NCBI GenBank assembly: GCA_942159475.1
Contig: OW804097.1
Span: 34,980,298 to 35,044,297, forward strand
Length of the DNA: 64,000 nucleotides
Source of the DNA: Sthenelais limicola
Taxonomy: Eukaryota; Annelida; Polychaeta; Phyllodocida; Sigalionidae
Reading direction: 5' to 3'
Shown here: positions 1 to 64,000 of the stretch, in pieces
How positions within the stretch are numbered: position 1 is the stretch's first letter
How the letters are laid out: the number at the start of each line of letters is the position of its first letter
Program-made: the position numbers and the translations under genes
The notes under the pieces: generated by a model
Databases searched by the model: none
What the model was told of the DNA's origin: nothing
Seen by the model: only the letters and a program-made list of their open reading frames with translations

Positions 1-596
1 CACTAGCTGGATGGAGCCTTGGAGAGCCATGTGGCCATCAACAAGTTTCTTAAGTTGTTAAAATTGTGTTTCTTATTAATCATATCATTTATCACTTTCT
101 CTGTGATAAGCGATATTCTACAGACTAGGTATAGTAAACACTGTCAAGAAATATTATATATTATAAAGTCTGTTTAGCGATTGCTATTCCATGTAATATG
201 AAACTTTATCATCAGACATAGATCATTTCAAATGTCAAAAGAAAGCACATTACATGCTATAATAATAATTGTGAACTCAAAAAATCAATAGATTAAACCA
301 ATGTAAACATGATATATATTAAACCAATGTAAGCATGTTACTTATAGATCAGTGTTTATGTATTATGTAAAAAGTCAAAATAAAGTGTAATCAACCGGCC
401 AGGCAGGAAAACCTGCAATTGAGCAGAGGGCTAATACCTATTCAGATAATGCTTCAGTACTATGTAAATGTGTAAATTGTAATAACTCGATATTGAATAA
501 AAGTTTTATATATATATATGTTTAGTTAATTTCTCAGATTAATTGTTCAGATGAATTAGCCATAAGAGACTCACATTTGGGACTGAAAGTTGAGTC
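1..596. other. No gene recognised; AT-rich flank
   Basis: No coding signal is visible on either strand. The stretch has two near-identical short direct repeats (ATTAAACCAATGTAA near 292 and 324) and AATAAA-type signals near 380 and 496, so it could be the 3' end of a neighbouring transcript or an old retroelement tail. Neither is established. Confidence 0.5.
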
Positions 597-940
597 TGGA
601 GCAACCAGAATAATCTGGTAGGTTGGTAGCACCAGCTATTACAAAGTGGTACTGGGTAGAAAAGCCATGTAAAATGTACACTTATACAGCTCATCAATGT
701 AGTCTTTACTAATCTATATATAAATGCTAATCAGTAATTATAATTATAATTCTTATGAATTTAAGCTTTCTCAGTTGAATAGACCAAAACCCTTTGCTCA
801 GAACAACTCAATGCTACAGTTGAAATGTTTCATATTTTGCTGTGACTATTTGTGTTTGAAATAATTCGGAGTTATTCCGATGGGGGGAAATGGGCAGGAG
901 CAAGTAAAAATGGGTTCATTTGTTGCAATAAGGGACTTAA

Positions 941-1359
941 CCCATTCAGGCCGCGTATTGCTTTAAAGCATTCCCACGCGTGTGGCCACGTATTGCCTTA
1001 ACGCACTCCCACGCATTTGGCAGCGTATTGCCTTAAAGCACTCCCATGCGTAGGACGCGTAATGCGTAAAAGCACTCCAACGCACAGGATGCATAATGCG
1101 ATAAAGCACTCCGTGGGAAAGGACGCGTATTGCCAAAAAGCATCATAATAACAATGTTATTCAATGGTGGCGACGTAACAGGCCGTCCTTAAGCTACATG
1201 ACGTTATTAGAATGTGCATCATCCGGAGAAAAGTGGACGCGGTGGAGCGTCGTCCTCATGTGACGTGTATATTTCAGACAGACGTCATCAAATGAATGTT
1301 CTTTTCCCACGCTTGGTCGTCAAGCAAAACGCAACGTTGGCAGTGCTGTCCTGAATGGG
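941..1359. mobile_element. piggyBac-like MITE (element E) with TTAA duplication
   Basis: The 419-bp element has perfect 10-bp terminal inverted repeats, CCCATTCAGG and CCTGAATGGG, directly flanked by TTAA at 937-940 and 1360-1363. The paralogous site at 7541-7544 is empty and has a single TTAA, so insertion followed the gene duplication. TTAA duplication and termini starting CCC are typical of the piggyBac superfamily. The left half is an array of about six 34-bp units built on GCGTATTGCCTTAAAGCAC (951-1150). No transposase is encoded. Confidence 0.9.
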
Positions 1360-1501
1360 TTAAACGTAATCAGGACCACTCTGTAGCTCTATAGTGTAAC
1401 ACATGTTTTGATATATCACTATGTTAGTTGGATATCTGAAAAATAAAATTTCAGAAAAACACTAAAACTAGTGTTTGCTTTCCTTCTGCAGAACTACAAA
1501 T

Positions 1502-3311
1502 ATGGATTTGGAAATCACAACAATCTTAACACAACATCAAACATCAAACATAACACCAATGAGCACTAACCTCTCTTCCAATCAACCAGAGATATACAAC
1601 CATGATCCACCCCTAGTGGGGTTCCCTGGCAACTCTTTTTATTTACTTCATTTCTTGGCCATAGTAAGCCTCTCAGTTTCCTTCATCTGTAGTGTCACTG
1701 TCTTTGTAATTCAAAGACCAGGGTGTCCCTCTTTCTACAAGCGGTCTCTGGGAGAACGTTTGGCTGTCTATCTTGCTCTAGGTGATCTCTTCTTTAATGC
1801 CAGTCACTCAATTGACCATTCAACAATGGTAATTTTGGTGGATAATCCCCCTAATATTCCCTGTCAGATTATGGGTTTCTTTCTTTCTACGTCCACAATG
1901 GTACAGATATGCATGGTCTGCTTCATTGCATTCAATGGGTTTATTCTTGTAGTTAAGGAAACCAAGCTAAAACTTGGGAGGTATGATTGGCGATTCTTCA
2001 TAGGCACAGTTCTGTTTCCTTTCTGTATAAATGTGCCGCTAGTAGTTTTGGGCATTAATGGACCCAGTGGAGCCTGGTAAGTTCACAATTTTAGAAAAAT
2101 ATTTTAAACTGTTGAGATAATAGTATCAGTAATAGTTCTGTATCAATTGCATGTATTGTTCTGTTTGACGCTATCCTTGTCAACTGTTAAGTGTTGACTT
2201 TGAGCTTTCATAACATATTATTCTGTTTACGTTAGGAAGTTAATTTGTGTATTTGCTTTCACACCTTAAAGATGTCAAGACTGTTTTCCAGTATATTATG
2301 AAAATTGGCCACCATCTTGAAAATATGCCAGATCTAGAATTAGCATTTGTTAATCAAGAACAATAGCTTTAATACATTACTATATGAGATTTGCTCATAT
2401 AATGCCTCAACATTTTTAAATAGGCATCTTTTTTCATTACTTGAATAAACAAATAAGACAGAAGTAAAACATCCCAGAAAACAAACCCTATTCTATTGGG
2501 GGATCATACAGGAGTAAATTTTTAAGACAACTCAAATATGCAATCTACGGACCTATAAATCCTATGAGATTATAAATGTTAACTCTATGTTTACCCTACT
2601 AAACATTAGTTTGTTAATTAGATCAGATTGCCAGATGTATGCTACTGCTGGACTCAATCTGCAACTGTTGATTCATGTAACCATAATTATAGGTGTTGCT
2701 ATGACATGAGGACACTGGCAGGAAGGCTTGCCCTTATGGCGCTCTCAATCATAGTGATTGTCGTCACCGTCATCATACTCATCAGTTATGTTGGCATTTT
2801 CATCAAGATCCATCAAGTGTCCTCTGCAATGCAGGCAATGGGTGGGAAATCGGCAGGAGCAGACAGGTACCAGGTTGCGAGGGTCATGATGAAATTTGTA
2901 GGTAGGTTTGCTTCCATTGAATATTTGCAGTAAGTAAGTTTGGGACAACGCTCTAAAGTGTTGGGTCAACTCAGCTGCATTGAGATTCTTGTGTGGTACC
3001 AATTACACCACCTTTGTAACTTTCAATTTTGTATAAAATTTATTTCTGACTAAGAGATCTCCCACTAAGGTACAACTGATCTGTATATTTCAGCTGCCTA
3101 CATCATCCAGTACTTTGCACTAGTCACCTACTCGCTCTGGGCAATGTTTGCAGTGCCCCCCTTTGAACTAGTGCTTTTGACAGTGTTCTTCACTAACTGT
3201 GGTGGTTTGTTCAACCTCATCGTCTACACCCTGCTCAGACGCACTGGAAAGAAAACTCAGCGGCCAAGTAGTGATAGCACTAACACTTCTTTAGCTTCAC
3301 ATTCCGTATAA
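1502..3311 (+). CDS. Seven-transmembrane G-protein-coupled receptor, copy 1
   Basis: Three coding exons, 1502-2076, 2693-2901 and 3094-3311, total 1002 nt (333 aa) with consistent phases and GT-AG introns. The first exon opens after a good acceptor ending at 1491. The start at 1502 (MDLEITT) is preferred because the paralog starts there; an upstream in-frame ATG lies inside the intron. The acceptor of exon 2 is taken at TTATAG (2692), which yields the sequence GAWCCYD across the join. Exon 1 has an N-terminal tail with sequons and TM1-TM4, exon 2 has TM5 and the third intracellular loop, and exon 3 has the last helices and a short Ser/Thr-rich tail. It lacks a DRY box (TM3 ends near IAFNGFILVV). 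The ligand and subfamily are not recognisable. Exact orthology would need a search. Confidence 0.82.
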
Positions 3312-3329
3312 TGTAACTGCATGTCATTA

Positions 3330-4932
3330 TTTTTTTTTAATAAATTTTATTGGCGAAGTTTCACATTATCGTTATAGTTCTCAATCCCAAATAAACATTA
3401 GTTGAAAGTACATTGAGGATAATTTTTTAAGTTCTTTAAGCAATCTCACATTATTCAGTAATAGTTTACATCTCTCTCTATCAATCTATATAGATCGTAT
3501 TCGTGTGTGGTTCCATCTGGTGTTATTTTTCGTAACCAGTACGTCGCATATTACAAGGATCATTATAGCCGCTTATGGCTCCACCTGGTGTTTTAACTTT
3601 GAAACTTACTACAAGATAGTACCAATCTAGAAGAATGATACATTATTACATATTTAAACCAATGTTCCATCATTTTCTAACATTTTTTTGTGGGCATATA
3701 AAAAAAATACATAAGTCGCAATAAAACCCTAAATCGCAAGCATAGTTCACTGTGGTTTGACACAAATGTGTCCCAATCCGACTTCATAAAAGTCTAATCT
3801 CAATAACTCAATAATCTCAATAACTCACTTTTTTTTTTTTATTCCTTCCTTTCACAAAGGGGCAAATTCGTCAATGTAATACACATACAAACGACTGACA
3901 ATATCAAACGTTATCATCTCATTCTCTCCATCTGTCATTAGATTTTAAATAAACCTTAAGGGCAGGCCAGCATTTTCTTTATTTAATTTTCCCAGTCTAT
4001 TCCACAGTTTCTGGCCCTTAACATGTGGTGATTTGTTAAATTTCTCTGTCTGACATTGAGGTTGAATGAGATTAACGCCTTATGTGAGTCTTGTGTTCCT
4101 GGGCATTAACTGGATTTTTTCCTGATTTTCTATAAATTTAAACATTAGGCCTAATAGCGAAATATCACCCCGTTTTTTTACAGAGTCTATCATTAAATCA
4201 CGCCTCATTTCATCCGTAGACATCTCATAATTATTGTTGAAATAAACCAGTCTAACTGCCCGATTCAACACACTCTGCAATTTGTTTATGTGTAAAGTAT
4301 TAGCAAGGGCATATAAGAAGTTTCCATATTCAGCTAAAGATAATACATGAGCCTTCACAACTGTCATGGCAATCTCTTTATTTAGGCTACCCCTAAGTCT
4401 ACCAAAGCTGTTAATTTTCTGCTGTATAGAGTTTTTGCTTTTAATAAAATGTTGGTTAAAGTTAAGAGTAGCATCAATAGTTAAACCCAAATAACAGACT
4501 GTTTTGGCTCGTTCTATAGCACAACCTTCTATAAAAACATCACCCAGGGCGTCAAAGTTGACCTTTTTTAGTCTCAAATTTGTGCCCAACAATTGTAATT
4601 GGTATTTTTGAGCATTTAATTTCAGTTGGTTTGCCTGCATCCAGAGAGAATTGATAATTTATTCTTTCTAAACAAGATGACAAATCATTAATATGAATTA
4701 AAAAGATTAACGGTCCTAGGAGGTTGCCTTGGGGTACCCCGTTTTCAATTGTACACGGATCAGATATGATATCATTCAACTTTGTCCTCTGTTGTCTGTT
4801 ATGTAAATAATTCTCGACCATCTTTATAATAGTTGGGTTTACCCTATTTATCTCTCAAGCTTTAATTTCAGAATATCATGATCAATGCAATTAAAAGCTT
4901 TCACCACGTCATAATATGTAGCAGCTGTTACC
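3330..4932 (-). mobile_element. 5'-truncated LINE inserted downstream of receptor copy 1
   Basis: The paralogous flank at about 9315 runs straight through where this copy has about 1.6 kb of extra sequence. The insert is in minus orientation: an A-rich 3' end lies at 3330 (plus-strand T run) and reverse-transcriptase coding DNA lies at about 3955-4925. A clean target duplication is not readable. Confidence 0.75.
3955..4925 (-). pseudogene. Broken LINE reverse transcriptase fragment
   Basis: Reading leftward, the first frame has an RT block with KAFNCIDHDILKLKL, then GVPQGNLLGPLIFLIHIND near 4730. At about 4640 the frame jumps from YQFSLDAG to WMQANQLKLN. In related LINEs the catalytic YADD box sits between these two parts, so an internal deletion has removed it. 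The second frame carries the thumb-like region (VCYLGLTID, then VLNRAVRLVYF) to 4080, and a further frame change leads to the usual LINE C-terminal LWNRLGKL. The fragment cannot encode an active RT. It belongs to a different LINE family from the intact element at 34.6-40.9 kb. Confidence 0.8.
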
Positions 4933-5504
4933 TTAATATGTATCTTATATGAAAAACTTCTCCTGCTACCTACTCACAATGACTAATGGAGGTGTAAATT
5001 TCCCCACTAATCGCACTATTTAGATGATTGATAGATGAAGATATATAATTCGAAGGGAGTGAATTTAATCCAGAACAAGGAAAAAACAGTATGTGGAGCA
5101 TTTAAGTGTTGGTTTTGTTTATTGGGGTTCCAACACTTTGGCCAACATACGCCCTTTATCAAGGAGGAGTCATATAATTAATGGAGAGTAAATAATTATA
5201 TTCAAGAGCTCTGAAAATGCTATGTGATAAACAACTATAAACCAAGTCAATGATACTTGACTCATTGATGAGCTATTGAAATAGGTTGTACAATGTAAGT
5301 TAAAAAATAAACTTCATTTATAAGGACATTTCCCTCAAACAAAATATAAAAACCTACACATGCTTGATCCAGGAGGATTGGTTGTTTCTTATGCATGATG
5401 CCATCTAAGTATGAAACTGTGAACGGTTGTTGTTATACCTACCATTATGTATTGGGTAACAGAAGGTACGAAAGAGCACTTCATTTACCTGTTACCCAGT
5501 ACAT

Positions 5505-5740
5505 GGGTCAGATTTTCAGAAAATGTACAATTGGCAGCTGTACACATTTAGTAAATTGTGCAAACTTAGGCTGCAATTTAGCCAATACCAGGTAAATTCG
5601 AGAATATTCGGCATTACATTGATTCTAGCAATCTGTTTGGTTAGGTTGATCTGTATTTTGAACTTTATTATCGTCCGAAATTTGGGTTATTTGAGAAGAT
5701 TGGCAGAGTTGAATTGTACATTTTCTGAAAATCTGACCCA
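5505..5740 (+). mobile_element. MITE family A, copy 1
   Basis: Family A is about 235 bp with terminal inverted repeats of about 28 bp starting GGGTCAGATTTTCAGAAA. The plus orientation is defined here as having GGCAGCTCTACACATTTAG just inside the left end. This copy is flanked by ACAT on both sides, a 4-bp target duplication. It belongs to the subfamily with TTGGTTAGGTTGA in its centre. There is no coding capacity. Confidence 0.9.
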
Positions 5741-7213
5741 CATAATGCTAGCTAACAACAAAAGTGCAAGTGATTGGACAGGTAGTTTAGAGGCGGGTCA
5801 GGAGTTTAGCAGATGTTTGCTAAAACTGGTAAACTCTGGACTTTGTTTACAATGAAACCATTGCATTCAGGTTAAATAAATGGCAGTGGAAGTTTCATTT
5901 CTATCTGTTAATAAACTGGCATCCAAAATAGGATAGGTTTTTGTCAAAATTGTTTGTGCTAATCTTTTTTTTTATTGAAATCACACAAGGGATTCCTATT
6001 TTCTGGTCTTTGTTAAGATAATATAAGTCACAGAATGGTTTACTTAGGGAAATCTTAGATACAAAGGAAATACAAAAGAGAAAAGAGACAGTAAAGAAAG
6101 ATTAGAACGAAGGAGGTGATTCCAAGTTATGAGAGCAGGTAAGAGGGATGAGGGTGATTAGTGATGGGTGGAGTTGCTCCTACAACTGACACAATAGCTG
6201 TATTGTTTCTGCTAATCTTAGCGGCAGCAAATGTAATTCAGGTGTGCTTCCTGAGAATCAATTTTAGTGAACCTCAATGATCAGAAAGAATAATAAAATA
6301 ACAATAAAAAGAAGGTGGAGTCGCCCTCAACCTTACATTCAAATACACCACCAAGGAAACTGCCACAGTGGTTATTTATTGTTCAAAAAACTTATATCAG
6401 CAATTAATACAATTAAGAACATTTTATTGAAGTAAGTTGCAAGCTTGGATGTTATGACTGTTGTAAAACAGAATTATATACTCAGTAAAATTATGAAAGA
6501 TATTTTGAACAATCTTTTTTCAGTCTTGATATGCAATATCCAATTTAGCCTATGGATGGAACTGCAATAAATTCATAGCAAAAACAAAAGGGAAAATTGG
6601 GTTAAAAGTTGATAGCAAACGTCCAATGCTTGCCACATAAATCCATCATTTCACTTAGTTTGAAACTTTTATAAATTTTTAAAATGAGAATGCTTCCAAC
6701 TGTACATGTTTTATGACCTAGCCCACTTTGTGGGCATATACTTAAAAGTTTTGCAATAGATTGGAGTTTCTGAGCTCAAATATTATCAGATCGATGCTAG
6801 CTACTACAACTGATGCACCACAGCAGTAGAGTTTGTATTCCATTCGACCATTCCAAAGACCTGGGTGCGTGGGTGGATTAGGAGTCAAGTGAGTAAAGTT
6901 TGTGTAGGATAGACAAATTAGCCAGTATACTGTGGTCAATGGTGGTGGAGTAGCGGTATGTGGTGGAGTAGGATAGAGTGGTACAAGCATAGTCCAAGCT
7001 GGTTCCAACCTGGTTCCAAACCGGTTCCAACCCGGTTCCAACCTGGTCCCTAGGATAGATTGGCGAAATGAGCGCGACTTAGCATACTCCGCTACAATAG
7101 CAGTGGGATAGCGGCACTCTTGTCCTAATGCCTGGGCCTGCACATTTCAGTGGTATTAAGGATGCACCCATTAGGCCATTTCTTAAACCAACATCATGAA
7201 ACGAGGCCCAGAA
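5741..7213. other. No gene recognised; short GGTTCCAACC tandem repeat
   Basis: Open frames here look fortuitous. A four-unit repeat of GGTTCCAACC-type 11-12-mers lies at about 7001-7050. Just before the duplicated unit, ATGAAACGAGGCCC (7196-7209) resembles a sequence near 29047, which hints at a small repeat boundary. Confidence 0.5.
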
Positions 7214-9617
7214 CAATCTGGTAGGTTGGTAGCACCAGCTATTACAAAGTGGTACTTGGTAGAAAGGCCATGTAAAATGTACACTTACACAGTTCATCAA
7301 TGTAGTTTTTACTAATCTATATATGAATTCTAATCAGTAATTATGATTACAATTCTTATGAATTTAAGGTTTCTCAGTTGAATAGACCAAAACCCTTTTC
7401 TCCGAACAACTCAATGCTACAGTTGAAATGTTTCATATTTTGCTGTGACTATTTGTGTTTGAAATAATTCGGAGTTATTCCAATGGGGCAAAGATGGGCG
7501 GGAGCAAGTGAAAATAGGTTCATTTTTTGCAATAAGGGACTTAAACGTAATCAGGACCACTCTGTAGCTCTATAGCATAACACATGTTTTGATATATCAC
7601 TATGTTAGTCGGATATCTGAGAAAGAAAAATTCAGAAAAACACTAAAACTAGTGTTCGCTCTCCTTCTGCAGAACTACAAAGATGAATTTGGAAATCACA
7701 ACAATCTTGACAACATCAAACGTAACACCAATGAGCACTAACCTCTCTTCCAATCAACTGGAGATATACAACCATGATCCACCCCTAGTGGGCTTCCCTG
7801 GCAACTCTTTTTATTTACTTCATTTCTTGGCTATAGTAAGCCTCACAGTTTCCTTCATCTGTAGTGTCACTGTCTTTGTAATTCAAAGACCAGGGTGTCC
7901 CTCTTTCTACAAGCGGTCTCTGGGAGAACGTTTGGCTGTCTATCTGGCTCTAGGGGATCTCTTCCTTAATGCCAGCCATTCAATTGACCATTCAACAATG
8001 GTAATTTTGGTGGATAATCCCCCTAATATTCCCTGTCAGATTATGGGTTTCTTTCTTTCTACGTCCACAATGGTACAGATATGCATGGTCTGCTTCATTG
8101 CATTCAATGGGTTTATTCTTGTAGTTAAGGAAACCAAGCTAAAACTCGGAAGGTATGATTGGCAATTCTTCATAGGCACAGTTCTGTTTCCTTTTTGTGT
8201 AAATGTGCCGCTAGTAGTTTTGGGCATTAATGGACCCAGTGGAGCCTGGTAAGTTCACAATTTAGAAAAATACTTTTAACTGTTAAGGTTATAGTAACAC
8301 CATCTTGAAAATATGCCAGATCTGGAATTAGCATGTGTTAATCAAGAACAAGCGCTATAGTACATTATTATAATGCCTCAAAATTTTTAAATAGGCATCT
8401 TTTTTCATTACTTGTATAGACAAATAGGACAGAAGTAAAACATCCCAGATAATAAACCCTAACGTATTGAGGGATCATACAGGAATACATTTTTTAAGAC
8501 AACTCTAATATGCAATCTACGGACCTATGAGTTTTATGAGATTATAAATGTTAACTGTATGTTTACCCTACTAAACATTAGTTTGTTAATTAGATCAGAT
8601 TGTCAGATGCAAGCTACTGCTGGACTCAATATTCAACTGTTGATTCAGGTGACTATAATTATAGGTGTTGCTATGACATTAGGACACTGGCAGGTAGGCT
8701 GGCCCAAATGGCACTCTCCATCATAGTGATCATGGTCACCGTCATCATACTCATCAGTTATATTGGCATTTTCATCAAGATCCATCAAGTGTCCTCTGCA
8801 ATGCAGGCAATGGGTGGGCAATCAGCAGGAGCAGACAGGTACCAGGTTGCGAGGGTCATGATGAAATTTGTAGGTAGGTTTGCTTCCATTGAATATTTGC
8901 AGTAAGTAAGTTGGGAACAAACACTCTAAAGTGTTGGGCCAACTCAGCTGCATGAGATTCTTGTGTGGTTACCTTTTGTAACTTTCAATTTTGTATAAAA
9001 CTTATTTCTGACTAAGAGATCTCCCACTATGGGTACATTTCAATGTATTGAAATGAAGGTACAACTGATCTATATGTTTCAGCTGCCTACATCATCCAGT
9101 ACTTTGCACTAGTCACCTACTCGCTCTGGGCAATGTTTGCAGTGCCCCCCTTTGAACTAGTCATTTTGACAGTGTTCTTCACTAACTGTGGTGGTTTGTT
9201 CAACCTCATCGTCTACACCCTGCTCAGACGCACTGGAAAGAAAACTCAGAGGCCAAGTAGTGATAGCACTAACACTTCTTTAGCTTCAACTTCCATATAA
9301 TGTTACTGCAGGTCATTTTAATATACATGTATCCTACATGAAAAACTCCTCCTGCCACAGGTCTACTGACAATGACTATTGGAGGTGTAAATGTCCCCAC
9401 TAACTGCACTATTTAAATAATTGATAGATAAAGATATACAATTCAAAGGGAGTGAATTTAATCCAGAACAAGGAAAAAACAGGACGTGGGGCATTTAAGT
9501 GTTGGTTTTGTTTATTGGGGTTCCGACACTTCGGGCAACATACGCCCTTTATCAAGGAGGAGTCATATAATTAATGGAGAGTAAATAATTATATTTAAGA
9601 GCACTGAAAACACTATG
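7214..9617 (+). repeat. Tandem segmental duplication, right unit (7TM gene)
   Basis: Collinear with 597-5232. It lacks the piggyBac-like MITE (single TTAA at 7541) and the LINE fragment (uninterrupted near 9315), so it records the older state of both sites. Confidence 0.85.
7683..9300 (+). CDS. Seven-transmembrane G-protein-coupled receptor, copy 2
   Basis: Exons 7683-8248, 8665-8873 and 9083-9300 total 993 nt, giving 330 aa with no in-frame stop and conserved splice sites. The protein is nearly identical to copy 1 through all seven helices. Differences cluster in the N-terminal tail, which lacks three residues of copy 1 (around TQHQTS), and in scattered conservative changes. The predicted topology is TM1 around FYLLHFLAIV, TM2 ERLAVYLALGDLF, TM3 PCQIMGFFLSTSTMVQ, TM4 FFIGTVLFPFC, TM5 ALSIIVIMVTVIILISY, then two helices in exon 3 ending NLIVYTLLRR. 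The preserved frames suggest both genes are functional. The ligand is unknown; assignment to a named class is not supported by sequence alone. Confidence 0.85.
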
Positions 9618-9784
9618 CATCCAGGAAACCCTTAATTAGAGACTCCTTGATGTTTTCACACTCTACACTCTGTGCACCTGTGCACCTTACACCACAGGTG
9701 GTGTTCCATGTCAGGAACCCAACAGTTCCAGTGGTATAAACCTCAACCATTCAGGACCTCAACCATTCAGGACCTGGGTCATCT

Positions 9785-10016
9785 GGGTCAGATTTTCAGA
9801 AAATGTACAATTCGCCTTTACCAATACTCTCAAATAGCCCACATTTATAAGACAAAAATGAACTTCAAAATGCAGTTTAACATAACAGAACTGATACTTT
9901 AAATCAATGTGATACCAAATATACTCAGATATACCCGGTATTCTTCATTTTTCAGCCTAATTCAGGAGACTAAATTTGTAGAGCTGCTAATTGTAGATTT
10001 TCTGAAAATCTGACCC
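9785..10016 (-). mobile_element. MITE family A, copy 2
   Basis: Reverse orientation; flanked on both sides by ATCT, a 4-bp duplication. It belongs to the subfamily with a central AAAGTATCAGTTCTGTTA (read on its plus sense). Confidence 0.9.
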
Positions 10017-10130
10017 ATCTATACCAGCTGCAGGTTTGTTCCTGGACATCACTACAAGGGTCAAATCACGCACATGTACTTGTTTGTCCTCTTGACCATT
10101 GGTACACTGTACCCAAACTTGCCTGTATGT

Positions 10131-10360
10131 GGATCAGTTTTTCAGAAAATGTACAATTAACTTCACCATTCAAATAATCCAAATTTCAGACAAAAACAAA
10201 GTTCAAAATACAATTCAAGCTAACCAAACAGATTGTTAGAATCAATGCAATGGCGAATATACTCGAATTTACCTAGTATTGGCCAAATTTCAGCCTAATT
10301 TAGCAGAATGTACTAAATGTGTAGAGCTGCCAATTGTACTTTTTCTGAAAATCTGACCCA
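10131..10360 (-). mobile_element. MITE family A, copy 3
   Basis: Reverse orientation, TTGGTTAG subfamily. The left terminus is diverged (GGATCAG instead of GGGTCAG). Confidence 0.85.
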
Positions 10361-10909
10361 TTTACAGGAATAAAATCTAGTAGCAAATTATTTCCTATTT
10401 TGGTTAGCTCTCATGGTGCACTCATAGCGCATATTTTATGTATATATGTACCCACTTTTGAAAATCATAGATTTGACCCATGATATTAATTTATGAAGGA
10501 TTGATCCATAAAGATCACAGTGATCGGATTGATATAGGACCAATAACATTGAGGGCAGGAAGGAGGCCCTGGCTGTTGATAATGGCCGGATTTCAGCCCA
10601 TAATGGAGGTTATTAATCTGTTTAGTCTATATTGTGACAATTTCAGTCATCTATAACCTCTAAACAATGTGTATTAACAGAGAGATCCCCCATACGGCAA
10701 GTATACATTTCCCAAGGCCCCAGGTTCAACTGTAGCAAGAGAGATGGTACACCTCAGAAGGCATCTATTGGCTAAAATCGTGCCAAAGATGAACGTAGTT
10801 GTATTAGTTAACGCCATCCGCAGAGGACAATGGCGAGTAACCCCCCCCCCCCCCCATCCCACTCGATCCCTCTCGGAAGTGACACTCCTCAGTAGAGTGT
10901 GAACACCAG

Positions 10910-11581
10910 CAAAATAGGGGAATTGCATCCTGGGATGGATTCTGATGAAATCTGCCATACAAATATTTGGCAACATTTTTATAAAAAAAATTGCAAGAAT
11001 GTTTTCACCAATATCACAGCATTTATAAATGATCTATGAAAACTAAATGCATGATGGGAAAGATAGGGACTTGTGTGATGGAAACATGTATAACACATGG
11101 CTATTTACATAAGAGCACTGATAAATAGTTCATGCAGAACATAACATGTTTTCTATAGATTTTACACTGTACCATTAGTCCCATAATTCCATTGAATTGA
11201 ATTGAATTGAGAAATCTTTTATTTGTCAGTAATAAGGCAACATTTACATTAAGAAAACTGACAAATTGGTCGACAGACTTCTGGGATAGTCCCAGTTCTT
11301 CCAGTCGTTCCAATGTATTTGTTTTAGAAGATGAACTAAAGAGGCTAGAGGTTTTTATAACATCAATATTAGATAAAACTAAGAATAAAGCTAAAACTCC
11401 ATGTTAATTAAGTACATTATTAACTGCTAATAGGTAAACATTTCCTATTAGTATGACTACGGTTTGCTATGTTAATCATACAGTAAAGTACGATTAAGTA
11501 CACAGTATCGCAAGGTTAAAGATAGTAATAACAATATTAACAATAATATAATACAATGGCGGCTATGCAATTCCCCTATTG
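10910..11581 (-). mobile_element. MITE family C, copy 3, interrupted
   Basis: The ends are AATAGGGGAATTGCAT and ATGCAATTCCCCTATTG. Internal sequence matches, in reverse, the C copies beside the channel gene at 53.5 and 56.0 kb. About 360 bp at 11192-11554, starting with three TTGAA-type repeats, replaces about 20 bp of the family sequence, so a second insertion or rearrangement lies inside. Its short open frame (11207-11407) shows no recognisable domain. Confidence 0.75.
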
Positions 11582-11992
11582 AGTAGGATAGGTATATACT
11601 ACCAGCGACAGGTAGTTCTGAGCCTAGTGAGCAGCCAACATCGGCTTTGATAGGACCAGCCTAGGTGAGTTCATATTCTTCAACATTTCCTATTTCCTTA
11701 TTACACCTATTAGGTATAGCATTGCGTATCAACGTCGTCGTATACAAATGTGGGTTTGAGTGAACTATTGCTCACTGAAGGATGTTAAGTTTTATTCAAC
11801 AAGTTGTGTAGGCTAACATGTTTATGTCCCCAATATAGCCAGGAATATGACAGTATCATAGTTTTGCTAAACAATGTGTGTACTTGTTTCATACCATCGA
11901 GAGTTACGAAACCTTTGTTGTGTCTACATTATGTCAGATTGAATTCCATGTGTACAAGCAATGTGAAGTAGTGCCGAAGCAAAGAGTTATGT

Positions 11993-12385
11993 GTGATGTG
12001 TTCCAGTAAAATGAGTCACAAGTCGCAAAATTGATATTTTTCAAGGTGTTTTTTCCACAAGATCTCCTTATTGAAATGTTCTGATTTTTAGAGGGTTTAG
12101 CACTTATAGTCATATCCACGTAAAAAATTCCAGGACATTGTATTAAATATATCCTTGCGTTTTGAAGACCTTTTTATGGAGTATATTTAGTTACTTTACT
12201 AATAATTACTCATCCAGAAACATTGCAAACTTTACTTTTCAAAAATAAAGATATCAAACTTAAGATATAGAAATACTTACAGGTGTCACAATGTTAACTA
12301 TCATTGTAATCACTTTTTTAAATATGGTGATATCTCAAAATCCATATTTTGCGACTTATGACTCATTTTCCTAAAATGCATCACA
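11993..12385 (+). mobile_element. MITE family B, copy 1
   Basis: Family B is about 360-470 bp with inverted termini starting GTGATGTGTTTCAGGAAAA and continuing TGAGTCACAAGTCGCAAAA. The plus orientation has TTGATATTTTTCAAAGTG just inside the left end. The interior is AT-rich and non-coding. This copy is complete apart from point changes. Confidence 0.88.
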
Positions 12386-13782
12386 TTTGTGAAATCGCAG
12401 AGACTGTTACATTTACTTTTAGTGGAAAACAATATGGCTTCATGGTTTGCCAATGAAAATGTTACTGGAACCTTGGGCCCATTGCATAAGAAATAAGAAA
12501 TCCTTACTGAAGATGTTCATTCCTATTTTTCCTTGCTACTAACGCAGCTGGTAAGGAACGTTTAGTGAAGGATTTGCTATACAAGCAATGCTATTTTTTT
12601 ACCTACAATAGGAAGCTCCTACCTGAGCAAGCTTAGCAAGCAACAAACAGGCCCCTCATATAGCTCTCTGAGGTCTTGCAACCAAGAAGAGAAACTCCAT
12701 AACAAGGGTATATTTATAGTGTTCTTTATTATTGTTAGTCAAATACACATTATAGGAAAACGATTGCTTTCTTACATTGCCTCTCATGTTATCTTATACT
12801 TTAAGTACAATCGCAGAATTTGAATTATTAACCCGGGTTACCCGAAAACTGTTCGCAAATAAAACATTTTCAAACGAAAATGATATTTCTGGAAGAACAG
12901 AATTCTGAGGGACGCTTCCCTTTCTGATGTATTTACTGTGATGTCTGAATAATAATAAAAAATATTTGAACATCAGAGTACAAAATTACAACTCATCCAT
13001 ATTAAACTATAAGTTATGCTACACAATATTGCTATTTCATACACATGGTCATATTAAACAAGTAGATTTTCAAAAGGTGGGCAAACCCATGCATATATTA
13101 ATATGCAGTGGACGAACTATTGGCAATAATAATAATTAGGCAAGGTAAATTATTCAATATGACACATGTGTTGTAAAAACGACCAACTAATTAAATTAAT
13201 TTATTGACACACTTCACACTTTTGCAGGAATGCTTTCGGTTCTTATATTTGTATAACTGTAAAATTAAACATGTTAAAAGCAACAACAATAACAATGATA
13301 ACTTGATAATGCTTTTGATTGCAATGAATAACAATAACGTATGATCTGAATCTGGAATGATCCTGTATGGTATTAATTTGGACGGCAAATTTGGGAGGTT
13401 CCCCCCCCCCCCCCCTCCTGCTTCGACTCCGTTTCGTCCCCCCCCCCCCCCCCACACACACACACCCCGACTCCCACAACAAATATTAGGAAACTATCGA
13501 GGCGGCCATGTGAGATCAGACGCAATAAGAGAGCTCTTGGTGATAACTCACCTTCTCACACTACAGGTAACTTTGAATTATACATTACCACTGTCTGTCC
13601 TATAGTCAATAACCACAGCACCCCAATGTACAAACACAGCTAATACATATAGCAGAGTTATCAGGGAATTGTCACGAGTGTTTCTATTATTGTATTCATA
13701 TACTTCTATATATGCGTTGCAAGTGTTGGAATGAGGTCAATGGTTTGCAGACTCAGTCTTTCTTCGCCGCACTCATTCATAT
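12386..13782. other. No gene recognised; poly-C/CA tracts
   Basis: Mostly AT-rich single-copy sequence. At 13401-13465 two poly-C runs surround a short spacer and are followed by (CA)n. Long open frames over this tract are products of the homopolymers, not genes. Another poly-C run is at 10840-10856. Confidence 0.6.
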
Positions 13783-13947
13783 GGGTCAGATTTTCAGAAA
13801 AGGTACAATTGGCAGATCTACCAAACCTAACCAAACAAATCGACACGGTATAAAACTATCCCTAGTATTTATCATATTTCAGCCTAATTAAGCGGAATTT
13901 ACTAATTGTGTAGAACTGACGATTGTACATTTTCTGACGCCCTGACC
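13783..13947 (-). mobile_element. MITE family A, copy 4, internally deleted
   Basis: Both termini are present but about 70 bp of the centre is missing, and the right terminus is diverged (TTTTCTGACGCCCTGACC). Confidence 0.8.
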
Positions 13948-14095
13948 GGTGAGGCAAACCACAAAAAGATAACACTCGTCTGTTTTATACCTTCTTTAAT
14001 AATCTGACCAGCTTATCGGTGGCAAAAAAAAGGGAGAACATAATATAATATACCCCGGGTATAACCTGGGCTCTTGTTGCTAGATTTGCTTAAAT

Positions 14096-14330
14096 GGGTC
14101 AGATTTTCAGAAAATGTACAATTCACCTTCACCAATCCTCTCAAATAACCCACATTTAAGACAGAAATAAAGTTCAAAATACAGTTCAACCTAACCAAAC
14201 AGATTGCTAGAATCAATGCAATGTCGAATATACTCGAATTTACCTAGTATTGGCCAAATTGCAGCCTAATCTTGCAGAATTTACTAAATGTGTACAGCTG
14301 CCAATTGTGCATTTTCTGAAAATCTGACCC
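14096..14330 (-). mobile_element. MITE family A, copy 5
   Basis: Full-length, TTGGTTAG subfamily, reverse orientation; only about 150 bp from copy 4. Confidence 0.88.
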
Positions 14331-14653
14331 TTACATTACATTCAAGCATGGGTAAACAAAAGACTGGTGTTTGCCATCTCATCTTGATGTGGGTCGGGTT
14401 CCCATATTTGCCATAGTGGAGTAAGTTGTTGCTATATTTGAATTGCCCATTCCATATGAGAGGTGCTATAAGTGCATATGGGGTGCTATAAAAATATTAA
14501 TATAGCACACATACTATAATGAACTACTTCATCACAAAGTCGGCTACTTTTTTTCAGATTGTACACATCAATTTTATGCCTATAGTATAAGTATATAGTA
14601 TAGTATATATAATATAATTAATATAGAATTGAACTTGCCTGCAATAATCAAAC

Positions 14654-14732
14654 ATTTATTGGACTTGATTTTTGTGCATAAGCACTCTGCCTATGGCATC
14701 GTGCTTATGCGGACGAATTTCGTCCAATAAAT
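14654..14732. repeat. 79-nt nested hairpin
   Basis: The outer arms ATTTATTGGAC and GTCCAATAAAT pair perfectly. They enclose a second perfect 10-bp stem, GCATAAGCAC with GTGCTTATGC, whose loop has its own GCC/GGC pairing. A short palindrome GGACGAATTTCGTCC sits between the stems. This could be a tiny foldback MITE or a structured RNA; no family is recognised. Confidence 0.7.
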
Positions 14733-14925
14733 TTTCGAGTATAGCCGTCCATTCTATCTATATGTTACATCTTAACATGAATTAAATCTTGATGAGAAAC
14801 TTTGCAACATTTTGGCTTCAAATACCAAGTATGCATACCTTGGCCACCTGGTCCATGTAAACCAATCAGTAGTGTTACCTGGCACAGTGCCATTATCTAT
14901 AACAACTGGAGCCGACGAGCGGACA

Positions 14926-15657
14926 GGTGTAGCAGTTCTAATGTACCCCCCATCAGATGTACCCCCCGGTATAACTAACCTAGGTCTAATGTACCGGGGG
15001 TACATTTGACCTAGGTCCAATATACCCCCGGGGGTACTTTAGACCTAGGTTGGATATACCCCCTCCAGTTTTAATGTACCCCCCGGGGGTAAAATAGACC
15101 TAGGTCAAATGTACCCCCACCAGGTTCAAAGTACCCCAAAGGGGGAAACTAAACCTAGGTCTAATGTACCCCAAATATTTGAAAATAACCAAGTACTGAT
15201 CGAAACATTAATTCTTTAAATTATGACAATAAAAGTAATAGTACATACCTATAATAATCAGAACTGAATAGATTTTAGTAATGAATTATTGTGATCTGAG
15301 AAAAGTATTTAATTCAGGATATGAATTACACAGAGTGCTGTTCTCATCACATCCTGTAGCATTTTATTAGATATTAAATTATTGAAATAATATTATAATA
15401 GTGACAATTCTATTATAGGCATTGCATAGAGCAAAAATCGTAATTTCCAATCTACAATAGTCCAATTCAATTTTAAATGTGGGTTGTAGCATAATCTTAA
15501 TTTGAGGCAAGTAATGGAATCAATAGAATTTACAAAATTCAAGATTATCAAAGAAACAAAGGGGGGTAATTTGAACCTAGAGGGGGTCATTTAAACCTGA
15601 GGTCTAAATTACCGGGGGGGTACATTAGATCGGGGGGTAGTTTAGAACTGTTACACC
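14926..15657. mobile_element. Palindrome-rich foldback element H
   Basis: The ends form an imperfect inverted repeat, GGTGTAGCAGTTCTAATG at left and its near complement GAACTGTTACACC at right. The left 250 bp is an array of palindromes alternating CCTAGG (14979, 15010, 15044, 15099, 15154) with CCCCCGGGGG, joined by TCTAATGTA-like arms. The right end has a smaller set (15560-15640). The centre is AT-rich and non-coding. Confidence 0.75.
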
Positions 15658-16489
15658 GGTACGGGAGCTTCAGGTGTGATTAGTGTGGAGGGGGGGGGGG
15701 GGGCACTAGCTGAATGAGGTAAAAGAGGCAGAGTATAGTCTGTCTTGAGGGTGGAGGTGGAGTGAGGTGAGCGAGGGGCCATTTTCCACACTTATTGTTT
15801 GCATATTGTCATAATACAGGAAATACCTCAACTAGAATCCTAAATCACGATTAGGGAATTACTGTATTAATTACAAGTCCGTGGTCATGATATATTGGCC
15901 TGTCGATTTTTTAAAACAAAATGATATAACAATGTTGAAAAGTCCATTTTATGTTTGTACCAAACTAGATAAAATAAATTGTACGTCTATAATAGAAAAA
16001 AGGAAATTATTACCAGTACTTTTTAATTTGATTTTTATTTATTTATTTCATTTGATGAATCAGAATGTGATCAATACTTATTCAAGGGGATATATCTCTC
16101 TAACTAGGCAAGGTTTTGATACAAAATATATATCTATGCATGTATAGAAGAATCTATATAACAATGCTAGATGTCACTATGGCAACGGTGGCTTACCTCT
16201 GTCTAATTGGGATACACACAGTACTTTACTGATAAATTGCCCACTTTTTGTACTCTAAACGGGCCGATAATTCCATGTATTAATGGTACATGTGCCATTA
16301 ATGAGTATTTATAACACCCCCTAACACCTAACACCTCACACAGCCTGGCGTAATACTAGGTTTCTATTTAACAAGATAAGATATATATTATCACTAAACG
16401 TAAATTATATATAATGAGACAATACTTTGGGTTTGAGTTACACTAATAGTATATGATGTTATACTCGAGTTCTACACTGCTTATTATAT
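15658..16489. other. No gene recognised
   Basis: A poly-G run lies at about 15690-15704. The open frame near 15881-16147 is AT-driven and has no recognisable motif. Confidence 0.5.
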
Positions 16490-17386
16490 GATGTGTTTCA
16501 GGAAAAGGAGTCACAAAGCACCAAAGTCATTTAATCACAATATTTCTTTGTAGGAATGTTTGGATTTTGGGGGAATCTAATGTTTAAGTTGTATGAATAC
16601 CTTTACCAAATTTTAAGACTGTGTAATAAATATATGCTTGCATTTCTGAGGTCATCCTATATGGGGTACATTTAACAACTTAACTATAGTAATAGCCCAC
16701 TCAGAAATATTGCAAACTTTTTTTCAAAATAAGAATAACAAACGTTAAATCTAGAAATACTTATTAGCTGTACCAATGTTTACTATCATTAGAATTCTAT
16801 CAGATCGATGAACAGGCATCATGTCATAATTAATATTATGCATTGCATAACAACCTCAGCTCGAAAATTCCTCCCCAGCCCCATGGCCGGAATCCTATTA
16901 GACAGGATCCCCTATGATTGCTAAATAATGCCCTATTTCCTATGTGGCCAGACTCTTCACCTATCTCATTGTCCAAATTGTACCGCAAGGAAGAGATTTA
17001 ACCAAGGAATTTAAGCTGTTACTAATATAATTACTGCATACCAAACCACACAAGCTAATGCCTCTAGGGCTTGGTACTCTTCAAAGCCGACATTCTTGCC
17101 GTCACTCTCGCACGGTTAATCACACTCGACCGTTCTTGGTAAACTTTGGGTAACTTCGGTAACACTCTCCAGAACAAGGCCCATGTAATGACATCATAGC
17201 AGTGGATGGTGGGCAATGTCAACACTCCATATTTATGAAAGTAAATAGCCCAAGACTTCCATTCATTCCCATCAAGTTGTGACGATACTCTGGTGCCACA
17301 TACCTCTAGATCTCATCTTCTTAAATATGATGGTATCTCAAAATCAATTTTTTGCGACTTGTGACTCCTTTAGCTGTAACACATCA
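16490..17386 (+). mobile_element. MITE family B, copy 2, split by an insertion
   Basis: The left part (16490 to about 16812) and right part (about 17306-17386) together make one diverged B element. The related copy beside the second paralog (22889-23375) has no insert at this point. The intervening 490 bp is less AT-rich, non-coding, and not recognised. Confidence 0.75.
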
Positions 17387-17464
17387 AATATTACAAAGGA
17401 CTTTGACTTAGAACTGATGGAGGAATATTATGCTATACCATCTTTTTCCTTCTCTTTGATCCAG

Positions 17465-17503
17465 ATGACAACAGAGGTGAAGCCCAAACCGAAGTGTAAT
17501 TAG
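17465..17503 (+). promoter_or_regulatory. Conserved 12-codon upstream ORF
   Basis: A short ORF with the reading MTTEVKPKPKCN ends 62 nt before the main start. It is kept in frame and nearly unchanged in all three copies of this locus (17465, 23567 and about 30462). A translational-control role is inferred from position only. Confidence 0.45.
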
Positions 17504-17565
17504 ATCGAAATACTTATCCAGTAATCCTGTTCACTTCTATCCCAAGGACTCCAAAATCAAGCAAA

Positions 17566-18195
17566 ATGTTAAAGAAACTTTTAAGATGGAGTACACCATG
17601 TGTTGTATACATCCTAATGGCCTTCTTTCAACCAGCATCAAGTTGCAGTTTAACCTTTTGGGAACACTTCAGCATGGAAAAAATCCTTTATGTTGCAGAC
17701 ATTGTTGTCTACGGTGTTGAAACAGAAAGAGTTCCTGGTCAACATGGTTCCCGAAACGCCCTCTTTACTATATACTGCGTACTCAAGAACGACAATAACA
17801 ATCTACCTTTACCAGAAAATATCACCATCGACGAAGTAGAACCTGTGAACTCCTGTTCAGGTACGATGATACAGCCTAACACAGACACTATTCTAGCTCT
17901 GAAAAGGAACTCAGTTACTGGGGGGAATTTTACCTGGCACGAACCCAACCCCACGCCTGACGGAGCGGCATTTAAAGCTTCCAAGGTCAATCTGCAGAGG
18001 GCACTCAAAGTGTGTGGGTTGAACTCAGGCAAGGCACCAGATGGCAGGACTGTCTCTGCAAGTCCAACATGTCCAATGCTGGAGGGAAGTCTCACTCAAT
18101 GTTCGAACAAGACTGTTAAAACTTGCCAGTCTTGTGTGAATATTTTTGTTATAGTTTTGTTATCGATTGGTTTAACTGGTGTCTGTAAAAAATAG
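17566..18195 (+). CDS. Secreted or membrane-anchored NTR-like protein, copy 1
   Basis: A single-exon 209-aa CDS. Residues 1-26 are a signal peptide ending PASS, so the mature protein starts with Cys27, as in netrin-like (NTR/TIMP) modules. A beta-rich stretch follows (YVADIVVYGVETER, FTIYCVLKND), then Cys97, Cys150, Cys169, Cys179, Cys187 and Cys190 and sequons at Asn85, Asn121 and Asn181. A hydrophobic tail at 191-206 ending in CKK suggests a membrane anchor or GPI signal. The general arrangement recalls TIMP and CCDC3-like NTR proteins, but no diagnostic motif was identified, so the family call is tentative. The paralog at 23668 differs at about 18 residues. A 5' UTR splice acceptor seen in the other two copies (TCAG before ACTTTGATCC) is lost here through a 4-bp deletion. 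Confidence 0.75.
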   Translation: MLKKLLRWSTPCVVYILMAFFQPASSCSLTFWEHFSMEKILYVADIVVYGVETERVPGQHGSRNALFTIYCVLKNDNNNLPLPENITIDEVEPVNSCSGTMIQPNTDTILALKRNSVTGGNFTWHEPNPTPDGAAFKASKVNLQRALKVCGLNSGKAPDGRTVSASPTCPMLEGSLTQCSNKTVKTCQSCVNIFVIVLLSIGLTGVCKK

Positions 18196-18239
18196 TTCTA
18201 AATTGTGTTGATGATTTGAATGTTGTGGGGTTGTTGCTT

Positions 18240-18530
18240 TTAGACGTGATTTGATCAGATCAAATAATTAATACCAAAATAGAAGGTTTACCAACCTGTA
18301 CAATTATTTATTTCAATCAAATATGCCTTGCGAAACAGGTATTGAGTGCTCCTACATTGAACCAGAAGTTTACCCAGTTAATGCTGCCAAGTACTATAGG
18401 TGGCGCCACCCTCTATGGGGCTTTAACACTGCCGTTCTATAGACCACACTTCAGGGACTTCCGTCAGTACAAACGTGGTCTATAGGCAAGAAAAAACCTT
18501 CCAGAATCTGATCAAATCGCATTTAATAGT
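18240..18530. mobile_element. Small inverted-repeat insertion 3' of copy 1
   Basis: Absent from the paralogous 3' flank near 24330. The ends carry GATTTGATCAGATC and CTGATCAAATCG in inverted arrangement. An internal GGTCTATAGGCAAGAAAA also occurs in the arm of the large foldback element at 33586, so the two are related. Boundaries are approximate. Confidence 0.6.
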
Positions 18531-18804
18531 TAATCACCTTGTTTCAGTATTTTATGTGTAAATAGCATGAATGATACCCCGAATGATACTGTTGTGTATC
18601 ATATCGCATATTAAGCGAAAAAAGAGGATGGAGATCTAATCTTTTGTGATTCTCAGAAAAACATCCTAATGGAAATTTATGGTTTGCACAGTCATACATG
18701 TACATTGTCTTTGTAGTCCTGAAATGATTTAATCTGTGATTTGCTCATGCCATGTTAATAGTTGTATTCATGTACAATATATTGGCCTCCAGGAGAGGCA
18801 TATG

Positions 18805-19028
18805 AGGGAGAAGTCTTCAGTGAAGGTACAATTCGCCTTCACCAATCCTCTCGAGTCTATCAAGACCAACATATGGTTCAAAATACTGTTTGAAATCGCC
18901 AAATTGATTGTTTGAATCAACACAATACCAAGTGTGATACTCAAAATGAAATATAAGTATTGATCATTTTTCATTATTCATCATTTCAGCAGGATTTACT
19001 GAATGTGCTGTTGTACACCTTCAGGCAA
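18805..19028 (-). mobile_element. Old, diverged MITE family A copy
   Basis: Internal family-A sequence is recognisable (GTACAATTCGCCTTCACCAATCC at the left, with ATTGATTGTTTGAATCAA) but the termini have decayed. The same copy is present at 24638-24850, so it predates the duplication. Confidence 0.7.
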
Positions 19029-19194
19029 CCTTACCTATTATTATATATAAGCTATCTGTGATTGATGTATGATGTCAGTAATCCAGAGTGACATTGTGGT
19101 GTACGCATTTATCATAAGGATGCCGTAGCAGCAAAGTTTGCAATCTCCTTTTATGACTCATGCACTTATCGTCAGTCATTGAATGGCTATGACT

Positions 19195-19312
19195 AAAGGG
19201 CCTTGTCCACCAAGCCAATTCTCATGTGATTCTCACAGAACGTAGTGCAAAGGAGTCACCTGCGGCACCAAATCGCATGAGAATCGGCTTAGTGGAGTAG
19301 GCCCTTTAGAAA
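19195..19312. mobile_element. 118-bp palindromic MITE
   Basis: Inverted ends AAAGGGCCTTGTCCACC and AGTGGAGTAGGCCCTTT, with further pairing of CCAATTCTCATG to CATGAGAATCGG. It is repeated at 25006-25124 in the paralogous flank, so it too was inserted before the duplication. The GGGCC termini would fit a Harbinger-type MITE, but this is not proven. Confidence 0.7.
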
Positions 19313-19764
19313 GCTAGGGGAAACGCTTCCGTCAAAAGTCTGCTTGATCTCATCTTTTCAAATAATTATGAGGATATATCAAAATACATTTTAGCGACTT
19401 GTGGTGTCGATGGAAAGACTTAATTTGTTTGCAATTTGTGAGGTACCGTAATAAAAATGCTGTCTATTGTTTATGCATAAAATGTGTCTTTACTTAATTT
19501 TTTCTCTCTAAGTTCAGCAAAGCCACTTCACTGGGCTAAAGTGGTATCCATGCTTGTATTTTATAAAATTGGATAGGATATGCCCCAGTTCTTTTTGCTG
19601 CTGAGTTTAATAAAAGTCCCCATTCATATATCAGAGACCCACTGAAATCTTTTTCTGTGGTGTTTCTGTTTATTTTCACTCACCACCAGCGCTAGTTTTC
19701 TCTCAGCTAATTTGACTTCAATTTCTTATATTTAACATATATAATAACAATAATAGGAGAATAT

Positions 19765-19940
19765 TCAATATTCAATATTTAATTCAATGTCCTGAAATTT
19801 GGTACATAGATTCATATGACCATAAGTGCTAAACCCCCCAAAAATTAGAACATTACAATAAAGAGATCTTGTCAATAAAACACTTTGAAAAATATCAATT
19901 CTGCAACTTGTGACTCTTTTTCCTTGTTTGTGTATTACTG
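19765..19940 (-). mobile_element. MITE family B fragment
   Basis: Only the right-hand 175 bp of a reverse-oriented copy, ending TGCAACTTGTGACTCTTTTTCC. A separate short B remnant (TTTTAGCGACTTGTGG) lies at 19348-19405. Confidence 0.7.
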
Positions 19941-20009
19941 CTTTGATGCCGTGAGAGATCAATGCAAACTTTGTTTTGTGAAATGCTATAAGATGTCTTT
20001 CTATTCTGC

Positions 20010-20465
20010 TGGCAACCATATTGCATTTTGAACTTGAAAAAGACCTTGGAACAGAGAAATAATATCAGAAATGGAATCCTGAAATATTAAAACCTAGTAA
20101 AAGTGGTATTATACATAGATCTAGTGCTAATAGGAGCTGAGATATGACTTTCATGGATCCTAGTGGCGGCCATCCTGGATTTTGACCTTGAGTATGACCT
20201 TGAAACAGAAAAGTAACATCAAAAATGGAATCCTGACACATTAAAACCTGGTAAAAATGGTATCATACATAGATCTAGTGCCAATAGGATCTGAGATATG
20301 ATTTCATGTTTCATAGTGGTGGCCATCTTGGATTTCGACCTTGAAAATGACCTTGAAATAGAAAGATTATTTCGGAAATGGATTTGTTGTGCTTTAAAAC
20401 ATGGAAAAACTCACATCATACATGGATATAGCCCTAATAGGAGCTGAGATATGACATTCTAAGTA
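20010..20465. repeat. Three-unit tandem repeat, about 145-150 bp per unit
   Basis: Units start near 20020, 20165 and 20317 with GGCCATNNTGGATTTNGACC-like sequence and share ATACATAGATCTAGTG and TAGGAGCTGAGATATGA. Divergence between units is moderate. No coding frame is kept across units. Confidence 0.8.
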
Positions 20466-22888
20466 GATTTAACCCTGAATTATGGTATCTAAAATAGTTA
20501 GTGGCTGCCATTTTTGTTTTTGCGTTTTTTTCAACTTTTCCATGCACGGATTTTGTCTTACTTTGGATATGTTGTTCAGCACACCTTAACGTACAAGAAT
20601 CAACCATAAAACGTTTTGTTGCAATTTTTTTGGTGTTAAGTCTTATATTGCTTCTACTCAGTAAGACATGCCCAAATCAACATTTTGGTGAACATGTCTC
20701 ATTGGTAACATATATGACGCAACGATCTTGACATGCCTTTATTTATGGAAAATACTGAATAATCACCAAAATACACTGAACCTCTACAAGAATGTCAGAG
20801 AACATATGAAATAAACAACTGGATGTTCAGCAGTAAAACACAAAATTAAGGCATATTGACACATCGTCAACCAGATACCCCTTGTTCCCAACTGTAAAGT
20901 TTTTTTAGCTCAAAAGAAACCTAATTCTATGCCGTAGTTACCATGATAAGGTATCTGTGGGCATAATTTATATGATAATGAATATTTTTAATTAAAAAAA
21001 AAGAGATAAAAATCCATAACAGAGATATTATACATATATTTTAAATGTGACATAACTTTTGACAAGGTAGCATACATCACATTTGTTACGTGACTATTGA
21101 CACAACTTGTGTTTTTGTGGGGTATGTGATTATTGACCTCTGTCCGAGTAAAGCCATATTCAAAATTCTTGAACAAACTTGCAACATTTTTATTTTTATT
21201 CTGAATCTTCCACATTGAACATATCCGCATTTCAAACATTTGAACCCACTAACAACTATGCAGAACATTTATTTGCAAACATGTAACCGATCACATCATT
21301 TCATTGAAAACCATGGTCAAAGGTGATGTACTTCACACCAAACATGGCAAAAAATGCCTATGCATATACAGGAGCTTAAGTATCATATAGAGAGTGAGTC
21401 ATATCTTAACACAACACACTTGGAGATGACTTTTTTGGTAGTAGTAGGATTTGTAGAATTCTTACAGATGGCTTAGTACATTGCTATTGACAACATTTCA
21501 TTTTAATTCCATTGTCAAAGGTGATGTCACCTAATAATCATTTGTCAAAAGCTACGTACATCGGGAGCATGTGGCAGTGGTGATATGGTCAAACACTATG
21601 TACCATGTTGACATTTTCAAGTTAAAATGACCAGCACTCTTTTATTATTGCTCACACACCATGGCATACACAGCAGATTTGTTAAGAAATCTACAAATTT
21701 ACCACATCTAGACAGTACATACATATTCCATAACACTTTAACAGAAACCTGTACGATATTTTTATGTACGTTACTGTCCCGTAACAGTATGTGATATCAA
21801 ATTTGCATTGACGCTGTGAACTCACCATTCTTCCATGCCCGCCATGCTGCCTGGTTTGCCATGAAAAGGATGCGTATGTGCAAGATGCTGTGACGTAGTA
21901 TGCAATAATCAGCAGGGCGGGAGCAATTTGACATTCAAAACATTTAGATTTCACCTCTATATTCAGTGTAACAGTACATGCCGGGTCAAAAAAAAGTAGA
22001 TGTTCAATGGGAATGATGTCTATATTAGCTACCTATGCATTACTTACACAAAAAAGTGGTTGATTTTCACAAATTAGAGGTTTCATGTCACATTCTTATT
22101 CAATTACCACTGCTTGAGCTCATAGGCCTGGCAGTGAAAAGTGCTTACATGAATTACCTTTAAAATTGACACAAATCGTCATGTACTGTTACCCCACTTT
22201 CAAAGCTTATGAAAAAAACAAGATGTACTCTGCCAGATTCATACTTTTAGATTAATTATATGGTATAGTTTTTATATGAAAAGATAACAACTGACACATA
22301 GAGGCACAATAATAAGGCTTTTATTTCCATTCAAAGTTGCCCCTGTATGAATGTAATGTTTGACATGACCAAAATGGCCTTTTTTTAGAGGTTCAAACAT
22401 TAATAAAAGATCAGCAACTGCATATAGACATGTGGAATATTGAAGAAATAAACCTTAATCTATGCACAACAGGTCCTCGAAATTGCAATAAAGATATGTA
22501 CTAGGTCCAAAAATATTAAAGTCGCTCCCGACCCATTGGCCTCCTTTAGTGTGACTTCACCGATATCTACATGTTATTTAATACAGGGCGACATGTTAGG
22601 TAACACCATGCTGGCCTGGTCAACAGATCAGGCATGGCTATCACGTGACAAACTTGACCCTCATTTGTAAATGAGTCATGAATATATGTAATGTAACCAT
22701 ACTGCGGCCCGATTGGCCTATACTGTCAAGTGACCTTAAGGGTAACCTTACCTGCTTTATAGTTATGAAATAAAGGATCAGTTCTTAATGAACAGTTGTA
22801 CTGACAACTCCTATTACCTTCTTCATTAGTTGGCTAATTACCCACTTACTTATATTAATTAGTAATCATCCACCTTCATTCTCTGAAC
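20466..22888. other. No gene recognised
   Basis: About 2.4 kb of AT-rich sequence. Open frames (for example 20501-20731 and 21691-21954 reverse) have no recognisable domain or paralog and are not supported. Confidence 0.5.
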
Positions 22889-23375
22889 AATATTTCTTTG
22901 TAGGAATGTTCTGAATTATGGGGGAATCTAATGTTTAAGTCGTATAAATACATTCACCAAATTTCAAGACTGTAATAAATATATGCTTGCATTTCTGAGG
23001 TCATCTGTAGGAATGTTCTGAATTATGGGAGAATCTAATGTTTAAGTTGTATAAATACATTCACCAAACTTCCAGACTGTGTAATAAATATATGCTTGCA
23101 TTTCTGAGGTCATCCTATGGGGTACATTTAACAACTTTACTAGCATTAGCCCACCCAGAAATATTGCAAACTTTTTTCCAAAATAAAAATAACAAACGTT
23201 AAATCTAGAAATACTTATTAGCTGTACCAATGTTTACTATCATTAGAATTCAATCGGCTCGATCTTATCTTGTTAGATATGGTATCTCAAATATGGTATC
23301 TCAAAATCAATTTTTTGCGACTTGTGACTCGTTTTCCTGTGACACATCACATTTTACAAAGGACTTTGACTTAGA
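22889..23375 (+). mobile_element. MITE family B, copy upstream of paralog 2
   Basis: Paralogous to the split copy at 16490-17386 but uninterrupted. It has an internal tandem duplication of about 95 bp (AGGAATGTTCTGAATTATGG occurs twice, near 22913 and 23010). Confidence 0.8.
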
Positions 23376-23398
23376 ATTGATAGAGAAATATCATGTTA

Positions 23399-23521
23399 AA
23401 TTTCAAAGAGATTGAGGCGACTTGCTGAACACAAGTAGGACACAGCTATAGGTTTCTGAAGGAGGTTTTATTCATTCAGGGGTGATCAACGTTTCGGTAC
23501 CATTATACCTTCATCAGGATC
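23399..23521 (-). mobile_element. Penelope-like or retrozyme fragment with hammerhead-like motif
   Basis: About 123 bp absent from copy 1 of the locus and flanked by near-identical ATATCATGTTA and ATATTATGTTA, an approximately 11-bp target duplication. Read on the minus strand it starts with TTGATC, then CTGATGA, a short GGTA/TACC stem, GAAAC, GTT and GATCA. These are the order and core of a type I hammerhead ribozyme with a minimal stem III; TTGATC and GATCA can form stem I. Penelope-like elements are known to carry such minimal ribozymes. Activity is not shown. Confidence 0.6.
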
Positions 23522-23566
23522 AATATTATGTTATAACATCTTTTTCCTTTCCAGACTTTGATCCAG

Positions 23567-23605
23567 ATGACAACAGAGGTGAAGCCCAAACCAAAGTGTA
23601 ATTAG
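23567..23605 (+). promoter_or_regulatory. Conserved 12-codon upstream ORF, copy 2
   Basis: Same peptide as at 17465-17503, preceded by a splice-acceptor-like CTTTTTCCTTTCCAG that is intact in this copy. Confidence 0.45.
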
Positions 23606-23667
23606 ATTGAAATACTTATCCAGTAATCCTGTTCGCTTCTATCCCAAGGACTCCAAAATCAAGCAGA

Positions 23668-24297
23668 ATGTTAAAGAAACCTTTAAAATGGAGTGCACCA
23701 TGTGTTGTCTACATCCTAATGGCCTTCTTTCAACCAGCATCAAGTTGCAAGCCAGTCTTTTGGGAACACTTCAGCATGGAAAAAATCCTTTATGTTGCAG
23801 ACATCATTGTCTACGGTGTTGAAACAGAACGAGTTCCTGGTCAACTTGGTTCCCGAAATGCCCACTTTACTATATACTGCGTACTCAAGAACGACAATGT
23901 CAATCTACCTTTACCAGAAAATATCACCATCGACGAAGTAGAACCTGTGAATTCCTGTTCAGGTACGATGATACAGCCTAACACAGACATTATTCTAGCT
24001 CTGAAAAGGAACTCAGTTACTGGGGGGAATTTTACCTGGCACGAACCCAACCCCATGCCTGACGGAGCGGCATTTAAAGCTTCCAAGGTCAATCTGCAGA
24101 GGGCACTCAAAGTGTGTGGGTTGAACTCAGGCAAGACACCAGATGGCAGGACTGTCTCTGCAAGTCCAACATGTCCAATGCTGGAGGGAAGTCTCACTCA
24201 ATGTTTGAACAAGGCTGTTAAAACTTACCAGTCTTGTGTCAATATTTTTGTTTTAGTTTTGTTATCGATTGGTTTAACTGGGGTCTGTAAGAAATGA
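23668..24297 (+). CDS. Secreted or membrane-anchored NTR-like protein, copy 2
   Basis: 209 aa, same architecture as the protein at 17566: signal peptide to residue 26, mature start at Cys27, NTR-like beta region, and a hydrophobic C-terminal segment ending CKK. Cys187 of copy 1 is Tyr here (KTYQSC), so one disulfide may differ. The third sequon (Asn181) is also lost. The frame is intact, the central 100 residues are almost unchanged, and the 5' UTR acceptor and upstream ORF are present, all of which suggest an active gene. Function is inferred only as extracellular; protease inhibition like TIMP is a possibility, not a finding. Confidence 0.78.
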   Translation: MLKKPLKWSAPCVVYILMAFFQPASSCKPVFWEHFSMEKILYVADIIVYGVETERVPGQLGSRNAHFTIYCVLKNDNVNLPLPENITIDEVEPVNSCSGTMIQPNTDIILALKRNSVTGGNFTWHEPNPMPDGAAFKASKVNLQRALKVCGLNSGKTPDGRTVSASPTCPMLEGSLTQCLNKAVKTYQSCVNIFVLVLLSIGLTGVCKK

Positions 24298-24637
24298 TTG
24301 TAAATTATGATGATGATTTGAATGTTCCGAGCTTGTTTAAAAAAGTTATTAGTTAATAGCCTAGCCTTGTTTCAGTATTTTATGTGTAAATCGCATGAAT
24401 GATACCTTAAATGATACTGTTGTGTATCATCAATTGCATGTTAAAGCAAAAAAGTGGATGAAGATCCACTCCTTTGTGATTCTTAGAAAACCCTCTGAAT
24501 GGTAATTTGTGGTTTGTACCACGGTCATACATGTACAATGTCTTTGTAGTCCTGAAATTAATTTGCTCATGCCATGTAAATAGTTGTATTCATGTACAAT
24601 ATATTGGCCTCCAGGATAGGCATATAAGGGAGAAGTC

Positions 24638-24850
24638 TTCAGTGAAGGTACAATTGCCCTTCACCAATCCTTTTGAGTCAATCTAAGACCAAAATATGGT
24701 TCAAAATACTATTTGAAATCGCCAAATTGATTGTTTGAATCAACAAAATACCAAGTGTGATACTCAAAATGAAATATAAGTATTGATCATTTTTCATTAT
24801 TCATCATTTCAGCAGGATTTACTGAATGTGCTGTTGTACACCTTCAGGCA
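24638..24850 (-). mobile_element. Old MITE family A copy, paralog of 18805-19028
   Basis: Aligns throughout with the copy downstream of the first NTR-like gene. Confidence 0.65.
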
Positions 24851-25005
24851 ACCTTACCCATTATTATATAAGCTATCTGTGATTGATGTATGATGTCAGT
24901 AATCCAGAGTGACATTGTGGTGTACACATTTATCATGAGGATCAAAGTTTGCAATCTCCTTTTATGACTCATGCACTTATCGTCAGTCATTGAATGGCAA
25001 TGACT

Positions 25006-25124
25006 AAAGGGCCTTGTCCACCAAACCAATTCTCATGTGATTCTCACAGAACGTAGTGCAAAGGAGTCACCTGCGGCACCAAATCGCATGAGAATCGGCT
25101 TAGTGGACTAGGCCCTTTAGAAAG
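25006..25124. mobile_element. 118-bp palindromic MITE, second copy
   Basis: Paralog of 19195-19312; ends AAAGGGCCTTGTCCACC and AGTGGACTAGGCCCTTT. Confidence 0.7.
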
Positions 25125-25650
25125 CTAGGGTAAACACTTCCGTCAAAAGTCTACTTGATCTCATCTTTTCAAATATGAGGATATATATCAAAATTCATTT
25201 TAGCGACTTGTGGTGTCAATAGAAAGACTTAATTTGTTTGTAATTTGTGAGGTACCGTAATAAAGTTACTGTCTATTGTTTATGCATAAAATGTGTCTTT
25301 AATCATTTTTTTTCTCTAAGTTCAGCAAAGCCTCTTCACTGGGCTAAAGTGGTATCCATGCTTGTATTTTATAAAATTGTATAGGATGTGCCCCAGTTCT
25401 TTTTGCTGCTGAGACTTTTATTCACATGCTGACATATTAATGATAATACATGAATAGCCCTATTAATGAAAATGTTTAGCAAGTCATAAGCAGTTGGAAA
25501 TAGCATCAATTGTTTATAGAAAATTGTCATTGTCGTAATTGCTGGGAATGCCGCTTGAGTCCCCCAGTCAGTCGGTTCCAACTTGTGTCATTTTCTTTTC
25601 ATTGTGTAATCCACCGATCAGCCGAAAACGGTCAATAATGGCATACCCAG

Positions 25651-26877
25651 CTATAGCTCCCTATGGACTGTAACAGTAACAGCTTTTCCCTGGTCCCTTT
25701 CTTTAGCTCTTTTCTCCTTGCATTGTTGATGTAAGGCTAATACCTCTGGACATTTCCATTTTCCATGGTCTCTAGACAAGCAGAATTTGCATTTATTGCG
25801 ATTTTTCTCCTGATTAGAGTTGCCTGAAGCATCCGACTTATTCTCAACCTTGCCTGGTTTGTTATATTCGCCAGGTTTCTTACTGGCATAATATTGCTTA
25901 GGTATATAACTAGGATTTTGATAATTCCTATAGCCTTTTTGCTGCATCCTAAATGATTTAAATGCTGCAATTTCGGCCTCTAGCTCTTGATCTTCTTCCA
26001 CGAGAGAAGGTTCATCTTTCTCTGTCGATACTGCAGCCAAACTAACTTGTTTAGCCTCTTTTCCTTGGAAAGAAACCAAATTAGTTGGCATTTGATCTAA
26101 TAAGGAGGATCGCATTTCATTTGACCCTCCAGCACATCTCATTTGATGAGCTATATCGACAGCTATTTGTAGAGTATTGGGCTTATAATATTTCACCAAA
26201 AAAGCGATGAATTTGTGTCGTAGACCCTCACCAAAGAGCATGATTGTTTTTAGCCTAAGATTTTCTGGGTATTCATTATAGGCCTTTCTACACAAATCGA
26301 TTAAACTCTCAGCATAATGTTGAAAAGTTTCATCTTTTTGTTGGACCCTCGTTTCATATTCTCTGATTCTGTCCTGTGGGGTTTTCTCATCGAGTTGACA
26401 AGACAATCTCCTCAAGACAGCTTCTAGGGATAGTTCTGAAACATTCCCCCATGTAGTTTGTCCAATATGGCCAGAAGTGGCAATAATTAGCTCTCTAACA
26501 AGAGTATCATCATCCCAGCCATACAAATTAGCCCAATTCATGGCCCCTGCTAGATATTCGCTCCAGTCCGTACCCCTGTACTTTTCCAAGGGCTTGGGCC
26601 TAGGCACCTCACGAGGTCGATTCAATGCTAATCGTGGAGCCTGAAACGAGGTATTTATGTCTAACCTACTGATTTCCTGTTCCATTTCTACCATGGTCGA
26701 TTTCCTTCGAGATTTAATGCCTTTGTCTACTGGTTTGGTTACCATTGAGGCCATAGGGACTATTTTATTTGTTGGATTATGTGCTTGCACATTTCTCAAT
26801 GGAAGTTGGGTGATCGATGTGGCCGCACCCACAGATTGACCCATAGCTATGTTAAAATGTCGAATGTTTTTGGACAT
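25651..26877 (-). CDS. gag: Retrotransposon Gag (capsid and zinc knuckle)
   Basis: 408 aa. The Gag protein assembles retrotransposon particles and packages RNA. Residues about 95-260 have the helical Ty3-type capsid pattern (EKYRGTDWSEYLAGAMNWA, YETRVQQKDETFQHYAESL). A CX2CX4HX4C zinc knuckle lies at 363-376 (CKFCLSRDHGKWKC), followed by a basic tail. The start at 26877 overlaps the preceding ORF by 26 bp in another frame. It may be entered by frameshift or reinitiation, or the overlap may mark a mutation. This frame itself has no internal stop, unlike most decayed copies. Confidence 0.78.
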   Translation of the reverse strand: MSKNIRHFNIAMGQSVGAATSITQLPLRNVQAHNPTNKIVPMASMVTKPVDKGIKSRRKSTMVEMEQEISRLDINTSFQAPRLALNRPREVPRPKPLEKYRGTDWSEYLAGAMNWANLYGWDDDTLVRELIIATSGHIGQTTWGNVSELSLEAVLRRLSCQLDEKTPQDRIREYETRVQQKDETFQHYAESLIDLCRKAYNEYPENLRLKTIMLFGEGLRHKFIAFLVKYYKPNTLQIAVDIAHQMRCAGGSNEMRSSLLDQMPTNLVSFQGKEAKQVSLAAVSTEKDEPSLVEEDQELEAEIAAFKSFRMQQKGYRNYQNPSYIPKQYYASKKPGEYNKPGKVENKSDASGNSNQEKNRNKCKFCLSRDHGKWKCPEVLALHQQCKEKRAKERDQGKAVTVTVHREL

Positions 26878-27817
26878 TTTGCATTTGTACTCTCCTAGGT
26901 ATTACTGGAGAGAATTTAGCTGGTTTTGGAAGCTGTATAGGCTTAATCGGAGGATTTTTGGTCTGTTTGTATGGCGTTTTCCAGGCCAAACTAACATTAT
27001 CAACTTTTAAAGTATAATCGTCAAAATCTCCCCCACCTTCTGAATAGGTTTCACCATAAGAGTTGACTATTTTTTCAATAGCCTTCCTCCTGTTGGTAGA
27101 AATGTCTGGTACAGACTCCCAGAATTTTAAATTCTTAGGCTTTGTATTTTCGACAGGAATGATTATATTTTCCCCATGATCAGAAGATATATTTTCGCCA
27201 CCGAAACCGTCTGGCTGGAGGCCCAGCTTTTCACATTCGATCATTAAATGGTCTACACGACCCAAAGGTAATCGGTACACATTTGCAAAAACAGACTCGG
27301 CTAAAGTTTTTATATATATCCGATCTGCTGCTGTATAGGATTCAACTGTCCAACCATTGACGATTCCCAGCCTAATAATATCCTCAAGTGAGAGCATATC
27401 TGCAAAAGCAGGATTAGTAACTTGACTTGTTTGGCTGCTAGCCTTTTCATTGAAAACAGACCCAGCGATGGATCTGACCTTGGTCGTTCTCTGGGCTCGA
27501 CGATCGCGTCGGCCCATATTAACACCAGGATCGATTTCCTTTATTCCAAGCATTGTTTCCCATTCAAGTTTATGTTCAGGGTTTACTTGGTATGTACCCC
27601 TATCTAAACTATCAAGAGAAGCAGCTAATCATCCATCTAATTGGTGTTCCAAATCATCAGGTAATCGGTAACGACTTACTGAATCATCAAAGTCAATGGT
27701 TGTTTCTGAGTCTGCAGGATGAGAACTCAGGTTTAGCATAGGATCGCCGTAAGGCAATAATTCCTCACCAATAGTGGGGATATTTAAATGTCCATCTTCA
27801 GACATATGAATAATCAA
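26852..27817 (-). pseudogene. Upstream retrotransposon ORF broken by one TGA
   Basis: The frame opens 47 nt after the primer-binding site and continues to 26852, interrupted only by a TGA at 27629-27631. Sequence on both sides is open in the same frame, so the stop looks like a point change or a readthrough site. The product has no recognised domain. Its position suggests an N-terminal Gag or matrix-like part. The following Gag frame is offset by one base. Confidence 0.6.
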
Positions 27818-27850
27818 TTCCTGAGAAGGAAGATTTTCTTACTCCTCTAT

Positions 27851-27864
27851 TGGTCACGGCACCA
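27851..27864 (-). other. tRNA primer-binding site
   Basis: TGGTGCCGTGACCA on the minus strand, 3 nt after the LTR end (TTACA). It would pair with a tRNA 3' end of TGGTCACGGCACCA. The priming tRNA was not identified. Confidence 0.7.
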
Positions 27865-27867
27865 AAA

Positions 27868-28312
27868 TGTAATGACCCGGTTGTAAGTAGAGGAGGAGAG
27901 TTTGACTATAATACAAGACAGAAGCCTCAATATTATTACTCTGATTTATTAAGACTGAAGTCATGATGTTGGTAATATGACAATGACATGTAAAAGGGTA
28001 TTTACAAGTTGGTACAACATGATAACGGTAATCGTATAACAGATAAACACAGAATTCACACAGCTATGACACACAGGTCCATCTGGTGTTGAAAGGTAGT
28101 AGTTGTATGGTTTTCTTCATACAAGTAGTATATGGAAAGTTCAGTCATGGCACTACAGATTCATGTGAACCTATGTTTACAGGTAGACGATTAATAGAAA
28201 GAATCAAAAGACATGCTAGTCATTGAATACTTATTGGACGACAATCCAGAGGAATCTTAAAAGTTCATGAAACATCATCTGAGTAATACCTAATGAGGCT
28301 AATAATACTGAC
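27868..28312 (-). repeat. 5' long terminal repeat
   Basis: About 445 bp. On the minus strand it starts TGTCAGTATTATTAGC and ends GGTCATTACA. AATAAA at 27950-27945 fits the polyadenylation signal, and a weak TATA-like TATACTA lies near 28133. The 3' edge is fixed by the primer site; the 5' edge is inferred from the TG terminus and the adjacent hyaluronidase exon. Confidence 0.55.
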
Positions 28313-31300
28313 ATACATAGTCAGAAAAAGTGTCTGTGTTTGTGTCACTGAAGCCAAGGGAAATCTTCTCATACATCCATAGATAGAAGCCACGGAAAAC
28401 AGTTTGTATTCTGGTAAAGAAGTCTTTGCTAATGTTGAGTACATCTTCTGTCTCTGCCACTGCCAGTTTTGTAACACATCTCCCAAGACTTCCACACCTC
28501 GTCATACTGCAACTGGAAAAACATCAATGTCATGATTGTTTTATATAAAATTGTAGTGTCTAGATTATTTCTACCGGATTGCAGAGTCCATGGGTCTAGA
28601 TCGCAATAGGAAATAATAAAGGGTGGTCTCCACTGGCTGTGGTAAGCTCTGCGCACAGCCATGTTCTTACAGGGTGCTGTTTCATAACGAAGGAGACATG
28701 GAAAGATTTATTTGGAAAATTTGCAAATGGTGTTCAAATGTTACAAAGAATGTCCCAGTCTGGCATTTCATAATGTGGGACATTCGCACATTCATATGTC
28801 CATCTTCGCAGCACTTCACAGCCACAACAGTGTGCATCCAACCATGACCTGGTGAGGGTGGACCATGGGACTGGCCATGTGTATTTGTCTTATTACATAA
28901 TAACTGTAATAGCAGACAGGGAGGCGACATGGGCTGCAAATCTTTGAGAAGTCCCTGTGAATCTTTGAGAAGTTCTCAACTTTGATTATGAAACGGAATT
29001 TATCCTAAATGGAATGTTTTTCTACTTAATTCCTATGTCCCTGATTATGAAACAAGGCCCAGGACCTCACCGATCAATGTCTTTAATATCCAACACACAT
29101 CTGCCGCTGTCAAAGCACGTTCACCAACTTTTACATAAAAGGGCAGCATCACACCAAATAAAGTAGATACAAGTGAATAAAAAATGTAGGAAAGAGTTAC
29201 ATTCAAAATTTAAAAACTACCTGTACAATTACGTCTAGATTACATGTAAAATTAAAAACACCAAAACCTCTGATGGTCAAATTTAGAACCTCGCCACTCC
29301 AGCTCTGCTTTGGCCACCAGAAGGGAAACATCCAGCAAAGCCAGAACTGCGGTGCCAGAACGATTCGGAACCACCCTGTCTCCAGCCTGCACCACAATGA
29401 GATTTGTAGGATATACTTATTGTTATTTTGTGAATATAACTTATGAATGAATATGAATGGATGCTCGAAATAATAATGACTATTGCATTTAAAAAGGAAT
29501 GAATTGAGACCGGAGGCTTTGATACTAAAGATCCAACTGACTATCTTTAATTGTCCTTACATTATGATAGTACAGCACGAGTAGGTGGTCTGACATCAAG
29601 GATCGCATGGACCCAAGATGATTCTTTTCACATGGCCCACAAGCCGATAGGCGAGTGGGTTATTATTGAAAAGAATCGTCGAGGGTCCATGCGATCCTTG
29701 ATGCCAGACCACCTACGAGATGCGGTACTATTTTTACTCCACGGTGCTATTAGATTAATTATGAATTATAACACAAAGTCCTTTATTTACTTACAAAGTT
29801 ACAGCCATTCTTCTCTCACTGATGCCGGCGACGACGCAATATTGTAGGCCTACATCGTAGGCCTAACTTCATGACGTTAGTAACGCTAGTAAGAGTCATT
29901 GACAACGCATTTTCCCGCATGGAAGGGAACCAATCAAATGAGTTTATTTTGCACATCATTTTAGGCTCCGCCCATGTGGTACAAAACAATGTACCACACG
30001 GTATGTACCACACACCTCTACATACAAATGTTGTGTGATACACACTTCACTGTGGAGTAAGTAATTATAGTAATTAAAGATCCTAATTGATTTAGACTAT
30101 TGATAACAATGTGGTTAATCACTATTACGTTTTGATTATGTAATATGATATAACACTTTATGTCTATGCAAGAAGTCTGTGATTTAAAAAGAAATAGGTG
30201 GCATATCTACTGACCCTTTTGGATTAGAAGCAGGACAAATTTAAACACATTTCGTTTGGATTATTCCCCATCCCCACCCTCCCTGAATATCTCATGATTC
30301 AACTTGTTGCTGTCCGACAATGATACTCTGATGCAAATAGGTAATTAGAGGAGCTTAGAGGGGTAATACTGGCCTTGATAATTATTACAAAGGACTTTGA
30401 CTTAGAATTGATAGAGAAATATTATGTTATACCATCTTTTTCCTTCTCAGACTTTGATCCAGATGACAATAGAGGTGAAGCCAAAACCGAAGTGTAATTA
30501 GTTTGAACTACTTATCCAGTAATCCTGTTCGCTTCTATCCCAAGGACTCCAAAATCAAGCAAAATGTTAAAGAAACTTTCAACCAGCATCAGGTTGCAGT
30601 TTAACCTTTTAATTATGAAAATACCAAATGTTTCATTCAATCTCATAACAATAATTAGTTAACAGTGATCAGTTTACATTTATTTATTTCCAATTCATGC
30701 AGAAGATTATGTTTCCAAGAGAAACAAAGATTGATGTCAGTTGAATGTAAAGTTTGAGAGGGAGGGATAGTAGGAGGGAGAGGAAGGGGAGACAGAAAAC
30801 ATAAAATCCCTATCCCATATATGACTGGTCACTCCATGTAATTCTGTTGGTCCCTTTAACACCTTTGCATATATGAGGCATCTTACTTCTCAACTTGCCA
30901 CTCTTACTTCACACATGGTCTACCCTTTAATTCACACCTAAACGCCATCCCCTCCCCCTCCCAGCCATTACCAGCATGATTCTGATCCCAACTGCTGATA
31001 TCAGAACCAACAGATTCTTCACACTGATATCCAGGATGGGAGGAGCCAAGATGCTATCAATGATTGACAGATATTACCCCAATCTATTTAGATTGATGTT
31101 ATCTCATCAATCTAAAAAGTGATCCCAATGCTGCCAACAGGTTTGAGATTACCAACACTTTAATCAATAGTCACCTACAGCTTTCAGATCATCAGATGGA
31201 ACATGACACTACCCATTTTGCAATGGTATATAGTGTTGATTATACTCAAATGACTTTTAGCAGCATTTACGGGTCAGATTTTAATAAAATGTACAATTGG

Positions 31301-34300
31301 CATATCTACAAATTCAGTACATTCTGCTAAATTGGGCTGAAAAATGATGAATACAGGGTATAGATCTGAGTATATTTGGTACCACATTGATTTAAAGTAT
31401 AGGTTTTGTTACGTTAAACTGCATTTTGAAGCTCATTTCGGTCTTAAATGGGGTATTTAGAGAGGATTGGAGAAGTTGAATTGTACATTTTCTGAAAATC
31501 TGACCCATATCTGTCATGTAGACTTCAGATTATAATGATGACATAGATGAGGAAAAGTAATAACTTTCGATTTGGTGTTTGTTATGTTGTCTCCAGCTTG
31601 TTTCAGGGACATAATGTATGAACCACAATGCCTGCTGATAACATTGATGAATCAAAATTAATGGTCAATAAATCCTTTTTCTTTTACATTTTATTTCCCT
31701 TACACAAAATACATTTTATGACAAATTTTGAGAAATAACAGTTTTATCTGTGTCTTGATGAGTACATGGGTCAGATTTACAGAAAATATACAATTGACAT
31801 CTCTACACATTAAGTAAATTCTGCTAAATTAGGATGGAAAATAGTCAATACTAGGTAAATCTGAGTATATTTGGTATTGCCTTGATTCAATAATCTGTTA
31901 GGTTATGTTGAACTGAGTTTTAAACTTCATTTTTGTCTTAATTTTGGGTTATTTGAGAGGATTGCTGACGACAAATTGTACATTTTCTGAAAATCTGACC
32001 CACATAAAAGCTGAGAATGCAATGATAATCAATAAATCTCATTTACCTTGAGGTGCTATTGAGGATATTGGCAACATAAGGTCCCAGGGTCTGATGGAGA
32101 TATGTGTTAATCTCTTGACAGGCGGCCTCTGTGTCTGATTCTCCACTTCCACCCCAGAGGGTGACACCGTCAGCTCCCATGTTAGCCGCTTGCAGGATTG
32201 AAGCATTCAGTTGGTCCTTTTGTTTCAACAATACATTAGTAAACACATCAAGTAGGTTTCATTTGTATTAACCTTAACATATGTTAAATAATTCGAAAGT
32301 AGAAAAACACATCATGTAAGTCCACCAAGATATAAATTGCCTGGATAAATTGTTGGTACTTTTTATTTTGTGATCCGTTTTAGGAAAATGAGTCATAAGT
32401 CGCAAAATATGGATTTTGAGATATCACGATATTTAAAAAGAGGAGATCAAGCTGATTCTAATGATAGTAAACACTATGGCACCTATAAGTATAAGTATTG
32501 ATTTTTCTATTTTTGAAAAGTAAATTTTGCAATGTTTCTGGATGAGTAATTATCAGTAATGTAACTAAAATACTCCACACAAAGGCCTTCAAAAGGCAAG
32601 GATATATTTGATACAATGTCCTGGAATTTGTTACGTTGATTCATATGACTATAAGTGCTAGACCCCCTAAAAATCAGAACATTTCAATAAGGAGATCTTG
32701 TAGAAAAAACACTTTGAAAAATATCAATTTTGCGACTTGTGACTCATTTTACTGGAACACATCACATTTAACCAAAACAGTAGATAGTGAAACACTAAGC
32801 CTATTACCTTGGTATAGAAAGTACCATCTTCCAGGCGGTAGGTGGAGTACATGTAGATAGGTGTGTTGGACTTGTGTCTCACTCGTCTTGCTTCCAGTAT
32901 CTGCCATATAGAAAATTATATTTTAAAATATTTGATTCAGACTACTCGACCAAAAGATAATTTGTGATGTGTATCAGGGAAATGAGTCACAAGCGCAAAA
33001 AAAGGTATTTTTCAAAGTGTTTATTTTACAAGATCACTTCATTGGAATGTTCTGATTTTATAGTAATGTAGATTGATGTATCAAATTTCAGGACAATGTG
33101 TGTAATATATCCTTTCGTTTTAAAGGTCCTCATATGGACTACATTTAGTTACTTTGCTGTTTATTGCCCCCAAGAAATATTGAAAACTTTTTTTTCAAAA
33201 ACGAAAGTATCAAACTTAAAATCTAGAAATACTTATTAGATTATAGACTGTTTACTATCATTGGAATCCGCTTGATCTCCTCTTTTCAAATATAACGGTA
33301 TCTCAAAATCTATTGTTTGCGACTTATGCACTTGTCAATTGAATCCCCCACCCCCCCCCACCCCCGGGTAAGTAGGGGAATGGTAGGGGAATGTCTGAGA
33401 AAACATTCCCCCACCCAGGCGGGGATTTCCCTTAGTTTACAGCAGTATCAACTGGAGGGTGGGGGAATGTCCGCCAGTGCCCACTCTACAGCAGAGGTGT
33501 TGCTCTCTATTCCCCAGTGAGTCGGGGGCAAATACAGTGTGTTGGACCTATTATAGCATTATTACCCTGAGGTTTGGTGGTTTGTTGTGTGGTCTATAGG
33601 CAAGAAAAAACCTCCCAGAATCTGATCAAATTGCGTCTAACCCCAGATAAAACTTGGTTCCCAAGAGAGTTTTGGTGGCTTTCAGCGGGCATGAGCTTGG
33701 CTAGGCAGTACGGTCTAAAGTTACAAACCTCCCCCTATATATACACAGAAAGTGTCAACCCTGAACATGACAGAATTTTAGTGGTGTGTGGCCATCATCA
33801 CACCTGAACTTGACTTGATATATGCTATGTAGACAATAGCTGAATGGCTGAACTAAGCAGAGCCTGAGGTAGGTAGGTAACTTTGAAAGACTATAACTTC
33901 ACTAATTTTTGGAGTATCAAAACAATTTTTTCACTTTCATACTGCTCACTTCTCCCTCCGCACATGGCGACCTTTTTACTGTTTTGTGATGTGTCACAGG
34001 AAGATGAGTCATAATTCACCAAAGGTTGATTTTGAGATACCATCAGATTTGAAATAATGGAGATAGGTATAGAAAGTATACATTTCCTGGAAGATTTCCT
34101 CATTTTAAAGGAATAATTCTGGCAAAATTTCGCTTGTTAAAATTAAAGGTTTAAGTTAAGTTGCCTTAGATAAGATCAAAAAGGTCTGTTTAGCACAAAA
34201 GGGCACTGAGAGTGCTGTGTGATATCACAATATATCGCCTGAAATGTACATAATATCCCTAGCTTCCCCCCAATCTCTCAGCAATTGAAACAGTTATTGA

Positions 34301-37300
34301 TACAGGTATTTCAGTGACACCTGTACTGAGAGCTAGGTCAATAATTTGATTTAGTCTCCCCCCCCCCCACCTTAAATGAAGAACCACAAAAGGCAGTGAA
34401 AGAAAATGTGATGTGTTTCAGGGAAAATGAATCACAAGTCACAAAACTGATATTATCCTAAGTAATTCATTCATAAGAACCCTGGCTTGGAATGTTTTCA
34501 TTTTTGGTGTTCTTTGAGCTACTAGTAACATTAATACATGCACCAAATTTCAAGATGGTGTATTACATAAATCCATGCATTTCTAAGGTTATCGGTTTAT
34601 TTTTTATTTTTATTAGGAGTGTTTATCAGTCAATATACATACATAACAATGTGATATAAACATAAAGACAATCAATAGATAAAGCCGATAGTATACTGAA
34701 CCAGTAGGAAATAGCCTCAGTCTTAGTCTGGCTAAGTCTGGTAAGTTGGCCATTACCTAATAGACCTTGACTTTTATCATGTAGCTGTATAGAGAAAGGA
34801 AAGGACCTATCTAAGGACTAGAGAACGCTAAGGTGATGGATGAAGTGATGAGGAATAGGAGCACATTAAGTCAAATTAAATATATAAGGGTAGCAAGCTT
34901 TCGGCCTTGGTTAGGGCCTTAAAACGTTCATATGTTTCAATGTTTCTGGTTTCAGGGTCAAGATTGTTCCATAGCTTTGCTGTCTTCCTTTGTATACAAT
35001 GTAAATCAAAATTCACAGTATTGGGTCTTTGTGAAATCAAAATTGGTCCATCCCACTGTCTTGTTGTTCTTCTTTCATTGTTTAAAAATTTGTTCTTTTT
35101 GCTTCTTCTGAAGGCAAAGTTCAAAATATGTGCTTTCCTTCTGTCCTCAAGTTTGGGCACGTTGGCCAGTCTATGAATCAACAGGGTATCAGTTAAAGTA
35201 GGTAATTTTAAAGCAACTTTTATACACTTGTTGTGGAGGATTTGGAGAGAATTCAATTCATGTATGGTACAACCACTATAAGTAATGTCACCATAATCAA
35301 ACAAAGGTAGAATGTGACTCTTAAAAATTCTCAGTAAAACAAACTGAGGTACCAGCTTTGAAATTCTTCTTAGCAGATAAAGCTTATGACTTACAGATTT
35401 ATGGGTTTGTCTAACTTGGGCAGAGAATTTTAATTGTGAATCAAGGGTTATTCCCAGGTATTTGTACTCTTCTACATTGTCTAGCTGTGTGTTATTAATA
35501 GAAATATTAGGTCTGACATTTGCAACTCTTGATCTTGGTCCTCTTAGGTGCATACATTTAGTCTTGGTTACATTCAAAGTTAACTTGTTGCTCTGGCACC
35601 AATTCCAAAAATTTACAGTATCCTCTTGGACTTTGGTATTAAGTACAGCTAAATCTTTATCATGACAATATATAACAGTATCATCAGCAAACAACTTAAT
35701 CTTACAATGTTTGAGGCTATGCTCCGCATCGTTAATATATATTAGAAACAATAATGGGCCAAGTATAGAGCCCTGAGGAACACCATAACTAATTTCTCTG
35801 ACTGTTGAGGTAACATTATTACAAATAGTAACTTGGGTCCTATTAGATAAGTAATCTTTTAATAAAGACAAAAGATTTCCTTTGACTCCATATTTGCTCA
35901 ATTTAGAAAGTAGAATATCGTGGTTAACAGTGTCAAACGCTTTCTTTAGATCAAAAAACACAGCAAACGATGTAGCACCATTATTCCTTTCATTAAGTAT
36001 ATCATCAGTTAGATCAGCTATGGTATCTATGGTCGATTTTCCCTTTCTATAACCATTTTGTTTGTCAGAAATGACTTGGTTATTTTCAAAAAATTCTATC
36101 AGTCTGCTATGTATTATTTTTTCCATGAGTTTTGCTTGTAGAGGTAATTGAGTAATAGGTCTATAGTTAGACATAATGGATTGATCACCACCTTTTGGAA
36201 GAGGAGTAACACTCCCATTTTTCCAGGAATGAGGTATACATTTTGATGAAAATACAAGATTGAAAATATGACACAAAACAGTCGGTATTGCCATAAAGAC
36301 ATCTCTAAACACTAGAGATTTGATATGTTTTATATTACTAGACTTGTTAGTATTTATTTCTCTGGAAATTTTTTGAATTTCTTCAGGAGTAGTGCTTATG
36401 ATATCTAGAGAATTTGGACATTCAAGGCCTATGAAGTTCCATTGGGCATTGATCTGTTCGGCCAGTGATTCACCTATTGATGCAAAGAATTCATTAAATT
36501 TGGAGGCTACTTGCGTTACTGGTACAGGTGCATTAGAGGTGCTATCTATAATATTTATCTCTTGGTCTTTATTTTTTGATTTCTTGGGTAGTATATTATC
36601 TACCAATTTCCAAAATTTTTTGTCATCATCGATACATTCATTGCATAGTTGAGTTATGTATTTTCTCTTAGCCTTTCTGCACAGTTTGGTTAGATTATTT
36701 CTAGCTTTTTTGGCATGTAACCAATCTTCACGTTTTTTAGTTCTTTTAGCTTTCTTTAGGGCTTTGTCTTTATCTCTAATCATAACTAATAGGTCGTCAG
36801 TTAGCCATTTCTCTCTAGGCGGAGTGATTTTTCTTTGTACAACAGGACATGTGGTGTTAAGGTTATCACTGATCATTAGTATCAATTTTTCCCATGCTAG
36901 TTGAGGGTCAGACATTTCAATTATACAATTCCAATTTAAATATTTAACTGCAGTAATAAAATCATGTGAGTTATAGTTCTTGTAACTTCTGTATTCGACA
37001 ACCCTACACACTTTTTTCTTTGGCTTTTGTTTTTTAAGGGTAATGAAGGTCATTAGATGGTCAGCAACCCAGATATCAATAACCCCACTAGAACTTACAT
37101 AGTCTTCTTTACTAAAAATAAGGTCAATGCATGATTCAGAGATGTGATCTCTGTCTCTCCTAATGTCAAAACGAGTAGTTTCTTTTATAAATTGTGTAAG
37201 ACCAAATTCGTGAGTAATATCAGTGAGAGATGTAACATGCCTACAATCTTTATCGAACATGTTTATATTAAAGTCTCCTGCCACAACAATATCACAGTTG

Positions 37301-40300
37301 TTATGATTTAGCATTTGAGATGATAAAGTACTGTGTAGTTCATGGAGAAACAAATTACAGTCACCATCTGGTGGTTTGTATATTCCAATCAAGTGTAAAT
37401 TTCTCTTATTTTCAAATAAAATAGTACAGCAGATCAACTCTATGTTTGGATTTGATTTAGACATATTCTCTTGTATTTTAAAAGTAAGACCATTTTTGAT
37501 ATAACATCCTATGCCTCCACCTCCTTTAACTTGGCCATTGTCATATAACACTGCTCTGTCATTTCTAACGATATTATTGTAACCTTGAATCTCAAAATCA
37601 ATTGACCTGTCGTAAGTTGTTAAGAATGTCTCTGTACATATTACAATTTCAGGGGTAAACTGAGAGATCCCATTTTTTAGATTAAATAGATTGGTTTTGA
37701 GCCCTCTTACATTGACACTTATGATACTGAAACCATTCTTATCAAAACCATGCTGGTCACCCATTAATAGTGTTGAATTGGATCACCTTGTGTGAACTCC
37801 TATAATGATGAGGGTGAGAGAGGTATAGTATATACCTATGGATGAGAAGAAGAATAGAGAAAATGTCTGTAGAGAGATAATTAGCTCTCTACAACTCACT
37901 ATTTTTTTGAATATATAGACTAGGTTTCTGATATAAAAATAAAAATACATGGACTAGAACAAGTAACATGCGACAATATCTAGAAGACTAGATCTAGAAG
38001 ACTAGAAGAATATATGTGTCGGTTTCTGTGTAACAATGAAGTAAAGTAAGATATCACCTCGCCGACACTTATAACATGAAGTGGAACGAACTGCTGCCGA
38101 GCAGTCATACTCTGTACATTTTTTTGTGGATTAACCTTTTGATTGCTGCCCTGCAGTCATATACCGTACATGGATTAGATTATGATAGAGGAGAAGCCCG
38201 GGACTGAACCACTCAGGCGTATATCGTGTGTAATCGTATTGCTGACCTAAAGTCATTCACCGTACATTTGACTATAGCAAAGCATAAGTTAAACAACATA
38301 TTTATATTTTGGTTGCTGCCCCACAGTCATATACCGTACATGAGTTAGAAGGCACCTATTATAATTCATCGTACATTGATATTTGATTATACCGACTGCT
38401 GTCCTAGAGTCATACACTGTACATTTGATTATTTGCTCAAGGGTAGATGCTACAAAATAAATCATTCAGGTTGTTGTCGCACAGTCATACACCGTACATG
38501 AACTTGCCCGGGACTGAACCACTCAGGCATATTTCATTTGGTAATGATACTGCTGCTTGAAAGTCCTTCACCGTACATACTCCGTACATTAGTTGAATAA
38601 TATACTATAGGAAGTGGTTAATATTGCAGGATAATAACATTAATTAGTACCAATATCTAGTTAATTTAAGACATTGATTCGACAGATTCTGGTTTCTTTA
38701 GACCTTCAATGATAGTGGTGAAGAAGTTATTTTTCATAAAATTTAGGATATTCGCTTCTAAATTCCTCCAGAAAGTACAGCTTTGTTTATTTATTAATTC
38801 ATCACATGGGTGTATTCCATCTTCAAGTGAGTTGTAATCGTGTCTTATCGATCGACCATTTGTCATGTGATTAAATCTTGAGATCCAGGGGGTAGAAACA
38901 TTGTTTTCCTGGTTGATCTGTTGTATAAACCTGTTGATTTCAATGATGCTTTCATTTAATATCTGTTGTTTGTCTATGTCGAGATTTGAGCAAAATTTTT
39001 CCAGATCTGCTCCTGTGATTGGGCACATTATTATTGGCGAACATGGATGACGATTCCTTAAACGATTAGTGGTTGTTGATATTTCTGACTTCATATGTAA
39101 TTGCAGCGATTCGGTCGAAGGCCATGAGAAGGTGAAGACATTTTTACCTCGTTTGTTTCTTGTTTTTGTAGTGATATCACATATACCAGCCATTAAGTAC
39201 ACTATTGTGGGTCTATTGGTGGAGAGAAAAATATCGGCATGACGACATACTTGAGAGAGACGAGCACCTGGGTGAACTTCAGTTTTAAATATAAAATCCG
39301 GTGGTTTGTCAAGATAGGTCCTGCTAGGGTTAAGCTTATGTTTTAGTTTTCGTCCTCGTGAGTCACTGAATATGTTGGCTATGATTTGGGAACCATATGT
39401 CGGCGAGTGATCCATTTAACTTCTTGTTTACTTTACACGAGGCTATCGAAGGACGGCCCTGACCTCCTCAAGCTTCCGCCCGAGGATGTTTCGGAAGCCT
39501 TCGGTAGTTCCCGTGATTTCTTTAGCTTTCCGGATATCTTTACCAGCACCCCATTTCTTGTTCTCGGTACACTCATATAGGTGTTTGTTGCCTGTAGACA
39601 CTAGATAATCGCGATGCTTTGTATTCTGGTTGAATTTGGCCACTAAGACCCTTAACATTACATCATCTTCTCTAGCATTCCACTCGGCATTGTCGTTCGG
39701 GAAATTCCGTGCGAGGTACTTGCAGCGCCTCGGGTCCTTCTCGTTTGTTATTGTGAGAGCAAGATCTGGGTCACCGAAGTGAATGGCCTTCTCCGCCTGG
39801 AACATGGCCTCCGAGCTTTTGTACACATATCCAGTGTCGTTGTCTACGATCCTACAAGGGCTAAAGTTGGAGAGATATGCTCTCTCCCCTTTGAAACCAA
39901 TGCCTTCGTCTCCAGTAGCTTCGATTGCCGTAGAATTAAGGTTGACGTCGGCAGGAAGACGATCCCAGTCGCCCCATTTAACCTTCCTATCATTGATGGT
40001 TAATGTAAGGCCTCTGACTTTGGTCGTTCGGTAACCAGCTCCTTTCCTAGCCACATAAGCGAGTGCACGCAGGTCACCCTGTTTCTTCCTATCCTCAACT
40101 GACAAGTCATCGTTTAGAAATACTCCATTGTAACCTACTCTCAACTTCTGCGCATTCCTGAACATGGCTGCCTTTTGCTCAACGTTTCTCAAGTGAATCA
40201 TGAGGTTCCTCGCCTTGTCGGGACGTTTCTGGCCCAGTCTGAAGGCTCGAAGAGTGTCATTAGCAGTGAAGTTAACCCCAAGGTGAGTTAACAAATCATC

Positions 40301-43300
40301 CATTTTTTCCCGGAGATCCTCATTGTCTTGCTCGGCCAAGCCCGTGACGACCACGTTCAGTGATCGCTTCAGCCTGTCAGCGTCGTCAACTCGATCTGCA
40401 ACGGCTGTCAGTTCACTCTCCTCCCGGTCAGACTTCGCCTCTAGCTGTCGTACACGATTTCGAAGCTTGGTGTTGTTTTTACGTTCTTCGTCCAATGTCT
40501 CTCTTAGGTAGTTCAGTTCTTGGCTATTGTTCCTCACCAAATTGTCGAGAAACAACAACTTTTTCCTGATCAAATCCAATCGAGACTTGTCTGTTTTGGC
40601 ACCAGCCGGCCACTCATCCAACCCTAGTAGGTCGGCCATGTTGGGTTCGCCAGCCTCCGACCCGTCGTCATTCCGCGCGAAAAACATTTCAGTTAATTGT
40701 GGGGTAAATGTCCAGGTTTTGAGGATGAAAAGTATTCAATGACTGACAGAACTCTTTATATGTCCGACAAACTCGATATTTGAGCAGTAATCCAGCTGAT
40801 GCCCTACTTCAGTGAGATATAAGGGAGAGCTTGAAGCAACTACATGTGGTTGACTCAAGAATTGCCAAGTTATCGGTACCTATAGAGTAAATTAAGCTAC
40901 TTCACTAGTAATTGTCTACTCAAAAATATTCCAAAACTGTTTTTCAAAAATAAAGATATGAAACTTAAAATATAATAGTACTTATTAGATGCCCTACTGT
41001 TAACTATCATTGAAATCGGCTTTATCTCATCTTTTCAAATATGTGATGTGTTTCAGGAAAATGATTCATAAGTTGCAAAAATAGATTTTGAGATATCATT
41101 ATATTTGAAAAGATGAGATCAAGCAGATTCTTATGGTAATCTAATAATCTGATACCCAATATTTCCCATATAAGTATTTCTAGATTTTAAGTTTGATATT
41201 TTCATTTCTGAAAAAAAAGTTTCCAATATTTCTCGGGGCAATAAACAGTAAAGTAATTAAATATACTCCATATGAGGACCTCTAAAACGAAAAGATATAT
41301 TAAATACATTGTCCTGAAATTCCAATATAGTGATCTTGTAAAATAAACACTTTGAAAAATACCATTTTGCGACTTGTGACTCATTTCCCTGAAACACATC
41401 ACATATGGCCATTATCACAAACATTACTAGTACATATACCCATAGTTCCGATGTTCTATAGGTATAGCATTGGAGTTTTCCTGTACAATTCTAATGGGCC
41501 AAAGTTACTGGGCTCTGCTTTAGTTCAGACATTCAGCTATTGTCTACATTGCATATATCCAGTATAGTTCAGGGGTGATAGTCTGACACACAGCTGTGGA
41601 CACCAAAAAGCCTGCCATGTTCAAGGATGACACTCTTCACACATATATTGAGGGAGGCTATCAGCAAGTTGCTGCTCTAACCTCTGGGTTGTGTATGCAT
41701 CAATTATTCTGTTGACCATTGAGAACTATTGTCAAATAGCACATTTTACACCTGCCCCCTTCTCCTCCCTTCCCCACCTCCACACACACTCTAGCTTGTC
41801 CCCACCCCGCAAATAGCTGATAACTTCCTACACTACACCACTGGGCAGCTTAGGCTCTCCTTAGTTCAGACATACAACTATTGTCTACATTGCATATCCA
41901 GTATAGTTCAGGGTTGATAGTCTTATACACAGCTGTGGACACCAAAAACACTGTCATGTTCAAAGGTGTGACTTTCATGTATATATTATGGGGAGCTCTA
42001 TTTTCCTCTTATAGCTTTCCCTGGCCCACACATATCAGAAACCACTAAAAGTTGGTAACCCTACGAATTTATCCTCCATTTGCTGTGACTGGGCAATTCC
42101 AGGTGGACAAGTTCTATAATAAGAAAAATGTGCCCCATGGGGTGGGGGAATTTACACAAATCTCTTGCCCTGGGGGGCCGGGGATTTCAGCATATTTCCC
42201 AAAACTCCTAGGACATTCCCCTACATCCCCGGGGGTGGGGGGGGGTTGCAATTGACAAGTGCATTATGACTCATTTTCCTGAAACACATTACATTTATTG
42301 AAATTGTCTGAGGTTGCGAGCATCATGGGTTCTCGTTGGATCGATATCTTAATTGGAGATGTTCTCTCAGAATTTACATCTGATTGTGCTTTTACAGCCA
42401 TTCTTGGGCACAATATATTTGTTTTCACTCTTTCATAATATAATGCAAAAACTACTGAAAGAAAGTGGGGAGGGAAAAGCGTACTTTTAAAAAGATTTCT
42501 GAAGTATGCACTTATATTTGCATTTAACTATACTGCCGCTAACGTCAACCACTTGCATTTATATGGTGTGTGTTTACTTAATAAAGAATTAAATGAATTG
42601 GATGATGCACTCTTCAAAGGCTATTGTATCAAATACAAAATGCTGCGTGCTGAATAGCAAACTCTGAATACTTATATACATGAGTCAGATTTTCAGAAAA
42701 TGTACAATTGGCAGATCTACACATTTAGGAAGTTCTCATACATTAGGCTGACACATGAAGAATACCAGGGATATCTGAGTATATTTGGTATCACATTGAT
42801 TTAAAGTATCAGTTCTGTTATGTTAAGCTTCACTTTGAAGCACATTTTTGTCTTAAATTTGGGTTATTTGAGAGGATTTGTGAAGGTGAATTGTACATTT
42901 TCTGAAAATCTGCCTGTTATATACAAATCTTCCAAACCTGTCCATGGACGTATGCTGACGCATTATAATCATCAGTCCTGAGGTACGCTGACGGGTAAAT
43001 TGCTGAGCTTCCATTGAACAACCAATTCAGTCTGTAATGGAAACATTTATGCTAGTATTGTGTAGCATAGAATAATTCATGGGCATATTATTATGATGTT
43101 TGTCATCCTTTTCCCCCAAAGTACTCCTGTGGTTGTCATGCAACACATATATCGCTTTGGCTATGTTGTTTTAGATCAAATGCATGAATGCGAATATGCA
43201 CAACTTATGCGAACTCAAATGTGATGTGAAAATGAGTCACAAGCCGCAAAAAATCGATTTTGAGATTTTATCATATTCTAATGAGAGTAAACAGTAGGAC

Positions 43301-46300
43301 ATCAAAGAAGTATCTCTATATTTTCAGTTTGATATTTTTATTTTTGAAAATGCATTATTTCTGGGTGCACATTTACTAGTAAAGTAACTAGATATACTCG
43401 ACAAGATGACCTTACAATATCTTAAATACACTGTCCTGAAATTTGGTACATGCATTCATGCTACAATAAGCATTAAACACCTCAAAAATGACAATATTCC
43501 CACAAAGACATCTTATAAATAAAACACTTAGAAAGTTAACAATTTTGCGACTCGCGACTCATTTTCCTGAAACGCATCACAAGTGCAGTTGCAGTTGTTT
43601 GTTGGAGGTGAGCAATGATGTAAAGCATGACTTACCTATCATTCCGATGCATGGTTTTCTCCTTACATATACTTTCATACCCTTTGCTGTTCCTGCACCT
43701 TGGGAACCCATAGTACCCCCATTTGCCACCAGGTCGTAAGGTTCTCGCCAGCTTCAGTGTACTCTCCATGTACCTCCTATGGAGGATAAATGTTTTTTGT
43801 TGTTTTTTTTAAAACGAACTTTATTCAGGTTGATGATTGGTATATGGGTCAGATTTTCATATATGAGCGCACACAGCAAAGGCCTTATTGATGCTTGGGC
43901 GTTCACTAGACAGAGGCATGTGGGTCAGATTTTCAGAAAATGTACAATTGGCCTTCACCAAACCTCTCAAATAACCCACATTTAAGAAAAAAAAATAGCT
44001 TCAAAATGCAGATTAACATAACAGAACTACCACTTTAAATCAATGTGATACCAAATATACTCAGATATACCCGGTATTTATCTTTTTTTAAGCCTGATTT
44101 AGGAGAATTTCCTAAATGTGTAGAGCTGCCAATTGTACATTTTCTGATTTTCTGAAAATCTGACTCATGTATATAAGTATTCAGAGTTTGCTATTCAGCA
44201 AGCAGCATTTTGTATTGGATACAATAGTCTCAGTCGAGAAAAGATTTAATTAGGCCTTTGAAGAGTGTATCATCCAATTCATTTAATTCTTTATTAAGTA
44301 AACACACAACATATAAATACAAGTGGTTGACGTTAGGGGCAGTATAGTTAAATGCAAATATAAGTGCATACTTCAGAAATCTTTTTCCTAAATTTCCTAA
44401 ATGTGTAGAGCTGCCAATGGTACATTTTCTGGAAAATCTGACCCACATACAAACCCAGCTAAACAACAAAAACATAGTAAACAATAGCAAAATCAATATC
44501 TACTTAGCAGCAGTTTCAAAGTCTGTCTTGGCCTGTGCCTTCACCTGTGCTGGCGGCCATGTTGGATGTTGGGACTCCACCAGTTTCTCAGACTTCTCCT
44601 GGTAGATGAGTTGTGTGTCAAGGTCACGCTCCCATATAGGCCGCCATGACTCCCAGTCTATCACTCCTACACCTGTGGCAAATAGGTTTTTAGTCAACCA
44701 CATTTTTATAATAATGTATAAATTTGATTATTATCCTCCTCAAGCATAGAGGGGTCAGGTTATCAGAAAATGTACAATTAGCAGCTCTACACATTTAGGA
44801 ATTTCTCCTGAATTAGGCTGAAAAATGAAGAATACCGAGTATATCTGAGTATATTTGGTATCACATTGATTTAAAGTATCAGTTCTGTTATGTTAAACTG
44901 CATTTTGAAGCTCATTTTTGTCTTAAATCTTGGCTATTTGAGAGTATTGGTAAAGGCGAATTGTACATTTTCTGAAAATCTGACCCAGTCTAGAGCGGAG
45001 GAGATTATAACCCAGTGCCGGAGGGGCTTGTATTCGCCAATCACCACCTAACCCTGTAACCAGAGGTGCGAACCCCAGAGTGGGTCACACACTCATTCTG
45101 CTATGTGTAACTCACTTGAACACTTGTTGGAAAATCTTTTGTGTTTTACTTTTTTATTGTTTATTTGAATAAAGGGGAGGTCTGGCCTAAAGCCTAATCG
45201 TCCCACTGAACCCACTCCGTTCTTCACATGTTTCTTCCACACTAGCCAGCCGAGGGTCCTGGGGTTATAAATGATATTTTAAATATGTAGTCTATCACTC
45301 ATAGACCTGTGGGAAATGGGTTTTTAGTCAACCAGGGATGCTCCATCTCTCCTTATGGCCAAGTGATTGTATTGGGTTTTCTTTTATATTTATATATTTT
45401 ATTTGTTCTATGATGATTAGACCAAATTAATTATGTAATGCTCAGACCTCACCTGGTAATAAAGTAAAGGACCAATAATGGCAAAATATAGCCCCATAAA
45501 AGGCAGCAACAAAAGAAAGACAGAATTAAAGAACAGTGTAAATTGTGGCAGCTTAAATATCATCTATGCAAACATCTATAGTAATAGGACAAACCAAAAA
45601 AAAAGCGAACATATGGCAGACATTAAGCACAGCATAAATAAATCAGAAGTAGGAAACGTTTCAAAAAGAAGGACAATGAAAGGACTAAAGATTATAGGCT
45701 TGTTATACTAACACCCACAGAGCAAAACGAACACGATTGGATCCACAGAGTACAGAATGATCAACCCCATGGGACGAATGTAAAATGTTCTGAATTCAAA
45801 TGAGACGAAAACCTCCTCCAAAAAGCCCTGTCAAAAGATGTGTCTATTTGGTGCAATACCATAGAGAGAAAATAAAAGTAAATGAGTCACAAGTCGCAAA
45901 ATTGATATTTTTCAAAGTGTTTTTATCACAAGATCTCGTTATTGAAATGTTCTGATTTTTCGGGGGTTTAGCAATCATAGTCATACGAATCCATGTACCA
46001 AATTTCGGGATATTGTTTTAAATATATCGTTTTGAAGGCCTTTATATGAGTATGTTTAGTTAGTTTGCTGGTAATTACCCATCCAGAAACATTGCAAACT
46101 TTTTTTTACATATTAGGTGTCCTAGTGTTTACTATCATTGGACTCAGCTTGATCTCCTTTTTTCAAATAATATTATGATGATATCTCAAAACCCATATTT
46201 TGCGACTTATGACTCATTTTCCTGAAACACATTACAAAATTAATGGTCCGTGTCACTCAAACACAGAAGTTGATGTCAAATGTAAGTATTTTATTTACCT

Positions 46301-49300
46301 CTGAAGGCGACATCTGGGATGTATAGAACAATGTCAGAATGGGCTTTCTCCAAGTGAGCTGACAGGTTACCAAGCTGAAAAAAGAAAAATGTTATTTTAT
46401 TTCTATAATAAAACTTTCCTAGCTAAGCAAGAACCAATAGCTTAGCAAGAAATATGTTAAGTAAAGGTTTATTATGCAACAGGCTACATATTCCCCCTAT
46501 AAAATGGGTGTGTTTCCGATTTACCCCCCGCCCCCCTACCTTTAAAAAACCTTACCCTACCTAAAAAAAAATTTACCATACCTGATTTTTTTTTCATCAT
46601 ATCTTAATTTTTTTGACAAAAAACCCGGAACCCAGAACCCGGAACAGTCAAAACGCACATTCCCCATGCTTAAAACAATTATTGTTATGAAATAGACATT
46701 TTTTTCAGTTCCTGGGAGGTGGTTTCCACAAAAAAAATTAAAAAAAAAACGATTTACAATAACTCTATTATTCTCTAGTCATTATTGCGTTTTCTGTGAA
46801 CATATGAGGCGAGACATGGCGGTGGAGAATTAATTTTTATTATGGTATAATGTATAAAAATTGAAGTATAATTATGATAAAGATTGTTACAAGGTTAATT
46901 AATGTTTTGAATAATTATGGGATTAATTAATTAGCGAACTAATTAATGAATCAAGGAGATAAGAAATAACTAGGCCGACGAAGGAGTAGAGAAAGAAAAG
47001 AAAGGGTGGGAAGCAGTGGGAGCAGAAAGAAGAGAAGGAAGGAGGTGTTGCTTCCGTTGTGGTCAGCGTGAGAGTGAGGTGGAGTGAGGGTAACGGTGGC
47101 GTGAGGTAGCCTGGAGGAAGTGAGGGGAGAGTATGTATGGTGGAGTAGCTCACAGGTGGCAGCACCAATGACCAGCCCTAGAGCAAAAGCTCGACGACTT
47201 AGCCATTTATAACAATAAATATTTTATCAAAGAAATATTTAAAGAAAATGTTCTTCAATCCAAATCTCCAGTCATTGGTCTTCTTGTCGGTGTTCTTCAA
47301 TAATGCAAACGAGTTCTATACTATTCTAGTATGTACTAGTCGGAGGTCAATTGGCCAAAGTGGCCAAAGGGCAAACTCAGTACAATAGCGAAAATAGATA
47401 AAGTGTATCAGGTCGTCAGAATAGCACAATAGCACCTCTACACATTTAGTAAATTGTGATGTGTTTCAGGGAAATGAGTCACAAGTCGCAAAAATGGTAT
47501 TTTTCAAAGTGTTTATTTTACAAGATCAACATATTGGAATTTTCTGACTTTTGAAGAGTTTATCACTTATAGTTATATCAATTGATGTATCAAATTTGAG
47601 GACAATGTATTCAATAAATCCTTTCGTTTTAAAGGTCCTCATATGGACTATATTTAGTTACTTTACTGTTTATTGCCCCCCAGAAATATTGGAAACTTTT
47701 CTTTTCAAAAATAAAAATTTCAAACTTAAAATTAAGAAATACCTATTAGATTATTAAACTGTTTACTACCATTGGAATCCGCTTGATCTCATCTTTTCAA
47801 ATATAATGGTATCTCAAAATCAATTTTTTGCGACTTATGACTCATTTTCCTGAAATACATCACAATTTTTAATAAATTAAACCGGGAAATAATCAGAACT
47901 ATACATGCCAAAACAAAACAACAAAACTCATGTGAAGGCAACTATAGCCATTGAATCAAATCAGTGACAATTAAGTAGGCTACATCTGGTAAATCAAACA
48001 ATCGATCAATGTTATATTAACACCTCGCCAATTGTTTCAATTCATTTTATTATCGTTTAAAGTACGGTCTAGCAGACCTACATTGGAAGGTCCAGTCCTA
48101 TACGGTAACATATCAATTGATGTAAATGTTTGCTGAATAAAAATTGATATATTTATACATATTAATACTATGTATAACTTGGTATACTTAGCTATATTTG
48201 GTGTTGTGTTGATTCAAAAAGTATGTTGGCTTATGTTGAACTTCATTTTGAAGCTATTATTTTCTCTTAAATTTGGGTTATTTGAAAGGATTGTTGGAGG
48301 CAAATTGTGCATCGTTAGGTTCAGGGCATGGAACCACGACTTTTGATAATGAAACACATCTGAACAGGATGTTAACAATCATATCAATAAGTGAGTATGT
48401 CCCAAAACGTATCACGAATCAAAGTTCATTATTTCTGTGTCAGCCTCTCGAATCTGATTCTGGAAATGTTTTAGTTGTTATACAGTAGTTATTATATATA
48501 CTATACTTGTTATAGTAGTAAATAGTGCAGTAGCTTCTCAACTCCTCTTGCCTCATTCCTCTCCCACTCCCATGTCTTTTCACTCTCCCTCCCATGTCCT
48601 CCCCTCCCTGGCCCCCTCCCTCCCGTGCCTTCCCCCTCCCTCCCATGTCCTCCACTCTCAGGCTCCTACCTCCCATGTCTTCTCACTCTCCCTCCCATGT
48701 ATTCTCACTCTCCCTCCCATGTATTCCCCTCTTCCTCCCATGTCTTTCCCCCTCTCTCTAGCTCTCACCCCTATAATACGATGTTCCCAATTCATTACGT
48801 TTACCTCCTTAGTCTACTATAGCTACCCAGCCACACATATATGTTTTAATGTGTGCGGATTGTCTAAATATGATTTGAATATTTGTTATACTTGAGTTTG
48901 ATAGCGGGATATTAACAAAATACTCAGAAAATACTCAGAAACAAAGAAACTGGCCAGACTCTATTGGCTTTGAAAATAACTACTGCGCACCTGAGGGAGT
49001 CCTCCGTGCACTGGAAACCCGTCTGCATCATAATGTGGATACAATCCTAGGGTAGGTTGGTAGAAAAGACTGATTTCCTCCCCCATCCAGTTATCCCTGC
49101 TGTTTTGTGACATCCCATAATGCTCAACATCTAGCCTGATCCCCCATCGTTTCTCACACTCCTGCGTTGGAGAGTTCCAAATGACCTTGAACGGTCCTGC
49201 TGAAGAATCCTTTATTGACCTTTCCACCCTCCATTTCTGGTTACCGAGGGGTTCTTTGACTCCAGTGTCCTTACTCCAGGTGTTAATAAATGTCCTTGGG

Positions 49301-49383
49301 TTCTCGTGAAGGGCACCAAATGCTTGGAGGACTAGTACTGAAGCTATAGTAATCAAGCAACGCTGTGTGTCGATTCCATGCAT
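28299..49383 (-). CDS. Hyaluronidase (GH56), eight exons
   Basis: Exons, in transcript order: 48991-49383, 46299-46374, 44504-44672, 43636-43776, 42938-43031, 32808-32900, 32047-32216 and 28317-28506. All have GT/AG borders and agreeing phases, and together encode 442 codons. The enzyme hydrolyses hyaluronan or chondroitin and is secreted or lysosomal. Exon 1 has a signal peptide and WNSPTQECEKRWGIRLDVEHYG; exon 3 has the catalytic D-x-E (GVIDWESWRP); exon 4 WGYYGFPRCRNS; exon 5 LNWLFNGSSAIYPSAYL; exon 7 GADGVTLWGGSGES and LGPYV. Exon 8 contributes CGSLGRCV of the EGF-like tail and is less certain. Reading on from exon 8 reaches a stop at 28299 lying inside the LTR. The usual last CxCYxGW segment was not found, so the C-terminus may be truncated or lie elsewhere. 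Intron 5 is about 10 kb and filled with transposons. Confidence 0.85.
28513..29566. other. No gene recognised
   Basis: Contains an inverted pair GTTTCATAA (28679) and TTATGAAAC (29046), perhaps the ends of a small unrecognised element, and an imperfect palindrome around 28760-28800. A possible exon-like stretch at 29276-29374 on the minus strand is not supported. Confidence 0.45.
29567..29731. repeat. Long near-perfect hairpin in element D
   Basis: Arms of about 65 bp (CGAGTAGGTGGTCTG paired with CAGACCACCTACGAG) enclose a loop of about 35 nt containing CCCACAAGCCGATAGGCGAGTGGG, itself foldable. A transcript would make a long precursor-microRNA-like hairpin. No expression evidence is available. 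Confidence 0.8.
29567..30060 (+). mobile_element. Composite foldback element D, copy 1
   Basis: The two parts are a 165-nt hairpin (29567-29731) and, 2 nt on, a 327-bp segment (29734-30060) with inverted ends TTACTCCACGGTG and CACTGTGGAGTAA. The same two-part unit occurs in opposite orientation at 52012-52493. Inside, the palindrome GTGGTACAAAACAATGTACCAC is conserved in both copies. Confidence 0.8.
30385..30612 (+). pseudogene. Truncated third copy of the NTR-like gene
   Basis: Starts at ATTACAAAGGAC, right where the family-B MITE ends in the other two copies. It keeps the 5' UTR with intact splice acceptor (CTTCTCAG) and the upstream ORF (one change, Thr to Ile). The main ATG is present, but about 45 nt are deleted between AAGAAACTTT and CAACCAGCATC. 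Similarity ends after TTTAACCTTTT, so only the start of the signal peptide and a few following codons remain. Confidence 0.85.
31271..31506 (+). mobile_element. MITE family A
   Basis: Full-length, AAAGTATAGGTTTTGTTA-type centre; left terminus GGGTCAGATTTTAATAAAA. Confidence 0.88.
31768..32002 (+). mobile_element. MITE family A
   Basis: Full-length with ACAT on both sides. It lies just 3' of (left of) hyaluronidase exon 7. The centre is intermediate between the two subfamilies. Confidence 0.88.
32369..32766 (-). mobile_element. MITE family B
   Basis: Reverse orientation; left end GTGATCCGTTTTAGGAAAATG, right end GGAACACATCACATT. It ends 42 bp from hyaluronidase exon 6. Confidence 0.88.
32963..33326 (+). 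mobile_element. MITE family B, left part of a copy split by element F
   Basis: Runs normally up to GCGACTTA at 33326, where element F begins. The missing end, TTATGACTCATTTTCCTGAAACACATTACAT, is found 8.9 kb away at 42264-42294 and has the same orientation. Confidence 0.88.
33980..34066 (-). mobile_element. MITE family B terminal fragment
   Basis: Only the first 85 bp of a reverse copy (GTGATGTGTCACAGGAAGATG, TTGATTTTGAGATACC). Confidence 0.7.
34876..37764 (-). CDS. LINE ORF2: APE endonuclease and reverse transcriptase
   Basis: 962 aa; makes the target nick and copies the element RNA at the insertion site. Residues 12-245 form an APE-type endonuclease with catalytic-site residues in SVNVRGL (Asn18), CTETF (Glu45), AGDFN (Asp164, Asn166), SCIDLIF (Asp214) and VADH (Asp235-His236). 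A basic linker follows. The RT domain spans about 470-780 with PLPKGGDQ, NYRPITQLP, FFDLKKAFDTVNHDILL (Asp605), GVPQGSILGPLLFLIYIND and the catalytic LFADDT (Asp694, Asp695). The C-terminal part holds YLGITLDSQL and a LWNNLDPETR tail. There is no RNase H domain. The start is the first ATG of the frame. The frame is intact at about the length expected for CR1/L2 elements. Confidence 0.95.
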   Translation of the reverse strand: MGDQHGFDKNGFSIISVNVRGLKTNLFNLKNGISQFTPEIVICTETFLTTYDRSIDFEIQGYNNIVRNDRAVLYDNGQVKGGGGIGCYIKNGLTFKIQENMSKSNPNIELICCTILFENKRNLHLIGIYKPPDGDCNLFLHELHSTLSSQMLNHNNCDIVVAGDFNINMFDKDCRHVTSLTDITHEFGLTQFIKETTRFDIRRDRDHISESCIDLIFSKEDYVSSSGVIDIWVADHLMTFITLKKQKPKKKVCRVVEYRSYKNYNSHDFITAVKYLNWNCIIEMSDPQLAWEKLILMISDNLNTTCPVVQRKITPPREKWLTDDLLVMIRDKDKALKKAKRTKKREDWLHAKKARNNLTKLCRKAKRKYITQLCNECIDDDKKFWKLVDNILPKKSKNKDQEINIIDSTSNAPVPVTQVASKFNEFFASIGESLAEQINAQWNFIGLECPNSLDIISTTPEEIQKISREINTNKSSNIKHIKSLVFRDVFMAIPTVLCHIFNLVFSSKCIPHSWKNGSVTPLPKGGDQSIMSNYRPITQLPLQAKLMEKIIHSRLIEFFENNQVISDKQNGYRKGKSTIDTIADLTDDILNERNNGATSFAVFFDLKKAFDTVNHDILLSKLSKYGVKGNLLSLLKDYLSNRTQVTICNNVTSTVREISYGVPQGSILGPLLFLIYINDAEHSLKHCKIKLFADDTVIYCHDKDLAVLNTKVQEDTVNFWNWCQSNKLTLNVTKTKCMHLRGPRSRVANVRPNISINNTQLDNVEEYKYLGITLDSQLKFSAQVRQTHKSVSHKLYLLRRISKLVPQFVLLRIFKSHILPLFDYGDITYSGCTIHELNSLQILHNKCIKVALKLPTLTDTLLIHRLANVPKLEDRRKAHILNFAFRRSKKNKFLNNERRTTRQWDGPILISQRPNTVNFDLHCIQRKTAKLWNNLDPETRNIETYERFKALTKAESLLPLYI
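38100..38590 (-). repeat. Degenerate tandem repeat between LINE ORFs
   Basis: Seven copies of a core reading GCTGC...AGTCATACACCGTACAT on the plus strand, with AGTCAT-type boxes at 38103, 38155, 38251, 38325, 38408, 38483 and 38562. Spacing is mostly 74-96 bp. A second motif, CCCGGGACTGAACCACTCAG, occurs at 38198 and 38507. It is non-coding and lies within the 901-bp gap before ORF2. Confidence 0.85.
38666..39415 (-). CDS. LINE middle ORF: SGNH/GDSL-type hydrolase
   Basis: 249 aa. The SGNH pattern is visible: block I IFSDSRGRKL (Asp18, nucleophile Ser19), block II HPGARL (Gly50), block III MAGICDIT (Gly77, with Asp in place of the usual Asn) and block V DGIHP (Asp199, His202). Such esterases hydrolyse acyl esters. 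Esterase-like domains are established in ORF1 of some CR1-group LINEs, where lipid or membrane interaction has been suggested. Here it is a separate ORF, starting 27 nt after the ORF1 stop, so reinitiation is a plausible route. Substitution in block III could lower activity. The start at 39415 is the only ATG before block I. Confidence 0.8.
   Translation of the reverse strand: MDHSPTYGSQIIANIFSDSRGRKLKHKLNPSRTYLDKPPDFIFKTEVHPGARLSQVCRHADIFLSTNRPTIVYLMAGICDITTKTRNKRGKNVFTFSWPSTESLQLHMKSEISTTTNRLRNRHPCSPIIMCPITGADLEKFCSNLDIDKQQILNESIIEINRFIQQINQENNVSTPWISRFNHMTNGRSIRHDYNSLEDGIHPCDELINKQSCTFWRNLEANILNFMKNNFFTTIIEGLKKPESVESMS
39443..40687 (-). CDS. LINE ORF1: coiled coil, RNA-binding module and NADAR domain
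   Basis: 414 aa. Residues 45-105 form a charged coiled coil. Residues 106-245 resemble the RNA-binding part of L1-type ORF1 proteins (LKRSLNVVVTGLAE, then FRLGQKRPDKARNLMIHL, then FLNDDLSVEDRKKQ), which would bind element RNA as a chaperone. Residues 266-404 match the NADAR fold: AYLSNFSPCRI, YKSSEAMFQAEKA (Glu293), NAEWNAREDDVMLRVLVAKF (Trp336), LVSTGNKHLYECT (Glu372) and KKWGAGKD (Trp379, Gly380). NADAR proteins act on N-glycosidic bonds of ADP-ribose or related nucleotides, so this domain could process NAD-derived or ADP-ribosylated substrates. Its role in retrotransposition is unknown. Motif residues are kept, suggesting catalytic competence. The frame is complete. Confidence 0.85.
   Translation of the reverse strand: MFFARNDDGSEAGEPNMADLLGLDEWPAGAKTDKSRLDLIRKKLLFLDNLVRNNSQELNYLRETLDEERKNNTKLRNRVRQLEAKSDREESELTAVADRVDDADRLKRSLNVVVTGLAEQDNEDLREKMDDLLTHLGVNFTANDTLRAFRLGQKRPDKARNLMIHLRNVEQKAAMFRNAQKLRVGYNGVFLNDDLSVEDRKKQGDLRALAYVARKGAGYRTTKVRGLTLTINDRKVKWGDWDRLPADVNLNSTAIEATGDEGIGFKGERAYLSNFSPCRIVDNDTGYVYKSSEAMFQAEKAIHFGDPDLALTITNEKDPRRCKYLARNFPNDNAEWNAREDDVMLRVLVAKFNQNTKHRDYLVSTGNKHLYECTENKKWGAGKDIRKAKEITGTTEGFRNILGRKLEEVRAVLR
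41043..41402 (-). mobile_element. MITE family B with ATAT duplication
   Basis: Complete, flanked on both sides by ATAT (41039-41042 and 41403-41406), which documents a 4-bp duplication for this family. Confidence 0.9.
42264..42294 (+). mobile_element. MITE family B, right end of the copy split by element F
   Basis: TTATGACTCATTTTCCTG onward completes the element begun at 32963. Confidence 0.85.
42495..42913 (+). repeat. Left arm of an inverted repeat, includes MITE family A (42683-42913)
   Basis: About 190 bp of unique-looking sequence plus a plus-oriented family-A MITE. It is the inverted counterpart of 43922-44390, near identical apart from a 26-bp indel near 42627. Right terminus of the MITE is damaged (AAAATCTGCCTG). 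Confidence 0.88.
43221..43580 (-). mobile_element. MITE family B
   Basis: Reverse copy in the intron between hyaluronidase exons 4 and 5. The left terminus has lost about 8 bp (GTGATGTGAAAATGAG). Confidence 0.87.
43922..44450 (-). repeat. Right arm of the inverted repeat, with MITE family A (43922-44166)
   Basis: Reverse family-A MITE, then the 190-bp flank matching the left arm to about 44390, then a second partial family-A end (44390-44450). The MITE has a small duplication, TTTTCTGATTTTCTGA, at its right terminus. A stray family-A terminus (GGGTCAGATTTTCAT) is at 43847. Confidence 0.85.
44752..44986 (+). mobile_element. MITE family A
   Basis: Full-length, AAAGTATCAG subfamily, 80 bp upstream of hyaluronidase exon 3 on the transcript. 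Confidence 0.88.
44987..45875. other. Intron sequence with a remnant of duplicated exon 3
   Basis: At 45288-45335, GTCTATCACTC and GGGTTTTTAGTCAACCA repeat the exon 3 acceptor region (44656-44700), so a partial tandem duplication existed here. The open frame at 45478-45711 is Lys/Asn-rich and not supported. Confidence 0.6.
45876..46234 (+). mobile_element. MITE family B
   Basis: Left terminus is truncated to AAATGAGTCACAAGTCGC; right terminus is complete. It ends about 65 bp from hyaluronidase exon 2. Confidence 0.85.
46375..47455. other. Intron 1 sequence, no gene
   Basis: Runs of A, T and C between 46520 and 46760, then purine-rich sequence at 46980-47130. The reverse frame across 46923-47168 is low complexity. 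Confidence 0.5.
47456..47864 (+). mobile_element. MITE family B with AATT duplication
   Basis: Complete. AATT flanks both ends. The sequence just left (CACCTCTACACATTTAGTAAATT) is a piece of family A, so B landed in an A remnant. Confidence 0.9.
48170..48315 (+). mobile_element. MITE family A remnant
   Basis: Only the right half is recognisable (TTTGGGTTATTTGAAAGG, then GGCAAATTGTGCAT). Confidence 0.65.
48546..48770. repeat. Pyrimidine-rich minisatellite
   Basis: About nine imperfect units of roughly 20-25 bp built on CTCTCCCTCCCATGT. It accounts for the long Pro/Ser-rich open frames here. Confidence 0.85.
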
Positions 49384-49626
49384 TGTTGACTCATTAATCT
49401 GTGATACTCTATCTATAGTAGGGACTGATAGTGTATCTACAGATTATAAGCCTGCATCTTGGTCAGAAGTTATGACTTTTTCATTTTTCATTCAATCTGA
49501 TCCTATTCTCTCAATGAATGACTTTACTCCAAAGTCATTGCAAGTTGTCTTTGATTCTATATATTATATTTACTGAAATCTGGTCAAACATGAAAATGAG
49601 CATGAGGTACCTACTCATGTACATAT

Positions 49627-49886
49627 ATCTGATTTTAAGAAAATGTACAACTCGCCTTCACCAATCCTCTCGAATAACCCACATTTAAGAAAGAAAAATA
49701 GCTTTAAAATGCAGATTAACATAACAGAACTGATACTTTAAATCAATGCGATGCCAAATATACTCAGATATACCCGGTATTTATCATTTTTAAGCCTGAT
49801 TTAGGAGATTTTTCTAAATGTGAAGGCGAATTGTTCATTTTCCTAAATGTGAAGGCGAACTGTACATTTTCTGAAAATCTGACCCA
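49627..49886 (-). mobile_element. MITE family A upstream of the hyaluronidase start
   Basis: Reverse orientation, with a short internal duplication of the right end (AAATGTGAAGGCGAA twice). It lies about 240 bp upstream of the hyaluronidase ATG, in what may be promoter or 5' UTR sequence. Confidence 0.85.
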
Positions 49887-52011
49887 TATACACCAAACGA
49901 TCCAGTTGTAGGCCCTCAATATCGGTCATTAATCGTGGGATGCAATAGAGGATACCTCTCCTCCCTTGCACTGGTCATTTCGCATTAAACTTGTAAAACT
50001 GAAACAAACTATGTTGTTTTTATAGTTTGTGTAGTATCTTCTCCTGTTCAGAGGTAAAAAAAGAAAAAAAACTAATTGAGATATTGTACATATGTGTTAT
50101 ATATCATGTATATCCTTGATAAAGCTTTAAAGTTTGGTACGTCGATGTTAAAGATTAAATAGATATATCCCAACGATTAAATAAGTAAATATCTTTTTGA
50201 CTGGGCTCCATGAGATTATCATTGTAAACCGCAACGGAACTGGACTCAATAAAATTTATTTAAAAAAAACAACTCTGCTTTGAAAGTTTGGTATTATAGG
50301 GCGTGCAATTCTCGCAGCCTCATTCCTGCCCCCCCCCCCCCCCCACACACACACACACATGCAGGCTTTTGACAGGTCCCAAATGCCGTAGCCACGCCCC
50401 TATCTCAGCTTTTCTCGTCACCCACTTCCAGGCGCTATTGTCATTTGTTAATGCAGGACAATATTTACATGTCAATCAGGCATGTTTTTGGATTTTTGTG
50501 GAAATGATATATTTTCGATGTTCAAAGGTAGAGAAAAATCCTGAGCATGGATAAATGATGTGGCAAATCTGTTGCTGGGTTTTTAACTGGTTTGTTTGTA
50601 TGATGGATAGTACCAAATGTTTCAAGAGGGGTTGGATAGGCAGTGGGGCCGGGCAGGGGGCAGGGAGGGCAGGTGGTTGGCTAATTAGGGTTAGACTGGC
50701 TGGTTATTGGTTGGTAATGGATATAATTGTGATGTGTTTCAGGAAAATGAGTCAAAAGTCGCAAAATTGATATTTTTCAAAGTGTATTTTTTATAAGATT
50801 TCTTTATTGTAATGTTCTGAATTTTAGAGGGTTTAATAATCATAGTTTTGAAGGCCTTCGTATGGAGTATATTTAGTTACTTTACTGGTAATTACCCAAC
50901 CAGAAACATTTCAAACTTTTTTTTTTCAAAAATATCAAACTTGAAATATAGATATATACTTATTAGGCGTCCCAGTGTTTATTATCATTGGAATCAGCTT
51001 GATCTCCTCTTTTCAAATATGGTGATATCTTAAAATCCATATGTTGCGACTTATGACTCATGACTCATCAAACGGATTACAATTAAAATCTTTTGGGGTT
51101 GATGTAGTGTATAATTGAAGTCCTACATGAATTCTGTAGTTTGTGTGTCTATATCACATATAATATTAATCAAAACTGTTCCACTATTTCATTATTGAAA
51201 CAATGATTGGGGTTTCATTACATCATTGTTCAAAACTGTTTCTATTGATATGCGTCAAATCGACCACTTTGAATGTAAAAACTGTAATTGTATCTGAGCG
51301 GTAACCTATGAATATTCTATCATCTACTCTCTAAAAGAGAGAAAAACCTATGTATACTATAAAAACACTTTAAAAATCACAAATACTGCGATATGAACAC
51401 CATGGAGTATACCATGTGAAAAATTATACCAATAAGGCAGCTATGTATTGCCAAGGTATCTTTATACCATTTATATTATCTATGTTAGTTTGATTTTAAG
51501 GTCACAATGGAAGAACTACATCGTAGCATTGACTGTCCCATTCATTTAATTGTTACTTATTATGTGAATAAAAATTCTATATTCTGGTATATATATATCA
51601 GTGATGTGCCAGGAAGTGTGGGAATCCTCTCATATAACCAACATTCAAAACAGAAATGAGATAAAAAAAAAAAAGAGTTCAATATAGCCAAACAATCTCA
51701 TATATATATATAACAATTTTTATTGAATAAACATATATACATTTCTGTTATAAAGAAATACTGAAAAGGAATGGTCCCTCTCAATGTACTGTCTACGCTG
51801 AGATCTTCCTGGTATTCCTTTTGAATAATATTATAATATGCGAAAGACATAATATAATGACACTGTAGTCACATATTTAATATCTGTCAGTAGGTAAAGT
51901 TCAAATTTACATTTACTTGAATTCCGAAAAATATATTCTTCACTATTTTTTATACATTCATGCATATATTATCATTATTATGGAATTTTTAATTGTCTTC
52001 ATATTCCATAA
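49887..52011. other. No gene recognised
   Basis: Contains poly-C/(CA)n at 50331-50360, G-rich sequence at 50640-50680 and (TA)n at about 51700. A B-family MITE occupies 50729-51080. Confidence 0.5.
50729..51080 (+). mobile_element. MITE family B with AATT duplication
   Basis: AATT on both sides. The interior is about 50 bp short and TGACTCA is doubled near the right end. Confidence 0.87.
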
Positions 52012-52493
52012 TTACTCCACGGTGAAGTGTGTATCACATTACATTTGTATGTAGAGGCGTGTGGTACATACCGTGTGGTACATTGTTTTGTACCACATGG
52101 GCGGGGCCTAATGATAAACGCAAAATAAACTCATTTGATTGGTTCCAGTCCACGCGGGAAAATGCGTTGTCAATGACTCTTACTTGCGTTACTAACGTTG
52201 CGACGTTATGATGTACACTATTGCGTCGTCGCCGGCATCAGTGAGAGAAGAATGGCAGGAACTTCGTAAGTAAATAAAGGACTTTTTGCAGTAATTTATA
52301 ATTAATTCATTACCACCGTGGAGTAAAAATAGTACCGCATCTCGTAGGTGGTCTGGTGTAAAAGATCACATGGACTCTCGACGATTCTTTTCAATAATAA
52401 CCCACTCGCCTATCGGCTTGTGGGCCATGTGAAAAGAATCGTCTTGGGTCCATGCAATCCTTTACACCAGACCATCTACTCGTGCGGTACTAT
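52012..52493 (-). mobile_element. Composite foldback element D, copy 2
   Basis: Inverted relative to 29567-30060: the 315-bp TIR segment (52012-52326, ends TTACTCCACGGTG and CACCGTGGAGTAA) comes first, then the 165-nt hairpin (52329-52493). Hairpin length equals that of copy 1, with matched changes in both arms. Confidence 0.8.
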
Positions 52494-53346
52494 CATAGTA
52501 TTAAACAAACTGCTCTCAAGGACAATAGAACTTTTAAAGAAAAGACTTCCCACAACCAACCCTTGGATGACAACCCATCGATATCTCGATCTTTTTGTAA
52601 GGTATTACACACCTTATTTATTAGTTCCAGTACAGTCCGGACATCTTATTGGTTTAATATCACCACTATAATGACTCACAAAATATATTTGTTACATACT
52701 CTTAGGAATCACCTTGATACCAAATGTATGCTGATAATATATTCATCGATGTTCAGTCTATTTTTGCGAAATTTGATAAATGTGTAAAGCTGCGGTTGTA
52801 TTTTTTCCAATGAATTTAACATATTCCCAATGAAATCCCACTGTTAAATAATGAGCTTGTAAATTCAAACTACATGGGACAAAGTCATCATATCCTGAAA
52901 TTCTGAATATATAATATATGTAGTAGAAAGCCATCCCATCCTATCTGACAATGCTCTTGGGAAATTGCATACTCATCACATACTGGCTGATATAGATAAA
53001 TGTTTTAGGTGGGAGAAAATCGATTCTTAGTAAATAGAGTTTCTGCAATTTGCCTCCACCAATTTGGTCCCCCAACTTAGCAGCATAACAGGTAGCTGAA
53101 AGCTGCTATTGACCTAAGCTACAAATGATTAGATACGATGGATTCAGGTATAGTAGAAATTATAGGGATCTCTAAAGTTGCGGTGCATTGTATTTCTGTA
53201 CCTAGAACTCTTAACGTCCATCAATAAATTACAGCACATGATGGTTACCTTTCATAGATTAAACGTCCCCCATTAAGTTAAAAGTCAGATGAAATATTAA
53301 ATACATACATCATACAGCCATCAATAGCTGGGATATGGATGAGGGC

Positions 53347-53450
53347 GTCAAAAATGTACAATTGACAGTTCTATAGATTTATTAAATTCTGCTATATTAG
53401 ACTGACAAATGATAAGAAGTACGGATATCTGAGTATATTTTATATTGGGT
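53347..53450 (+). mobile_element. MITE family A, left half
   Basis: Starts AAAATGTACAATTGACAG and stops at ATATTTTATATTGG; right half missing. Confidence 0.75.
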
Positions 53451-53490
53451 GTATTCTAAACATCAGCCTATTTCAGAACATTGTGAGGGC

Positions 53491-53841
53491 CAATAGGGGA
53501 GTTGCATAGCCGCCATTTTGAATCCTGATTCGCATGGAATTATAGGACTAATGGTACAGTGGTAACTCTACAGAAAACATGCCACGTTCAGCATGGACTA
53601 TTTATCAATGCTCTTTTGTCAATATCCATGTGTTTTACATGTTTCCATAACACATGCCCCCATCTTTCCAATCATGCATTTCGTTTTCATAACTCATTCA
53701 TACAAACTCTGGTATTGGTGAAAACATTCTTGCAATTTTCCATACAAATTTTCCAAATATTTGTATGTCAGATTTCAACAGAATGCATCCCAGGATGCAC
53801 TGCACTAGACATGCGCAATGGCACATGCAACTCCCCTATTG
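53491..53841 (+). mobile_element. MITE family C, copy 1
   Basis: 351 bp, inverted ends CAATAGGGGAGTTGCAT and ATGCAACTCCCCTATTG. A direct copy lies at 55987-56340 on the other side of the channel gene. Confidence 0.88.
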
Positions 53842-53870
53842 TAAATCCGCAGGTGATTTCACCCACATAT

Positions 53871-54100
53871 GGGTCATATTTTCAGAAAATGTACAATTCG
53901 TCTCAAATAGCCCACATTTAAAACAAAAAATAATGATTAGCTTCAAAATGCAGTTTAACATAACAGAACTGATACTTTAAATCAATGCGACACCAAATAT
54001 ACCCAGATATACCCGGTATTCATCATTTTTCAGCCTAATTTAGCAGACTTTCCTAAATGTGTGGAGCTGCCAATTGTACATTTTCTGAAAATCTGACCCA
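53871..54100 (-). mobile_element. MITE family A with ATAT duplication
   Basis: Full-length, reverse. It ends 87 bp before the channel ATG, so it may supply part of the promoter or 5' UTR. Confidence 0.9.
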
Positions 54101-54187
54101 TATATAACTACGTTGGGTGACTGTTCCGTTCCATTTCACCTCCTCCTGCTGAGAGATATACACCACTCCGGATAAAGTACACACAGA

Positions 54188-55981
54188 ATGAAGATCTCTC
54201 CAACCATGGATTCAGAGAAGAACATCTTCCCTGAAAATTGGATGGAATTATTTGAGACTGACAATAGCAGTGAGATGGATGAGCTCCTAACAACCGCAGA
54301 TAGTGAAACAAAGGAAATGTTACTGAATGAACCTATGGACGATTGGAACTTGAAGGAATGTGGACACAAGCCAGGATGTTCTTGCTATCCAGATATGTTG
54401 AAAAACGCCCCTAGACTTGCTATTCAAATAGCAGTGACTTTAAAGGCTAAGAAAATCATCGTTGTACTGATTAAACATGGGGTTAATTTAATAAGAAGTG
54501 ATAACTACGGATTAAACATAATACATTTATTGATTTGCCAAACATATTACTTAAAGGAAGGACAGAATAGCATAGAAGTATACCATGTGTTGTCAAAAAA
54601 TATCAATGACCAAGACATGGTTGCCCTGCTGTCACACACTGCCATGGGGCTCAGGCCACTCGAGCTTGCAGTACACTTTGGACTCTACCGGTTTTTCATG
54701 GCCATCATTAACACTAAACCTATGTATGTATATAAAACGGAATCACGAACGTGTTATAGGTACACATGGTATGATGTCACTGATTATGAACACCCTAATG
54801 GATCCAGAAGATTCATGTCTCCTATCAACATCCTGACTGCTGTTGACTACGATGGCCTCATACAGAAGGAAATGCAATGTTTATTCAGTTCCACCATTAT
54901 TCAAGCATGGTTCTCCAAGAAATTTGCTCTGGCGAAGGGAAATCTTGTTATTTCATTCCTGAGCTTCCTGTTTTCTCTATCATTGATATGTCATTTTTAC
55001 TTCGCTGGCATGACAAGAAGATCACTGTCGCCGCACTCAGCTAAAAATGATATGAACTACACACATTCAATTAAAAAGGAATATTTTCCATGCTTCTCAA
55101 ATCTATTCAGTAGGAATATTGAGTTTGTATTGATTCTTTTGTGTCTGTCATCTGTTTTAATGTCAACGATTGTGATGTTGTCTTCTTTTAAGAAATATAA
55201 AGTATTCTTTGATACACTTGCCAATGTACCTCCTAATAGATCTCCTGTCGTTCAATTGCTTTTTTATAATTATGTTACATTTCTGCACAATCTAACCACT
55301 ATAGGTAAAATAGCAATTGTTCTCCTCACAGAATTTGCTTCAATACATGTCCCTGGCACTATTATTCTTGTCTTAGATATGTTTATATTGTGCACTTTAA
55401 CTTTCTGCATTCTTTTCTGGTTCCAACTCTTACCAACTGGATATTTTGTTGTTATAGTCCAGCATATGTTCATTGATATGAAGAAATTTCTTACTGTTTT
55501 CATACTTCTCCAATTGCTTTTCTCAATGGCATTTTTCATGTCTAAAACAGAATATGGATCGAAATGCACAACCAACATGCATAATTTTCAGTCTTTCTTT
55601 GACTCCCTTTTTGACATTCAACAGTTGATGATTAACACAATCGCTATAGGAGATATTGATACGCAATATCCATATGTTATAAAAACTCTACATATTTTCT
55701 ATATACTCATGGTTCCTATTCTACTACTGAATCTTCTAATTGCAACGTATTCTGAAACAGTTGCAAGGCTTGGGCCCCATAAGAGGCACATTCTCACCAT
55801 TCAAAGGCATCTTATAGCCCTTCAAATTGACCAGCTTCTCTGCACATTGCGTCCGCATTCCTATGAGAAGCAACTAAAAAATTGTCTAGCTCATGAAAAT
55901 GGTAAACTCTTCTTGGTGGTTGGTGATATTATTGGATACGATGATATAAGTTTGAGCGATAATTCATATAAACCACAGTGA
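54188..55981 (+). CDS. TRP-like cation channel, intronless
   Basis: 597 aa in one exon. The N-terminal 240 residues have ankyrin-like helices (VLIKHGVNLIRSDNYGLNIIHLLI, then MGLRPLELAVHFGLYRFFMAII). Six hydrophobic segments follow at about 250-273, 310-333, 365-384, 393-413, 432-452 and 500-522. A pore-like loop lies between the last two, and S6 ends ILLLNLLIATYSETV, as in TRPA/TRPV/TRPC-type channels. The product would be a plasma-membrane cation channel for sensory or chemical stimuli. It is much shorter than TRPA1, with few ankyrin repeats, and lacks introns, so it may be a retrogene or belong to an invertebrate intronless family. The start is the first ATG; a second Met at codon 7 is possible. 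Subfamily is not assigned. Confidence 0.82.
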   Translation: MKISPTMDSEKNIFPENWMELFETDNSSEMDELLTTADSETKEMLLNEPMDDWNLKECGHKPGCSCYPDMLKNAPRLAIQIAVTLKAKKIIVVLIKHGVNLIRSDNYGLNIIHLLICQTYYLKEGQNSIEVYHVLSKNINDQDMVALLSHTAMGLRPLELAVHFGLYRFFMAIINTKPMYVYKTESRTCYRYTWYDVTDYEHPNGSRRFMSPINILTAVDYDGLIQKEMQCLFSSTIIQAWFSKKFALAKGNLVISFLSFLFSLSLICHFYFAGMTRRSLSPHSAKNDMNYTHSIKKEYFPCFSNLFSRNIEFVLILLCLSSVLMSTIVMLSSFKKYKVFFDTLANVPPNRSPVVQLLFYNYVTFLHNLTTIGKIAIVLLTEFASIHVPGTIILVLDMFILCTLTFCILFWFQLLPTGYFVVIVQHMFIDMKKFLTVFILLQLLFSMAFFMSKTEYGSKCTTNMHNFQSFFDSLFDIQQLMINTIAIGDIDTQYPYVIKTLHIFYILMVPILLLNLLIATYSETVARLGPHKRHILTIQRHLIALQIDQLLCTLRPHSYEKQLKNCLAHENGKLFLVVGDIIGYDDISLSDNSYKPQ

Positions 55982-55986
55982 TTCTT

Positions 55987-56340
55987 CAATAGGGGATTTG
56001 CATAGCCGCCATTTTGAATCTTGATTCGCATGGAATTATGGGACTAATGGTACAGTGTAAAATCTATAGAAAACATGCCATGTTCAGCAGGAAATATTTA
56101 TTAATTCTCTAATATCAATATCCATGTGTTATACATGTTTCCATAACACAAGGCTTCATCTTTCCCATCATGCATTTCGTTTTCATAGATCATTTATAAA
56201 AGCTCTGATATTGGTGAAAACATTCTTGCAATTTTCGATGAAAATGTTGCCAAATATTTGTATGTCATATTTCAGCAGAATCCGTCCCAGCATACACTGC
56301 AGTAGATATATGCGCAGTGAGACATGCAACTCCCCTATTG
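55987..56340 (+). mobile_element. MITE family C, copy 2
   Basis: Starts 6 bp after the channel stop codon (CAATAGGGGATTTGCAT) and ends ATGCAACTCCCCTATTG. It would form the 3' UTR of the channel mRNA. Confidence 0.88.
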
Positions 56341-56487
56341 CAGTTTCTGGTTTCAGGTATTTGTTTGATCATTTCATCGTAAATTCATATTGTGATATAC
56401 TTGTTATTTAAAGTCGCTACTACAATTGTTGTATGTTTGCTTGAAACAAGATCGTTTGAAAGACCACCTTTTATCGGAGAGATTACT

Positions 56488-56897
56488 GATGATCCGTTTT
56501 AGGAAATTGAGTCATAAGTCGCAAAATATGGATTTTGAGATATCACCATATTTAAAAAGAGGCGATCAAGCTGATTCTAATGTTAGTAAACACTATGACA
56601 CCTATAAGTATTTCTATATTTTAAGTTTGATAGTTTTATTTCTTAAAAAAAAAAGTTTGCAATGTTTCTGGATGGGTAATTAACAGTAAAGTAACTAAAT
56701 ATACTCCATTTGAAGGCCTTCAAAACGTAGGGATATATTTAATACAATGTCCTGATATTTGTTACACGGATTTATCTGACTATAAGGGCTAAACTCTCTA
56801 AATATCAGAATATTTCAATAAAGAAATCTTGTGGTAAAAACGCTTTGAATAATATCAATGTTGCGACTTGTGACTCATTTTCCTGAAACACGTCACA
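56488..56897 (-). mobile_element. MITE family B
   Basis: Complete reverse copy; left end GATGATCCGTTTTAGGAAA, right end CCTGAAACACGTCAC. Confidence 0.88.
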
Positions 56898-56919
56898 TAT
56901 ATTAATTGAGTTACTGGAT

Positions 56920-57335
56920 ATTAGAAGAAAGCAACATATGTTAGAAATGGCTTATAATTTAAGCCATGATGATATGTACACTGATAGCAGGAATCTAAAT
57001 CTTAGATCACATAATAATGGTAAAATAATGAAAGTGCCTCTACCACACTCTGAGATGGTAAAAAGATTTTGTTTTTCATAAATTACCTGTTCTATGGAAT
57101 GAGCTACCAAAAAAAGGGAAGACCTGTCCTTCGAAAGAAACTTTTAAAACGTTTATTACAAAAAGTATAAATTAAATACTAGTAGTAAATGTTCTTTGGA
57201 GAGATGCATTCGTATATATTGCGTGCACAGATAGTGTTTGAATGATTATTTTTCTTTCTTTATCCCTTTTCTTGACTATACATTTATCGGCTATGTAAAT
57301 GTAAGATCAGAAATAAAGTTATTACACATACATAC
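56920..57335 (+). mobile_element. LINE 3' end fragment
   Basis: Plus-strand coding remnant with LRSHNNGKIMKVPLPHSEMV, then after a one-base frame change HKLPVLWNELPKKGKTCPSKETFKTF and a stop. The LWNELP motif near the end is the standard C-terminus of many LINE reverse transcriptases. AATAAAG and a TACATACATACAA tail close the fragment. Confidence 0.65.
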
Positions 57336-58129
57336 AACTCTTTGTTATAGTAAACTAAATACAACTACAGTAATCAAGGTAAATAAGTGTAGAGAATTGG
57401 CTCATGTGACATGAGAAAATAAAAGCAACATATGTCTCAATAGTTATGATGTTGCCATGTTTGTTAGTTACCTAATTCCACTATCAACCAATGAAGACTG
57501 GACAGACGTTTTACCTCTTACAGTATACATCTAATTTGACCAATGGCCAAATCAAATGTTGTAAAAATTTGTCTTGAGTTTTAAGAGCTAATATATAGTT
57601 TGGCGCTGTATTCCTTAACGGGAAAGGGGGAAGGGGGAAGGGGGAAGGGGGAAAAGGTAAGGGGGGAAAAGTCCCGATGTTTTGGTAATTTAAGTGTCAT
57701 AAACGTCGGCTACGTGATATTTGAGTGTCATAAAACGTCGGCTGATATCAAGGGGAGAGCATTAAAGCCAAGACAGGAGGAACTTTCCCCCAAATTGGGG
57801 CGAGGGAGGAGAGCCAACCCCATGGCCCAGCTGGTTTTTTATGAGGATGTTAACTGATTAACAGGAACTAATGGGATTCCTTATTCCACACATTGACATC
57901 AGAGAGAAATCACCGTTGTTTGATTATTCTGTCATAAACTATAACTCTCATGTACGCTTGGTATATGTGTGTGGCGCTGGTATATCAAATTTCATTTTAT
58001 GCTGCCCTGGTTGGGGCTCTTGCAAAACAAACTTATATACCTCTCTCTACTGTCATGTTGTGAGTTTTACTGTTACGGGTAGATTTCACAATATCACATA
58101 TTGACAGTATTGGCCATCTTCACAGTCCT
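57336..58129. other. No gene recognised; (GGGGGAA)n repeat
   Basis: A simple repeat of GGGGGAA units spans 57620-57672. Two near-copies of ATAAACGTCGGCTACGTGATAT flank 57700-57745. Confidence 0.6.
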
Positions 58130-58365
58130 GGGTCAGATTTTCAGAAAATGTGCAATTGGCAGATCTACATATTTTGTAAATTCTGCTAAATTGGACTGAG
58201 AAATCATCAACACTAGGAAGGTATGAGTGTATTTGGTGTTGCCTTGATTCAAACAGTCTGTTTGGTTATGTTTAACAGAATTTTTAACCTGATTTTTGTC
58301 TTAAATTTGGGTTATTTGAGAGAATTGGTGAAGGTGAATTGTACATTTTCTGAAAATCTGACCCA
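58130..58365 (+). mobile_element. MITE family A
   Basis: Full-length, intermediate subfamily like the copy at 31768. Confidence 0.88.
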
Positions 58366-59115
58366 TATATGATTACCATGATGATGGCAGATGATGGTGG
58401 CTGATGATGGGAAGAATTAGCAACTGGAGTATTCTAGGACTGGTTCATTTTAAGTCAAGTATTGTACTGTTCCCAATAAAAAAAGCCAACAAGGGTCTCA
58501 ATCCTTGACCCAAACTTTATTACAGACAGAGCAGTCTAGGCCCAAAGTTGAGAGAGTCCCTTCAAATGGAGGGAAAGCTTCTTGCCTCAAACCGCAAAGT
58601 GGCATTATGATTCCATTAAGACTGCAAAATGTCATTATATTCCCATTAGAACGCTGAGTCCTAGGCCAGGAAACCGATAAGTGAAGTAGGCGTCTAATCA
58701 ATGACGTCACTGATCATTCTTATCTGATCTGAGGGTTTGTACCTAGACTGAGAGGGCAAAGCAGCTATCACAAGAGAGCAGAGAGCGAGCAAGAGAAGGA
58801 TACATCGAAGCCAATATGCAATGAAATAAAGAATAGAAGAACATGTTCAGTTCTAGGTGTCAATTTGATTGAAACGTATCACAGATTGTGAAATATCGAA
58901 AAAAAAAATCTGTTTCCAATATATAAATTCATACATTTTGTGGGGTTTTCAAATATCCATTATATCATTTTCAAATTGAACTCTTCCCTTACGAATTAAT
59001 TAAAGACATCTTTGATCAGATTTCAAGTGTCCCAGGGTGAGTAATGCGTTCCAATATTTGGTAATCTTAAACAGGAGCCATGCCAACGTGCACCTGTTCC
59101 CATCAGTTCACATAA
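58366..59115. other. No gene recognised
   Basis: Mixed-composition sequence; no domain-bearing frame on either strand. Confidence 0.5.
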
Positions 59116-59351
59116 GGGTCAGACTTTTAGAAAATGTACAATTAGCAGCTGTACATATTTAGCTAGTTCTGCTAAATGAAGCTGGAATTTGGCCAATACT
59201 AGGTAAATTTGAGTATATTCAGCATTGGAGTGATTCTAGCAATCTGTTTGGTTAGGTTAAACTGTATTTTGATCTTTATTTTCGTCTGAAATTTGGATTA
59301 TTTGAGAGAATTGGTGAAGGCGTATTGTACATTTTCTGAAAATCTGACCCA
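59116..59351 (+). mobile_element. MITE family A with ATAA duplication
   Basis: ATAA flanks both ends; TTGGTTAG subfamily. Confidence 0.9.
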
Positions 59352-59514
59352 TAAACAAACACCTGAAAAGACCACTTAAGCACCAAATGTAACTAGCGGT
59401 TCAACCACTGATTCATTGAAATACTGTAAAACACCCACTAAAATCTACTGATTAACTATGCATAGATCAGCATCAAAGCGTGGATCCTCTCTTTGAATCT
59501 GTTGGAGTCAAAGA

Positions 59515-59749
59515 GATCAATTTCTATACACATTTAGGGAATTTCGCTAAACTAGGCTGAAAAATAATGAATACCGGGTATATCTGGGTATATTTGGTAT
59601 CGTGTTGAATTATATTTGGTATCGTGTTGAATTAAAGTATCTGTTTGGTTATGTTAAACTGCATTTTGAAGCTCATTTAAGTCTTAAATGTGGGTTATTT
59701 TAGAGGAATGGTGAAGGTGAATAGTACATTTTCTAAAAGTTTGACCTAT
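59515..59749 (+). mobile_element. MITE family A, decayed left end
   Basis: Lacks the first 25 bp and has a 25-bp internal tandem duplication (TATTTGGTATCGTGTTGAATT twice). Confidence 0.8.
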
Positions 59750-60038
59750 GTATACCAGACTATGGTATCTCGCTTATATTGAGTGATGATAGTGTAAACC
59801 GGAATTCGTATTCCTGTGTACTGAACCTTCATATTAGATAACTCAAACATTTACCAGATTAGTATGAATATATGTTGGTATCTGGTAGTGGCTGGACGGG
59901 AGAGATAATATAGATATTATTAGATGAGGTTATATGGATCAGATTGAAATGTTCTGACTTTTAGAGGGTTTAGCACTTATAGTCATATAAATCTATGTAA
60001 CTTAAGTTCTGAGCACTAGTATATTTGGATAGCTGTAT

Positions 60039-60272
60039 GGGTCAGATTTTTAGAAAATGTACAATTGGCAGCTCTACACATTTAGTAAATTCTGCTAAAT
60101 GAGACTGCAATTTGGTCAATACTCGGTAAATTTGTATATTCGGAATTGCATTGATTCTAGCAATCTGTTTGGTTAGGTTGAACTGTATTTTGAACTTTAT
60201 TTTTGTCTGAAATTTGGGTTATTTGAGAAGAGTGGCGAAGGCGAATTGTACATTTTCTGAAGATCTGACCCT
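60039..60272 (+). mobile_element. MITE family A
   Basis: TTGGTTAG subfamily. The preceding 38 bp (AAGTTCTGAGCACTAGTAT, TTTGGATAGCTGTATG) reappears inverted at 61936-61974, and a B-family piece (59945-59998) lies before that. Confidence 0.88.
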
Positions 60273-60645
60273 TATATATAATGATGATGTGGGCATCGAG
60301 TAGTCGATTGTTACTGAGCTGAATATGTGTAAGATGCATGGTGGTTTCACACTGTGTATGTCATCACTAAGTATCGCCGCGTCATCTTTACTCTCACAGA
60401 TAAATACCAGAACTATTTTACAGTTTAATATTTTTTTAGAGTCAGCCCGACGGAAAAGTAGACTAATATTGATGTTAATATATTGAATCCGATGTGTTTA
60501 TCAGATCTTATAGTGGTTGCTTTTACTTTCATGTAACTTCTAGTCATAAGCTGAGAATAACAATGTAAATTGTGAGCTTACAGAAATAAAATATAAACAA
60601 ACTAACTGGAATGTATTGTGACTATCCCTTTTCCTAAAGGCATGA

Positions 60646-60772
60646 GGGTCAAATTTTCAGAAAATGTACAATTAGCAGCTCTACACATTTAGGAAATTCT
60701 CCTAAATTAGGCTGAAAAATGATTTGAGAGGATTGGTGAAGGTGAATTGTACGTTTTCTGAAAATCTGACCT
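60646..60772 (+). mobile_element. MITE family A, internal deletion derivative
   Basis: Both ends retained, about 105 bp of the centre deleted at GAAAAATGATTTGAGAGG. Confidence 0.85.
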
Positions 60773-61343
60773 ATATAAGTTAACATATAGTTCAACATAT
60801 TTTTTTAAAAAAACAAAACACAGCCAGATTAATCAATTTAACATTACCTTACTTAATTGCCTGCTGTATTCAAAAACGTCCGTGCCCTGCCTATAAGAAT
60901 AAAACACAACTCAGCCTCCTGCCACCTGAATTTCAGACGCACTTTCTTACACATTAAGGAGAGTTTACGCTCCCACAAAGTAATTTTAAAAAAACGCTAT
61001 TTCTACTCAAAATACATAGCCAAGGCGTTGAAATTACAAAAGAGCATGCTTTTATACCCCCAAATAGGCTGTTCTATAAACACTTGTTTTTAAATAAGGA
61101 AGGTATGAGGGAAACTGTACTGTTAAACAAAATTTTTTCTGCTGTGGCCTGCCCTGTGCTACTTGACAACACGGGATTGACTCCACAGACACAAATCTGA
61201 TCATCATGCAAAACTGGGTTGTCTAATATCGCTTTCTAAGGAATTAATGTATAAAATAGTTGGAATATAATAAGTGGGTCGCCGATCAAGTAAGAACTCG
61301 GTTTGTAGTTTAAATCATGGTTCATTAGCTGTAAAAAGTGGCA
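60773..61343. other. No gene recognised
   Basis: The open frame at 60857-61093 is basic and has no recognised motif; not called. Confidence 0.45.
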
Positions 61344-61390
61344 AAGTCCCTACGTGTTTCGGCTTACCTAAGCCTTCGTCAGGGGAATAC
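61344..61390 (-). ncRNA. Hammerhead-like ribozyme motif (Penelope type)
   Basis: On the minus strand: TCCC, CTGACGA, a 5-bp stem (GGCTT/AAGCC), GAAAC, AC, GTA, GGGAC. This fits the hammerhead consensus CUGANGA and GAAA, a GUA cleavage triplet, stem I from TCCC/GGGA and a minimal stem III (AC/GU). Minimal stem III is the known type in Penelope-like elements, thought to act as dimers. Activity is predicted only. Confidence 0.55.
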
Positions 61391-61463
61391 TAATTGCCTA
61401 AGCCTATACACACAAGCGGAAAGAGAAATGTTTAAGCTTCCATTTGGTATGAATCATATACAT

Positions 61464-61933
61464 GTGATCCGTTTTAGGAAAATGAGTCATAAGTCGCAAA
61501 ATATGGATTTTGAGATATCACCATATTTGAAAGGATGAGATCAAGCTGATACCAATGATAGTAAAAATGAAGGACATTTAAGAAGTATTTCTATATTTTA
61601 TGTTTGATATTATTATTTTTGGAAAAAAAAAGAAGTTTGCAATGTTTCTTGATGGGTGATTATTAGTAAAGTTACTAAATATACTCCATACAAAGGCCTT
61701 CAAAACGCAAGGATATATATAGTTATTACGCAATATATACACATCATATCTTTTACAACATATAAGGTTACATTTAATACAATGTCCCGAAATTTGTTAC
61801 ATGGATTTATATGACTATAAGTGCTAAACTCTCTAAAAGTCAGAACATTTCAATAAAGAGATATTGTGAATAAAACAGTTTGAAAAATATCATTATTTGC
61901 GACTTGTGACTCATTTTCCTATAACACATCACA
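61464..61933 (-). mobile_element. MITE family B with ACAT duplication
   Basis: ACAT on both sides. Longest copy; a 50-bp insert at 61725-61770 interrupts the family sequence. Confidence 0.88.
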
Positions 61934-62155
61934 CATCTACATACAGCTATCCAAACATACTAGTGCTCAGAACTTAATCAGGGACGATCATAATTATAGC
62001 ACCGATGAATATAGCATACGATGAGATCCCACTGAGAGGATATGACATCTCCCAGGCACTCCCAGGCAAGCCTATACTTGCAAGTTGTCTCAAAATATTG
62101 ACCGAAATAATTATGTTAAGATTTTGGAAGAAACCATGTGCTATCACAATGATTT

Positions 62156-62391
62156 GGGTCAGATTTTCAGAAAATGTACAATTCAACTTCGCCAATCTTC
62201 TCAAATAACCCAAATTTCAGATGAAAATAAAGTTCAAAATACAGTTCAACCTAGCCAAACAGGTTGCTAGAATCAGTACAATGCCAAATATTCTCGAATT
62301 TACCTAGAATTGTCCAAATTGGAGCCTAATCTAGCAGAATTAAGTAAGTGTGTACAGCTGCCAATTGTACATTTTCTGAAAATCTGACCCA
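62156..62391 (-). mobile_element. MITE family A with ATTT duplication
   Basis: ATTT flanks both ends; TTGGTTAG-type subfamily (reads TTGGCTAGG). Confidence 0.9.
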
Positions 62392-63550
62392 TTTACGCCA
62401 TGTTTCGCAACTGATTAGGTTCCAGGGGTTCAGGTGACTCGGTATAGAAATTCAAAACTGATGGATTTCTCTAAAATCTTAACCAATGAAACTTTACATG
62501 AAATAACGACTAACTCAGGACTAACATTTAGATGCTTCCTTTCAGGAATGGCAACCATGCTGCCAACCAGCATGATAGTATGAAGAGTAAACCTGACTGA
62601 GTCCAGAGTGTGAGAGAGATAAATACAGTATTCATTTAGAAATAATACATCATCATTAACATTGAATTAACTCCTAGGTATTTATAGCAAAAATATTCAA
62701 TATATTTATTTGGGAAATTAATGTGGTGGGCATCACACGTATGTGTTAGGCCCATTCATTACCGCAAGAGGGACCCACTATGTACTCACCTCCATTACCT
62801 CTATATATGGTCTCTGCACCTTTCCGTCCGCCTCACTCACATCATAATCACCTTCTAAAGTTCCCACCCACCCACAACCTACTCTCATCACTTCACCCAT
62901 AAAAGGCTTATATCACCAAATTTATTCATCATTTTACCAATTTTACAAATTAAAAATCATTTTACCAAACTTTATATTTTACAAAATAAAAAAACCCAAA
63001 CAAGCCTTTTCCTTCACTTGTTCCTCGAATGCGTTAATGTATGAACTATTTGTATATCTTTTTATATTGCAAAAGATTATAAGTGGTAAATCAGAAATAC
63101 ATGGCGAGTTAAATTCTATACCTTTTAATATATAAGATGGTTACATTGACAATTGAAGAAACCAAGAATTATGAAATTACACCAAAAATATTTCCTACCA
63201 GAAAACAAAGAAATAATGATATCATAGCAAAAACCATAATGTATTAGGAAAACTATGTGTGTTGGAAATAAAGGATACAATCATACATGATAAGTCATTT
63301 ATATACATCATGTATTTATATGTATATCATTCCTTTAGATTAGACCATTATGAGTTTATGCTCTTAATTTTTGTTTATTTGCATGAATTGTGAAAATGCA
63401 TTTGGGCCCACTTCAAATTAGGCCATGTCACCATGAAAGATGTATTATATATTATATAAGATGTATTATATATATATTATATTATGTATCATGTTATAAG
63501 ATGAATAGAATAAATGAACTTAAGGCAAGTGACACTTACATCTATATATT
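62392..63550. other. No gene recognised
   Basis: AT-rich sequence with a palindromic TATATA tract at 63440-63500. Confidence 0.5.
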
Positions 63551-63785
63551 GGTCACATTTTCAGAAAATGTACAATTGGCAGCTCTACACATTTAGGAAA
63601 TTCTCCTAAATTAGGCTGAAAAATGAAGAATACCAGGTATATCTGAGTATATTTGGTGTCACGTTGATTTAAAGTATCAGTTCTATTCTGTTAAACTGCA
63701 TTTTGAAGCTTATTCTTGTCTTAAATGTGGGTTATTCGAGAGGATTGGTGAAGGTGAATTGTACATTTTCTGAAAATCTGACCCA
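63551..63785 (+). mobile_element. MITE family A
   Basis: AAAGTATCAG subfamily; left end TGGTCACATTTTCAG, with ATAT on both sides. The remaining 215 bp of the window hold no recognised feature. Confidence 0.88.
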
Positions 63786-64000
63786 TATAAATGAGCCTTC
63801 AGGTCAAAGTGTCTTTTTGGTGGGACTGCATGAAATAATGTCAAAGTGCATTGATATTGTGCAAAAGTTTAGAAATGGCTCTTGTGTCAATCGTATATTT
63901 ATAATTAAATTTAGTGTGGGATTAATTATAATCTATATAATTATGTAAGTAGAAATGTTTCGTGGACATATCAATAAAAATTGAGTTGAACAATTGCTAT

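Follow-up and report, generated by a model that had tools for sequence, protein, structure and literature searches.

The window, a stretch of 64,000 nucleotides from the annelid Sthenelais limicola, contains a LINE element that sits within a repeat, the other window copies of which continue across the insertion site. The element (34597..40868) is flanked by a perfect 9-bp direct repeat, GTTATCGGT, and three ORFs are contained in this single insertion, as listed below in window coordinates.

34597..40868, minus strand: complete LINE element, 6,272 bp (5' end 40868, 3' end 34597)
40869..40877, no strand: target-site duplication GTTATCGGT, 5'-end copy of the direct repeat
39443..40687, minus strand: ORF1, 414 aa, coiled coil – RRM – CTD – NADAR
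40361..40591, minus strand: coiled-coil helix of ORF1, residues 33-109 (DSSP of structure model)
39941..40360, minus strand: L1-type RRM and C-terminal domain (CTD) of ORF1, residues 110-249
39446..39922, minus strand: NADAR domain of ORF1, residues 256-414
38666..39415, minus strand: ORF2, 249 aa, SGNH-hydrolase-like
37765..38665, minus strand: spacer, 901 bp, with diverged internal repeats at 38137-38578
34876..37764, minus strand: ORF3, 962 aa, APE-type endonuclease (EN) and reverse transcriptase (RT)
34597..34615, minus strand: A-rich 3' tail, read from the sequence
34588..34596, no strand: target-site duplication GTTATCGGT, 3'-end copy of the direct repeat

The element has the features of APE-type non-LTR elements, namely EN and RT in one ORF, a target-site duplication and an A-rich tail, and TAAA-rich runs form the 3' ends of copies in the 73% subfamily. 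No ORF of at least 100 aa was found in the spacer. We conclude that this is a complete three-ORF non-LTR retrotransposon from a recently active family.

The Pfam match of ORF2 to Lipase_GDSL_2 (E=0.0026, 18.7 bits) lies below the cut-off of 32.9. The Ser-Asp-His triad of SGNH hydrolases (blocks I and V) is present, with S19, D199 and H202 invariant in 9/9 aligned ORF2s (that of L017, which has one stop, was excluded), and the Asn of block III (GxND) is absent, the window protein reading G-I-C-D with Cys79 invariant in the same nine. Four ORF2 relatives, each searched alone against Pfam, matched no family at 0.01, PDB profile searches with ORF2 returned no SGNH chain, and the single-sequence fold was unusable (pLDDT 34). 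The two 64% copies that were read have no ORF2 match and retain the NADAR domain.

ORF1 and its NADAR active site

ORF1 has the domain order and fold of type II (L1-type) ORF1 proteins (coiled coil, RRM, CTD), and its C-terminal domain has the NADAR/YbiA fold and matches the NADAR Pfam profile (PF08719) at 99.5 bits, well above the gathering cut-off of 35.1. The protein is an L1-type RNA chaperone with a C-terminal NADAR hydrolase domain, and the fusion in one frame proposed by the initial annotation is confirmed by the Pfam match, the fold and the anatomy of the element.

Residues E293, K300, W336, E372 and W379 align with E43, K50, W89, E125 and W133 of the NADAR structure 8bau, so that the distal-ribose glutamates (E293 and E372) and the pyrophosphate lysine (K300) are present in the window protein. 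Among the intact copies compared (L013, L016, L018 and L019, which carry stops, a frameshift or a truncation, were excluded here and from the dN/dS analysis), E293, W336, E372 and W379 are kept in 20/20 and K300 in 17/20. K300 is lost in L030-L032, the three representatives of the 44-47% subfamilies among the copies read, and P0060 is without the stretch corresponding to E43 and K50. Other positions differ from the structure: the phosphate-contacting R93 of 8bau is replaced by E340 in all 20 copies, and G78, V81, Y84, D86 and D130 are not matched in the window protein. In a bacterial NADAR, the lysine matching K300 is needed for efficient hydrolysis, with arginine able to substitute for it in vitro, and the enzyme was little affected in vitro when the residue equivalent to E43 was changed to Ala, according to sections of PMC11543638. 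Median dN/dS, from the few and related pairs usable among 11 representatives (9/55), was 0.072 for NADAR, 0.101 for RRM+CTD and 0.125 for the coiled coil. Judging from these sequences, NADAR appears to be under purifying selection at least as strong as that on the rest of ORF1.

Copies, reverse transcriptase and inheritance of the fusion

A genome search gave 106 matches, corresponding to 97 loci once pieces were merged, and 86 of the 106 have no internal stop. A second search gave 150 NADAR loci, none of them within 5 kb of the loci of the first set. Of the 23 loci examined (L010-L032, hand-picked from the 97 and biased to long matches), 21 have an EN-RT located downstream in the same orientation. 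The initial annotation had left room for a one-off fusion; further copies carrying it were found, many of them and in several subfamilies, and relatives are also present in other sequence sources. Two copies on different contigs, L023 and L024, share 99.763% identity across 5,911 bp, which indicates recent movement of the family. At other copies, whose ends are defined only by shared ends, an automatic check for target-site duplications gave just 4-6-base matches.

ORF3 matches RVT_1 (E=5.9e-39) and Exo_endo_phos_2 (E=1.4e-6) in Pfam. Its RT box reads PQGSILGPLLF and 271 residues separate FADD from the end of the protein, compared with RQGCPLSPLLF and more than 500 residues after FADD in the 1275-aa ORF2p of human L1. 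Considering also that the scores of the window RT against L1 and R2 are close (57 vs 52 bits), an L1 lineage is not supported. The window RT looks CR1/L2-like, within the Jockey superfamily, a box of the PQGSILGPLLF type followed by about 270 residues after FADD being what we take to be CR1/L2 marks. An EN-RT profile search gave one distant RT locus, L001.

A quick RT tree of 45 rows places the window family, the P0008-P0020 kin and L033/L034 in one group (98). A quick tree of 32 rows that includes L035 groups L035 with L033/L034 (95) and the window family with the P0008 set (98), and these two sets do not form one clade. Since the two trees disagree, a single capture of NADAR by this LINE lineage is likely rather than proven from the sequences compared. 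The trees of RRM+CTD and of NADAR for 12 proteins have an identical main split (94/95 and 99/98), which is consistent with the fusion being inherited as a unit. In a further NADAR tree, weak at depth, that includes 8bau, YbiA and the stand-alone NADAR of L036, these three fall together (83/87), apart from the LINE groups. Identity to the window NADAR is 32-34% for the phage NADARs in the 20 rows listed of 270 records, and 40% for the NADAR of P0003. No relative was found in viral contigs with the ORF1 profile (one peptide pattern), and a search with the NADAR domain alone (six patterns) gave none in GTDB contigs.

Possible roles of the NADAR domain

We put at roughly 45% the probability that the element is a NADAR-bearing LINE whose ORF1 protein removes ADP-ribose at the RNP. 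Because the ORF1 protein would coat the element RNA, the NADAR domain would be carried along with the RNP, where it could remove ADP-ribose. The group removed would most likely sit on guanine, either in RNA or in single-stranded DNA; RNP proteins and end-linked ADP-ribose are alternatives. Left in place, the modification would prevent reverse transcription or flag the RNP for restriction by the host. The retained active-site residues are compatible with removal of ADP-ribose and with countering a host response, as is, by analogy, the finding in PMC11543638 that a eukaryotic NADAR carrying the aligned residues hydrolyses guanine-ADP-ribose in DNA.

Action on riboflavin intermediates and roles in RNA processing are also described for NADARs in passages of PMC11543638 and PMC9303266. 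The domain could be a binding or RNA-processing module and not an eraser, recognising ADP-ribose-like ends such as NAD caps, or helping to process or traffic the RNA of the element; catalysis would then be a side activity or have disappeared from some subfamilies. The loss of K300 in L030-L032 would fit such a role, as would the RNA-processing role proposed for the Ectocarpus and oyster NADARs (in the main text of PMC12477816) and the action in SL1 trans-splicing of C. elegans SNA-3, which has three NADARs (as outlined in PMC9303266). We nevertheless regard this as unlikely, since a pure binding role should allow freer drift at E372, which is instead kept in 20/20 intact copies together with the other glutamate and the two tryptophans, and since the dN/dS of NADAR is the lowest within ORF1. 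Less probable still is that NADAR breaks down another N-glycoside in the vicinity of the RNP, or soluble derivatives of ADP-ribose that serve as immune signals or toxins, as proposed for phage NADARs in portions of PMC9503650 and in line with the action of YbiA on riboflavin intermediates noted in PMC11543638: its attachment to a protein that coats RNA points to a substrate on the RNP, and the NADARs of animal RNA viruses are argued, in the same portions of PMC9503650, to target macromolecular ADP-ribosylation. A one-off chimera or assembly accident placing a host NADAR beside a LINE is effectively ruled out by the many copies in several subfamilies with EN-RT downstream, most of the matches being stop-free, by the relatives in other sequence sources and by the intact target-site duplication.

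Relation to described elements and significance

The statement of the initial annotation that no LINE with NADAR had been described is wrong, and the fusion is not new: among open-licence PMC papers, PMC12477816 mentions NADAR in ORF1 of several Crassostrea gigas LINEs (Tx1 in Repbase), as in the window element, and in Ectocarpus Gypsy elements. For the oyster LINEs its main text offers an RNA-processing guess, without anatomy, copy number, an RT test or selection. The RT box and C-terminal length of the window RT are unlike those of L1 ORF2p. The oyster 'Tx1' LINEs, compared by description, and the window family may be the same lineage. The Ectocarpus case is likewise a capture of NADAR by a retrotransposon, but of the LTR type and with NADAR in Pol, and horizontal transfer is considered possible there, the blastp hits being almost all bacterial (PMC12477816, main text).

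Type II ORF1 proteins of L1, CR1 and L2 LINEs have the coiled coil, RRM and CTD in the same order, and the extra domains named in the corresponding part of PMC4120745 (PHD, esterase, CCHC and zinc-finger/leucine-zipper) do not include NADAR. The Phytophthora nicotianae NADAR (8BAU, PMC11543638) differs in several ADP-ribose contacts, and the chain compared has no RNA-binding fusion. The SGNH esterase in ORF1 of ZfL2-1 and CR1 (as covered in PMC3905857) resembles ORF2 in being a LINE accessory protein with a Ser-Asp-His triad, whereas here it is a separate ORF between ORF1 and EN-RT and the oxyanion Asn is replaced by Cys. Animal RNA virus polyproteins, in which NADAR or Macro domains are argued to counter host ADP-ribosylation, are also selfish elements with an ADP-ribose-processing domain, but are not retrotransposons, and the string 'transpos' is absent from the text of PMC9503650 that was searched.

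A passage of PMC3905857, from 2013, singles out the SGNH esterase as unique among ORF1 proteins for its enzymatic function. NADAR would be a second kind of enzymatic function in these proteins. It is a tentative and somewhat doubtful proposition that a radiation of animal LINEs fixed a de-ADP-ribosylating enzyme in its RNA-packaging protein as a counter-defence eraser; if true, animals would restrict retrotransposons by ADP-ribosylating their nucleic acid or RNPs. PMC11125620 describes as unclear what NADARs do in eukaryotes, including animals. A LINE family with a selected NADAR active site in many copies provides a testable handle on this question. The present results also suggest that counts of NADAR genes in animal genomes may include ORF1s of retrotransposons.

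Anatomy and copies of the element

The site lies within a repeat family, other window copies of which continue across 34589|40881 without an insert, and a perfect 9-bp direct repeat, GTTATCGGT, bounds the insert (34588-34596 and 40869-40877). This defines a single insertion of 6,272 bp (34597-40868), terminated by an A-rich tail and carrying three minus-strand ORFs:

39443..40687 (-), ORF1, coiled coil, RRM, CTD and NADAR
38666..39415 (-), ORF2, SGNH-hydrolase-like
34876..37764 (-), endonuclease-reverse transcriptase (EN-RT)

Since one insertion holds all three, the NADAR-ORF1 fusion belongs to a mobile element rather than being a gene beside one. The 901-bp spacer between ORF2 and EN-RT (37765-38665), perhaps regulatory, has internal repeats that are diverged and built around the motif ATGTACGGTGTATGACT. 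Other features of the window are:

42669-42932, 44739-45002, 58117-58380, 63537-63800 and others, abundant MITE-like short interspersed repeats (families D1-D9), both strands, with shared ends such as GTCAGATTTTCAGAAAATGTACAATTGGCA
25651-27553 (-), 408-aa and 233-aa ORFs, the former gag-like by eye with a CCHC-like stretch at its end
17566-18195 and 23668-24297 (+), a pair of almost identical ORFs (209 aa) that begin with a signal-peptide-like stretch, are rich in cysteine and look TIMP-like by eye

Searching the same genome (1.13 Gb, 161 contigs) for ORF1 gave at least 106 matches, 86 of the 106 without an internal stop, or at least 97 loci, the window's own included, when pieces less than 3 kb apart were merged; these are lower bounds, as scoring covered 101 of the 5,530 first-look candidates. 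Among the 23 of 97 loci fetched (L010-L032, biased to long matches), 21 have EN-RT downstream in the same orientation (exceptions L012 and L016; in L020 the match covers residues 1-132 only) and 20 have an ORF2 match (exceptions L016, L028 and L029). Other copies of the fusion thus exist; by the initial annotation's own criterion, their absence would have pointed to a one-off chimera. In the 73% subfamily, eight copies begin at one common 5' point. L023 and L024 lie on different contigs and share 99.763% identity across 5,911 bp. These comparisons indicate that the family has transposed recently.

Constraint on the NADAR domain

Residues were compared in 20 intact ORF1s (the window's and those of 19 of the 23 fetched loci). 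E293, W336, E372 and W379 are unchanged in all 20, while K300 is conserved in 17 and replaced by L or M in the three copies of the 44-47% subfamilies. Their aligned counterparts in the Phytophthora enzyme (8BAU) are E43, W89, E125, W133 and K50, respectively, residues that contact ADP-ribose (PMC11543638). According to the same source, the E125 and K50 equivalents of a bacterial NADAR are required for efficient hydrolysis, and that of E43 is needed for rescue in cells, although its change to Ala had only a minor effect in vitro. Pointing the other way, all 20 copies have Glu at the position of the Phytophthora R93, and the window NADAR also departs from that enzyme at several adenine-side contacts.

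Within ORF1, where dS was usable for 9 of 55 pairs, NADAR has the lowest median dN/dS (0.072), followed by RRM+CTD (0.101) and the coiled coil (0.125). In three close copies it is 0.073-0.091 for the whole of ORF1, 0.087-0.093 for EN-RT and 0.114-0.190 for ORF2. These values suggest that NADAR is constrained about as strongly as EN-RT and more strongly than the SGNH-like ORF. The latter has no tblastn match between ORF1-NADAR and EN-RT in L028 and L029, the two 64% subfamily copies read, and no look-alike of at least 60 aa was found in L028; it may therefore be dispensable while NADAR is retained.

Relatives and lineage

Beyond the window protein, two protein searches yielded 10 in which an RRM/CTD-like part precedes NADAR (P0001-P0007 and P0057-P0059; P0001 begins within the RRM/CTD-like part). 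P0060, an eleventh, matches NADAR in part; the ORF1-like P0061 and P0062 have no NADAR match. Trees of RRM+CTD and of NADAR, both with long branches and uneven support, share the same main split, {window, P0001, P0006} versus the rest (94/95 and 99/98), as expected if the fusion was inherited as one unit.

When the same genome was searched with a NADAR profile, 150 of 5,561 candidates were scored; all 150 exceed the Pfam cut-off and 148 lack a stop. Of the 150, 110 lie in open frames of at least 500 aa (92 in frames of 570-710 aa), and none is within 5 kb of a locus from the ORF1 search. Three loci with a longer ORF1 were read:

L033, 647-aa frame with NADAR, then 971-aa EN-RT
L034, 658 aa with NADAR, then 894-aa RT frame (no endonuclease match at 0.01)
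L035, 780 aa with NADAR, then SGNH-like ORF (motifs DSRG, GICD, DGLHP) and 980-aa EN-RT

In a quick RT tree of 45 rows, L033, L034, the window family and the P0008-P0020 kin form one group (SH-aLRT 98); in a smaller one with L035 added, the L033/L034-type set and the window set do not come out as a single clade. The profile search also gave two other 162-aa NADAR frames. At L036 in this genome (C1:66982000-66985500), a stand-alone 160-aa NADAR ORF (1140-1622, Pfam E=2e-30) is directly followed by a 421-aa ORF (1700-2965) with no Pfam match at 0.01; this locus is not LINE-like and is possibly another mobile or virus-like element.

The window RT scores L1 and R2 almost equally (57 and 52 bits). 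Its box reads PQGSILGPLLF, versus RQGCPLSPLLF in human L1, and 271 residues extend from FADD to the protein end, which we take to be marks of a CR1/L2-side RT. Type II ORF1 occurs in CR1, L2 and L1 (PMC4120745). Taken together, these RT features and the ORF1 type point tentatively to the CR1/L2 side, the labelled references compared being L1 and R2.

Published NADAR elements and possible role

The initial annotation knew of no LINE with NADAR, which is contradicted in print: according to PMC12477816, ORF1 proteins of several Crassostrea gigas Tx1 LINEs appear to hold YbiA-family NADAR domains, one Ectocarpus Gypsy lineage has NADAR in Pol, and RNA processing is suggested for both. The principle has therefore already been published, briefly; the open-licence PMC papers searched yielded nothing further on LINE NADARs. 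New, as far as this literature goes, are the whole-element anatomy, the number of copies, the signs of selection and the contrast between SGNH and NADAR.

L1-type ORF1 proteins, as established for L1 itself, form trimers and coat the element RNA, and a C-terminal NADAR would be present in many copies per RNP. NADARs, a eukaryotic member included, strip ADP-ribose from guanine in DNA (PMC11543638). The simplest reading is that the element's NADAR would shield its RNA, cDNA, target DNA or RNP proteins against ADP-ribosylation, the same protective role as PMC9503650 argues for the NADARs that animal RNA viruses carry.
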